The notes beneath the pieces are model-generated. The model saw only the letters and a program-made list of their open reading frames with translations. It was not told the origin of the DNA and ran no database searches. Positions 1 through 64,000 of a stretch of 64,000 nt of DNA are shown here, in pieces; position 1 is the stretch's first letter; each line of letters begins with the position of its first letter. The position numbers and the translations under genes were made by a program. This stretch comes from Owenia fusiformis (taxonomy: Eukaryota > Annelida > Polychaeta > Sabellida > Oweniidae). The stretch covers positions 29,625,915 to 29,689,914 of the forward strand of contig CAIIXF020000001.1 of the NCBI GenBank assembly GCA_903813345.2, given 5' to 3'.

Positions 1-81
1 TAAACAGATAAAATGTGTTGTTTAAAAGATACAGATTTTTACTCTCCTGAATTTGAGGTTAATTTCAATGAATCCCATTGG

Positions 82-126
82 TCTAGACATGGGCTTTCTA
101 TTCTAGTTGAAAGCCCATGGTCTAGA
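82..126. repeat. Hairpin next to the LINE 5' junction
   Basis: An inverted repeat with arms at 82-97 and 110-126 (core CATGGGCTTT / AAAGCCCATG, flanked by TCTAGA on both sides) and a loop of about 12 bases. It ends where the LINE coding sequence begins, so it may be host target sequence or a rearranged LINE 5' end. Confidence 0.5.
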
Positions 127-2159
127 GAAAGTTAATTTACTTGTTCCATCAAGTCTGGTCTGGTCAATCAAAAATAAATAATACATTTAACCTTAATAAT
201 CGACAAACTACAGATGGCGCTGAAATAGCTGAAAACTTTAATAATTTCTTTAGCTCTATTGGCAATAAACTTGCAAATAAGATTCAAAGCAATGCTGATC
301 CAATGGTAAATTTAAGAAAAATTAATTCAAATGATAAATCACTCTTTTTATCTCCTGTAACAGAAACTGATGTTAAGAATCAACTTAAATCTTTGAAACC
401 TTCTGCTGCTTCAATAGACGATATTAAGCCCTCAGTTGTCAAATTACTAAAAGAATCTTTATCAGCCCCACTTACACAGATTTTTAACCTGTCAATCTCT
501 ACTGGAACATTTCCTGATGCATTGAAAATTGCTAGAGTCATTCCTATATTTAAAAAAGGTTTAAAAGAAATTTTTAATAACTACAGACCCATTTCTATCT
601 TAAGTGTATTTTCTAAAATGTTGGAAAAAATTGTTCATGATAAGGTTACCGTATTTCTTGAAAAATATGAAATTTTATACTTACACCAATATGGCTTTAG
701 GAAAAAACATTCAACATACATGGCCCTTTTAAATTTCATTGAAAATATTAGAAAGTCTTTAGATACAGGGAAAACTAGTCTTGGTATTTATATTGATTTA
801 TCTAAAGCCTTTGACACCGTTGATCATAAAATATTATTACAAAAACTTGAATTCTATGGCATTCGTGGAGTAGCTCTTTCTTGGTTCACAAGTTATCTTG
901 AAAATAGAAGAATCATCACTGAATTTACAAAGAAGAATGTTTCACTTGACCAATTTACAGAGACTGATGTGAAATATAGATCAATTGAAAATACAGTTGA
1001 ATATGGAGTACCACAAGGGTCGGTAATAGGCCCCCTCTTATTTATAATATTCATTAATGACATATATCTCGTCTCAAATAAACTATCCTTTGTTTTATAT
1101 GCTGACGACACAAATATTGCGCTTACTGACAAAAATATTGAAAATCTAGTCATTGAAATGAATGAAGAATTACAAAATGTCTCAAATTGGATGAAGGCAA
1201 ATAAACTAACTCTTAATGTTGAAAAAACCAAGTTTATGATATTTAGCAATAAAAGAGATCTGAACGACAAGAATATTATCCTTAAGATTGACAATCAACC
1301 AATTGAAGAGGTGAAAGAAATTAATTTCCTTGGCGTTATCATTGATTCAAAGTTACACTGGTCTCCTCACATTAATGCTATATGTACAAAAATCTCTAAT
1401 TTGATTGGTATAATATACAGGACTAGACATCGACTGACCTTGAATGCCATGACTACAATTTATTATTCAATGATTTATTCTTACTTAAGCTATGGAAATA
1501 TCTTATGGGGAAATGCCATAAAAACACTCATTCAGAAATTATATATTTTGCAAAAGAAATTCTTAAGAGTCATTACGTATTCTGATAGCTGTGCCGCTTC
1601 AGGTCCACTATTTCAGAAGCTAAAAATTTTAAATGTATTTGATATACATTCCCATCAAACAGCTAGCTTTGTACAAAAAACACTTTCTGAATCGCCTGAT
1701 TTTCCTTTTAAAAAATTCAACCATCTTTTCTCATTAAGATCAACAATTCACTCACATGACACAAAATCAAAAAATGATTTGATTGTTCAACCTTTTAGAA
1801 CAGAATATGGAAGAAAATCAATCGGGACAAGTGGCCCATCAATTTATAACTCTTTATCTACTGATTTGAGAAACTCAATTCATATAAAAATGTTTCAACG
1901 AAAGTTTAAGTCCAATTTGTTAAGTCATTATTAGTTAGTTTGAACCATACTTCCACTATGTTACATCAAGATAATTAAAAATGTATGCTTTGTAAATTTG
2001 TACATTACAATAACTGTTCTAACATGACATGCTTTATGTATAACACATTTTATTTTTTCAAAACATGGAATCCATACACCCCTCGGGGTGTCCTTTTCAT
2101 ATCACTTGTAAATTAATATTGTATGAAAACTAGAATTGAATAATAAATAAATAAATTGA
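126..2159 (+). mobile_element. 5'-truncated LINE (CR1/Jockey-like) with open reverse transcriptase frame
   Basis: A non-LTR retrotransposon remnant. An open frame of 597 codons runs from 141 to 1934 without interruption. It holds the reverse transcriptase: YRPIS (residues ~148-152), IYIDLSKAFDTVDHK with the first catalytic Asp at ~219, GVPQGS (~289-294) and the YADD box (~320-323). The C-terminal tail (PLFQKLKILNVFDIH and after) is typical of CR1/Jockey-group elements. The codon at 141 is TTG and an in-frame stop lies at 123-125, so the frame is not a native start. The endonuclease domain expected upstream is missing, which is ordinary 5' truncation. The 3' UTR has a perfect 7-bp stem hairpin (ACACCCC/GGGGTGT, 2076-2091). 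The element ends in an AATAAA-type repeat tail (2141-2157), as CR1-like LINEs do. It probably lies in a 5' intron of the CYRI gene, in the same orientation. The exact clade cannot be fixed by eye. Confidence 0.88.
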
Positions 2160-2732
2160 AAAGTTAAATGGAGCTTGTGTTTTATATGCTCCTTAGTCCT
2201 TCCTCAATTTACAAATGACATCTTGCAAATGATGTAAGGTTAGAATAGTTGCCTTGGAATCTCAAGGTGCTATCACTAATGGAAAATGTCAGAACAAGTT
2301 TTGTTTGATCATTTATTAGGATGCCAGTGTGAATCCTTAGACAGTTGCATGAAATATGCAATTGCTTCTGTCTATGTCAGTTTTATTTAATAGGATTTTA
2401 TTGCTGGTTATTGAATAATTCAACTGATTCTCTGAGCATCTTATCAACCAAGCAAGCACATTCTAAAGTGGGAACTGACTTACTAATTTCCTTAAACTGT
2501 GCAACAATAGTGATCTAATATCTCACAGTTCTGGATCCTTTGACAAGACCATTTCAATTTCATATCAGTAAAACTATGCAATCAATAAAGCAAACAAGAA
2601 AGTTCTCTCTAAACTACAATGCCAATAGTGCTTGAGAATTAATCAGGCATTTGGTCCATTAGGAAGAATGTAATCATTGAGATTGCATTTATCATGAAGA
2701 TACCAAATTCAGATTTTTCACTTGGAATTTGT
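2160..2732. other. Intron-like interval, nothing recognised
   Basis: This is AT-rich sequence between the LINE tail and the 9-bp-TSD element. I see no exon of the CYRI N-terminus and no other feature in it. Confidence 0.4.
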
Positions 2733-3099
2733 GTTACCATATACCCTTTGCATTCGTTTGACTTCACTTCTTAAAAGAGAGCTTCGTCTTCACTCTTTCA
2801 AACTAAAATAAACCTGTGAACTCACCGCGCCAATCAGTGTTCGTCGGCAAAATTTGACCGACGTTCTATATATGGTCATTCCTTCTGACGTCATCGCTGA
2901 GCCCGGAATTGACCAATGACATGCGCATATTTTATTAGAACGCATTTGGCGTATGTTTCTTCAAGCTCGCTGATTGGTGGAAGAAATACCCAAACTGTCA
3001 CCGGTACCCGTCGTGGAGGCGGGGCTACTAAACTGAAATATAGTCTCTACTAGGCAGAGTGTAGTTTAACTAGACTCTGCGCGCAGGGTAGTTACCATA
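2733..3099. mobile_element. Non-autonomous DNA element with 9-bp target duplication, long copy
   Basis: The element itself is 2742-3090 (349 bp). It is flanked by a perfect 9-bp direct repeat GTTACCATA at 2733-2741 and 3091-3099. Its ends are short inverted repeats (TACCCT...AGGGTA). The interior is more GC-rich than its surroundings and contains a TGACGTCA palindrome near 2885. It encodes no protein. A shortened relative lies at 38659-38734 with its own, different 9-bp duplication, which confirms both ends. A 9-bp duplication suggests a Mutator-like (MULE) or Merlin-type transposase acting in trans. The very short inverted repeats leave the superfamily open. Confidence 0.8.
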
Positions 3100-3991
3100 C
3101 AGATACATGTATTTGACAATATCGACAATATTTCCATATTTCCATGATAAAATTTGGGTCCTAACATGGGAGGAAGGATTGTGAGCAGGTTTTTGTTGTA
3201 AATAAAAGTAACATATATTCAACTTTCACCAGCTGGTTTGACTCCTTAAACAGTTTATAGACAAACAATTACACAAGTAACAATCATCTGTCCTTTTCAT
3301 TTACTAACTTGAAACAAAGCACTATTTCAGCAGAACACAACCAGAAAAGATCACACTGCACACAATGAGCTGTTTTCCACGTAATCTAAGGAAATCAATT
3401 GTCTTGTTCACCAAATGAAGCAATAATGTACTCCCAGAGTGAAAAGGTCACCCAAAATTGTTTTACTCTATTATATTTCTCCAAAGTATTCTTATTTAAT
3501 TACTAAGTTGTCAAATTGTTAATTGCCATAGACAGCTGTTAAATTGAAAGAGCAATGGTCTGACAATTGTATTATAGGTATATGTAATAATAAATTATGC
3601 TTCATTGATTTTGTCCCGATGATCAATATGTACTCTTCCCTGTTCACTTCTTTAGTCAATTTGTAGATGTCTAAATAATAAATCAATCTTTGAAAAATAC
3701 TCTTATAAAATACCTCTAGCTAGTCAATACCTTCCTCTGGACAAAGTAGTTGTATACCTACATGCCTACAATACATAATACGTAATACGTAAGCAACCTG
3801 TATAGAATTATTCTTCAGAAGAGGAAGTATTTCATCAATATATTCATTGTTTATGTAGGTTCCCAATATACTTTCCTTCTGTATCTATGACCTTCAATTC
3901 ACTTCATTTTCTAGAGTAAGTGATTATGAACCCAGTATAATAGTCAGACATCTTTACCATGGAAATTCAATGGTGATGTATATATTTTCAG
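3100..3991 (+). other. Intron sequence upstream of the first visible CYRI exon
   Basis: AT-rich sequence ending in a splice acceptor (TATATTTTCAG, last bases 3990-3991). No earlier CYRI exon is visible here, so the N-terminal exons should lie before the window. Confidence 0.5.
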
Positions 3992-6900
3992 GCGATCAAC
4001 AATCCTCGCAATGAGGAACAGCAGGAGAAGGCAATGAGTGTGGTGGTCCCACTGGTCTCACAGCTCAAGAGATACTATGACTTCTCACTACACTTAGGTA
4101 AGCCATGTTGGAATATGATGTAATTTCATATCTTTATTATGTTACCACCACCATGGTATTCTGCATTTGGTGGTCAGTGTCTGTAACAAATGGCAGCTTG
4201 TGACATTTTGCATGTTAATGCCTTGTTCTTAATATTGAAATTTTATATTTTTTCTTATTCTGTTTTGATCATGTGCTGATCATTCAAAGCATTGTACATA
4301 GTTTTAGCTATTTTGAGCCAAAAGAAAATATTATTTTTGAGCTTTTGAAGGCTTGATGTATCATAGCCTTTCTCTACCTACCACAAAGAAGGTGGGTCAT
4401 AGCTATGAACCCTAAGTCAACAAAAATACATTTCAGATAATTAAATTCTTTGTCTTTTCAGAAAACATGATTCCACAGGTCCTGAGAGAGCTATGTAACA
4501 ATGAATTGACTCCCAAGCTCCATCTCGAGCAACAACAAGCCCTTTTCAAGCAGTTTGCAGAGATTATAGACTTTACATTAAAGTTTGATGACCTTAAGGT
4601 AAATTTTCTAAATGCAACATACCATAAAGCCCATGAAAGTTTCAGCGCTGCAACGCATATATTGTGATGACAAATTGTTATAGTCTATAACTGTGTCTGT
4701 AACAAATGGCAGGTGGTGACAATTTGCATGTTTATTCCTTGTTTATATTTGAAATAGAACTTAAGCATACTAGCTGACTGTATAATTTTTGTAATGTTAA
4801 ATGTAATGCCTTATGAATATTTCAGATGTCTAACCCTGCCATACAGAATGACTTTAGTTACTACAGGCGGACTTTGGGGAGAATACGCATGGCTAATGAG
4901 GTAGGTACCAAGATAAGTTAGTCATTTATGTGTGGAACTGATTATTAAGTAAATGTTTCTCTTTGACTGCATATTTTTTTACATAGTTAAAAGGTACAAA
5001 TACAGGGTGGGATAATAAAATTCAGTTTTTTGTGACTTACTTTTAAAACCTCCATTATAATACAATTATTAATTTCCTGAATGTTTGGTCAAGTTATCTT
5101 GTCCATATTACATGTACTTACATTTCATATAAAAAGACAATGAATGTTTTGCAGGAATAAAGAACAACTTTCTTATAAACATTGAAAATGATGTTTAGCC
5201 CACCCTGTATTTTATTTCAATTTACCAAATTTTTACATAAATATTGAGTGTACATGTATGTAGAGAATCTTTACCTTTAAAATGCATGGATTTTACACTT
5301 GATCTCTCATATACATAGTATTTTACATATGCTCCATCTATTTAAACAAAAACAATTTTTGTTTGTTAAGGCTCAGGGAATTGTGGTGAGTTGTTGTCAG
5401 CATGTGCTCAGTACAAAATGTGCCGACCATGTTCTGAATGTGCTAAGTTATGTGTAGAGCATGTGCTCAATTACTAAATGTGCTCAGTAACTAAACAGAC
5501 ATCTCATTGTTGTTGTATTAGGCATTGCATTGTTATCTGCAGGAGTTTTATAGAAATTATCATTGCATACTGTGCCTTCCTTAGTACAGAAACTCCATAA
5601 TTTTTCCCACTTTGGACAAGGATTGAAATAGTTTATACCTGCGGTGGTTTTTAAGTCCCAGTTTCCATTTGGAACCTCTGTAAGTTTCACCTATGGAGCA
5701 TTTCTTGCCACACTATATGTGCAAGCACTTTATTTTCGTTGTAATTTTTTCTGTGTATGTGAACACTATTTTACCATAAGCTGGTATATGAATGCTCCAA
5801 AGCTTATTACAATCATCGCATGCATTGCATTTCTACATCAATACCATTTGCTTTTTTACACAAATTTTTCTCCATGTTGTATGTAGGTAGGTATGTTACA
5901 ACAAAAGAACCACTATTTTTATATGTCTAAGAGTCACTCTATTCACACCTTAAATATAAAGTCATCAAACTTGCTCAAAATACTTTTGAGATTTGTTTTT
6001 GTAAAATGTCATTCATTCTTGATTTGCTGGGATATATTTGGTTCTCTTGTCCACTTGACAAAGAAGGAGTCCCATTTCAGTGTTGTCTGGGTACTAAGTT
6101 CAGTGCAAACTTTCCTCTCCTTTTATTAACCTCCCTAACTTTCCAAATATCAAGAGATATTTTTTAAGTTATTACATAATTTATCAAACCAAATCAAATT
6201 TTCAATGTGTGTTTGTGTTGCCAATAAAATTACCACATTATGTTAATATTATTATTTAATGTATTAATATCATTACTTGTTTATTTCTTTATTTGTCAAT
6301 GTTTATGATTTGTTACAGGACCATGATGAACAGTTTGACGTTGATAATGAAATGGCCAATAGGATGTCTCTATTCTACGCTAATGCTACTCCCATGTTGA
6401 AAGTCCTTAGTAATACTACATCGAAGTTTGTCTCAGAGGTAAGTTGTACAATACATGTATGTGAACAATAAATGTACAATGCGTGAAAAATCTGTGTACA
6501 ATATACAAAGAATAAGGGTACAACAAATGAACAATAAGAGTCCCATACATGAAAAATCAGTGTACAATATGCCAATAATCAGTGTACAGTATATGAACAA
6601 TGAAATTACAAGATGTGAAAAATCCATTATGATAAATGCACAATGCACAAAATGAGCAATAAGACTAATAACATGAAATCATGCTTACTTTAAGTCATTA
6701 ATACATTGTTTAATGTTCCAGAATAAAGACCTACCTGTAGAGAACACCACTGACTGTCTCAGTACTATGGCTAACATATGTAGGGTTATGATTGAAAACC
6801 AGTAAGTAGATATCTGCATTATTTTACTTTATGTTATTTAAACTATTGACTCTATTGTTCAATGATTCCAAGTGAGGTGCCAATCTGAAGGTAAAATATT

Positions 6901-8995
6901 GATAATCAGTTTTATGTTGATAATTGTATTCAACAATTGCTTCAAAATTTTGAATCTTGATAATGATAAATTATCATTACAGTAAAACTTGCCAAGTGGA
7001 ACAGCTAACTTGTCAAGTGGAGCAGCTCTTTAAGTGGAACACCTTTGTTAATGGAACACTTTTTTATGTTCATATTTTTTATATTTAACTCAGGTTTTAA
7101 TGTTTTTGTTAGAAATCATCAGGTTTTAATGCATATCTGCTCATTTTCTTTCAGTAATTACAGATCTCGAATCACAAATGATGACACAATATTATTTATA
7201 TTGCGAGTTATGGTTGGTGTAATAATCCTCTACGACCATGTACACCCAGTAGGAGCTTTTGCTAAATCTTCCAACATTGATGTAAGTATGATTAGGTCTG
7301 ATGGGGTGGTGTGGGTTTGGATTGTATGGTTTAACTATAATGTAGTCAGGCATGTGTTTCAGTTGTATTCGTTCTAGTTGGATATGGAGGGATATACCGT
7401 ATTATCGCCTATTGGCGCACACTCCCTTATAAGCGCACATGCGACTTTGGAAACATGACAAACATTTGTGATCAGAGCAAAAGAGTAGGAAAACTTACAG
7501 AATAACGATTTTTTAACTCACCAAATTTCATTTCCGGGTAGGAAAATCCAACTTCCGGTCTGCGCAAACTTTGATGCGCGGTAGTTATTATGACGATAAA
7601 ATAAAAGTCAAAACTTTTACCTGATAAATATCGCAATATTTCTTTATTTTACCAATAGTTGGTCCTTTAAAAACGTAATATGATGGTAAAATACGACACA
7701 AGACATGATTTGGCGTGAAAAAACAGTAAGTAAGATAATATTCATTTCAAACCTTCGAATTCTGATTTTCACATATTATCGCCCAATCAAAATGATAACT
7801 TATATGTGCGCTTATTGGGACTTTATTGGATTGATTTCTCTCCAATTCCATGTTATTTCACCTCAATTTCACAAGCGCACTGTGCGCCAATAGGCGATAA
7901 TACGGTAGTTGGGTTTTGTATGTCATTGGTTGTTGAGTATGTTTCATTTTGTCGTGGAGCTCACGGTTGAGTGACATAATGACATGTATTAAAAAAAAGA
8001 AACAACAGCACTGTTCACTCAAGGTGTCCTCAATGTGACACGAGGATTCTCTCATATTAGGACTTTAGAAGTCTTATACAGTAGCAATTTATACCATCAT
8101 TTATCATGTATGCAATTATTATTCTGTGTTCCGTGTATAAACTGTTTTCAAACATACTTGTAATTATCATAATGCTATTGTGAATTTTTGTTTGTTTTAC
8201 AGATCAAAAGTTGTTTAAAGGTTTTACAAAACCAACAGACTGCACGTGTTGAAGGTTTAATGAATGCTTTAAGGTATGTCAAACTTTATACTTTCCTATT
8301 TTTTGCTTTAGTTAAGACTAACATAGATAAGTAGTTAAATTGTGAGGTACTAATGAACTATGGACTGAGTGTAATGTACTAAAAAATCTCATCACAGTTG
8401 TCCGTGGAATATGATGCTGTAACATCTTTTAATCGAAGTATCTGAAGTTAGACTAGGTTTTCTAGAAAGCTGATTTAACAGGGTTTTTAGGATAATTGTT
8501 CTATTTGCTTCTATTTCTTGAGAATGTTTGTACATCTATTTCATATCTTTTAATTCTGGATGATATTTGTAACACATTTGATAATGTTTTATTAATTCTG
8601 GCAGTGTCTTAGTGTATCTTATTCTTCATGATATTAGTGCCATATTTGCTTTGTATTGTGTTTGTGGTTCACATAACATGGTGTCGGTGGTGCTTAAGCA
8701 TCTTGCTATACTATAATTATTACAATTTGTTTATTAAATATACATTTAAAACACCTAGTTGCAATGCGATAACATTAGTGATGTGTCTCATAACATTGGT
8801 GACGTGTCTCATTCTCATAACATTAGTGATGTGTCTCACAGCATGTATGGTTTGGCTTTTTCTGAGCACTTATTTGTTCATTGAGGAAGATGCAATTAAG
8901 AAATGAGTAAATGACCCCTACTGCCTTTCAGGTTCACAACTGTACATTTGAATGATGAAACAACGCCAAAAGGAGTGAAGGCATTACTAGCATAG
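3992..8995 (+). CDS. CYRIB: CYRI / FAM49 orthologue (CYFIP-related Rac1 interactor), last eight coding exons
   Basis: CYRI proteins are cytosolic, membrane-associated proteins that bind active Rac1 and restrain the Scar/WAVE complex, limiting lamellipodia (known for the family). Eight exons join with consistent phases and GT-AG borders: 3992-4097, 4462-4598, 4826-4900, 6319-6438, 6722-6801, 7155-7281, 8203-8273 and 8932-8995 (stop TAG 8993-8995). Together they give 259 residues, matching human residues ~66-324 in length. The match is residue by residue over long stretches: [55 protein letters not shown] and HLNDETT. The YYRR pair equivalent to human CYRI-B Arg160/Arg161, needed for Rac1 binding, is intact (exon 4826-4900). 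The first ~65 residues, including the N-terminal myristoylation site, are outside the window. Vertebrates have two paralogues (CYRIA, CYRIB) and an invertebrate would usually have one, so the symbol denotes the family. Confidence 0.96.
4176..4245. repeat. Short interspersed repeat, copy 1
   Basis: Shares the phrase TGTCTGTAACAAATGGCAG and the following GTGACA-TTGCATGTT-CCTTGTT with 4692-4756 in the next CYRI intron. A weaker copy lies at about 15950-16002. No inverted ends are clear, so the repeat family is unknown. Confidence 0.6.
4692..4756. repeat. Short interspersed repeat, copy 2
   Basis: Same repeat as 4176-4245, in direct orientation and separated from it by the exon 4462-4598. It could be an old mobile element or a duplicated intron segment. 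Confidence 0.6.
5001..5209. mobile_element. Mariner-like MITE in a CYRI intron
   Basis: Inverted ends TACAGGGTGGG (5001-5011) and its complement (5199-5209) include a TA on each side, as expected for a Tc1/mariner insertion. The length is 209 bp with no coding capacity. The CAGGGTG terminus resembles mariner ends. Confidence 0.7.
6449..6655. repeat. Degenerate tandem repeat in a CYRI intron
   Basis: The phrases TGTACAATAT, TGAACAATAA and GTGAAAAATC recur at irregular spacing just after the exon 6319-6438. Its low-complexity frames on both strands are not genes. Confidence 0.5.
7395..7907. mobile_element. Pogo/Tc1-mariner-like MITE in a CYRI intron
   Basis: The ends are perfect 25-bp inverted repeats (7395-7419 and 7883-7907), beginning TACCGTATTATCGCC and including the flanking TA. 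The length is 513 bp. A second motif, AAGCGCAC, also appears near both ends. TA targets and an ACCGTATT terminus fit non-autonomous elements of the Tc1/mariner-pogo group. The identical ends suggest a fairly recent insertion. It lies between the exons ending at 7281 and starting at 8203. Confidence 0.85.
8769..8837. repeat. 21-bp tandem repeat, three copies
   Basis: The unit ATAACATTAGTGATGTGTCTC occurs at 8769-8789, 8790-8810 (two changes) and 8817-8837, in the last CYRI intron about 95 bases before the terminal exon. Confidence 0.85.
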
Positions 8996-11900
8996 AGTGC
9001 CACCTATCCTGGGATATTCACCCACTCGGGATTGTTTTTACATTCCACAATGGATTTAAACCCTTGAGTCAGGATTATAATATGAAATATATTCATGTCG
9101 TGGAGCCTCATTCATTATTATCATTAGTGACCATCATCTCTATTTGGATCCTTTACCATGATCCCATTGGATCCTTTAGGATCCTTAGGATGATCAACAA
9201 GAAACTTGATCTTGAAGTGGATCCTTAGAATAATCATGTGGATTTTTTATCATGATGTTTGGGATAAAAATATATCATTAATCAACTGGATCTTTTTCAC
9301 TTGATCATTGTCTATGGATCTGTCATTTATTTGTTCTATCTGTGATCTCCAACTATTGAACTACTTGGATGTACACTACAATGTTAAGGATAACACCAGT
9401 ATTGGATTATATATTACTCAGCACAAAGTGGTACTCTTCTTCTGGAATCTGATTTATTAACATAGTGCCATCTTTATGATATTGGTGGAACTAAGTTCAT
9501 CACAAGGAGGTGCTGCCATCTTTCAATGGATTTAAACAAGGAAGACACTGCATTCAGTTAAATGGATTGTACAGGATGATAAAGAGCTATGCATGGAATG
9601 CTGCTGCCCCTTTGAATTTTGTAGATAGTTAGTTGATGATATCTTGACAATATATAGATAGGATGACTTCCAAAAGTTATCAATAGAAAGTTAGGATTAA
9701 TCAGAACTTTTTAGAGTTGTAAAAATTAAGGTCATTAAGAAAAATACAGCCTCTGAAATATCTATTAACACACAACATAAAAAGTTAGGGGCCAATTTTT
9801 TTTTTTTCATAATATTTTTATTTCCATCTTTAATTCATGCCAATTGAATATCATTATGGCCTTGAAATGATCATATGTAAAAAATGTAATTAGAATATTT
9901 ATATGTTAGATGATTGTACAGAATATATAATATATATATATTGGGATGCCATGGGAGATGATACTTAATTGTAAACAGTCGTACTGGAGCTCTTATGGCT
10001 AGAGAAAATTATGTTGTCAGTTACTTTGGAAATCCTTTCCAGAAAACATCTATAAGTAATAATAATGATAAATTTCATTGTTTTGCCAAACTAACAATAA
10101 TTTTTTGCATACTGTCTCTGCTCCCTTCCTCTGGACTTTGGCTGGGGTAAATGAGAGATAAGGGGGGGGGGGGGGGTGACACAGGGGCTTAATGCCAGCC
10201 TATTTCTCACAACACAATTGCCTTGTATGCAGATAATAGATGTCACCTCAATTCAAGTTGTACATAAATAAGCCTTGCTTGCGCTTAGTTATCCTGGAAT
10301 AAGATCAGTATTATAGTATGTCATTATAACTTTGAGAATGAAATACGACCTTAGATTTGTATATATGAACACCATGTTTCAAATTGAATCACAGTAGGCT
10401 TTGAGCACTTGTGTTTTGTGTGGGGAAATTGAATATTTTCCCATTTTCAAAATGTTAACTAAATCATGTTCAAATAGTGGAAAATTATCCAAGTTGAGTT
10501 AACAGGTTAATAAGTACACATTTCCTGATTTAACACCTTAGTTGTAACTTGTAAATCAAGTAATGATCTAATTTACACATAGATTTTCCAAAATATTGTT
10601 ACAGCATTTAATAAGATTTATATGTAAACTTTTTTTATGTTCAAGAATGTATAACATGCGTTTTGGTAAAATAATGGAACCCAGATCATCATGTAAACAA
10701 CTTTCCATTGTTTGAACATGAATTACTTTCAATGTTTTTTACAGCTTTCTTGTGCAATTTTTCTGAATGAAAGTAAAGATGCATTGTAAATACACTATAA
10801 GATTGTGACTCAGGGTGTGTGGTTGATAAAGTGAAGTGATATATGATCATATTTCTTATTAATTATATATATATATATGATACAGCATGGACATTTTTGA
10901 GTATTTCATTTTATATAAAGGAAATTATGTAGTTTTTTCATGACGAAATTCTAAAAGTTGTACAAAATCTGAAGTTCAATTTTCAAATGATTTTGAAAAG
11001 ACTTGAGATTTTTTTAGAATCAAATTGAAAGGAATATATTTCTAAATGTTGTATCATAATTATTATAATCATAGAATTAATTGTTTATTTATTTGATAGA
11101 TTCTATAAACCAATCTAGTTTGGTTTTGTTGTTATGTTTTGTTTTAAACTTTGTAACTAATTAGCTGGTGCAAATGTTAGTTTAGTTTGTATTATAATTA
11201 TTACTCAGTTTTGTATCTGTTTAGTTCAATTTAAGACAAATATGGTGATAAAAATAAATAGGGTGATCATAAAGTAATGTGAAAAGTGCTCTAATTATTG
11301 TAAACATCAATGAATCTGGCTCATTTTCAAACAGAAAGTTGATCTAATAATTATACATACTTAGCACCAAGGTGTAAAGCACTGTTATCTACAGTGTTTT
11401 CTTCATTTACTACATGCATGCTATTCTATTTGACAAGAAATGAATCACAAAACTGCACTTTTTGTTTTTGCATCTTGCTTAAAAATATTTCAAATTTACT
11501 ATAAATTAGGTTTTATATTGAATATATATGTATAAGTATACTATGACCAATGTTTTTACAGAAAAATATAGCATAAAAATAAATAATTGTACTTTGTGGC
11601 ATTTTTGTACTAAGAGCAGTGTCGCCCTGTGCCATCAGCTGATTCAGTTAATCTTTTGCCAAACCCTCAAATTATTTGTTAAACAGTCTGCAGTCATTTT
11701 CCAATTACTCTTACCATTACACCCATTTATATCAAAATGCTTTACATCTGTATTATGGGTTTCAATTTTCTTCATACTATCTTGAGGGGCTTGCTTTTAG
11801 ATATGGGTAGTTTTGACATAATATAATAACTGAATTTAGTTTAAATTAAAAATTAAGAATGTTATTTGATATATTGTTGGAAGGTTTCCTTTTAAGGATA

Positions 11901-12640
11901 ATCCAACTTAACCCACACACACACTCGCTTGTATAATCCGAGCATCATTCAGATTTCTGCTCAATTTGTGTACAGGTATTCAGACCCACTATGTAAAATA
12001 CATATCATGTTTTCAAGTTAATGTAATCAGGTGTAACAGACCCAGTGTAAAACTGAATATCTCCATGTTGAACCATCAAGTTATGTTACTTTTTGTAACA
12101 TCATATTTCAACTTGTTTTTACAACGTTGTATGGTATTATACAATCAGTTGAAGCATGTAGGATTAGACCCTCCTTGCCAATAATTCAAGTGGTTTTGTA
12201 ATATAAAGTAAAATTGGCTAATACAGAAATCTGGTTAAGAATGTTAAAGGTCTGTGTTTAAACAACTTGTTACATACTTATTGATATTGGTTACTTCACT
12301 ACACCAGAGCCACTGTTTGGATTAGACATCATTTCATACAGTTAGGCAAATGGAACCAGCTGATTGTCAACACACCTTACTAACAGGGTTTGAAAAATAA
12401 AGCAAGCATTTCATTCATTTACTTTTTCTACAGTTAGAATAAGTAAATATTTGCCCTTCAGATTGTGAAGTTATTTTTATTTTATCGAGTCTATTTGAAG
12501 TGTTCTAAGAATTAGAAAAAGTGAAGTATTTAAGTTAACGGATATTGTTTTAATTTTTAACAATAAATTTGAACTTAGGGCTTCACTGACCAAAGATAAA
12601 GCATGTTCTGTGTGAATGAATAAACAATTAGAGACACAGG
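8996..12640 (+). other. CYRI 3' UTR and downstream flank
   Basis: There is no further coding sequence after the TAG at 8993-8995. Candidate poly(A) signals (AATAAA) occur at 11253-11258 and 12396-12401, with more near 12560 and 12617. The true cleavage site cannot be chosen from sequence alone. The stretch contains GGATCC-rich sequence (9150-9240), a 15-base G run (10162-10176) and a short AT microsatellite (about 10864-10878). Confidence 0.5.
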
Positions 12641-15600
12641 TCAAGCACACTTTCAAGTGTTAAGTTCTAGTATATTGCAATCTTGGAGGAAATGGGATGG
12701 TTTTAGATGATAAATGAGATATTTACAACTAGAGGAGTTTTGGTTTACCAACTTAACAACTTATCACCACTTAATTTAATATATAAAGTATGGAGCAACT
12801 CTGATTTAACATGCTTATTCGTGTATTTATCATTGTTCAACTTTCCTTTGAAATATAGCAATAAAAAATCAGGCTTCCAGACAGTTTATTAGTTTAAATT
12901 ATCTTCACCTTTGATAAGGTTCACACATGAGATGCCTGGCTTGAGATAAGTAAAAGAATTTGAAGTAATACCCCAAGCTATTTCATACATGCATTGAAAG
13001 AACTTAATTGTTTTGGATAAATGGTTAAATGCATTTTTGAAAAGCAGGAAACGTGTTGTTAAGTAATCTTGTGAGGTATGTCTAGTCGATAGCGTAACGC
13101 AGATAAGAAAATTGAATTATACTTAATATTGAATAATGCGTGCAGTTTAAATATGCTTTATTACAATGTGTGGCTACAAACATGGATGACCTCAACACTG
13201 TGATATTTGTACCAGTTACCCCATATCATGCAAGACCCAGATTTTACACTTGATGGTTTTGCCAAAATTTCAAATTATCTTATAATGAATGCATTCCCGT
13301 CTGAATGAATTATTTGATTACGTAGTTAACAGTCATGGGAACAAAATTCTCACCAATCGTGCAGTTTATATATAATTCATTTTCTATACTTGCCACAAGA
13401 TGTTAATGCATTTGAGTGCAGAGATGCTATTATAGCGTTATTTGTTGATTTTGGCCAAATTCATATAATATAAACATAGTATTAGCTTCAATTTAACATT
13501 TGAGATTTTAATGTAGCATTATTAAGATGTAACTTTTCACTGATTGCTATTGGGGCTTTTGATATTCAGAGATTGCTCTGTACAGTACATAACATGTTAA
13601 GATAAACTGTAATTTTAAACTTATCTAACATGATTGAATCGTGAGAATAAGATGATCTTAACATAAGTAATAATCAGGCAATCTCATAAAATGCTTAATA
13701 GCACCTAATACTTAAAAAAAAGTTAAAACAAGTCTGTTATCAGGTCTTTATTATAATGACCTTTTTAAAAATATTTTCAATTCCCACAGATTTTTCAGAA
13801 AAATGATGCGATCATGGAAATAATTACTTTTGAATGACCTTTCCTCAAAAATTATCTAATGTTTTTATTTGATGATAGTCATTTGTTATCAGTTGAAATT
13901 ACCCGCAATAACGCAGACTGTTAATGATGCAGATCAGATAGCTTTAAATGTCATATTTTTCATTATTGATCTTTATTTAATGTTGAATAGCCGTTTCAAA
14001 ATAAATTTTAAAAGTCCTGGCAGTTAGAATTCATAATTAATTTGCAATTGTACTTTTAACAGCCTTGGGAGATGTAGTAATGTCAGCCTACATGTAAGTA
14101 CATCAATAACTGTCTCTTTGATATGTATTCACATATTTCATACATTTTTAATGCTTGACAAAGGAACAGTATAGCCAGAGGTGTCCTTGTTGGTTGATGG
14201 ATTACCCTAGACCTTGTCCAAAATTATCTGGCCAGTACAGTTTTTTTAGTGCAAATACTCAAGAGTTCATCGCTCTGAAGATCAAGGCCAAAGAAGTGTT
14301 AAAAAAAACTGTTACTACTGTTAAGGCCGAACTTGAATTATAGTGTATTAGTTACCATTCATCATGGTGGACTGCATGTAGGTGTACTGGGTGTTATTTA
14401 TTACTTGAGACATATTTACTCCACTTTTCATGAACTGCTAAAAAAATATTTACCTTTAACAACTGCCCAATATTATAATATGCATATAATTATTGTGTTG
14501 TAAACATTTAAATAAATATCTAATTTGTTAAGCAACTAATATTCAATTCAAGAAGAATTATTTAGTCTTTTAGTTTATACATTTACTCTAGCTACAATGA
14601 GATGCTATACAGGTATGAAAACTCCACATCGGGTGGGGAAGGGGAGTTCAAAGGCTTAGCTAGCATATATAGTACATTTTTCTGATGAAAAAATTGTTCG
14701 AAATATTGAAATGTCCCCTGACCATGAAAATTATGAAATTCTTCATGATATGAGTTTGCTGGCCTAATATTACTTAGTACATACAAGATAATACAGATAG
14801 TATATGTATAAGAATACTTCATATCTGTGACTGATGATAAAGTCTTCACATTGTATATTACACGTGAGCTGATATGGTTTATGATCTTATAATGTAAGGG
14901 ATTACCTGCATTGAGTAACAGAGCCAAGTATATTAATCTATTGGAAATTTTTGGGATCACCCTGAGAGCTAGAGAGGCCTCCTCAAGAGAAGCAAAGGAC
15001 AAAACAAAGTCAAACTTTTTCAAAAGCGATTAAGGGATGGGCAGAGTTATTGTTATCTAAGTCTCAGTTTAGACATTATAACTGGAAGTTACCTTGTCCA
15101 ATGTTCTGGGGGTGTATAGGGAATGTCTAATGTTCAATGCCCAAACAAGTTGTTTGAATATCACTGTAACCTATGAACATCATCATTCTCTGGTTTTATA
15201 CTAAAATATTTTCTTCTTGGCAGGCAGCAATGGGTGGGTAGGTGACGATGTCCTTGTCTGTGTATTTCTAGAAAATCCATGACATACCATTGTGTTATAC
15301 TAGAGAGGCGATGTGTTGAGTATTTGAAGGAGAAACTCCTTGATGGATTGATTTTGAAATTTTCTTTGGTATAAAAATCTAGAGCTGATTTTAAAAATAT
15401 TTCCCAACAAAATTAAACTCAACGCCGCCCCAAAGCAAATTGGCCAAAGTTCTAGAAAAAAGACAAAGAAGCACAAGCTCTATTGAAAATGATTGTCAGT
15501 TTAACAATATACTGATTAGGCACAACTGGCAAGTCTGTAGTAGCAGCCACAAAACAGGTGAGGAAGTAAGTACTAAGTAGCACGATTATCTGTCTGGAGT

Positions 15601-16329
15601 GTTTTTGAACAGATAGCAGTTGCTCCCACTACTTCAACTAACTTACCAGCCAACTACATCTGTTCTGTACTTTTAAACTTGAACTTTACAAAAATACATG
15701 TATATTACTAGTTCTCTAACCTTTATTGATCTGTGTACTCATCATGCTCATTAAGATTGCATTGGGTAGTTTCTAGTTTCTGACTAACATCTTCACATTT
15801 CTCATGTCTAAAAGAGGTTAAGTATTTACTAAGACGCAATAGTATTACAGAATTGCGAAATCTTCACAGTCTTGCAATTATTCACTCATTTTTATGTTAA
15901 AGTCTTCAATTTTTTGTGGACAGTGTGGCTGGTGTTTGGCAGTCGGTTTTTGGTGGTTGGTGTCTAAAAAATGGCAGATGATATGTTAATGCCTTTTTAC
16001 ATGGTGCTTACGTCAGGAAAACCACACCCTGAGTTATCTTCAATCAATGGGAATTGTCCATCTGTATAGATGTTTCAAAAACATGATTTCACAATATATT
16101 CACATTTTATTAAAATTAATGAGCTGCCTATCAGTTGTGTCCTTCAGATTGGTCGAATATAAGGTTGTCCTCAATTGTTAGTTATTATTTTCAGAGAATG
16201 GGTAGTTACTCACTAGGATTGACATTTTATCTTTGAGCAATCTGTCCATTCTCAAGTTGGGTCATGGGCTTTCTAGATGCTATAAATGAGGACAAAGAGG
16301 GAAAAATTGTCATTTCAGCTCTTAGCTAC
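12641..16329. other. AT-rich interval, no gene recognised
   Basis: Open frames occur on both strands, including one of 143 codons on the minus strand (14592-15023). None shows a domain, and composition fits chance frames in AT-rich DNA. A weak copy of the CYRI-intron repeat lies near 15950-16002. Confidence 0.4.
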
Positions 16330-16750
16330 TCCCCTTTGCCAACCTACATATAATATGCTCTATGGTAATGCTAGCGATCTGAGGTTATTGTTGAACAATG
16401 GTTATCTAATATAAGTGATGCCCTTTGCCAATGTTACCCCATCCCAGTGACCCAGATGCCAATGTTTAGTAACACTGAGTGATGCCCTTTGCTGCAAATT
16501 GTGCCCTTTGTCAAACTTTGGAAATGCTGTCCAGTGTCAGTGATGGCCTTTGGCAATTCTTTGGCAATGTTACTTGCTAGTGATGCCAATATTACACAAT
16601 GCCATTTGCCAATGTTACCAATGCTAGTTCTGGCCTTTGCCAGTGTTGATCAGAGCCAATGAGGCCCTTTGCCATCATGTTGTGTAATGCAAATGATGCC
16701 ATATTTGCGAATGTTGTGCAATGTCAATAATGCCCTATGCAAGGTTTTTG
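16330..16750. repeat. Degenerate tandem repeat (GATGCCCTTTGCCAATGTT-like)
   Basis: The phrase TGATGCCCTTTGCCAATGTT and variants (GGCCTTTG, GCCATTTGCCAATG, GATGCCATATTTGC) recur about ten times with irregular spacing. This looks like an old, diverged minisatellite with no continuous frame. Confidence 0.7.
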
Positions 16751-19700
16751 CAATGATTGATCTTACTTTATCTGTATGTAAGCATTTTCATTCTTTTGAA
16801 TTTTCAAATAAATTGACCTATATCTGAACAGCCGCTACAGTCTTCCATACGTTTCATAGTAATCAGTAGTAAGAAGTTACAACCTCTTGCACTGGTGAGA
16901 GAAGGTGAGAGATATGTGAAGTTATAAGTCGATCACAGGTGTTCAATAACATACAACTGTCTGGAGGTCATACACCCATATGTTATAAATTATGAAAGTG
17001 GACGTATGGCGTATGCTTACTATGATTTGTACTATAGGCCACATTGAGAAGTGTGTGACCCATTTTCATTACATATTATTACATATTTGACATTTAGTTC
17101 TTAATTTAAATGAATTATAAAACATATGCCATTAAAGTTAAATGAAATCATTAAGTTCTTAAAGATATGTACCAAAATACAAACCTATTAGCCTTTTCTT
17201 CATAATTACTTACCAGGGTAGGGGTGGGCCGTGGGTTTCTTGCTCTTGCTTCAAGACCCTAACTCCCTACTCTAACAACTGATATGTATTCTCAACAACT
17301 CAACTGCTCTAGCTCTCTGATAGAGGGATGGATGTTAGTTTATCAGTATGTTAAATATATCTAAGACAATTCATGCAATTCTTTATTATACAACCTGGGG
17401 TATGGGTCTGATATTATGAATTTCACCAAAGATGTCAATCGTATATATTTGACTGTCATAAGGGTTGGACATCACAATGTGGGAATATCTCATGTTAACG
17501 CAATAGAACATTTTGATTGTCCAATTGTTAGATGAGGTGACTGGTCAGCATACTTCAGTTTGTTGATAGAACTCCAATCTTGAAGACCAAAGTCCTGCCA
17601 GGATGTGAACCATACAATAAGATATAACAAGTAGTCCGGCTTTTGTGTCAACATGCTACTTAGTGTTAGAGATATTTGCGGGGACATCTCCAGCTAATTA
17701 TTGATGTGATCAACTGTCAATAGATAACTTATTGGGAGGTGAGCCAACAGAAGGGATTTTCTCAGATTCACTGCTGGCGCTGTCCCATAACCTTGAACAT
17801 TGGACTGATATACAGTATCCGCAGCCATATTTATCTTTAATGTTAACAGTGTGGATTAGTTCATTTAAATAAAATAGCCAGATTAAAAGAGAAGAAGCCA
17901 TAATTGTTATTGACGTATAACATGTAAATTGGTCATTATGGGATAGTTCTGGATACTGAAAGTTGGTCTAATGGGTCATTGGAGCACGGGTCTTTCCTGT
18001 TTTTTATCGATCTGTTTTTTTGTTCTCTGAATAATTCATCTTCATGTCATTAGCACCTGCATAATTTCACCAGTATGATTGTCACTGTCATCTTTTTATT
18101 TAGCATCTTTGTTACCAGTATGATTGTCACTAGCATCTATTTATTTAGCATATTTGTTACCAGCATGATTGTCATCAGAATGATTTATATTTGCTCATCT
18201 ATTTCATCATCGCTTTCCACTGGGTCTTGCTAGGTAGGAACAATCGAAAACTTGTGAATCAAGATGCATCTATTTAGTTTCTATGATATTCAGTTTGGCG
18301 TATATTTCCCTTTTTCTTTTTGTAACACAATACAGAGATATTCTGAAGTACTTTTCAAATATTATTATTATTTACCATCGATTCTTTTAAAGATGATCTT
18401 GATTGAATATATGACAAGACAGAAGACAGTTATAAAATACTACATGACAAAATGTATAATATCAGTGTGTTTTATTATTGGCAATGTCCCTTGTAGTGTG
18501 GCACCACCTTTATTTGGCTCTTTGAACCTTAGACTTGTAGAATTGACCCAGCCAACATTCTGATCTTTAGTGATACCACTTATTTGAATCTCAGTTGAAG
18601 ACCTGTAATAGCAACACTGTGAAGTACAAAGACAAGGAGATCCACTATGAATTAGTATTAAAACATAAAAGTTTATGATAGATATACATGTATATTTTCT
18701 GAATGGGAGTAAAGTACAAACTAATGTCATGATATTCAAAAAGTTTTAAGAGGAACATATCCTGTACTTTGTTATCAGGGTTATCATATAATATGTGCAT
18801 AATGTGTCAATAATATGTTCAACTTAGTTTATAATGGATAGTTTAAAAATATTGATACCTTTGATGTTATGATTGGCAAATTATCCCTACTTGACTTTTT
18901 GGGCATATTCAGTTATCAGTTAAAGTAGCGAGCAATAAACTTTTATTTTCTTCATATTTTAAATGCACTCAAACTTTGCTAGGGATTGTGCATCTTAAAA
19001 CAATTGATTTTCAGTTTATTGAGGGGATAAATGTTTCACATATTTTATGAATTGGGAGAATTCACTGGGATCATGACCTGTCCCAATGTGTTTTTTTGTC
19101 CGGGATGACAGGTCAAAGCGACATGCAAACAAATAAACTCTTTATACTCTATGGGAATTTAGAGCGCATACCAGGAAATCCAATATCTCAATTGGGGATT
19201 TGAAAAATCATTTGTGTGTAGCTATTTAAAATGTCAATATGTAAATAGTTTAGAAAGTTTGAAAGTTCAAGGAACAATATAAGACATTGTTGCATTCCAG
19301 ATTCTTGAGATCTACTGACATGATCTCCAATTGATAATTCTTTACTCTTCCTAAATTTATTTGATGCTCGTAAATATGGCTTCAATATATTAGCCTTGAA
19401 TCTAGATCCGAGTCTTACATTTTAATTAAACTTTTTGAGATTTATTGACAATTTACGATCTATTAAGAATGTTTTCTGACAGGAAATGAAATTATTATTG
19501 AAAGGGAATATCAATTTGGGATACAGTTACTTATGTATCTGCAGATCTGACCATTTTAAGAATTAATTATAGACTAAATGATATTCTTGAAGAACTGAAA
19601 CCAGCTGAAAGTTCAGGTCCCATTTATTCGTTGACACTTTCATTCTGTATACCAACACTGGTATTGTCATTCCAAGTGTCAATTATATTGAATACAATTA

Positions 19701-19898
19701 AGAGAGGTTTAATTTTGTACTTTGTCAACATGAATATCAAGGTGTTCTTTACCTTACTTTACATTCCAGTGGATTGCAGTAGAGAGAGGGATAAGTATAT
19801 GTTTGTCAAGCTCTCTCTGTGGGGTCTCTTTAGGACATCCTCTATATTGTTTCACTGACATAGTTATAATATGATACTTTTCCCAAACTATAATATTT
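16751..19898. other. AT-rich interval with one short tandem repeat
   Basis: No gene is recognised. A 45-bp tandem repeat lies at 18069-18178. Minus-strand frames near 17490-17900 and 18440-18739 are open, but I could not tie them to a family or to a convincing exon chain. Confidence 0.35.
18069..18178. repeat. 45-bp tandem repeat, about 2.4 copies
   Basis: Copies begin at 18069, 18114 and 18159 (partial) with ACCAGTATGATTGTCACT. The first two copies differ at only a few bases. Confidence 0.85.
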
Positions 19899-20097
19899 GA
19901 TGATGTTTGTTTGTGTGATTGATTGTTTGTATTTTTGATGCTTGTTTTTATTGTTTGATTGTTTGTATGTTTGATGATTGTTTGTATGTTTGATGATTGT
20001 TTTTATTGTTTGATTGTTTGTATGTTTGATGATTGATTTTATTGTTTGATTGATTGTATGTTTGATGCTTTTTATTTTTATTGTTATTTTTATTATT
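19899..20097. repeat. T/G-rich tandem repeat
   Basis: Repeats of TTGATTGTTTGTATGTTTGA with alternating GATGATTGTTTTTATTG blocks. The minus-strand frame through it is a low-complexity artefact. Confidence 0.85.
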
Positions 20098-23000
20098 TCG
20101 GACATTTATAAATACAATTACATTTTGTCATGTTATTATGTTTTATTATCACTTATAGGCCCATCATAAGCCAACTCTAATTTTTCAAATTTAAGAAATG
20201 AATTTCAATTAAAATTTCGTCAATTCTGCCAGAGCAAATTTTGATTTTTTTGATTGTTGTGAGCAAATTTATACAAATTTGCCTAAAGCATTCAAATATT
20301 CCATAAGGAATGCTTACAAATAAGAAGCTCATTTGTAAGAAAAGATAAGTCAAACTCTTTCTTGGTAGAGTTTTGGAGGCTCACAGGAATCCCACTGGCA
20401 ACAGACATGAGCAATAGAAGTGAAAGAACATCCTCTTTGCTCTTTGACATATTTAGCATTGTTCTTTTTGCAATTCATTTTTATATGTCAGAACACTACC
20501 AAAAACGCATACCTGTGCATGTTCATTCACAAATAGTTAATGTTCTAATTTGTGGTATCTCATATTGCAGAGATCAGGCTTCCTATTCAGATACGTTTAA
20601 ATAGTTTGAGATACAAACAAGTACAAAAGGGGATATTTTGGTGGGTGTTAGGGTAATGTACATAAAATTTCCTCTCAGCGGGAAGCCCCGAGAACCTCCT
20701 GGGTATGGATGCTCTTCAATTAAAAATCAGCAATAAAAAACAGAACATTCAAAAGTTAATAAGTACTTTTAAAAATACATTGACTGGTTTAAAGCCCTAG
20801 GGACACATCTCAGCCAATAAATTATCTTTAAAATGAAATAATATATAGTTTTTTCAATGGATTTCCTCAATGAAAATACTTGAAATACAAACTTGTGAAA
20901 AGGAGGGACTCTAGGTGTGTTTTAAAATGTTACCATTTAACTTAGTACCAAATTGAGCATACAGACACCCTTTTGAAAGACGGTTAATTAAATATTAGCT
21001 TAAACGATCATCAAATAACAACTTTTTGCGAATATTGTTTTCTCTCATGCATTAGCCTATTTTAAATCGTCGTTTTTTCTTCCCACATTAATTTCATTTT
21101 TCTCCCTTTATGAAATCAGCTGATATTTGAAAGACATCCTGACCCATTTGACCTTTGTCTGTAACCCCTGCCCTCTGGCTGGCTTGGTCCTTTAGGGGTG
21201 TTAAGTTGCAGATAATTTTCTAAGCTATGTACACATTCAGCACTTTGTTATTCAGTATTGGAGAAAACAACATTGTCAGAGATGTTGATCAACTATGAAG
21301 TGCTATTTCACTTATTTTAGTATTTAATCTTTTATTCCAACATACGAGATCCAAGTCCATTTCAATATTTTCTCACCGGTGTATTATAAGTCGGGTTTGA
21401 TTACAATTTGGTAAGAAGTTGAACTTAAATAAAGTTTACTCCAAGAAAAGTAACAACATAGACTAAAATGAAGAGAAATGTCAATATTTGGTTTTAAGTT
21501 CCAATGTGTGAATTGGTTGATTTGAAGAAAAGTATTTCTATACATTGGAATGAAGCAATCATCTAGGATTGGCTTGAGTTGTTTGAGACATTGAAATCAA
21601 TACCAGAGATCTTCGTTGGAGATATTTGCAGCTTTAATTATCCTTTCCTTCAACTTGACCCTTTTACTGATAACATCAAAACATTCAAAAATTAATATGA
21701 GCATCAGCATAGGGACCCTCTCACAATACATATAAATGTTTGGTTTGATTGTTTTATATTATGAACTTGGTAAATTGTTAATCAGGAAGACATAAAACAT
21801 AAGATCATTTTTATGTCAAAATAACAGAAACAGGATTCAAAAAAGATAAAATTGTTAATTTAACTTTAAAAGTGCCTCTCTCCCTATGATGAAAATACAA
21901 CTTTAGTACATGTATATGTTAATCCAACTTTCAATAGCTATCATCACCTTATGAAGATTCAGAGAACCCAAATTTCTCTTTTTCGGTTAGTATCAGCTAT
22001 TCTAGAAACTTGAATTATCCCATAATATGGAAATAGATTATTTGAACTGGTCCCTAACTGTATTTCAAAGTTTACAAGAACTTTCTAAAATTCCTGAGGG
22101 AAGCTATTGAGGATCATAATGAGTTTGTCTTGAAGGTAGAAATATAGAAAATATATCCCTGGCTGGTCAGATAATGATCTCCTTGCTAGTTCTAAATTAC
22201 TGGCCATGAAGTATTCAAGTAAAGAAATGTGAGCGTTACTTTCATTTCACAAATTCTTTGACATTTCTCTGATTAATCGTGCCATTTAAACCACCATGAT
22301 CAATGTTATAGTCACTGAATAATGTCTTGTTTATTTTGTGTATCAAAGAAAGATTATTAATTTGTACGAATTACTCTATATCAAAGAAAAATGGTATTAA
22401 CAAAAATTATTTAAGTTGATATGTGTATTTTTTGAAATGACATGCATTTTTTTTATTTTAGTCCCATAGCATTTCAGTGAAATATGAATTTTATTAATAT
22501 ATGAATGATCAACGGGAATTTATTAAAATGAAGTGAAATATAAATTTTTTAAACAATTATTGAAATTGACTAGGTCACCTAGATATTGATGCTTTGTAAG
22601 CATGGCATCTTCTTAACCCCGTCTGATATCCAGAGCTCCTACCTACTCGATATTGACATATAAGTCATGTCATCGTGACATTGTAATGCATAAATTGACC
22701 TATATTAGCAACAGCTACAATGAAACCTCTATCAGTGATATATCTTACTATTATACTGATATTTACACCATACTGAAGTGAACATTTCTAAATGTATTTT
22801 CTTTGTTATTCTTATTTAGATGTATTCCATTAACCTTATCAGGAAATTCTCTAAATCTGAACATTTTGCCCCAATCTCAGCAGTGTTAGTGTCTGGTAGG
22901 TTTCACTGTACTATTATGTGAATGCACTAGGAATGAGTCAATAAAACAGTCTAGTCTTCTTGCATTGAAGCCAAAATATATTAATAGATTAGGAAACAGT

Positions 23001-25119
23001 TAAAAAAAGATGAGAGTTTGTTTTCGAACCTAGATTGCCAATTGGTTTTTTCAAAAATTAGCTCTTTTTTTACATTGAGATCAGCCTGATATAACAGTCA
23101 AGTTATAAAACTAAAATGAGAAAAGGTGCTACAATAGGCTTGTTTAATCATAATTTACCTCCAATCAAAGTATATTAGGGCTCTGTTGCAAGTATTGCAC
23201 AATTTGTAGCAGTAATTGCATATTTAAGATTTGGTAAGTACCTCGTTAACAGGTATATATCCCAGACAGGTGAAATGCCTCACAGGTAGACCTAAGTATC
23301 ATCGTGCAAGTGTGCTACTACAGTATATGCAGGTATTGTTAGCCATGGATCAAATACAGCAAAGGGGTGATGTCCAAATGTTAACAGGAGCAGGAAAATA
23401 ACATTTCAGTATTGTATAACTCTGCCCCTCCCCAATAATGAAATGAAACAATAATGAAAATGTTAATTTGCCTTTCACTTGCATTTTTGCAAAAATATAG
23501 CATTCATCTTCACGACTACAACCACCATCTCCACCTGCTAACAAAAAAGCTTTATCAATCAATTCTTTTTACATTTGGACACCATCCCTTAGTACATATA
23601 GGTGAACCGTGCCAATTACAAAGATTTCAAATGTAACATTTTTTCACATGTCTACAAGTCATGTATCCGGTTCAACAACCCTCACGAAAAATGTTGATCT
23701 TTAATGCAGCATTTTTCAGTCAATATGACAGATTGTGGTTTGATTTGTTCTTTCATTACATTTTTATTATTTAAAGATATTGTCTCTTGTTACATTACAA
23801 GAATTGAAGAATTGAATGGATTGTTAGGGAGTGGATGTTACATTATCAGCTGTTAGTGCTATGTGTCTCGTTGGAGTTGATACTCTTGATCTCATTAGAA
23901 ATACTTTAGTCTACATACCTCCATATCATCTTCATAGCTCCAGAGTCCACTACACATGAGATGGTTTGTAGAATTGTGACCTGGTTTTGAATGACTATTT
24001 CTAATGTTCATTGGTAATATGACTTGTACTTTGGTAGCACTACTTCACCAGCCTCACCCTCACGTATATGGATCAAGTTTTGATCTCATAAAGAGAGAGT
24101 TAATCATAAAACAATCTGCTCATAGATCAAAAGTTGTGATGTGTTTTAGGGGTAGGTTCAAAATATTGACTTCTCCTTTAGATGGGACATGGGTCAGTGA
24201 TGTATCAGGGGGAGGGGGCAAGTTAATCATAAGATAATGTTACCAGTGTGGCCTTGTTGAATCAAAAAACCTTCAAAATAAATAAACATACTTATTTCCC
24301 ATTCATAGTTGGTCTGCAGTCATTGTATGTTTTGTCTCATCCTGGTATCATGGCCATGTTATCAAGAGATAGAATCTTAGTATAACTGATGAGTAAGGTA
24401 ATATAATACACCTGCTAATTGCCTCCGAAAAATCTGAAATCAATCTAGCAAAATATTTTTCTATAAGGTGAGCATCCAGGATGGAACTGTCAATGAAAAC
24501 AGTCTACTGTTTTCTTGGAATGTTTCTGGAAGATTCTGTTATGAGAAATATCACTGCTCTTCATGAGTTATACTTCTGCCGTAAGAGCGGTGAGCATAGT
24601 ATATTATTAATGATGATTAACTCTGGCAGAATCAACTGAAACACCAGCCATTCTCATTTAGTTTATTTTCTTTGCAATTTCTGATCCTTTTTATCAGGCA
24701 TTATCTTATCACTTATTAACACCATCACAAGAATGGCCAGTTTTTGTAAACCAATAAGAAACCATACTTGCTTCAAAAGATGGAGCATCGATATGATACA
24801 GCAGTGAGAGAACTTAGCTCCAGACCTCTCTGTGTAAAGATCAAGAATTTGGACACGGTCAGCTTGAACCCATAAACAGCCCTTTCTATTTTTCTTTGAT
24901 GTTTTTTGCTAATGTGAAATATATTGGTACATCTGTGCAAAATATCCATTAAGAAATATAATTAATGTGAACTGTCCTGAGCTTCCTGGGAGATTTATAT
25001 AGGGCTGTTATATGGGACAAGGGGTGGTCATAATTTTCAGGGTTGATGGCCAGTGTGAAGCTATCTGCTGAAATATTATATCCTATATCAACAAATGTAC
25101 CAACAGCTGTAATGTCTGT
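20098..25119. other. AT-rich interval, nothing recognised
   Basis: I read both strands without finding a domain, a convincing exon, an RNA gene or a clear terminal repeat. The scattered frames are short. Confidence 0.35.
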
Positions 25120-25399
25120 CAGGCCTGTCAACTGTCCCGCAATTTGCGTATTTGTCACGCATTTGCTGAAGAATTTGAAGTCACGCCAGTTTTTTTTGCG
25201 TGACAGAAAATGTCACGCAAATACGCATTTTACCTGGTAATTGTCACGGAAAAATATTTCTGTAGAATTTTTTTCGAAATATGTTTATGATACGGTAAAA
25301 ATACGAACGTCGGAAAAAAACTGAACGCAATTTGTTCGGATTTGTCACGCGAATCCCGTATATGTCACGCATGTTCATTGGAAATTTTCGTACCTCCCA

Positions 25400-25433
<34 letters not shown>

Positions 25434-25632
25434 CGACATCGCGAGCGTAGCGAGCGCGAAAAATTTGAGGTGATCAAAGTTTGGCAAAGGTGCTCAAACT
25501 TTGGCCAAAGGTGTTTAAAAGTTGGCCAAAGGTGTTCAAAATTTGGACAAAAGTGTTCAGATTTGGACTTAGGTGTCCAACATTTTGAAGTCACTCATAT
25601 TAGGTGGTCCCAAGTTGACAGCCCTGGTCTGT
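25114..25632. mobile_element. 507-bp non-autonomous DNA transposon with 6-bp target duplication
   Basis: The element is 25120-25626. Inverted ends CAGGCCTGTCAACT and its near-complement AGTTGACAGCCCTG are flanked by GTCTGT on both sides (25114-25119, 25627-25632). The left half has several TGTCACGC motifs. The middle has a run of 29 consecutive C (25400-25428). The right half is a tandem repeat of about 26 bp built on GGCCAAAGGTGTTCAAA (25467-25586). No transposase is encoded. CAGG termini are hAT-like, but hAT elements normally make 8-bp duplications. Confidence 0.82.
25467..25586. repeat. ~26-bp tandem repeat inside the 507-bp element
   Basis: About four to five diverged copies of an AAAGGTGTTCAAA-TTTGGCC unit. 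They give a repetitive pseudo-frame on the plus strand and should not be read as protein. Confidence 0.75.
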
Positions 25633-27175
25633 ATACTGTACAGAATGGGAAAGTCATCTCCTTTAGTCTAAAGAAGAGAAGTGTAGTAGCAGGGCCGTCA
25701 GATGGGGGGGGTGCGATGGGTGCGACCGCACCCCCCTTTGTCACCCCCCCCAAAATAAATTTGAAAAAAAAAAATTGAAATTTTTTTTTTTTTTTTCATT
25801 GACTCATACACTTTGAAAGTACCCAGAAAGCACCAAATAGCATCTTAAAATTGTAAAAATTTTCTAGGGGTATTGGCCACCCCTCACACCCCCCATAAAA
25901 CAATGGAAAAGTTCTAAATTTATTTTAGTGTTTTGTCTCAGACACTTTTAAAGTGCCCAGACATCATCAAATAGCTCCTTGATCACTGGGGAGTATCGTG
26001 ATGCAACAACACCGTGTTGTTGCATCAAGATGGCCAGACTTCCGGTGATAGATTTTCGTACGATATTTTGTTTCCCAAATTAAACCCATTTCTAGGACGA
26101 GTTGCTCAATAACCATACACGTGCAGTTAGCGCACGATCTATATTTAAAGAAACTGTCATTAGTATACATGTACCATCACCAAGAAGCAATAAGTTCACG
26201 GTTTTAGTTCCTCACTATTGATGCAACAACACCAACCCGAAGATGCAACAACACTCCTCTAGATTTGAGCAATGATGCAGCAACACCAATTAATATTATA
26301 ACTTCAGAAGACCATAAATCTCGAGAGGAACAGATTTTTAAATGCTACTATTGCAATACCGTTACCAATTAGCCTACCCATATTTGCGTTCTTCTCAAGG
26401 CATTCAATATTTTCAAACATTTATACTTTTACATACTATAATGTACTGGACGTTATTCTATAACATAGTTCAATCGCCTTTAACATGACATGCTTTAGTA
26501 ACCCAATCTATTTTCATAAACCACTGTTCCATAGCTTGATGACCCTGACTCCAGTTAGTATCATTCAAAATGGTGGACAAACATCTTTCGTTCTCGGTAA
26601 ACATGATGAGCTATTGGATATTATCATGATATTATCTGTCATCCATCTGTGGAACAGTGATAAACTAGTAGATGTACGTTACCACTGTTTATCAAATTAT
26701 AACTAAAACAGTTTAACTGTGACATTCGTGAGCTTATGTTGATGGGATGATTGCTTCATCTAAGATATAATATGATATGATTCTTTATTTCCTACAATTT
26801 GGAGAGCCAACGTGTAAAAACGTCTAATTGACTTTATTAGAGAGGCCGTTTAGTTACACGTTTAATGGAAATCTTGCACGACGCACATGTAGAATTATTG
26901 CTCTCTTTGGATTCCTTCTCTCCGACTGAGTAAAAAGGTAAACAAAAGTGATAAAATTTAGGGCCCAAAAAGGTAAATTGATAGGGGTACAGTTATCCCA
27001 GATATCCCGGGCCCTCGGGAAATATCACATTGTCTCTCGAAATAAAACCAATATTGAGTCCCTCTCAGTAAATAACTTTTATATAATAGCATTGTATAAC
27101 TGCAATATCATTAAACCAACACTCATCCTATACAACCCAAGTGAAAAAAGTCAATGGGAAAATATTGACAATAAA

Positions 27176-27512
27176 TAGGTAATACTCTATTAATTCTTAG
27201 CTAACAAATACCTAAAAAATTTATCATGCAAATTAGAGAGAATTACGTTAATAAATAGGTGTTAATAATAAGGTATTGTTAACATTCAACGCTCATGTAG
27301 AATATTGACTGATTATCAAATGAAAATTACATTGTAACAATAAGGTAAAATTAGAAATCTAATAATCATGTATTTATTATCTTCCAATAATAAGCTATAT
27401 GTTAACAGAATATTACCTAAATATTGTACATATTTATTGTGGTAATATTCTCTAATTTGCATGATAAATTTTTTAGGTATTCGTTAGCTAAGAATTAACA
27501 GAGTATTACCTA
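27176..27512. mobile_element. 337-bp TA-flanked MITE nested in the 4.57-kb element
   Basis: Arms of 71 bp at 27176-27246 and 27442-27512 are inverted repeats with only a few mismatches, beginning TAGGTAATACTCT. Counting TA as the target duplication, the element is GGTAATAC...GTATTACC, as in Tc1/mariner-type MITEs. No protein is encoded. Sequence resembling its interior (AATAAATAGGTGT-AATAA, ATTCAAC) recurs near 28670-28720. Confidence 0.8.
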
Positions 27513-27734
27513 ATTATTAGCTATTTAAAACCTATTTGTTGCATTACTCTTACCCAAGATGCATTATGGTCTACAACATTTATTTTCTACTATAAGAACC
27601 AAAAACATTAAATAATATGTAAAATTAGGTGGGTAGGGACACACAAATTCGAAGTAAATATGTGACGTATATGTAATTCGCGTGAATATTCAAATCTGGC
27701 CATGCAAAGCGTATAAATTAATTCATGGCAAATT

Positions 27735-28020
27735 CTCTTGCAAAACTATACAGATTTTGTCAAAAATCTCCCACAAAAGTACCACTTTTTGCAGAATTTA
27801 CCGCAAAAACTATTGCGTTTATTAGAAAAAAAACTGGAGATAATCCGCTTTTTTAAAAAAAGTACCGGTTTATTTCAAATCTACCGTAAAAACTCCAGTT
27901 ATTTCACCTCAAAAACTCCCGATTTTTTAAAATCTACGGCGAAAACTAACAATTTTTTAAAAAACTTCCAGATTTTGTAAAAATCTCCCGTAAAAGTACC
28001 ACAATTTTTGGAAATCTCAA
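27735..28020. repeat. Degenerate ~35-bp T/A-rich repeat
   Basis: The phrase CAGATTTTGTCAAAAATCTC, followed by CCGCAAAA-type blocks and ACCAC, recurs in diverged copies. The plus-strand frame across it repeats NLPQK and is an artefact. Confidence 0.6.
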
Positions 28021-28944
28021 GCAAATTGTTCATTTTAGGTTGGCCCTGGGTATGTAAGATGATATAAGCAATTATTATGGGACATCACTGGTAATTTTAC
28101 CCATCGATCAGAATTGTACTGAAGGCAAGAAGGCTCACAGTTATTGAAGGACCCTCTAGGCCTCCAGCAGTATTTATCTTCATAATCTTTATAAAATACC
28201 TTATATTTTTACTGCATGGTACAATTAGTCATACACAACACATTTATGCTTGACCACTTTGACTGTATGAATAGAATTAAAATTTAGCCTTTATAAATTC
28301 AGAAAGAAAAGAAGATTTGCCCATCTAAACTGGAATAAAACAGCAATACTTACATTTTACCTCTCACAAAGTAGACATGCAGAATGTTCAAGTATGTCAG
28401 TAACTTCTGAATCTATATTTGATTGGTCATTTTCATACTATTGTTATAAAATCATAAAATTACCCAAATCTCTTACAGTTGAACATTCTTTGTCAGCCAT
28501 TTTTCTTTTGGTTTAAAAAGAGCGGGAAAGTTAATATTTTGCTAATACTCACTGCCACATTTTTTTAAGTCCAATCTTAACAATTAGCTAATTTTTATCC
28601 CCTGGGGTAGCAAGGATGACAAAAAGTTACCCAATTATTCAAAGAGCATTATAACATAGTTGTTAGAATAATAAATAGGTGTAATAAATAGCTATTTATT
28701 GGCATTCAACTTTCATTGATTTAATGCTCATTTAACAAATAGGTTAACTTTTATCAAAATGCATAATTATTAGACCAAAGTTAACCAATTATTACATGAG
28801 AATTGCCATTTCTTTTTACTTGGGAACTCTTGAGAACGATCTACAACTCCTGGATAGCGTAAACTCCTGAGCAGCGTATACAACTCTTCAACTTGATATA
28901 TGACATCATACTTTGGGTGGGATAACAAAGGATATACAATATAC

Positions 28945-29075
28945 AATTGAGGTCAACTGGCAAAACTGTATACCGATACTGTGAACCTTGAAAGTACTGT
29001 TGATCAAGACCAGATGTCGAGGACACTTTTGCCAGTTGACCGAAAAGAGAGGTTAACAATTGTTCTGTTAGTCCA
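28945..29075. repeat. Hairpin repeat in the 4.57-kb element, shorter copy
   Basis: Starts GAGGTCAACTGGCAAAACTG and ends with TTTTGCCAGTTGACC and AACAATTGTTCTGTTAGTCC. It is a shortened relative of 29290-29457 in the same orientation. Confidence 0.65.
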
Positions 29076-29289
29076 AATAATATAATAATTGGACGAATAT
29101 ATAATCGAATATCACGTGAACATATTTGATAAGTAAAGGTATCATATTTTAGCAAAAAATCCCCAAACCGTCGAATACTTGTAATTTTTTACACAACTTA
29201 TTTTTTCAAAATTAAAAAAATTTCAACATTAAAAAAAACAATTTTTCAAAAACAGGGGTCAACAGTACCTAGTAGTGGTCAACAGTTTA

Positions 29290-29457
29290 CAATTGTTGAC
29301 CTCCCCAGAGGCCAACCGGCAAAATTGTATACCGAGACTGTAAACCGAAAAAATACTGTTGACAGAGACCGAAGGTCGAGGTCAACAGTAGTTTCAAGGT
29401 TTACAGTCGAGGTATATGATTTTGACGGTTGATCGAATGGAGAGGTCTACAATTGTT
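29290..29457. repeat. Long imperfect hairpin in the 4.57-kb element
   Basis: Main arms 29311-29363 and 29381-29434 are inverted (GGCAAAATTGTATACCGAG...ACTGTTGAC against GTCAACAGT...TTTTGACGGTTGATC). Outer arms are CAATTGTTGACCTC and GAGGTCTACAATTG. Identity is about 80 percent by eye. Confidence 0.65.
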
Positions 29458-29820
29458 TTGTTAGTCCGAGTAAACTAATAATACACATATAGACGACGAT
29501 CATCAATCGGCATGGCTTCATTTCACAACCTTTTCTCCGAACCACTTTAGCAATATTTTTTTTAGAAAATATGGAGACAGTGCAAGAAGCTTAACTCTGT
29601 ATTTGGCACATCACGGCGTACTCGTTAGTGAATTAATGTTAATTTTAAGTTTCTATTTGTATTTTTGCTATACTTGTCGCCTAGTAAAGTCATTTTCATC
29701 ACCATTTACAAAATGTCCGTCTTCCATGTTTTTTTGTGACGTCATGAAACTTTTTTTCAGAAGTAGCGGTCAACAGTACCTAGTAGCGGTCAACAGTACA
29801 TAATTTTGACCGCTAATCAT

Positions 29821-29922
29821 CCAATCAGAATCGAGTATTTCAGTTGAGGTACTAACAATACATTTTGTTGCCCGCTCATCAACCAATCAGAATTGAGTAT
29901 TTCAATTGAGGTACTAACAACA
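29821..29922. repeat. Direct duplication, ~40 bp, two copies 62 bp apart
   Basis: CAATCAGAATCGAGTATTTC and the following GTTGAGGTACTAACAAYAC occur twice with a few differences. Confidence 0.75.
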
Positions 29923-30558
29923 CAAAATGACTGATATCTGTTGTCTTTCCAAAACTATATTAGTTATTTGTAAGCAATTTCCATACGGTAAATCAAGGGC
30001 ATTTAATTTAGAAAATGTATAATCTTTACTTTTCAGATACAATATCAATGAGATTGCCTCCCGGGGATTCTATACTTTATTTAGTTTGCCTTGTATATCC
30101 TTTTAACTTTGATATAGACAAAGAAACCAAACAAAATACGTTTCGTTCATGGACCACTGACTCACGCGTTTTATTCATGTCCCGACCTACACCTGTAAAC
30201 AGAACATAAAACAGTTTCTCTTGTTGTTCAATGATACGTACATTATATTGGCGTTTTTGCATCAGCACATTGGTGTTGTTGCATCATCGATAAGAAACAG
30301 AGTGGTGTTGTTGCATCAATAGTGAGGAATTAAAACCACGAATTTATCGCTTCTTGATGATGCTACATGTATACCAATGACAGTTTTTTAAAATATAGAT
30401 CATGTGCTAACTGCATGTATATGATTATTGAGCAACTCGTCCTAGAAATGGGTGTAAATTGGGAAAACAAAACATCGTACGAAAATCTATCACCGGAAGT
30501 CTGGCCATCTTGATGCAACAACACGGTGTTGTTGCATCACGATACCCCCAGTGTTGAT

Positions 30559-31880
30559 ATAGTTAGTGTTTCTGGGGGACTTGCTCCCCCTCTTGCATCT
30601 TGCACTTGCATAGACCCCCCCCCCCCTCTGGCGCCCCCCCCCCCCTTGACCCCCCCCCCAAAAAAACCGTGATTTTCTCAAATTCTTTAATTGACTCATA
30701 CACTTTGAAAGTGCCCAGAAAGCACCAAATAGCGTTGTAAAATTGTAAAATTTTCTAGGGGGAGTGGGCCACCCCTCACACCCCAAACAAAACAATGGAA
30801 AAGTTCTGAATTTGTTTTATGTACTGTCTCAGACACTTTTAAATTGCCCAGACATCATCATCATCCTTGATAAAGTTAATGATTCTGGAAGACTAACACT
30901 TACTCGCCCTCTGGCATCCCCACTCCACCTCCCCCTCTGGCAGCCCCCCCCCCCCCCTTAACACCCCCCCCCCCCCCCAAAAAAAATTGACTTTATTGAC
31001 TAAAGTGCCCAGAAAGCACCAAATAGCATCTTAAAATTGTAAAATTTTCTTGGGAAATAGGCACTTTTAGGCACAGACACTTTTAAAGTGCCCAAACTTC
31101 ATCGAATAGCACCTTGATATTGTACATTTTGATATGGGGGACAAACACTTGCTCCCCCTCTGGCACCCCAGCCCCACCTCCCCCTCTGGCACCCCCCCCC
31201 CCCCCCAAAATTTGAAAAAAATTGTGATTGTTTTTCAATGTTTTTATTGACTAATACACTTTAAAAGTGCCCAGAAGCACCAAATATCATCTTTAAATTG
31301 TAAAATTTTCTAGGAGAGTTAGCCACCCCTCACATCCCCCACAAAACAAAAGAAAATATTCTGAATTTCATGTATTGTCTCAGACATTTTTTAAGTGCCC
31401 AGACATCATCAAATAGCACCTTGATATGGTCAATGTTTCTGGGGGACAATCCCTTGCTCCCCTACTGGCACAACACCCCACTTCACCCTCTCATCCACTT
31501 TGACAACCCCAAAAGAATTTGAAAAAAATACACATTTTTCTTATTGACTCATAACGCACAGGCGTACCAGATGGTTGCAAATTCGCTCCAAAAACAACCA
31601 AATTTCAAAATTTTCCTGGGGGAGAACCCCCAGACCCCCCCCCCAAATGCTAGGTTTTTTATTCACTCAACTCTTATTCCCATGGTGGTGGCGTACTACT
31701 TGGAAACTTACACTTTGAAAGTGCCCAGAAAGCACCAAATAGCATCTCAAAACTGTAAAATTTTCTAGGGGGAGTGGATCACTCCTCACACACCCCCACA
31801 AAACAATTGGAACTTTTGGAAGTTGCATTTGTTAATTCCAAACCAATATAGGGAGTAACTGAGCCCCCCCCCCCCACTCT
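30559..31880. repeat. Tandem ~290-bp units with poly(C) tracts
   Basis: Four units follow the nested insertion. Each has the order: CTTGCTCCCCCTCTGGC, a C-rich tract, an A/T-rich spacer, GTGCCCAGAAAGCACC, TTTTCTAGGGGGAGTGG, then GTGCCCAGACATCATCAAAT. Spacings of the landmark are 294, 262 and 454 bp, the last being 297 bp after subtracting the 157-bp insert. The fifth unit lies left of the insertion at 25750-25983. Confidence 0.85.
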
Positions 31881-31990
31881 GTCTTACGCGATTTGATTTA
31901 CGCGGCAAAAAAATTGACAATTTTATATTCTCTTTAGTAAGCTAAAAACCGCACCCCCCTTGGAGAAAAGTGTCTTACGGGCCTGAGTAG

Positions 31991-34900
31991 TGTACACTGC
32001 TGATGCCTAAAGGACCAATTCTAAAGGGGCTTGTTTTATGGACCAATGATATAAGGATTTGTTTTGAGGGACATGGGGACTGACATCTAAATTATTTTGA
32101 ATTTCTCTTTACTGCTTCTCAATCCATCTTCGACTTCTAAGGTGTTATAACACAACACCTGAAACCATGTGATTCAACAAGATGTTCACTATAATTAATG
32201 ATAAACACAAATAGCAACATTTGGAAAACAGAAATAGACGCTTTTTATTATTAATTTGTTGTTAACCTTTTGCCTAACTCTGGTCATCTCTCAACATTCT
32301 TAAGTGCTTTTCACCTTCCAAAGTTGCTTTGAGTAGAGTACTTAGTCTGAAGAAAGATCCCAGCCTCTTCTGGTCACTTAGGTAGGCTAGATAGGTGCAG
32401 AGGAACATGGTATTAGGTGACAGATGCAGCAACATATCTGCCTGAATAACACATTCAGCTGTTGGACCTTTACATAGCACTAACATCCTCCAAGACATCA
32501 CGCCTTTCTTCTTGTTATACATTCCATGGAGGTACACCCTTGCAGACTTACAAACATGGGGCAGGACTGGGGCAGGGGGTTATAAACATCCTTGCTCTAG
32601 GAGTGTTGTAAAGTATGATTTTTGGTTAGATCTATTATAAGAATTTGGCCAATGATCTTCATATTGTGTTCAGGGAGCAAACAATTTCAAATAGACCCAC
32701 CAGTGCTATGTTCCAGAGGTAATTGTGAACACTTTTCAGACTCAAATCATTGTTTCTGATGGAGTTATTGATCCCTGGTGAATAAGAACTTGTAAGTTTT
32801 AAAAAAATCTGCAAGGGTACAATATTCCTTATCAGGATCATTTTTTGCTGGACAATTTCTGGTTGAAGCAATGCAGACTAAAGTTCTCTAAAAAGTAATC
32901 TGAGAGGTTATTACCTCCTATATATTATTACCTCCTATATATTATTACAGCATTCCTTTTGCCCGACAAACTGAAATTATTGACTTTTAATACAAGAAAA
33001 ACAAATTCATGGTTCAACAGTTATTATTTACACTCATATGGAAACCCAATATATTTTTAACTTCTAGAAATTAGTAGTAAAATTTCAAGCCAAAATAAAA
33101 ATCATCCTGGCATGAGATAAGTGCTGGGTCGGAAATATCATGAGGGGGATTTAAAATACATGACAAGCATCATACTCTTTACTCGCCTCACAACATGCTA
33201 GAGTTTACCTAAAAACAACATCTCCAGATAGATGATGATTAAATCATCTACTTCAGTAGATCAAACCCACAGCAATAACAGTGTGAAAACTCACATTTTT
33301 GACAGGGATAAATAAATATATGATGGCCTTTCAAGTAAAGTATATTTGATGGTTCAAAGTGCCTGTAATTGCTTAAGTAATGAATTTAGTGATTTGCAGT
33401 AACCATGGGGAATTTATTGCCGTTTAAGGCATCATATTTTTCCTTAGTCTACAGGTGCACCTCCCACCTCCCCTCCTCTACAATATTCCATCCAGAAATA
33501 TCATGTTTGCTAGTTTAGAAGTCCCTTAGAGTTATAATTTATAAATACTGGTATATAAACAGATCTAAGAGATAATATAAAAATATTTCTTTTGCACTTT
33601 TGGTAAAACATCCAGACTGTTTGAGGTTATTTTCAAGGTGAAAATTATATTCTGAAATATCAGAACACAGAAGTGTCTGAAGTAGAGAGTTTATGATCAT
33701 AACGATTGAGAAAAACAATTTGTATTTTATTGCTTTCTGTCTGTGATTTAACATGGGTAGTGCTGATGGTCTTGTGCCTAATTTAGGATACTGTTTCTTT
33801 ACTATCATGTTCATTGATAAGTTGTATGTTATACTATAGTACCCTTTCTGGCCACATACCTTGTTCAACACAAGCATTGTTTCAAATTTGACCAAACAAA
33901 TACATGCATTTATTAGGATTATGGTTATGTCACATCCTCCCAGAAAATTACCCTGAGCTCTGCAGAGGCCAGTAATGCCATATTAGATGGAGATGAAACA
34001 CACAGTCAGCCACTGAAAATTAAACATTTGCAAAGGGTATACATGAAATGAAAACCAAATGTTGCAGAATTTCTTGTCAAACACTTACAGAGCTCTTTTT
34101 GCTTTTCTTGATTAGCCAAGATGAACAAGACATGGCTAATGTTCATTCTGATTTATCAGACACGCTTACCTTTCAAAACTTCTGCTGATGATACCAGCAT
34201 TGTCTCATATTCTGTCAAATTGTTCTCACGGAACACTCAAACATTGGGGAAATTGTCACTTCACCCAAAACGATACTTTTTAGAGATCTGTTGTTGAACC
34301 ATAATTTTTATTAATACTATTAGACAAATGATCTTGCCACCAGAATATTTGACCTTGCTAGTGAATTCCCATTGTTCAAATTCAGTTGCTTTTTGTTATT
34401 CATGTTTTGTGATGTAATGGACTTAATTAATCATAAATAAAGACTTTTACATGTGTCTACTAAGTGTGAAGGTCAGTCTATTACTCCTACGTGATTTTGT
34501 GAATAATATCCAGTTCGTTTTATGGGTCCATTTTTTATACATAGTTTTTTATGGACCACCACCATGCACTGAACTGTCTAGCCACATTCCACATATCTCT
34601 GAAAAAGTGAATTTATCTGCTATGGGAAAATGAATTGAAGTGAATCAAAAGATAATGTTGACCCATGAAATGCACTTGACAAACCGATGGGACAAATGAT
34701 TGCTGTTCAAGGAAACAGATGCAAGGAAAAATAAGGAAGTCTTTATCTATTTTTTGATATGACATAATAAGATAATATACAGGTGACACATCATCCCCGA
34801 GGCATCGTTGCTTCTCAAGCTCAGATAAAAAGAAGTACAATACCATTGGACAAAGGATGCAGGTGACAATATGTTTACCGCAAAATTTGATGAAGCTGGA

Positions 34901-37900
34901 GGACTTGTGACTGAGTTGTGCAACCACAGCCAAACTCACAACTAGATAATTCCAATAATTGAAATGTTCCTCCCATGTCAAGATAAAAAATATCCTGAGG
35001 TCCATATGACTGCATAATGTTGCGGTTACTTTAGCAATCTTGTGTGACATTTGGTATGACAGTTATAACTACATGAGATAGCTGTTTCACTATCTGCCTA
35101 CAGCTACTTAGCTGGTTATCTACAGTTCAAACATCATAAAAACCAACAATATTGATACTATAGATATTTATAATTTTTGATCAAGAATGAAATGATGAGA
35201 AAATAAGAAAACTATTGATGAAGTCATGGAAATTACAGTTCTGTTATCTGTAGTTCAAATTACGCATGTTGAAGTTTTCCTAAATCGTAGTACCAGTCAT
35301 TGATAAATTGAAGAATCTTAGAAAAACTTCTTTGTATACCTGTTACTACAATGTATCATGCAGTGCACAATGGGTGCACAACCTTGGTACATGGTCAAAC
35401 AGACAACATAAGTGTTACTGGATGTGTTATTTATAACATTCTGAACTAACTAAACACTTGTCCAGAACAGCTGAATGAACTTACTACCAGCAGAAACAAA
35501 GACAATCATATCCTGAAAAATGGAAAAAAAGTTCTTCAGATAATGTTCTTAAACAGTCATGACATATTTACAGCATGATGCTGACTGCAGCAATGGTGAT
35601 ACCTTCTGAACAGATGAATTTGTTTTCCTGTTTTGTTGCAGGTGCAATTCATGGCCTGGAAATTATGCTACCATTGAGAGATGTCTTTGGAACATGAAAA
35701 TTAACTCTAAAATAATTTTTTTATTTCATTTTTATAGCTATGCTGAGATAACAATTTAGAAGAACTGATTAAAGTTTTCTTGCTTTCACTGAAAATATAA
35801 AATATTCATTTGAGATCAGTTCATTTTCCCTCCAGTCCTGAGTCATAATATGACTTAAATTATATTAAAATATTCTACCATGCCAGACGCAAGCACTCAA
35901 AGCTTGGTCTGTGGTTGAACAATCATCATTGTTTTAATTCCCAGTATTCATGAGATTAAAACCCGAGGGGCAATGCTACCTCAATAATAGAGTTATTAAA
36001 CATTACAGTATTTTCCTTATTTTTTGTCAATTTATCTTAAAATGCCTCAAAACCCACAGGCATAGTTTAAGTAGCAGCTTTCAAATAGAAGAAATTGAAA
36101 ATGATTTTGTTTTCTTTGGTATAAAAATGAAAGAGCATTAATTGGTATATATTCTCTGATAAATTATCTCTAAGAGCAGTGGTCTAGTCATAACATACTT
36201 TTGTAGAATACTAATACTGACATTAATTAACAGATAGTTTGCCTTCTGTTCCAGTGTTTATAAAATGGAAAAGAACAACATGACTCTGGCAGCATGGGAG
36301 CACAGATAACTGTGTTGATATAATGATTACGATAAGAAAATGATACAAAGCTGACTTTCCTTTTACCTGGAGTTATCACAAATAAGCAGATAGTTTGCAA
36401 AAATAATCAGGGAAGATTTCTTCCTTTTCTAGTTGAAAGCCCGTGCTTCCATGATAATATAGAATCTTCAGAACATTGGGAATCTGATTATTGTTTTAAC
36501 TGTTAATGACATATGAGAATGGACAAAAAGAAATATCATTGGTAAATAAGACAAACATCAATAAAACATAAAATATGTATATTGGGATGTAATTCATCAA
36601 TTGACAATTTAAAACATGTACTTTTGACATTTCTTTTACAATATGATCTTACAAATTTTGAAAAATATCTTTGAATTTGAAAATTAGTGTCAGTTATAAC
36701 TGGTAACTGCTTGCTTAATAGCTACCTGTAGGCATCTGTTGCCAATGCCCATATTAGGTAATGCAACTACCGCCCAAATTAGCCAACACAGAATAATAAG
36801 AAAGAGAAAATGTGATTATTTGGAAATTATTGAAACTTAGTTTGAATAGTTTGAGCAAGCATTGAACAGTTTGATAAATCATGCTCTCAATCAAAACTGT
36901 TCCCATACCCTTCATTTTCTCCCATTATCACCAATAGACCTCCTACTTCTCTCGTAAATATTACGAAAATAATGTAGCATCCGATGAAAGTGTTCTTTAA
37001 TTAATGATAATAACCAGCTAGGCTTCATCATTGCATAACTTATAATGGGGAATATCCTGCCTGTTGCACCAGCTCTGGTTCAGAATAATGTAATAAACAA
37101 AGTTAATATAATGGATATGTAATAGCTTACATGAATATATGTCAGGCTTTTCCAAGGGTATCATTGCATAATTGCATAATTATTTGATTTATTTGTTATT
37201 ATAACAAAACGACTAGTAGCAATTGCCCTGTTATATTTTTTATTAGATATTGTGTTACAAAATATGATTCAAATAAAGATGAAAGATGGAGTGTTCATTT
37301 GACAATTTACCTTGGCTGAAACCAAAAGTCATTTTCACAATTTTGATGTTTGCATTTTAGTTCAACAGTTATTTATTTTGGAAATAAGTTCAATTAGTGA
37401 AACAGAAAGTGAGTCTTTAAATAACTTAATGGTCTTTTAGAATATATAGATGTCCATCGTTTTCATTTTTTGCTATGTGTGTGAAATTTACTATTAGTGT
37501 AGGTACTTATTCGTTATTTAATCATTAACAGTTATAAGGTTATCTTTGCCCTGAAGACCTGATTGGTTGGGATGACATAATGTTGCTAAGGACAGGTTAA
37601 TAACTGTTTTAATTACATGTATTTTACTACTACTACATGTGTATATTTTGTTATATGATAGTACGTACTATTACACACTACTCCATACTATTAGTACTAC
37701 TAATAACAAACCATAATTACTATATTACATAAGTACTACTATGTTTTAAAGCACAGATGTACTATCATTAAATTTTAATTTTCAGTGGAGAAAAAAGGTA
37801 CTGATCAGTAAAATGAAATAGAAACACAGATTCTGTTCTACCAAAGAGGAGGTATGTCCTATCACCATCTGGTTTCTATGTATGATGGGATGTGACCTTC

Positions 37901-38649
37901 TTTGACAAAAACATTGGTTTGTTATGATTATGCCAAAAGCGGTTTGATTTATCAGTTATAAAGTTTTAATTATAGGTTTACTCATTCCATCTGTTTGACC
38001 CTATTGTCTGTTGCCTTTCATCGAATTGCTTAATAATATACCTCTGACTTGGTGATCATTTTATCGTAATGAAATAGCCTCACTTGAAAACTTCAGTTTA
38101 GATAGCATTTGATTTGTCAACATGTGCTAGTCTGTATTTAAATTTAAATTAACTGAAGAAAAGTAATTATGAAGTTGTGGTTGAAAATGATCAATTCAAT
38201 ATGGTACTTTCAACATATTAGGGTCATAATGTCTTGTGTCATATTGTTTTACATATTTTTTACATTTGTGCACATCTAAATAATCTATCAGTCTGTCCTC
38301 TTGCATCCCTTGAGCTCTGTCATAGAAAATAGAAAAGCTTTAAAATAATAATCTGATGTTAAAGGGTCTTGTTTTCTGTATATGGATGACCTGACGAATA
38401 TGCGCATACAGGGCATTACATGTCTAAGCAACAATCTGGATAAAAAATTCCCAAACATTAAAGCACTGTAGGTTTTACCTTAAATTTATTCTCGATACCA
38501 TCCCGGGGATACCATATTGGAATTCATAGAATTGATGGACATCTCAAAATTATACATACAAGTTTGATAATGATAGGAAAACCTTTTGGGAGAAACTGCC
38601 ATCCTTCTTCAAAGGACTTCATTTATGCTCAAATTCATTGTAAAATACC
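31991..38649. other. AT-rich interval, no gene recognised
   Basis: It includes two copies of a 17-bp unit ATTACCTCCTATATATT near 32914-32947. A 145-codon frame on the minus strand (34613-35050) and one of 118 codons (33539-33895) have no recognisable domain and no clear splice context. Confidence 0.35.
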
Positions 38650-38743
38650 CTTGCAGCATACCCTTTGCATTCGTTTGACTTCACTTCCTAAAAGAGAGCT
38701 TCGTGTAGTTTAACTAGACTCTGCACGCAGGGTACTTGCAGCA
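38650..38743. mobile_element. 76-bp deletion derivative of the 9-bp-TSD element
   Basis: The element is 38659-38734. Its first 46 bp match the left end, and its last 30 bp the right end, of the copy at 2742-3090, with about 270 bp of interior missing. It is flanked by a perfect 9-bp direct repeat CTTGCAGCA (38650-38658, 38735-38743). This differs from the duplication around the long copy, so the two are separate insertions. Confidence 0.85.
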
Positions 38744-40441
38744 AGGATGGAAACTGCAGTCTTAATCGTTCTTTTGAATATGCACTGAGCATTTTCCACT
38801 CAAATTTTGACATTGAAAATATTGCATGATTCTATTTTGAAATTTAATGATTGTTATATAATGAGACATTCAAGTTGTTACAGGGACATAAACTTGCATA
38901 TTTAACCACACATTAAAATATCACTTTGAAAAATTGGTGTGCAGATCTGAAATGCCTATGAAAACATAATAATCTAGAATTAGGATATCAAAGCTATTTT
39001 GTTCCACCAAGTGAACACATTTCATAACCATAATAATAACTGAACAATAACTTTTCACAGCTATTCAATGGTACTGTTATTTTAAGGGCAGTGAATGGTG
39101 AATTCAGTGTTGAGGAAAATATATGAAGAGTCACAGTTATAAAGGATGAAGGTTAAGTAGTCACTTTGATGTCTGTTTGAAGATGCATCAAGTGTCTTAT
39201 GACAATTGTCTTTTTCATCTCAAAGATGGTTCATTGACCATGGAAATTGGACAAGCTTGAATTTTGCCATCAATTTGACCAGTGAAAAGAGCAATTGTAT
39301 TGTTGTCATTTGACTATCCAGCCAGAAATATTCACATTTAAATAAGGAATGTGAAATCCATGAATATGTAATATGTTATATTTACATAACCACCAATTTG
39401 GTTACAATTTATATTAACATATTTAGGATCATATTATTTAAAGTCAGAAAAAAGTATTGTTGAAATATTGCATCCATGATGTAACATAGCTAGGTAGAAA
39501 CATTTGAAAACACTTGTTTTACAGTTTTAATCCCATTGCGTTTCATCATTTTGTAACACCCATTTGTGATGTAGGAAGTAAGTAATTGTTATTTACCTGG
39601 ATATTTTAATCAGTAGGGTTTCTGTAAAACTTCAGGATTGACAGTTATCAATTTTATTTGAATTTTATTTAAATCTTAACACCTGTAGTGTCTGTATTAT
39701 CTTTATCAGAATGCTTCTTCATACTTCATACAAATTCACATGCAAACATTAAACTTGTATTTTACTGTCTCTTCAAATATGTGTTTGGAATGCTAATGCT
39801 TTATTGTAAACGTTTGAATCTTTAACACATGGGAAGTAATTATAGTCTGTATGAGTGGGACAATTGGTCTCTGTGTAGCTTGTGGTTTTTGTTGGTCAGT
39901 CACACATGGGGGTCATCCAGTGCAGACATGTCAATCAAACCAGAAAAGAAAGGTCAGGGTTCAAGGGACTATTTTATCTCCAGTGAACAAAATGATGAGC
40001 ATTTTAAATTATTATCTATTCAATTGCACGGCTGTTCTATTGATGAGCCCATCCAGGGTTGACCTTGTATTACAAGCTACTGAACTATAAAGAGCGTCAC
40101 TGGTTTAAATTTGACTGATGTCTTTCTAATTAGCATTGTATCATCATTAGTGCAAGCAGCTTATTTTGTGTCCTCATTTGCAGGACTTCATTGTTTAAAG
40201 GCTCTCAAGGGTACTGAGGTGTCAGAATGGAGATATATTAGTCTGGGAGTCACCAGCCAATTTATGGCCACAGGGTCTTGTTATAGCTACATGAGGGAGG
40301 AAGAACCAGTGCCAGAATATTGATTCTGTCGACCACTTTCTTGAATTTCCTGGATTGATTGAGGGGAGGGGCTAATAGATAGCTATTCTGAATCCCAGAC
40401 TGTATCATTAAAATTCTATAAAAAGTGTAGTAGATAGATAG
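38744..40441. other. Interval without recognised features
   Basis: The frames near 39829-40090 overlap each other in two phases and show no family signature. Confidence 0.35.
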
Positions 40442-40629
40442 ATACCCAAACCTGTAGCCAGGGGGGGGGGGGGTTCGATGGGTTCGAGCAAACTCATGCA
40501 GTTTCTCACCATTCTGAGCACTTTGTGATTTTGGCCATTTTTGGATCAAAATTGAAACAAGTGAACCCCCCTGGAATTTTTCAAAAAGTGAACCCCCCCT
40601 TGGCAAATCCTGGCTACGGGCCTGATACC
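40442..40629. mobile_element. 178-bp non-autonomous element with G-run and 5-bp target duplication
   Basis: The element is 40447-40624. Inverted ends are CAAACCTGTAGCCAGG and CCTGGCTACGGGCCTG, about 13 of 16 positions complementary. Flanks are ATACC on both sides (40442-40446, 40625-40629). It starts with a run of 14 G (40461-40474) and has two AGTGAACCCCCC phrases. Degenerate relatives lie at 43345-43502, 52788-52866 and 61275-61318. Confidence 0.8.
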
Positions 40630-42511
40630 TGTCTTTTATTATCATTAAGTATTTTCCTGATTTTCAAATGGATGATTAATTTTAATCTTGTAACACATTT
40701 ATCTTAAAAAACTAATGTTCCAAATTGAATTGGAGTGTTTTGATCCATACTTCAGATCAAAAAAATTCAAAGTCAAAATATTGAGGTGTCACAGGATATA
40801 CACACACCATAAGGGGTAGATTTATTATACCTGACCCTAAAGTATTATCATTGAGTTTTAGTCCATTTGGCATTATTTACAAACCCTCACCTATGACATG
40901 CACTTTTAAATTAATTTCAAGGTAAAACAAAGACAACAAAGACCTCTCTGTCCAGATGGGATATCACTTCACTTGACCTTAAACGTTTAACATGGCCATA
41001 ATAACAACACTCTGGTCAGGATAACATGATAACAATGCCGCTAATTCATTGATGGCCATGACGATTGAGATATTTTAATGATAATCTATCTCAAGGCATG
41101 TTTAGGGGAAATGAACAGATTGTTCCTACTTTTGTTTACCAGTGCTCCAGGTTTACTCTGTGTTCAGCATTTGCATTTGTAAAGTGCAATTCTGAGTCTT
41201 AGGACACCAATACAAGCTGTTTCACCACGGAAGTACTTCATCAAGCACATGGCTTATCCAGTGTATGTCTATCCATCCTGTACCTGGTATTGTAAAACAT
41301 GTTACTCATAATTAAACCATTTATCCATGCCTCGATTTGGACAGTTGGAAGAGGTTTAATAACATCTGGGAAGAATCATTATGATCTGTATTTTTTTGAT
41401 ATTATGAAATCCAGCACTGCATCTAACCTTGAGTCCTTCAAATATAAAAGATGTCACACCTCACAACATTACCAAGTATCTTCCCTTCCCTTCCTCTTTT
41501 TATCAAAACTACTATGCTAAATAAGGCTAATATTATATATAAATACGATATTATAGCATATGCAACTACTGTATGTTTTCTTTCTACAATATTGTATTTG
41601 TACAACTTTTTATACAGAATAGAAAAAAAAAAGTATTGTATTTTTAGCATTCTGCAATCCAGTGTATTCCTGTATGGGTTCTATATGATGGATTGAGATG
41701 CTTTTTAGGCCAGCTAACTTTGATATTAAGATTTTATTTTTATGTTTAATTTCAATTCTGTCAAAATTATAACATATTATATTCATATCAGTGGAGGAAT
41801 GGTACAAGAGTTTGGAGATATATTAATTATTAGATTGGTTAGGATGGCATTTTCCATTGTTGAATCTCAATTATTAAATCCCCAAAAATCAAATATTATA
41901 TAGATCTTGAATCCCAGTTGCAAACTTTAATTCACACATACCCAAAGATCCTCAAGACCCCTCCACACCTCCACACCCTGAGTGCAGATGTGTTGAGAAA
42001 ATTAAAATGACTTAATTTCAAGAACATCAATAAATTAAATAATTTATTTGAAGTGACAAGGGACCCAGTGAAAATTATTTTAATTTACAGGTGGTAAAAT
42101 TAGAACTAATGTCTAAGTTATCTCTTTTGTCTAGAATTCTCCGAGCATATGTTGTTGAACTTAACAGAATGATTAATAATCATTATCAATTCAATTAAAG
42201 GCTTGTTTACCGGCTGTATTGAATTTGGGTATATTTCCTATGGGGAGAGGTTTTTGACAATTTTGTCCATTCCTATTTTTTGGTCCTGTCTTGACCTATC
42301 AAGGTATTACATATGACTGAAGGAATACACTCATTGTTAAAAAGTATGTTTTGGTCTTTCCTCTTTAGAAATCATTATCTTTCTATCAGATTACATGCTT
42401 GTTGCAAAACAAAAAGATGTGATAAGAAACAGAATGCTTTAACTACATGTATTGTATTTATGTCAGGTTAAATCTTATATTTTATCCATTTAGTAAGTAG
42501 CATGTTGCAAG
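40630..42511. other. AT-rich interval, nothing recognised
   Basis: Several frames of 60-80 codons overlap on both strands near 41300-41800. They are AT-driven and lack domains. Confidence 0.35.
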
Positions 42512-42896
42512 AGGTTAATACTATGACTCGATTTAGTTCATTCAATAGGTTAATATTATGACTCGATTTAGTTCATTCAATAGGTTAATATTATGACTCG
42601 ATTTAGTTCATTCAATAGGTTAATATTATGACTCGATTTAGTTCATTCAATAGGTTAATATTATGACTCGATTTAGTTCATTCAATAGGTTAATATTATG
42701 ACTCGATTTAGTTCATTCAATAGGTTAATACTATGACTCGATTTAGTTCATTCAATAGGTTAATACTATGACTCGATTTAGTTCATTCAATAGGTTAATA
42801 TTATGACTCGATTTAGTTCATTCAATAGGTTAATATTATGACTCGATTTAGTTCATTCAATAGGTTAATACTATGACTCGATTTAGTTCATTCAAT
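42512..42896. repeat. 35-bp minisatellite, exactly 11 copies
   Basis: Units begin AGGTTAATA at 42512 and every 35 bp to 42862. Each contains TATGACTCGATTTAGTTCA. The only repeated difference is one base (C or T) after AGGTTAATA. In order the copies read C,T,T,T,T,T,C,C,T,T,C. The near-perfect array suggests recent expansion or homogenisation. Confidence 0.97.
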
Positions 42897-43344
42897 TTAG
42901 TGTCTGTTTCAACATATTTAAACTTAAATTATTGAAATAAAAAATCAAGACAAATGGGTAAAAAATACCATTTGTAAATGTTTATTTTACATGAAGAGTT
43001 TTAACTGGACTCTGAAAACATTCATGAAGTGGTCAAGATAACTGAGGAGCTGGTGAAATGGGTTTATCAGATAAGTAAAAAATATGTGACTCAGCAGGTG
43101 GTCATATCAAAAACAAATAGACAGATGAAGTTATTCTCACATAATTTACCTGTCTGTATCTAATCAATTTATTTCAACACATTTAATATATATATGATAG
43201 GTATATGCCAGTTTTATATCCGTTGTCTGTTTATTCTTCTTATAATAATTTATTTTAGTTGTAGTTTAGTTTTAAATGGTCAGTAGGGGCTAAATGCAGT
43301 ATTGATATTGCTGTAAATGTAAAAGAAGGTAAAGGAGGAGGTTG

Positions 43345-43502
43345 CTAAGCAGGCCTATGTAGCAAGAGGAGTTCAGGTGGGAGGTGGGGGTCCAAAAATG
43401 CATTCAGAATTGTGCATTTTCCCACTTTTCAAATGATTTTGGGTCAAAGTTGTCAAAAGTAAACCCCCCTTGGCAAAAGCTGGCTATGGGCTTGCTGGGC
43501 CT
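43345..43502. mobile_element. Degenerate relative of the CAGGCC / TAGCC element
   Basis: AGTAAACCCCCCTTGGCAAA followed by CTGGCTATGGG matches the right end of the element at 40447-40624. The middle (TTTTGGGTCAAAGTTG) is also similar. No flanking duplication is left. Confidence 0.55.
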
Positions 43503-46500
43503 GTTGCACCATAGGTTGTGCCAATAAAAATTGATACATGTAAAGAATTATTAAGTCTTTCATTAGCATATTTCCCATACCAACCTATTTTCCCAGTTAT
43601 GATACAGAATAGAGGGCAATTTCAAACATGTTTAGAAAAGAGGCTGTGTGTTATGAAAGGGTATCAAATGGACCAAAATAATGTGTTTAGGCATGCTAAA
43701 AGTTACATTTTCTCATTAAATGATAATTGCATGGTTAACAGTTTAAATTATGGGGCTGTGTGTCAGTTTTGTAAAACAATGATTTTATCATGTGTCACAT
43801 TTATGCAACATTTTAGCATGCTTTAGAAGGGTTTAATACAAAGTGTACAATTTTAAGTTATTTTTATCTTATTTTAATCATTATCTTAAGGCTTGTTTTT
43901 TAAGATAACATCAATGAGAAAATTGAATTTTTTCTGAAACTGAACAGAAACACTCAACAAAAATTAAAGATCTTGATGTATTTCCCCAGTTATAAATAAT
44001 TTCAATTTTCGAAAAATATGCATGATAAGGAAGGATGTGAGTGAAGTAGAAAATACCCTTAAGGAATAACAAAGGAGTAGATGTTGTCCAGATTGATTGA
44101 CATATTTGTACTTAAAAATGCATGTATTAACACTTGCATTGTAATTTTTGCACTCCTTACACACCTAAACTGATCAAATCGTGTTAAAGTGGCATTAAAA
44201 ATAGCCCTTACTGTACAATTTCTATTTAATGCAACATCTTATTTTTCAAGTGCTAATAAGAGGTTCTTAAGAATGTTTTGTGGAATACATCATCTAGACA
44301 GCTTGATAATACAGTTATTACAAGTGTGTTTCAAAGGGATATCAAAACATAAATAATAGACCACTGTGCAAACTATCATGCACATTCAAACTAAATAAAG
44401 TTTGAATAAAAAACAGATAAATTCTAGCCATACCTTAGGTGCTTACGGCATGCGAACAGCACCTTTAACCCAACTTGGGTGAGAGGTTTAAAATTATTGC
44501 TTATTTATGTGGTAATAAATCAGGGGTTAAATACATTATTTGTAAGTGTCTTAATAAAATAAGGATCATGAAATAGAACATGGTACCATTTCTTAGAACT
44601 CAGTTGAGTCCTTCGCTTTGATGAGTCGACGACTGTGCACTGTGTAACATTACTGCACTAAAGAAATCTTGAATGCTTACATATTTCTATTCAGTCAGTG
44701 ATATGTGACAGCAATAAGAATATGGTTTATCAAACTGTCAAAGTTATGTAAGTTCAATATTAGTTATTGCCTAACTAGACATATCTTTGTGTTATCTCTT
44801 TACAATTAATTCATAATTTGTATCATAAAGAATGATGATTTTGCAATCAAATAATCCTTGCTGTCCCATGACCCTGAACATTGTAAATTCCTTGAATATT
44901 TAGGTGTGGAATCATATAAAAGTCTAGCTATTAAAGGTTAGCCATTCGTCTCCTTTCGGGGTGAAGTCACAATTTATTTATCATTTGGGTTTGTTCAAAT
45001 GTAAGTTTGTCATTCATAATTTGAATGTCAAAAAATGACATTAATTTATTTTTTGAACCTGCATCCTTAGACTACCTGTTTTAGGAGTGAATCTAATGTG
45101 TTAATGTAACATAAATGTGTATTTAAATGATGTCATCTCAGCTTGATCCATATCAATTATTTTTCTGTTCACCTATGAGTTGTTACAGCTCTCACACTGC
45201 AATAACTATTCATATTCAATGCCTATCAAATCATAAGTGTTCTTACTGTTTTGTGTCATAACTTGAGTAGTTTCAAACTGTGTGTATGAAAACATATTGC
45301 ATTGATTGAAACTGATTGGTTTGCTCATGTTGCACATTGTGATCACCCCACATCTTCTCTACATGTCTATGTTACATGTTATGACACACAGACATGTTAG
45401 TTCATTTTATTTGAGATTATGTTTGATTACCCACACCCCCACAGCATGGTTAACAGTAAAGCTATTACGATTTAGATTGAATGGATTGTCTCATATTGTA
45501 AAGCTACTTGAAAGGCTTAAAATAACACTGTGATTGATGGGAACTTTTAAGAAATGTTCCTTTTACTGTTAAATGATCATAGTTCATGACCCATTATATC
45601 ATTTTCATCATGTTAAAGCACAATTGGTTTTAGATCATTAATGTTTCGGTCTACCACCCCTGATGACAGAAACTCCCACTTATTGGTCTTTTGAAGGACA
45701 TTTGCTCAGCTATTTATTACACAACCACTTTCAATATTTTACCCATTATTCAGAAAATAATTGTACACATTAGAACCGTTAGGTTGAGACAGTTTGTTGT
45801 GGCTGTTACATATTAATGGCCATTCCATGACCTATGTTAGTTTTATTAAGTCTTTAATACTGCTTTATTGAGGTGATTGTTAAGTGTTAATTTTCTATTT
45901 CCTAACTGGACATCAAATCTACTAGTCTTCCTGTCTCCCATCATTCTTGTCATGTCTTTGTTCCCAATTTGTTTGATTGAAATGAATTATAAAGATGTTC
46001 TCTGCAATATATATTTTAGATGAGGTAATAGGGGTTATTTCAGACATATATCTCACCTAAGTGCAAGTATCATCTCACTGATACAGTTTTTTTTATATAT
46101 AACTTCTGAATTCTAACTTTTGACATGAAATTATTTACTGAAACTCAGGGGATATATTGTGGTAAGGTTAAGCTTACATTTTACCTAACCACAACATATT
46201 AGGTTTCATGCTAATTTTTAGCATACCTTGAACATAACTATCCCATTAACCCCATTCTTTCAGATATCTTTTTTCTTGGTGACACCAGCTTGGGAGTGCT
46301 ATATCTTTTTAAACCACATATATTCTTTAAATTATAAATAAAATGATCAGCTAAAATTGATTCGAATTATAAAAGGCCATATAACTGATCCTTGTGGAAT
46401 GCTTTATTATTACATTATTAACTTCTGTAGATATATAGCTTATTTGTAGCACTTAGGTATTATATTACAAATGATATAAAGATGTAGGTTAAGTGTAGGT

Positions 46501-49500
46501 ATGAACTCCAGATCCCTGTCCATCTTTCTTAAATACACAGACTGTAACTGACATATTCTGACATAGTCAAAGGCCCTTTTCAGGTCAAGGAAACCTCATT
46601 TACATTTATGAGAAGTTTTGTGGTTTGTTTGATGACAAGGGAACATTTCAACGTTATAATTGCTATGTCTTTTTACTTGACTTCTTAGAATCAGTTTTAC
46701 ACTATACAGAACAATGCTGTATTCAGTAATAGTTTTAAAGGAAGAAAAATTACATTCATAAATTTCTTGTAGATGCATACAAAAATAGGAATAAAATAGA
46801 TATGTTTTCTCAGTGCAAATTCTATATTGTTTTGAGACCAGTTCTTGTGGTTTGTAGCATTCCAATGATGTAGACAATACTCCTTTACAGGTGTCAACCG
46901 CATAATATAAAAAAAAGATAATCAACCCCGTGAGAAATGATTCTTCTACAAGGAACTGTGAAACTTTTAATAGGATAATTGTTTCCTCAGTGGTTCAACA
47001 TACTGAGACACTTGATGAACTCCCCACTTTTGTTGTTGTTATTGTACATCAATCTGCAAATCTGTGCTGGAAACAAATTTGATGAAGTGTTTTGTAAATA
47101 GTTTTCTTTTCTCTATATATATCTTGGTATGTACCCATTGACCCTATATCAGGCATATCCATGAAGATATTTCTGGTTTTTAAAGTGTATTATGGTTCAA
47201 TGTTAGTTGTTCTTTTCATTATGTTTAAAGGTGCAGCCCTAGACTATGAATAAAAAATCAAAACCAGACGCTTCAGTTTATCTTTCTCAAAAGGATAACT
47301 GATGAGGAAAGAAAACATCATTATCACTGAAGTCATAAACTGTGGCAATAAAAAGCAGTAAAGTATTGGTCAAGAGGTCTAAAAGCAATTAGTGGAGGAT
47401 GTGATGACCTTATTACAACCACTTATTGAATCGTTGTTTGTTTACACTACATTCTAATTGAGGATAGAGATAGTGGGAAAGTGAAAGTTATTCTACTCCT
47501 CAACAGATTCCAGACAATGGGCTGAGACATCCAGTAAAACCCGTGTTTGTCAACCAACACCTTAAATACCATCCTTCTCCGGTTATTTTGGCTCTTTTGT
47601 TATCAGAACTTTTTTGCTTCATCTTTACAATCTGATTTTAAAATTTAAAATGAACACTTCTCAAAATATCACTTTTAAATCATTGTTTAATGAGATTAAA
47701 TTTAAAATTGTATTTGATGATTTATAAGAATTTTTTATTCTTCTGAAATCTACTTTAAATTTTGATTTTCTCACAGTTAATTCTTTAGAAAAAGCCTGAT
47801 CGCTAAGCATCAACAGTTAAAATCTTGTTTCCCCATTTCATTTAAAATATTTATATTTTATTAAGTGATGGCCAACTACGATGAAACAGCCAAATATGAT
47901 AATTGGAATACTGATCAAAGCCTAAGAAAGTTAACATAATACATGAAAAAACAAAACAACACTAACCCCAAGAAACCATATGAACCATATTTAACCAATG
48001 ACACACATCAGCTGTGTCTTGCTTTAGAAACAAGATAATACCAGTTATAAATGGAAAAGCCAAACAACCTGTGATAGTCCATATTTATATCAGTTAACAG
48101 AGCAAACCACAAGAGATACAAACATCTATGTACTAAGGTAAGCAAATTAATTATATCGCATTAGTTTTGATGGATACAATTAATACCAACAATTCATTTT
48201 GTCCAATCTCAATTTGATTTGTCTTTAAAGTTAGCCTAGGTAAAGGCATAAATAGGTACCATTTTGATGACATGCTGTTTATTGTTTTTAATTAATTGAA
48301 TGTTTCAGAAAGGCACCAAACAACTCTCAAGACATGACCACTGCCCAAATTCATTGAGATGCCACCTATCAAGATGCAGTGGAACTAATTCTTACAAGAT
48401 AAGATGGATGACTGTCTCCCATCACTCAATGCTAATGACCCGACAGCATGTTTTAATTGGTCTGTTAAAGAATGCTATAAAGACATCACACTTCATTAAG
48501 GTGGACATGACCATGATGACTGCCAACAGCCAATAAAGGGACCATCTAAAATTCAAGTCTGCAGAATCAGTTCATGTATAGCATTTTTGCTTGGGTCTTG
48601 TGTAATGATGAGAAGACCCCTTATTACTATCACGTGAGGGTAGCCATTATCATCTCCTTGATATCTTTAGTGGATGTCATCCTTCACTGGGTGTATGGGA
48701 ATAAGACCCTAGATTGTTAGATTGTGGGAAATACAACCATATTACAGAATCCTATTATCATGTTAAAAGCATTTGAAATTGCAAAACATTATTAAACTTC
48801 TTTAGACTATTTCAGCAAGAAATACTATTTCTTTAAAAAATTAGTAAAAACCATATCAATATACTGACATATATTCTGCATTTGTATTTGTTCTTGTCAC
48901 AATTTTAAAGGCACCCCTGTACCATTTCAGTTAAAACTTTACACTAAGAAATCCCAGGAATGAGTGCAAGATTCAAAATGAGGTGGTCCCTGAAATATGA
49001 TCAGATCATACCAGTGACCTTGCTTTCAAGGAGATTTCATATCTAAAATACTGTATACAACTTCATCCTGTAAACAGTTGAAGCCAAATTAACAACATTC
49101 CCAAGTTTCCACTAACTGGTATGATGAGTATTTTATCAGTCAGGTTTATACCATTTTAACTGCCCCTATTTTCATTTACAATCTTGACACTACCTAATCA
49201 CAGTCACAACATTCCAATAAGCCCAAGAAGTCTAATCAAACAGCAATATTCTCACACATATACTCTTCACACACACTGTGTTAGGTTTACCTCTTCACAG
49301 TACTCTATTAGAGGTATTTACAGTATCATTAATGCCTAATTCAATTGATTCTGGATCATTAGATTGTTTATAATATTATAAACACTTAACTTTGCTATTA
49401 TTTCACCTATTGCTCCTATTTAAGTTCTTATACCTTCATTATCAGATTATATCACATTTGTACTAGGATTACAATTTGTGGATAATTCCAAGCATTTGGT

Positions 49501-52500
49501 GCAGTTTGTTTCAGATAGTTCTTTTTAATGTTCTGTTTGATATATATATTTATTTTTTGATTTTTGATCTGATATGGTCCAAGTGGTGGCAGGTATAATG
49601 TTGTTTCTTGATCAGTTTACTGCATTCTGATACACATCACATCTTTCTGTTTCACTAGCAACATGAGCTTAGAAGAAATGAAATAACATGTTTTATTAAG
49701 ATGGGTTGACACTGAGGTGATTCCTAGATCCCAAAACCACATCCCTCTCCTTCCCCAGAGATAAAAATCATCAAAGACAATACAACTAAAGAATCAGGAG
49801 AAAGTTCAAATGATGCTACCCATGTAGTCACCCTCATCAAGAGAGTCATAGCATCAAAGACATGTTGATACACATGATAAGATGTTATCTGCATGTAAAA
49901 TCAATGGAGACATTGATAGTGACAGAAGAGTGACATGAGACTCTTGGTGACATCTGAATTGTGAAGATCTCACTGAGAAAGGCATTCATAATGTGTCAAT
50001 ATACAGTGGCTGCTATGAATCTGATATCAGTAATTCTGTGATTGCTCATGCTTGACTGGACTTGATGGAATGTATCCTGTTTCCACAGTTGTGTTGTGAT
50101 TTTCCCTGTTGATTGAAGTACATCTTGACAGTGACCACAGAGGGATGCTCGATCATCATTATCATCAACTTTACCATACTTTTCAAATATGTATTCCCCT
50201 TTTAAATAATAATGATAAACTTTAAGAAGCTGCATTTAGGACCAAAGCAGTTTATCTATAAGTGCATTTTTATGAACCCTCTGTGACATGATACATTTCT
50301 GAGGTTCTTTGTTGAGAACAGATATTTTTGGAGTTTGGTATAAAGGATTTGTGGTATTATGCTTCCACCTGTATGTGTTCTACATGGTGTGTTGACCACA
50401 ATTTCCTATGGGAGTTTGGAAAGCTGATGCACTTGTCTGAGTAACAGCAAATTGACACCTTTACTTACCTAACCTTACACCAACATAAACAAGAAAATAT
50501 GAATGAGTCTCATGTGGATATTTTAAATTAGGTTTTAATTAGTGTTGTCTAATTAACAAGGCCATGGAAGCCCCAGACCAAGAGATAATAGATTTAAAAG
50601 TAGTCATCATTTCTTGGCTGCTGTAGGTGATGAATGGAAAATGTCAAATTATTGGGTCATCAAACATTATTCTGCATATGGAGTCTCCATATATGGGTTC
50701 TAGTATTGGCCAAGGGGCTTTACTGTGTCTATTAGGAAGATTCAAATTCATCATCACATAGTTGTTATCTAAGTGACTGTTACTACAGGATGGGGTGATT
50801 TGTTTTGAATTCCCAAATGTAATTCAACCCTGGGAAGCTGGTGATTATATTTGAATTGTAGAAATACTTGTTTTATGTTTCTTAACGGTTTAGCAGTTGA
50901 CTTAACAAATTCAGTAAGATTCAGATTTTTTCTGAATGAAATTATCTCTAACTTTTTTTAACCAATCAGCAACTCTGAGGATTCTTAACTTTTTATTCAA
51001 CACTAAATGATATTTTTACCGTCTAACTAAATATTACATGTGTAGAACATGTATAGTCTATTCTATGGCAGTGACATCATTTTAATTGAATATATAGTGG
51101 TATTCATTTAAAATGACATCATATCACATAATTCCCAGGAATTTAGTATTTGACCATTCGGGTTGTCGAGAATACGCCCTCAGAAATATATACCTGTATC
51201 TTACATAATTCAATATTAGTATAATATCACTCAATAAGGGTTACCAAAGTTGTCCTACCTTAATGTTCCATAAAGAATAATATCATTGTTTGTTTTATCA
51301 GAAAAGGGGTAGTATAAATAAAAAGATAACAAAGGCCTAATAAACCATAAACAAAAATATAGACACATATTTTAACTTTGCTATCTAATGTGTTAATAAC
51401 GATGTGACTTGCTGAAATGACATGACCTGGTTCACATGGCAATGATATTATCATCCAATCAGGTGTCATACTAATTCTAGCAAGAATATGTTTAGCACAG
51501 ATGTAAAAAGACATCCTATATGGGGCTTATACAACATGGTTGGTCCAGCTAAGTCCGTGCTGTGTGTACAAACAAACAACCACATGTATCTGACCTTCCT
51601 GATGACCTATAGGCAAAAGTTTGTCGTTCCTCAGCATGCTTTGGGATTATCAGTGGGATAAGGAGTTTTATAGGAATTAACTTTTGTTCTACTTAGTAAT
51701 TACATGGGCTTTCAACTCTTGAATGCCGTGGTAATTATCATCTCAGGAATTATTCAGCAAATTTATCTCACCTGTTTATTTGTAGCATCAACTGCAGCAA
51801 CAACTTTGTTGAGTATTTGATCAAGCCAACTAATGGTTGTCAAATATATTGGTCAGTTAGTCCAAGCAGTGGTGAACCGCTATATTATTTATATAGGGTC
51901 AATTGTAGGTGTATTAAACCAGAATTCAGTTGCATCCTTTCCTAAATCAACTTGTAAAACCACATTGGTAAACCAACCCCATTTGGCCTTTGAATGATAC
52001 TCTTAATGGTGGTCTTTATTTTTGTTACATGTTACAGATAATATGTTATATGTAATATTTTGGAAGAAATTAAAATTCAACAGAAAACATAACTCAGATC
52101 ATGTAATCAGAAAGGGCAATGATGGAAACAAATGCATGATCATAAACACAAATGAAGCTGACAATCAATACTATTTTCAAGAGAACGAAATAGATGTTGA
52201 AATAGGCTAATCTCACATCCATCATTCAAATGCAGGGCTCTAGACATCATCCATTCCTTCCTTCTTCCTTGGAAGAATGAGGTATGAGTCCTGGAGGCCT
52301 GTGTTCGGAGGATGCACATCCATAGACGTTGAGGACCAGTCAATGCATACTTCAAGATCAGATTTTGCTGCTACCACTTGGAAAGAGGTAAAACACCCTT
52401 GGTGGAAAGATGATGCGGAGGGATCTCTTGGAATCTGGACCCCACATTTGTCTGAGAAGATGGGAGCAACACTTGATTTAATTGTTTATTTTGTAAAATG

Positions 52501-52787
52501 GCCCAGTAATTTGTAGCTATAGATTAGGTGTGCAATATAAAAGTTGCTTGGACAACTGCAACTTGTTCCATCCCTGTCATCACTGACATAACAGTTGACA
52601 TTGATCTGAGACCTGATAGCGGTGTTATAAGAGTCTATCACAATGTTGTCTTATCTTCCCTACCTTTCACAATCTCCTCCCACAAAAGATATGCCAGCTT
52701 ATATGGTTTTGTGATTATACATGAGGAAGGATGAATCTATGGAAAGTGCTCAGATTGGTGAAAATCTGCATTATTTTGAAAGAATTT

Positions 52788-52866
52788 TTAGCCAAGGGGG
52801 TATTTGCTCCAATCCCCCGAACCCCGCCCCCGCTCACTCTCCTGGCTCCTGGCCACAGGCCTGTAC
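52788..52866. mobile_element. Remnant of a C-rich short element
   Basis: A C-rich body begins at AGCCAAGGGGG and finishes in CTGGCTCCTGGCCACAGG, a diverged form of the CCTGGCTACGGGCCTG end. Confidence 0.4.
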
Positions 52867-54201
52867 ATATAATCTTGGACAGTTCTGATATGTTTCTGAT
52901 GTGTTTCACAGGATCTTAATTTTTAAAATATATATTTACATTCATTTGATGTCAAAGGACCACTATGAGGCTTAATACATGGTGTAAAAGGAATGTATGT
53001 AGCCATTCCCTTTTATTACCTGTTAACAATACCATATATCATGGCATTGGACCTTTGTCATGATAACAACCCCACTACAGACTCAGTGGAAAACAATGTA
53101 GACCTTATCAGGCAACTGAGATTGCGGATGCTAACAGGAGCACTTTGATGGTATATAAGTGTGGTCAGTTGAACAAATACAAGTGAGCCTCCTACTATTT
53201 GAAATAAGTTCATTAGTGGGATTAGTTGTCAGGAAACAGAAATTGGTTGGATTGTGATACTAGGATTGTGGTTGTCCTGTTCTAAGTATACATTTTAAGT
53301 AGTCATCCAATATTGAATCCAGGGATTCTCAGGTCATGATAAGAACAAATAAATTACCTTTTAATGCAATACTTATCAAATATTTCCAATTCTTATGTAC
53401 TTCATATGATCTTTCTTCTGTGATGTTCATTTGTGGATTCTTCAGGTGAAGGTTAGTCCTAGGATCAATTGAAACAATTTGTACCAATGCATTTATGTCA
53501 TATTTACTATAAGATTGAATTAATGAAGTAAATGAATTGAAAATATTGAATTTCGATAAACTCCAGGTCTTTTTCAGTGATTCACTTAAGTAACATAAAC
53601 TATCTATATATCAATATAATCATACGATCATGCAACAGCTTTTTAAATCGGTCATTTGTTGAAATATAATTGTATAAAACTTTAAGTGCATGTGCCCAGA
53701 TATTCCATGGCATATGCCATAAGTACATAGATCTGAATCATTGATACACAAAAAGCCTTGTCAATCAAACCTCATTGATTGAAAAATTAGAGATATTAAC
53801 TCAAGTGGTTCTGAAACTTTTTTTAAGATTTTAGTTCTCATCGAAACCTGTGGTAAATATATTTATAATACGATAAACATTTCTTTTTAACTTAGATAAG
53901 CCAAATGAATTTTGAAAATATGTTAATTATGCACCCTAAATGACATTACATCATAATCTGATGACACCACAAATTTTAGAATAGGCCTATGCTATAAAAT
54001 GCAATATATGCATGTAAATGAAATTAAGTGATTTTCTTCGTGTATCTACATATTGTAATAATAGTCTAATTATGATCTGCTTTAAATTGTATAGGTTAAT
54101 TCTATTAGATTCAAAAATAACTTTATAATACCGATTTCGTTTTATTGATTTATAATATACATGCGTTTTCATTGAATGAAACATATTGCATATAAAGGAT
54201 A

Positions 54202-55879
54202 ATAAGCACGGGGGATAAGCAAAACGAGGGCGAAGCCACGGACTGCGACTTGCGTAATTCAAAACGAGGTTACAACGCATTGTAGCTGAACAATGGCGGT
54301 AAGTCCAAACTTAATTTGGAAGGCATGTTAGGATTTGGGGTAGATTATTGGTTTGGATATTCTACAGAATAGCTAGTATGTTCCAGTCGGTGATCAACAT
54401 ATTCATACTCCACCTGCAATGGCATTCTTGGTGCTCGGCTGTCCAATAGTTTAGCATGGACACAAATGAATTCGAAATCTGCCACAAAAAATGTAATTTT
54501 GTCAATATTTGTCCCTAATATACCGATTTAAACAAAGGAATCAGAAATGACATCGAATTAATATAATTATTCATGTTCTGTTGTTACAATTACATCTTCG
54601 TGTGATATTTGGTAAGCGGAAAACGTACAATTACATAGAAAATTGGAATTTATAATAGTCGCAGTCCATCCATCTGCCCAACGCAGTCCGCGACTCAGTG
54701 TTGCTTTATATCTGGAGCTGAACGCAATCACAGCCAAAGGTAGATAGCACAATGTGTGTACAGGTGTGGCCGAAATGGAGCAACTTCGGACAAAATTGAA
54801 TATAAAGGGCTATTTTAATAGACCTACGTACATCGTGTCTCAATCCATTCTGCAAATATATACAAGCTGTCAATACAGCTGAAATCATGAATTTATGGTA
54901 GCTAGCAATATTGATGGACTGTTGGAAAGATCATCCAAAATTACATTAACTCACCAACTCTCCAATTATTTGATATTTTCCTGATATCTTAAATACTAGT
55001 TAATGTACCCTTCCCCAATAGCTTTTATTGCATCATCAAAAAGTTAATTGTTTCGCATTTCTACTTCTTATAAAAAGTCTCACCACTATCCAATTATCTA
55101 TATATTTAACCCTATCCACAAATTGGTTTGTAATAAACATATTACGTTGTCATCTTGCGCTCGACTGTTCTGCCAAATACGCTATTGAATTGCCATATTT
55201 CTAGGTCTTAAACGATACAATATAGTAATTTGGGACATTGATTCAGGTAATAGATATATGTTAATCAACGTAACTTTGAATGATAATCTGGATGCTGACT
55301 TTCTTTTCCTGAAACAATAATAGCGTAGGAATATAGTTTACACTATCTTATTTATTTCGTGTTCGCGGCTGGACTGCGTTGCTTAGAATATCAATGGAGG
55401 CTGTGTTGCGTTGTTGAAATAGCTTTGTTTACTGGACTGCGTCCACTATGAATGCGCAGTTTGAATCTAATTTTCTCCTCATGAACACATTCTATTATCA
55501 AATCATTTTCACGAATTATACTCGGAGCCTCAACTAACCTTCAGATATCAGAAACGTGTTCAAACTCCTTTCAAATGTATAGTAAATTAAATAATATGCA
55601 CATATTTTACAGGTAAAATCAGAACTTTGCTACTGTTTTAGCTTGATCTGGACAACTGCTTATTTTCTTATCTACAGACCAACAGTAGATACAGAGTAAT
55701 ATTTTGGTCACCGATTAGACACTACGATAGCATTTAAAATACCTGGATTTCTCTATTTTGTCGGAAGAAGCAGAAGGCACTGCCGGATGTCCCTCCATTT
55801 TGGCGCTGGACTGCGGTGTAAAGTTACGCGAGTCGCAGTCCGTGGCTTCGCCCTCGTTTTGCTTATCCCCCGTGATAAG
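54202..55879. mobile_element. 1,668-bp DNA transposon with identical 44-bp inverted ends and a repeated 8-mer
   Basis: The element is 54207-55874. The inverted ends (54207-54250, 55831-55874) are identical over 44 bp, beginning CACGGGGGATAAGC. They are flanked by ATAAG on both sides (54202-54206, 55875-55879). The 8-mer GGACTGCG or its complement occurs seven times inside: 54240, 54660, 54682, 55371, 55434, 55808 and 55834. By chance about 0.05 would be expected in this length. Near the left end, ATGGCG at 54293-54298 is followed directly by GTAAGT. There is no long frame, so it is non-autonomous. CAC ends and a 5-bp duplication recall Transib, without the usual heptamer. Perfect ends imply a young insertion. 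Confidence 0.9.
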
Positions 55880-57050
55880 GGAGGATGTTGGATATCATAT
55901 ATAGATAATCAGAAGATCAGCTTGCAAAAATACAGTAAAAATAGATAAATCTGTTACATTTTTAGTCGATTTAAAGTTGATTTAGTTGATTAAAGATCAT
56001 TATTGCTGTATATTGCCCCATTTATTAAAAGGAGTTTGTCTGGATGGATCAATACTGACATCATTGTCAATGAACTCAGCTGTGCTGCTTACTACACCTG
56101 TGTCAAGAAGTGCACCTTTTTTACTCTCATTGTTGCATTAAGGCAGTGAAGTTTCAATAGTTTTATTGATGTGTTCCTTGTTGTCCTTGTTCCAATTCAG
56201 TGATTGATTGATTGCATTTTAGTGATGGTTGATTTATTGCTGAAATGGTTTTTTATCTTGTATATTTTGAATTGGGATATTAGACTTTTGATAGGATTCA
56301 GTGTAGGTGTATAAAGTTGAAATTATATCATTAATAAACTGTAACTATTGATCTGGTTATGGTTGTTTGAACAGAGAGCACCTGTTGCAATAAGCCTACT
56401 AGCATGACTGTAATATTCATCCCGCCCTCATTGTGAATAATTATTAGTTCGTGTAGATTAAACAAAAAGAGCAATAAAGTTTATCAATTTCCGTTTTTTT
56501 AGAAAAAATTATATTATTGGAATCAGCAAATGTACACTTTAATTATTCATCCCTGTTTGTTTAACTAATTTACAAGATGATTTTTAGAATCCAATTCAAA
56601 TATCTACATTATTATAGAATCATATTCCAAGAAATATAGATAGAAATACAATGTACAAATAGTATATTATATCTGAATTTGCCTACAGTATTTTATTTTT
56701 TAAATGAAGGCAATTAATATGCTGATATTATCCAAATGAAATGATATAAGTTACTATATTGATAAATGGGAAAATACATGGAAGCACTCCGAAGCAGGCC
56801 TCATTAATTTGACTTTGTAATGTTCTCACCCTGACAGGTGATTAATAACTGATCATGGAACTAATCTCCAAATTAATATGCCAAATGAAGGTGTCATTGG
56901 ATCAGTTCTAATGTATTGATTCAGGTGGCTTGATTCTTGTTCATTTTGATTTTTATGCTTGAGTTCCTGGATTCAATTTGATTATATACTACTGTATGTT
57001 AGTAGGTTTTTGATTACCTAATGCTCCCAACTCATAATTTTACGATTCAT
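55880..57050. other. Interval without a confirmed gene
   Basis: A stretch at about 56000-56160 is open on both strands in short frames. No family or splice structure supports a gene. Confidence 0.3.
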
Positions 57051-57204
57051 CATGGGTGTAGCCAGGGGTGCGATGGGTACATCCTCCCACATCCCCACAA
57101 AAAATTCTGGGGGTCAACGCCTGAACCCCCATTTTTGGGGCTTGCTTCGCTTGCAGTTATGCCAACCCAAAAATTCGCACCCCCCTTGACAATTGTTGGC
57201 TATG
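57051..57204 (+). mobile_element. Short C-rich non-autonomous element, copy 1
   Basis: Starts CATGGGTGTAGCCAGGGGTG and ends CCTTGACAATTGTTGGCTAT. A reversed relative at 59676-59786 shares the order of blocks (CCCCACAAAA, then GCTTGCAGT-ATGC-AACCCAAAAA, then CCTTGACAATTG). No clear flanking duplication is seen here. Confidence 0.65.
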
Positions 57205-57503
57205 CTGCTGCTGTTCATATTGGGGTGTGTAAGATCATCTTAAGGGAAATACAATGTAATTAATCTGGAATCCTATGACAGCTTTATGAGAGAGTTGGCA
57301 CAGTATTAACTGCCTTAATTAAGAAACATCTTATCTATTTGCTAATGAAGATATTCTATGAAAGATCTGACCATTGGTTAACCAGCACAGCCTTTGCATG
57401 CTCCATGGAAATTATTTTATTTTATCAATAGAACAGTGATGACCACCACAGGCCCCAGAGACAGTTGTATTAATTGATATTACTGTGCTGTGTGTCACAT
57501 CAG

Positions 57504-58296
57504 CTGATCTATTGTCTGGGGTAGTGCCAATAAATCTCAAGCTCTCGTTTGCTGCCAAGTGCCCCTTCAAGCTAAAGGTACATCAAGTTAAAACAAAAGA
57601 TTTAGACAACAGCTGAGCTGAAAAATTGCCTTGTCGGCATAAATATGTCAACAATGCATGTCATTGTTCTGTTTGTGGTTTATACATCCTGTATTGATCT
57701 GTTTAAATTTGTAATGGCATTATTGCTTGTATGGAATAGGGGTCAAATGCTTATTGGATGAAGTTGTTATGTGTACTTATGTATCATCATCTGCCATTTT
57801 TGTTTTACCAGTAACAGGAGAAAGGGGTGGGAGGGGTATTTTATATTCAATAGCTCCCACATCTCTAAATAATAGGCACAGACACAAGAATTCCGTGAAA
57901 TCCGCAGAATTTGGGTTTTCAAAATTCTTGCAGAATATTCGGGATTTCATGCAGAATTTGGCGCAGAATTCAACTTTTTCTTATTGCATCTCATTGTAAC
58001 ATTGCACTTTAAAAGAGACACATTTCATCATCATAGGTGCATCCTTGACATTTATTGACAGAGACAGGATAAACTGAGGACTCCAATAGACCAGTAGACA
58101 GGGAAAATGATTAGACAAACCTGGGGTTTTAAAATTAACAAAATTAGCTAGCAAATGATTTTTTTAGTGAAAAGATACTGTATGTAATCTAAGGACATAT
58201 CCTTAAATGTTTCCTGTTGACATAAAGTGCCAGAAACAAGAAAATTACTTGATGCTCAAGTTGCATCAACAGTACCCCATCGGGAGCCTCAGCCAG
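57504..58296 (+). CDS. Two possible internal exons of an unidentified gene
   Basis: Candidate exons 57504-57577 (acceptor CACATCAG, donor GTACAT) and 58234-58296 (acceptor GTGCCAG, donor GTAAAG) are open in one frame and look like coding sequence (VPINLKLSFAAKCPFKLK; KQENYLMLKLHQQYPIGSL). Phases allow joining to each other and to the exons at 60235-60488. I recognise no family. The exons are short, so chance agreement is possible. Confidence 0.2.
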
Positions 58297-59675
58297 GTAA
58301 AGAGTATGAAAAATGAGACCATTGCCATCTTATAACTTACCAACTACCTCCCTATGGCTATTGCACTGGCTTTATGGATCCATCTACCTAATTTCTGACT
58401 TATATGACAATTAAACCTGAGACTTAATTCATCATTGTCATGTTGAGTCTCTATTCTTGCACTCTTAAAGTTATTAGCACATTTTGTTGCACCACCATTT
58501 TTGTATGGGACAGTTTACACTGTTTCAAATTCTTAGCATGAGTTGACTCATGATTGAAGTAACTTGTATCATCATGTTTGTTTTTATCATTGCCTTCACT
58601 TGTGTTGGCATGAACTTGGTGTAAGACCACACGAAATTTGGAGTTTATTGTCAATAACACCATTACAGAGGGAAGTTGATTTTTCCAGTCATACATGTAT
58701 ACCATCATAGCAGTAGCACTTAGATAAGTTGATAATCAAGAATGCATTCTGAGTCTAATATAATGAGACCCTTCAAGAATTTCATTTTTTCCATTTATTA
58801 AAGTGCTTTCATATGTCCCTGGGCTTGGTTGTTCTTAACATTTTCCAGTAAGTATTATAAGCTTTCCTGCATGTGTTCTCTTAATCGCACACCATGAAGT
58901 TGTTGATTGTAATAACAAACATCTATTAAATTGGCCTTTTATTTTCTTTTAAGTACAAACTTTTTGAGTAAAGTTTTGTCACAAGTTTGGAATAAGTAAA
59001 TAGACATAGTCTATCCCTGATCTAGGGCAATTTTCAGTACTTGTTTTGTGGCAGCAATGAAGCCTTCTGTGAGGGATGAACATATGTATTTTGACACTAT
59101 CTTGCAGTTATTTTGTGTTTTCTGATGTTGCCTTTGTGATCTCTTGTTATAAACCTGATCACAATGGGAACGGCACCATATTTATTTGGTAAATGAGCGA
59201 AGAGTTGGAATAAAAGTAAAATTTATGATTTAAGGGATGCTATATCGCAAAGATTCATTATATTCAAGGTGCATGAAAATATGTAATTTTTAAAATGAAA
59301 TGTTGATTTCTACATTTATCCATAAGATACTGACCACATGAACTTTTAAATGTTTAGAAATAGACTCACTAGTCTGAGAGGTTGGGATGGTCATTTTACT
59401 GTGGGAAGTTAAGGTACTGTTTATTTATCCAATCCACATTCTTTAAATTAATAATGACTAATAGAGATAACACTGGACATCAGAAGACCCACTATTTGAG
59501 ACTTGCTACTGCTAATGCACTTGTTGACTTACTGAATTATGGCAATGTATGTTAGATAAGTGAACAAATGCAGGGAGTGGTGGAAGCAGGTTGTTAAGTG
59601 TAATGTTTCATAAATTAAGGGCATCTGTTTATTTGAAAATATACATGTGTTTGTAGGATTATTTCTGTACTGTAC
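58297..59675. other. Interval without recognised features
   Basis: If the exon chain at 57504-60488 is real, this is intron. Otherwise I see nothing in it. Confidence 0.3.
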
Positions 59676-59786
59676 GCAGCAATTGTCAAGGGAGGGTGCC
59701 GGTTTTTGGGTTTGCATCACTGCAAGTAAAACGAGCACTGAGTTTTGTGGGGGTGGGGGAGTCACACCCCCCTGGCTATGCCCATG
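59676..59786 (-). mobile_element. Short C-rich non-autonomous element, copy 2 (reversed)
   Basis: Reverse-complement relative of 57051-57204, ending CCTGGCTATGCCCATG on the plus strand. It is flanked by GTAC on both sides (59672-59675, 59787-59790), a possible 4-bp target duplication. A 133-codon minus-strand frame across it is a by-product of the element. Confidence 0.6.
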
Positions 59787-60234
59787 GTACATTACATATT
59801 TTGTCCGACATGAAAGGTAGAAACAGATCCACTCAAATTTGGGGAAAATCAATTTATTTCTAATGATTTTGCCTATTATTGTACATTTCTTCTCAGAGGG
59901 AAAAGAGATAATGTTGGCCCAAGCACTCATTCAGCTGAAAAATATTTTTTTTCTTCTAAATATTTGATTGTGCTATGATTGTGTCATACTTGTTTGGCTT
60001 GGATAATTGGTTGTGCTAATATTACATTGTTTTACATATTGTTCCCAATGGATTTTATGAGATAAAACTTGAAATCAACTAGTACTAAAACTGTCATTCC
60101 AGTGGTCGCAAGATATATTGTCTGTTGTTTTTATAGTCCTATTATCTTCAGTCTGTGACAATACATACTTGAACAATCATCCATCAGTGCTAAATACCTG
60201 TTCCAATTTTTCACCTAAACAAGCACCCTGTCAG

Positions 60235-60488
60235 TTTAATGAATCTTTCTATGTACAGTATGTAATATTTCCTGTAAGTAAAAGGAGTCCTCTGGCGCAG
60301 CTAATGTTCAGTTCTTTCAAATTCCTCTATAGTGAAAAGAAAAATATAGTTGTTTTGAATTGATAGACAACAAATATGGCTTATATTAAACACAAATATC
60401 TTAATCTTGTTTTCAGAATGCCGTTTCTCAGTATTTAGATGATTTTGAAAGAAGATTCAAAAGAAAATATTATGGTCAAGTTTTGTAA
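60235..60488 (+). CDS. Possible 3'-terminal exons of an unidentified gene
   Basis: Exon 60235-60273 (or 60152-60273 with an upstream acceptor ATCTTCAG) ends at a GTAAGT donor. The last exon 60417-60488 follows a good acceptor (TCTTGTTTTCAG) and ends in TAA. The two join in phase 0 and give FNESFYVQYVIFP followed by NAVSQYLDDFERRFKRKYYG and two more residues. The charged, amphipathic tail looks like real protein. I do not recognise the family, and earlier exons are uncertain (see 57504-58296). It may be a chance combination of short frames and splice-like sites. Confidence 0.3.
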
Positions 60489-61806
60489 TTGTAAGGGTGA
60501 ACACCCAATATCCTGTGGTCCAAGCTAATATCAAGTGATGATATACTTTGAAAAATGACAACAAATGAAGAAACATGAACTATGTAACACTTTGAACTAA
60601 TTAAAACCACTGGTGTTAATGAGAGTTGAATTGTTATGTTGGTTGCATTTGAAACTCATAGTGACATTTCACCAGAGCAGACCCCTGAGATTTAGAGACT
60701 AGCATTGCATTCAGATTCTTCAGATGAATCTCTGCTGCACTCTCCATTTTAGTCTGCAACTATTATTTGTATGTCATCTTCCTTGTTTTGTTAAGATTAT
60801 TATATCTTCACCAGAAGTGGTGACATACTATTATTGTCACCTGAGACTAACATAAAATTATGATGGTCTCAGTTGTCACCAACTTTTTTGTGGATGGTGT
60901 TATATGTTTATGGCTCTTCATTTATCAACACAAGTCACAGTCATAAATATATAAAAATGTTCCTGTTTCAATTAAATTCAATTAGTAGATCATTGTATTA
61001 CTTAATTGTTTATTGTATACTGTAATATAATATATATTAAAAAAGATTAAAAAGTATGGATTTCAACAGATGATGGAAATTTTTGCAGACCTATATGTTC
61101 TTGACAGAGTCAATGAATAATCAAGATCTTGAGATAACCTTCAGAAAACATAAAATATGAAATTGAAAAAAATGATACAAAAGGAATAGACAAAATGAAC
61201 CCCAAAAAATATCAAATCTATACAAAATCATCACACAAAATAACTAAAACATCATTGACATCAGTAAATATGTAATTTAAGTGCCCCCAGCTCCCCCACC
61301 CCTGGCTATGGGCCTGACATATAAACAATATATCACGTTTTTAAAACTCAAGACTAGATGAATTCACCTGAACACCTGATTTTAATCACAATCATCAGCT
61401 TTTACTACATACTGTCACTTTACTGTTCTATCATTTGTTGAGTTGTAGTTTGATATTGACTTTTATCTCTGCTAAATATTGATCCTGATGGTATATTGTT
61501 TACTCAACCATCAATCCTGGTTTAACGATAAGTTTACAATAATGCAGGTTCTATAAAATACAAATATATAAGCACAAATGCCAAAGGGAAGGGTGACTAA
61601 AAACTTTAAAGAAACCCAACAAGAAAAGCAAACTGTAAGTGTAAAGATATTTCAAATATAAGGTACAACATCGAACACAAAGTTTAATCATGGCATTTCT
61701 TCTTTCACAACATTCAAAAGAATTAAAAATAAATGAAATAAGTATGACTTAAGTTTTTATTGAACTATTTAAAGTCAGTGATTCAAATGAACAAAAAATT
61801 ATTTGC
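60489..61806. other. Interval before the tRNA pair
   Basis: AT-rich. Contains the right-end remnant of a C-rich element at 61275-61318 (CCTGGCTATGGGCCTG). No gene is seen. Confidence 0.4.
61275..61318. mobile_element. Solo right-end remnant of the CAGGCCC-TAGCC element family
   Basis: GTGCCCCCAGCTCCCCCACC followed by CCTGGCTATGGGCCTG matches the right terminus of the element at 40447-40624. Confidence 0.5.
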
Positions 61807-61821
61807 AAAAAAAAAAGAAGC

Positions 61822-61893
61822 CTCCCCGTCGGGGAATCGAACCCCGGTCTCCCGCGTGACAGGCGGGGATACTCACCACTATACTAACGAGGA
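61822..61893 (-). tRNA. tRNA-Asp (anticodon GTC), copy 1
   Basis: A 72-nt gene that reads TCCTCGTTAGTATAGTGG from 61893 leftwards. The acceptor stem pairs fully (one G-U) with G as discriminator. The anticodon loop is CTGTCAC (GTC) on a CCCGC/GCGGG stem. The internal promoter boxes are intact (TAGTATAGTGG; GGTTCGATTCC). No intron is present and CCA is not encoded, as usual in eukaryotes. A run of ten T on the transcribed strand (61807-61816) starts six bases downstream and should end Pol III transcription. It is identical to the copy at 62017-62088. Confidence 0.98.
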
Positions 61894-62016
61894 CTTGGCT
61901 GAACTTCCTCCTATGCATTTGGATAATATAATATACAACCTGAAGCACTTCCTGTTAACTCTTATGACCTTTGAACCAGTACATATTTTAATTGTGAAGC
62001 AGGATGTCCAGCCAAG

Positions 62017-62088
62017 TCCTCGTTAGTATAGTGGTGAGTATCCCCGCCTGTCACGCGGGAGACCGGGGTTCGATTCCCCGACGGGGAG
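62017..62088 (+). tRNA. tRNA-Asp (anticodon GTC), copy 2
   Basis: Identical over all 72 nt to the copy on the minus strand, with the 5' ends facing each other 123 bp apart. The eight bases before each gene (CAGCCAAG) are also the same. T runs at 62096-62099 and 62103-62111 are the likely Pol III terminators. The sequence also matches vertebrate tRNA-Asp(GUC) as I know it, so both copies look functional. Confidence 0.98.
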
Positions 62089-62111
62089 GCTAATATTTTG
62101 AATTTTTTTTT

Positions 62112-62513
62112 GATAACAGATCTAAAAATATTCCATATAGTTTATCTGATTGGATACATATGATGCCACACATATGTCATAATTTTGTCAAACAATGTGT
62201 TTCATATACAGTAATATGCCATATGGTATCTTGGGTATCATTTAACGAGGCCAATTAGAAGATTATATCTACTACTTTCAGATTTTATAAAACATAGAAA
62301 ACTATGAAGATGTATGGTCTATATAAAAAATGTCGATTTTCCTAGGTGGGTGAAATTTGTTCATGCCAGTTTCAATTATATTCTGACCTACATTATTTTC
62401 CCATGTGCTATTGTGCAATGTAGTAGTACTACTATCACTTCATAAAAGTAGTCCCGGTGCATCTAATTAACATGCTAGACACCTACAATTGATCAAGCCA
62501 TCTTCTGGCATGT
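62112..62513. other. Interval between tRNA and fold-back repeat
   Basis: Nothing recognised. Confidence 0.4.
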
Positions 62514-62791
62514 CCTATATCTGTATAAAGGAGGATTGGCAACCATAATTCAAACTCAATTTTCAGTTGCCTGGCATGGACATATTTGGTAACAATATAT
62601 GCATAATATGTTGAAAAATTGCATTTCAGGAGTTTGAATACTACCATAATACTTGTAATGTATTTCTTCCAGTGTAATAAGTCATCCAAAGATGAACCTT
62701 CTCGAAATATTATGACTAAATTGTACCATTCCAGGCAATGAAAGATCAAGTTTGAATAACGGCTGTCAGTCCTCCTTGATCTGTATATAGG
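62514..62791. repeat. Fold-back (inverted) repeat, ~278 bp
   Basis: Left arm from CCTATATCTGTATAAAGGAG (62514) and right arm ending CTCCTTGATCTGTATATAGG (62791) are inverted copies. The best-matched part of the arms is about 65 bp, weaker to about 90 bp. Shared inner blocks include CAAACT/AGTTTG and TTGCCTGG/CCAGGCAA. It could be an old MITE. The minus-strand frames over it are artefacts of the repeat. Confidence 0.65.
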
Positions 62792-64000
62792 CTGCTGCTG
62801 GTATGACCTGCACAAACTGTATACATATGCTATAGTTCATCACTGCAGAAATAGCAGATGAAATGAAATAGATCAGGAGAAACTGTTCAAGTGTTCTTGC
62901 AATGTAAACCATATATTTCATATTTTGTATTATATATTGTATTAAAACATCATAAATGATACCAGTATAAGTCATGAATGTTTGATAATAGTAATTATAT
63001 CTGTATGGTAATTTGTTTGTAATGAAATGTAGAAATATTTCGTGAATTGTCTGATCTGAATTTGAAATGCAAGGGACTGTCTGAGGCTCAAACCCATTGA
63101 CTGGAGCAGGCTCCACTACATTTTTACTCTACTACCTTATTGTAATAATAATTTTTGAATGGTAGGGAGGGCCTACTAGACATGGTTTCTGTGTAAGTTA
63201 GATCATTGATTCATTTAACTAGTATGAAACAACATTTTCTTTTTCTAACAGTGTTTTTAGTCCTTATAGGTCTTTACCGTTTTGGCACATGAACCATATC
63301 CTGCAGTGCTGCAGACTCATTCTTATCTCTGGCATACAATGATTACACACTTAGATATCTCTTTAGACCACTTTGGATGGTTTTCATTTCAATCTGAGAA
63401 ATTGTTGGTAACGTATATGCAATAGATTTCCTGGAATGATAGTGTTGTAACTGCTAACTTAAACCATGACAATATAAACCTCAACAAATACGAGGACTCC
63501 AGACCCCCCCTAGTATGGGTCTATTTTTATTCATTTTCAGTCTTATTCATCTCAAAATTAAAGTGGCTCAAAACAAGCTTCGGATCGGAACTTTTCTTAA
63601 AAATCCCCCCTCCATTTATCAGTTTTCAGGACTACCTGATAACAATAAGGAGTTAATAGTAAATGTTCCTTAATCAATATTGCTTTAACACATTAAAATG
63701 TTTAGATTAAGCACTCCCACTATTCAATCTCATTATTTACTACCACTGTATAGTGTTCGTTTACTACCAATATAGTAAAAACATGATAGGTTAACTTACT
63801 CAACAAAAACCCTTGGGAAAAAGATATAGGAACCAAATAAAGATTACTCTTGCCATGAACATTGTAGGAAAAATATCCCCAATCTGTCGAATTGTCACAT
63901 CCTCTTTTAGTGATCCTATATCTTGATTTATATTCTGAAACATAATAAATAAATTTGTTTTAATTATTGCTTTAATATTTTATATAAAATCATGTTATGG
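62792..64000. other. Interval to the window end
   Basis: AT-rich with no supported gene. A 116-codon minus-strand frame (62766-63116) overlaps the fold-back repeat and has no recognisable domain. Confidence 0.35.

Follow-up and report, generated by a model that had tools for sequence, protein, structure and literature searches.

The Inserted Element and Its Arms

The window, i.e., the whole stretch of 64,000 nucleotides of Owenia fusiformis DNA that was analyzed, carries a complete transposable element with two inverted arms and a direct repeat on each side. Its features are as follows:

25979..25983, no strand: target-site duplication TTGAT, left
25984..30553, no strand: the whole non-autonomous element (4570 bp), oriented opposite to the family consensus
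25984..26287, + strand: left arm (arm A), comprising a terminal inverted repeat (TIR) of ~253 bp and inner motif copies
25984..25998, + strand: left outer terminus, CACTGGGGAGTATCG
25999..26027, no strand: left palindrome, 29 bp, two inverted motif copies flanking one central base
26219..26233, + strand: left-arm motif copy, exact, +236 from the end
26241..26255, + strand: left-arm motif copy, 2 mismatches, +258
26273..26287, + strand: left-arm motif copy, 1 mismatch, +290
27136..28824, no strand: 1689-bp insertion within the element, with ends CCCAAGTG..ACTTGGG and AA on each side, absent from the family consensus
30250..30553, - strand: right arm (arm B)
30250..30264, - strand: right-arm motif copy, 2 mismatches, +290
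30272..30286, - strand: right-arm motif copy, exact, +268
30304..30318, - strand: right-arm motif copy, exact, +236
30511..30539, no strand: right palindrome, 29 bp
30540..30553, - strand: right outer terminus, 14 bases, one G short of the usual 15
30554..30558, no strand: target-site duplication TTGAT, right

Both ends of this copy read CACTG, and the TIRs of ~253 bp are ~92% alike. As originally predicted, each end begins with CACTGGGG..TATCG and continues into the 29-bp palindrome. The palindrome had been called perfect; its inverted motif copies are present at both ends, but one central base is unpaired. Likewise, the predicted inner copies are there, three in each arm, although three of the six carry one or two mismatches. 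The claim that the unit moved as one piece into the satellite was borne out: TTGAT flanks 25984–30553, and when the element and one TTGAT were deleted in silico, the satellite unit was restored and aligned across the junction with two neighboring units. The description of a large element holds for the complete 4570-bp copy but not for the family, whose consensus is only ~3.1 kb; the 4.6-kb length is due to the 1689-bp insertion and does not represent the family size.

A Young Family with No Transposase Frame in Its Consensus

The outer 29 bases of the element matched exactly at 521 places (247 + 274) in the 498-Mb genome, compared with 0 + 0 for the reversed pattern. Similarly, the motif TGATGCAACAACACC occurred 743 + 798 times, compared with 0 + 0 for its reversed control. 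The abundance of both patterns is therefore not due to chance.

Could the unit be an artefact of assembly or of the satellite? The window copy does lie in satellite-like DNA. On the other hand, the 521 exact ends are spread across many contigs, and 30 copies sit in different flanks, each with its own duplication. These observations refute the artefact, which we consider to have practically no probability.

Almost all of the arms that we read follow one plan, CACTGGGG(G/A)GTATCG and then the 29-bp palindrome formed by two inverted TGATGCAACAACACC copies, with three further copies near +236, +258 or +269, and +290. These positions were constant across 48 arms with few exceptions, as expected from the predicted repetition of subterminal motifs. 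The other copies read also ended in CACTG, which the selection pattern itself contains. Both ends were found by pattern in 30 of the 32 loci tested, in agreement with the predicted single mobile unit with fixed ends. Locus L041 had a broken right end, with one end reading GACTG and no duplication, and L044 had no left end.

The family looks young and non-autonomous. The median divergence of the arms from the consensus was 0.9–1.5%, and, among the best 40 of 737 candidate arm matches, 34 were printed as 100% identical over 283 bases (0–1 mismatch by bit score), which indicates recent movement. The ~3.1-kb consensus contains neither a long frame nor a transposase frame. We have filed the element as a new non-autonomous TIR family, without placing it in a superfamily.

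Two Duplication Lengths at a Palindromic Target

A perfect direct repeat flanked every one of the 30 two-ended copies; in L048 and L067, which have extra ends inside, the outermost ends were taken for this count. The duplication is not fixed at 5 bp as first proposed, being 5 bp long in 16 copies and 6 bp in 14. The 30 complete copies occupy 30 different, AT-rich targets. In the empty-target half-sites, C was found at −1 in 41/60 (p = 7e-18) and A at +1 in 52/60 (p = 4e-18). The two classes carried both signals about equally (5-bp class: C in 21/32 and A in 29/32; 6-bp class: C in 20/28 and A in 23/28), which makes it improbable that the 6-bp class consists of 5-bp repeats lengthened by a chance match. 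Furthermore, TT or AT preceded 288 of the 521 ends genome-wide, whereas ~21% would be expected from the flank composition (p = 2e-65). The A seen at +2 in 31/60 sampled half-sites was not a preference genome-wide (148 TT vs 140 AT, p = 0.68).

The target is thus a palindromic C^A...T^G site, and the two duplication lengths probably arise because such a site allows two spacings of its half-sites. As a rule, duplication length is taken to be characteristic of a superfamily. One young family that combines 5- and 6-bp duplications with a clear palindromic target offers a natural test of what determines that length.

How might the family move? In all likelihood, it is a non-autonomous family of cut-and-paste DNA transposons with long TIRs, moved in trans by a transposase that recognizes the motif and joins the ends to C^A...T^G targets. 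We infer the following route. A transposase supplied by another element would recognize the ends, most likely through TGATGCAACAACACC, the putative binding site, which is present five times per arm: two copies stand in inverted orientation at the tip, and three direct ones lie ~220–275 bp further inward. The transposase would then pair both ends, cut at 5'-CACTG and join the ends into the palindromic target, with strand transfer between the C and the A of the half-site on each strand. Depending on the half-site spacing, 5 or 6 bp may be left between the cuts, and repair would convert them into duplications of 5 or 6 bp.

Multi-site binding of the transposase is plausible from the motif array, which makes the idea directly testable at each end. 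Motif conservation, at first put forward as proof of binding, was given up as such. An early test looked strong for arm B, but the motif itself had contributed to the sorting of the arms, and 7 of the 60 dropped out. When all 60 were sorted without this bias, the inner motif copies did not differ clearly from the rest of the arm, either in arm A (1.9% vs 2.3%, 109/259 shifted masks as good) or in arm B (2.1% vs 3.1%, 43/259). Leaving out four structurally broken arms gave 42/259 for A and 8/259 for B; the 21 of the remaining arms from loci chosen by the outer tip alone gave 85/259 and 36/259. Any extra conservation of the inner copies relative to the remaining arm sequence is thus slight at most. 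Helical phasing of the motif spacings (220, 22 and 32) was also considered, and the evidence was judged too weak for a claim.

The Source of the Transposase

Could the mover belong to the CMCT clade (CACTA/EnSpm, Mirage, Chapaev, Transib and RAG-like transposases), which acts on CA...TG ends? The family ends, CACTG...CAGTG, suit this reading, as do the 5-bp copies, since RAG-like duplications are nearly always 5 bp (PMC7204232). On the other hand, 14 of the 30 copies have 6-bp duplications, and the protostome RAG-like consensus, CACTWMCAAAC... (PMC7204232), differs from CACTGGGG beyond CACT. The genome search for the clade covered the Pfam RAG1 model alone, which had no match in the genome and was equally silent in 14 of 14 controls. 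We regard a CMCT mover as possible but doubtful.

A hAT5- or hAT6-like transposase would account for duplications of 5 or 6 bp. hAT ends usually start with CAG, whereas those of the family start with CAC. At least 137 hAT dimer-domain matches are present in the genome; with four on small contigs dropped, none of the other 133 came closer than 12.6 kb to any of 138 listed end positions, which represent a minority of the family ends and in a few cases repeat one end. Such hAT families, some duplicating 5 bp and others 6 bp, have been described and fall among the animal hATs (PMC12730594). Moreover, in the hAT element Hermes, many BED domains are reported to touch the left end of the transposon (PMC10368747); such subterminal contacts by many DNA-binding domains resemble what the motif array here would offer. 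On balance, we consider a hAT mover unlikely.

A third candidate is a cut-and-paste transposase from a lineage not yet described, whose stagger would flex between 5 and 6 bp. The terminus, the mixed duplications and the C^A...T^G target jointly match none of the families in the limited set of published descriptions compared. Such a lineage is rather improbable, and a specific form of it is a shade more so: here the transposase would tolerate variable spacing between the two C^A half-sites that it reads and would assemble on five motif copies at each end, ten in all, starting with the inverted pair at the tip. A CMCT or hAT partner, if found, would extend that group; a partner belonging to neither would represent a new lineage.

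For the preferred reading, a non-autonomous family moved in trans, an autonomous member with a transposase between the same ends had been proposed as the thing to look for. None was recognized among the 30 complete copies and 20 further inner samples (12 mid-pair and 8 inward of an end). Ten of these samples were entirely consensus, five were matched over part of their length and one was a segment common to L040, L053 and L065; the remaining four matched none of the sequences compared and had no open frame >86 aa. At the curated Pfam cut-off, there were no matches in 10 frames (9 of the 12 consensus frames ≥60 aa and one insert frame), nor in eight longer insert frames from long end pairs (one or two each from L051, L052, L053, L064, L065, L066 and L069; none from L054 and L068). 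These nine pairs, considered as autonomous candidates, all carry inserts, several of which are repeats or other elements and others uncharacterized. L067 proved to be a composite, and the C7 pair, taken for a long copy, is actually two separate elements, one of which was read (L059). In L070, part of a 13-kb pair, one frame was read by eye as gag-like.

We also searched the genome with exclusion patterns, aimed at the family tip joined to a foreign interior; these need several positions to differ at once and therefore pass only ~1/3 to 2/5 of unrelated flanks, so that zero matches are not proof. Within this limit, neither the palindrome with a different inner flank nor CACTGGGGNNTATCG with all four of the following family bases changed had a match. 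The pattern for arm A next to other inner sequence gave one, a deletion derivative. The same tip without the palindrome gave two: L057, a bare terminal fragment, and L056, an old copy, ~86% alike, in which an insert interrupts the palindrome, the interior mostly matches other repeats and no partner end follows within the next 8 kb.

Comparison with Known Systems

The original prediction that the element fits no superfamily cleanly was upheld: its termini resemble those of the CACTA/Chapaev/Transib type, and its duplication lengths resemble those of hAT5/hAT6. CACTA and Chapaev (CMC) elements have CACTR termini, which CACTG..CAGTG fits, but their duplications are 2–4 bp rather than 5 or 6 bp. 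Mutator-like non-autonomous elements share the long inverted repeats and the largely non-coding interior but have duplications of ~8–11 bp. Polinton/Maverick elements end in AG and enclose a large coding region, whereas this family has CACTG termini and no long consensus frame.

Published CMCT duplications are 2–5 bp (PMC12730594), and those of MuDR and IS256 combined are 4–10 bp (PMC10045372). Transib and RAG-like elements are described with 5-bp duplications (PMC12730594, PMC7204232), a length found here in only 16 of 30 copies; the variable length counts against a Transib or RAG-like reading. hAT5 and hAT6 share the 5- or 6-bp lengths, but the published description gives them in separately named groups, whereas both occur within one family here, with a terminus of CACTG instead of CAG (PMC12730594 for the lengths and groups). 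IS3EU elements have TIRs and 6-bp duplications, but the fungal families described in that text end in TAYGG..CCRTA (PMC12730594), not CACTG..CAGTG. The 6–7-bp duplications of Dada overlap the 6-bp class; however, Dada-U6 is without TIRs and Dada elements with clear termini lie in small RNA genes (PMC3706591), whereas this family has long TIRs and varied AT-rich targets. As in class II TIR elements generally, inverted terminal repeats with fixed ends were found in 30 of 32 loci, together with a duplication of set length, which in this family takes two values, 5 and 6 bp, rather than one.

Structure of the Element

The element in the window belongs to a non-autonomous transposon family with terminal inverted repeats (TIRs) that is ordinary in kind. 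It is unusual in some details: mixed 5- and 6-bp duplications accompany a well-defined C^A...T^G target, and each end also carries a regular array of five motif sites. The original prediction of shared ends, a palindrome and inward motif copies was confirmed at both ends. Each opens with CACTGGGG..TATCG. Next comes a 29-bp palindrome, in which two inverted copies of the 15-base motif TGATGCAACAACACC are arranged about one central base, and each arm has 3 extra motif copies ~220–275 bp inward of the first. The inverted repeats are ~253 bp long and ~92% identical.

25984-30553: window copy of the element, TTGAT on either side
27136-28824: insertion inside the window copy, 1689 bp, own inverted ends CCCAAGTG..ACTTGGG, AA on both sides

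The predicted TTGAT duplication and restored satellite unit were likewise borne out: deletion of the element and one TTGAT restores the local unit, which aligns across the junction with two neighbouring units. The extra length of the window copy relative to the family consensus is due to the insertion at 27136-28824. This insertion contains 91-bp inverted arms (27170-27260 and 27428-27518). Across 25500-31200, satellite-like units with C-rich tracts and common text such as CACTTTGAAAGTGCCCAGAAAGCACCAAATAGC surround the element; elsewhere in the window, a 597-aa open frame (141-1934) resembles, as judged by eye, a non-LTR retroelement reverse transcriptase.

Family Size, Age, and Coding Content

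The 498-Mb genome contains 743 + 798 occurrences of the 15-base motif and 0 of its backwards-read pattern; the outer 29 bases have exact matches at 521 places. The first 100 of these matches include 40 facing end pairs (median spacing 2990 bp), 34 of which span 2.0–4.5 kb. When a 283-base arm was searched, 34 of the best 40 of 737 candidates were displayed as 100% identical, their bit scores suggesting 0 or 1 mismatch. The median divergence from the arm consensus is 1.5% for arm A (the left arm in the window copy; 28 arms) and 0.9% for arm B (the right; 25 arms), excluding 7 of 60 arms left unsorted in that analysis. The low divergence and near-identical arm matches point to recent movement of the family.

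The consensus from 11 copies comprises 3085 bases, a few flanking bases included, and has no stop-free frame longer than 94 aa. None of 10 frames (9 of the 12 consensus frames of at least 60 aa, plus 1 insert frame) reached the curated Pfam cut-off, the sole weak match having a score of 15.9 bits where 27 was required, and 8 longer frames taken from inserts gave no Pfam matches. The family thus looks non-autonomous. A second interior type is common to four loci (L031, L039, L041, and L052).

Target-Site Duplications

Both ends were present by pattern in 30 of 32 loci tested; L041, whose right end is broken and which lacks a duplication, and L044, which lacks a left end, were left out of the count. 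Each of the 30 two-ended copies, the later loci being partly selected by length, is flanked by a perfect duplication; its length is 5 bp in 16 copies and 6 bp in 14, so the 5-bp duplication originally predicted does not hold as a family rule. Extra ends are present in L048 and L067, where the outermost ones were taken. L048 has a tandem pair of left ends with an identical flank, ending ATGGTT, in front of each; ATGGTT recurs beyond the right end. L067 is a composite that combines a full copy with a right half, and ATAAT is present only at its outer borders.

Could the sixth base be a chance match beside a 5-bp repeat? Such a match would displace the half-site signal on one side. In the empty-target half-sites of all copies, C stands at −1 in 41/60 and A at +1 in 52/60; the counts are 21/32 and 29/32 in the 5-bp class and 20/28 and 23/28 in the 6-bp class. 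Since both signals appear in both classes, a genuine 6-bp class is very probable. Among the 521 genome-wide ends, TT precedes 148 and AT 140 (TT/AT expected ~21%); these equal counts give no genome-wide preference for A at +2, although the sample had hinted at one (31/60).

Motif Array and Putative Transposase Binding

Could the repeated motifs serve as multiple transposase binding sites, as originally suggested? The regular array was upheld in 48 arms from 24 elements: counted inward from the element end, the first motif and its inverted partner start at +16 and +30, and the first inner copy at +236/237, followed by +258 and +290 in arm A and +268/269 and +290/291 in arm B. Departures from this plan include L037, L036, L038, L046, L048, the left arm of L052, and the right arm of L051; in the window copy, the motif positions at the right end are also shifted by one.

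If needed, the inner copies should vary less than the remaining arm. In a first test, with arms sorted partly by motif and 7 of 60 lost, arm B gave 0 vs. 2.9% (1/259 shifted masks as good), and arm A was weak (17/259). With motif-free sorting of all 60 arms, the values were 1.9% vs. 2.3% for A (109/259) and 2.1% vs. 3.1% for B (43/259), and the strong arm-B conservation was given up as evidence of binding. Without 4 arms broken by other criteria, they were 0.9% vs. 1.9% for A (42/259) and 0.8% vs. 2.7% for B (8/259); among the arms retained, the 21 whose loci had been chosen solely by the outer tip gave 85/259 for A and 36/259 for B. Putative binding at the motif copies is thus suggested by their repeated arrangement rather than by demonstrated conservation, and confidence is slightly lowered on that account.

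Search for an Autonomous Partner

As had been proposed, copies were collected and a consensus was built, but the autonomous member sought was not found. Four patterns for the same tip with a different interior, each passing only part of the unrelated flanks, gave 0, 2, 1, and 0 matches, none a working lead. Long end pairs proved to be insert-bearing copies, a composite, or adjacent elements. A further 20 samples included 4 that matched no compared sequence, and these 4 had no open frame longer than 86 aa. hAT domains gave 0 of 133 places within 12.6 kb of 138 listed family-end positions, a minority of all ends. The partner may still be present in the genome, as the copies read are a minority of the family.

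Several loci hold other structures. L044 has a 286-aa open frame between two element fragments (1463-4443), by capture or chance rearrangement. L051 carries a 4.6-kb insert (3189-7827) with inverted arms of ~1.25 kb, 86% alike. The L065 insert (~1391-5080), partly common to L053 and L067, has two 454-bp direct repeats, 99% alike, resembling a small LTR element. In L057, a bare ~19-base terminal fragment of the family end (~1515-1533) adjoins, in a fusion, a repeat built of CGGTAGTTTTTGC-like units.

Comparison with Known Systems

Among the paper titles listed for the CACTGGGG terminal inverted repeat, for joint 5-/6-bp duplications, and for CACTG/CAGTG termini, none concerned such a family. 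Dada and IS3EU fail as matches on termini or target. RAG-like elements almost always have 5-bp duplications, and the terminus of the family does not agree with that of protostome RAG-like elements (PMC7204232); IS481EU is reported to have discrete duplication lengths within one family, ~4, 15, or 25 bp (PMC10045372). The nearest described groups by duplication length are hAT5 and hAT6 (PMC12730594), and by termini the CACTA/Chapaev/Transib group is nearest.
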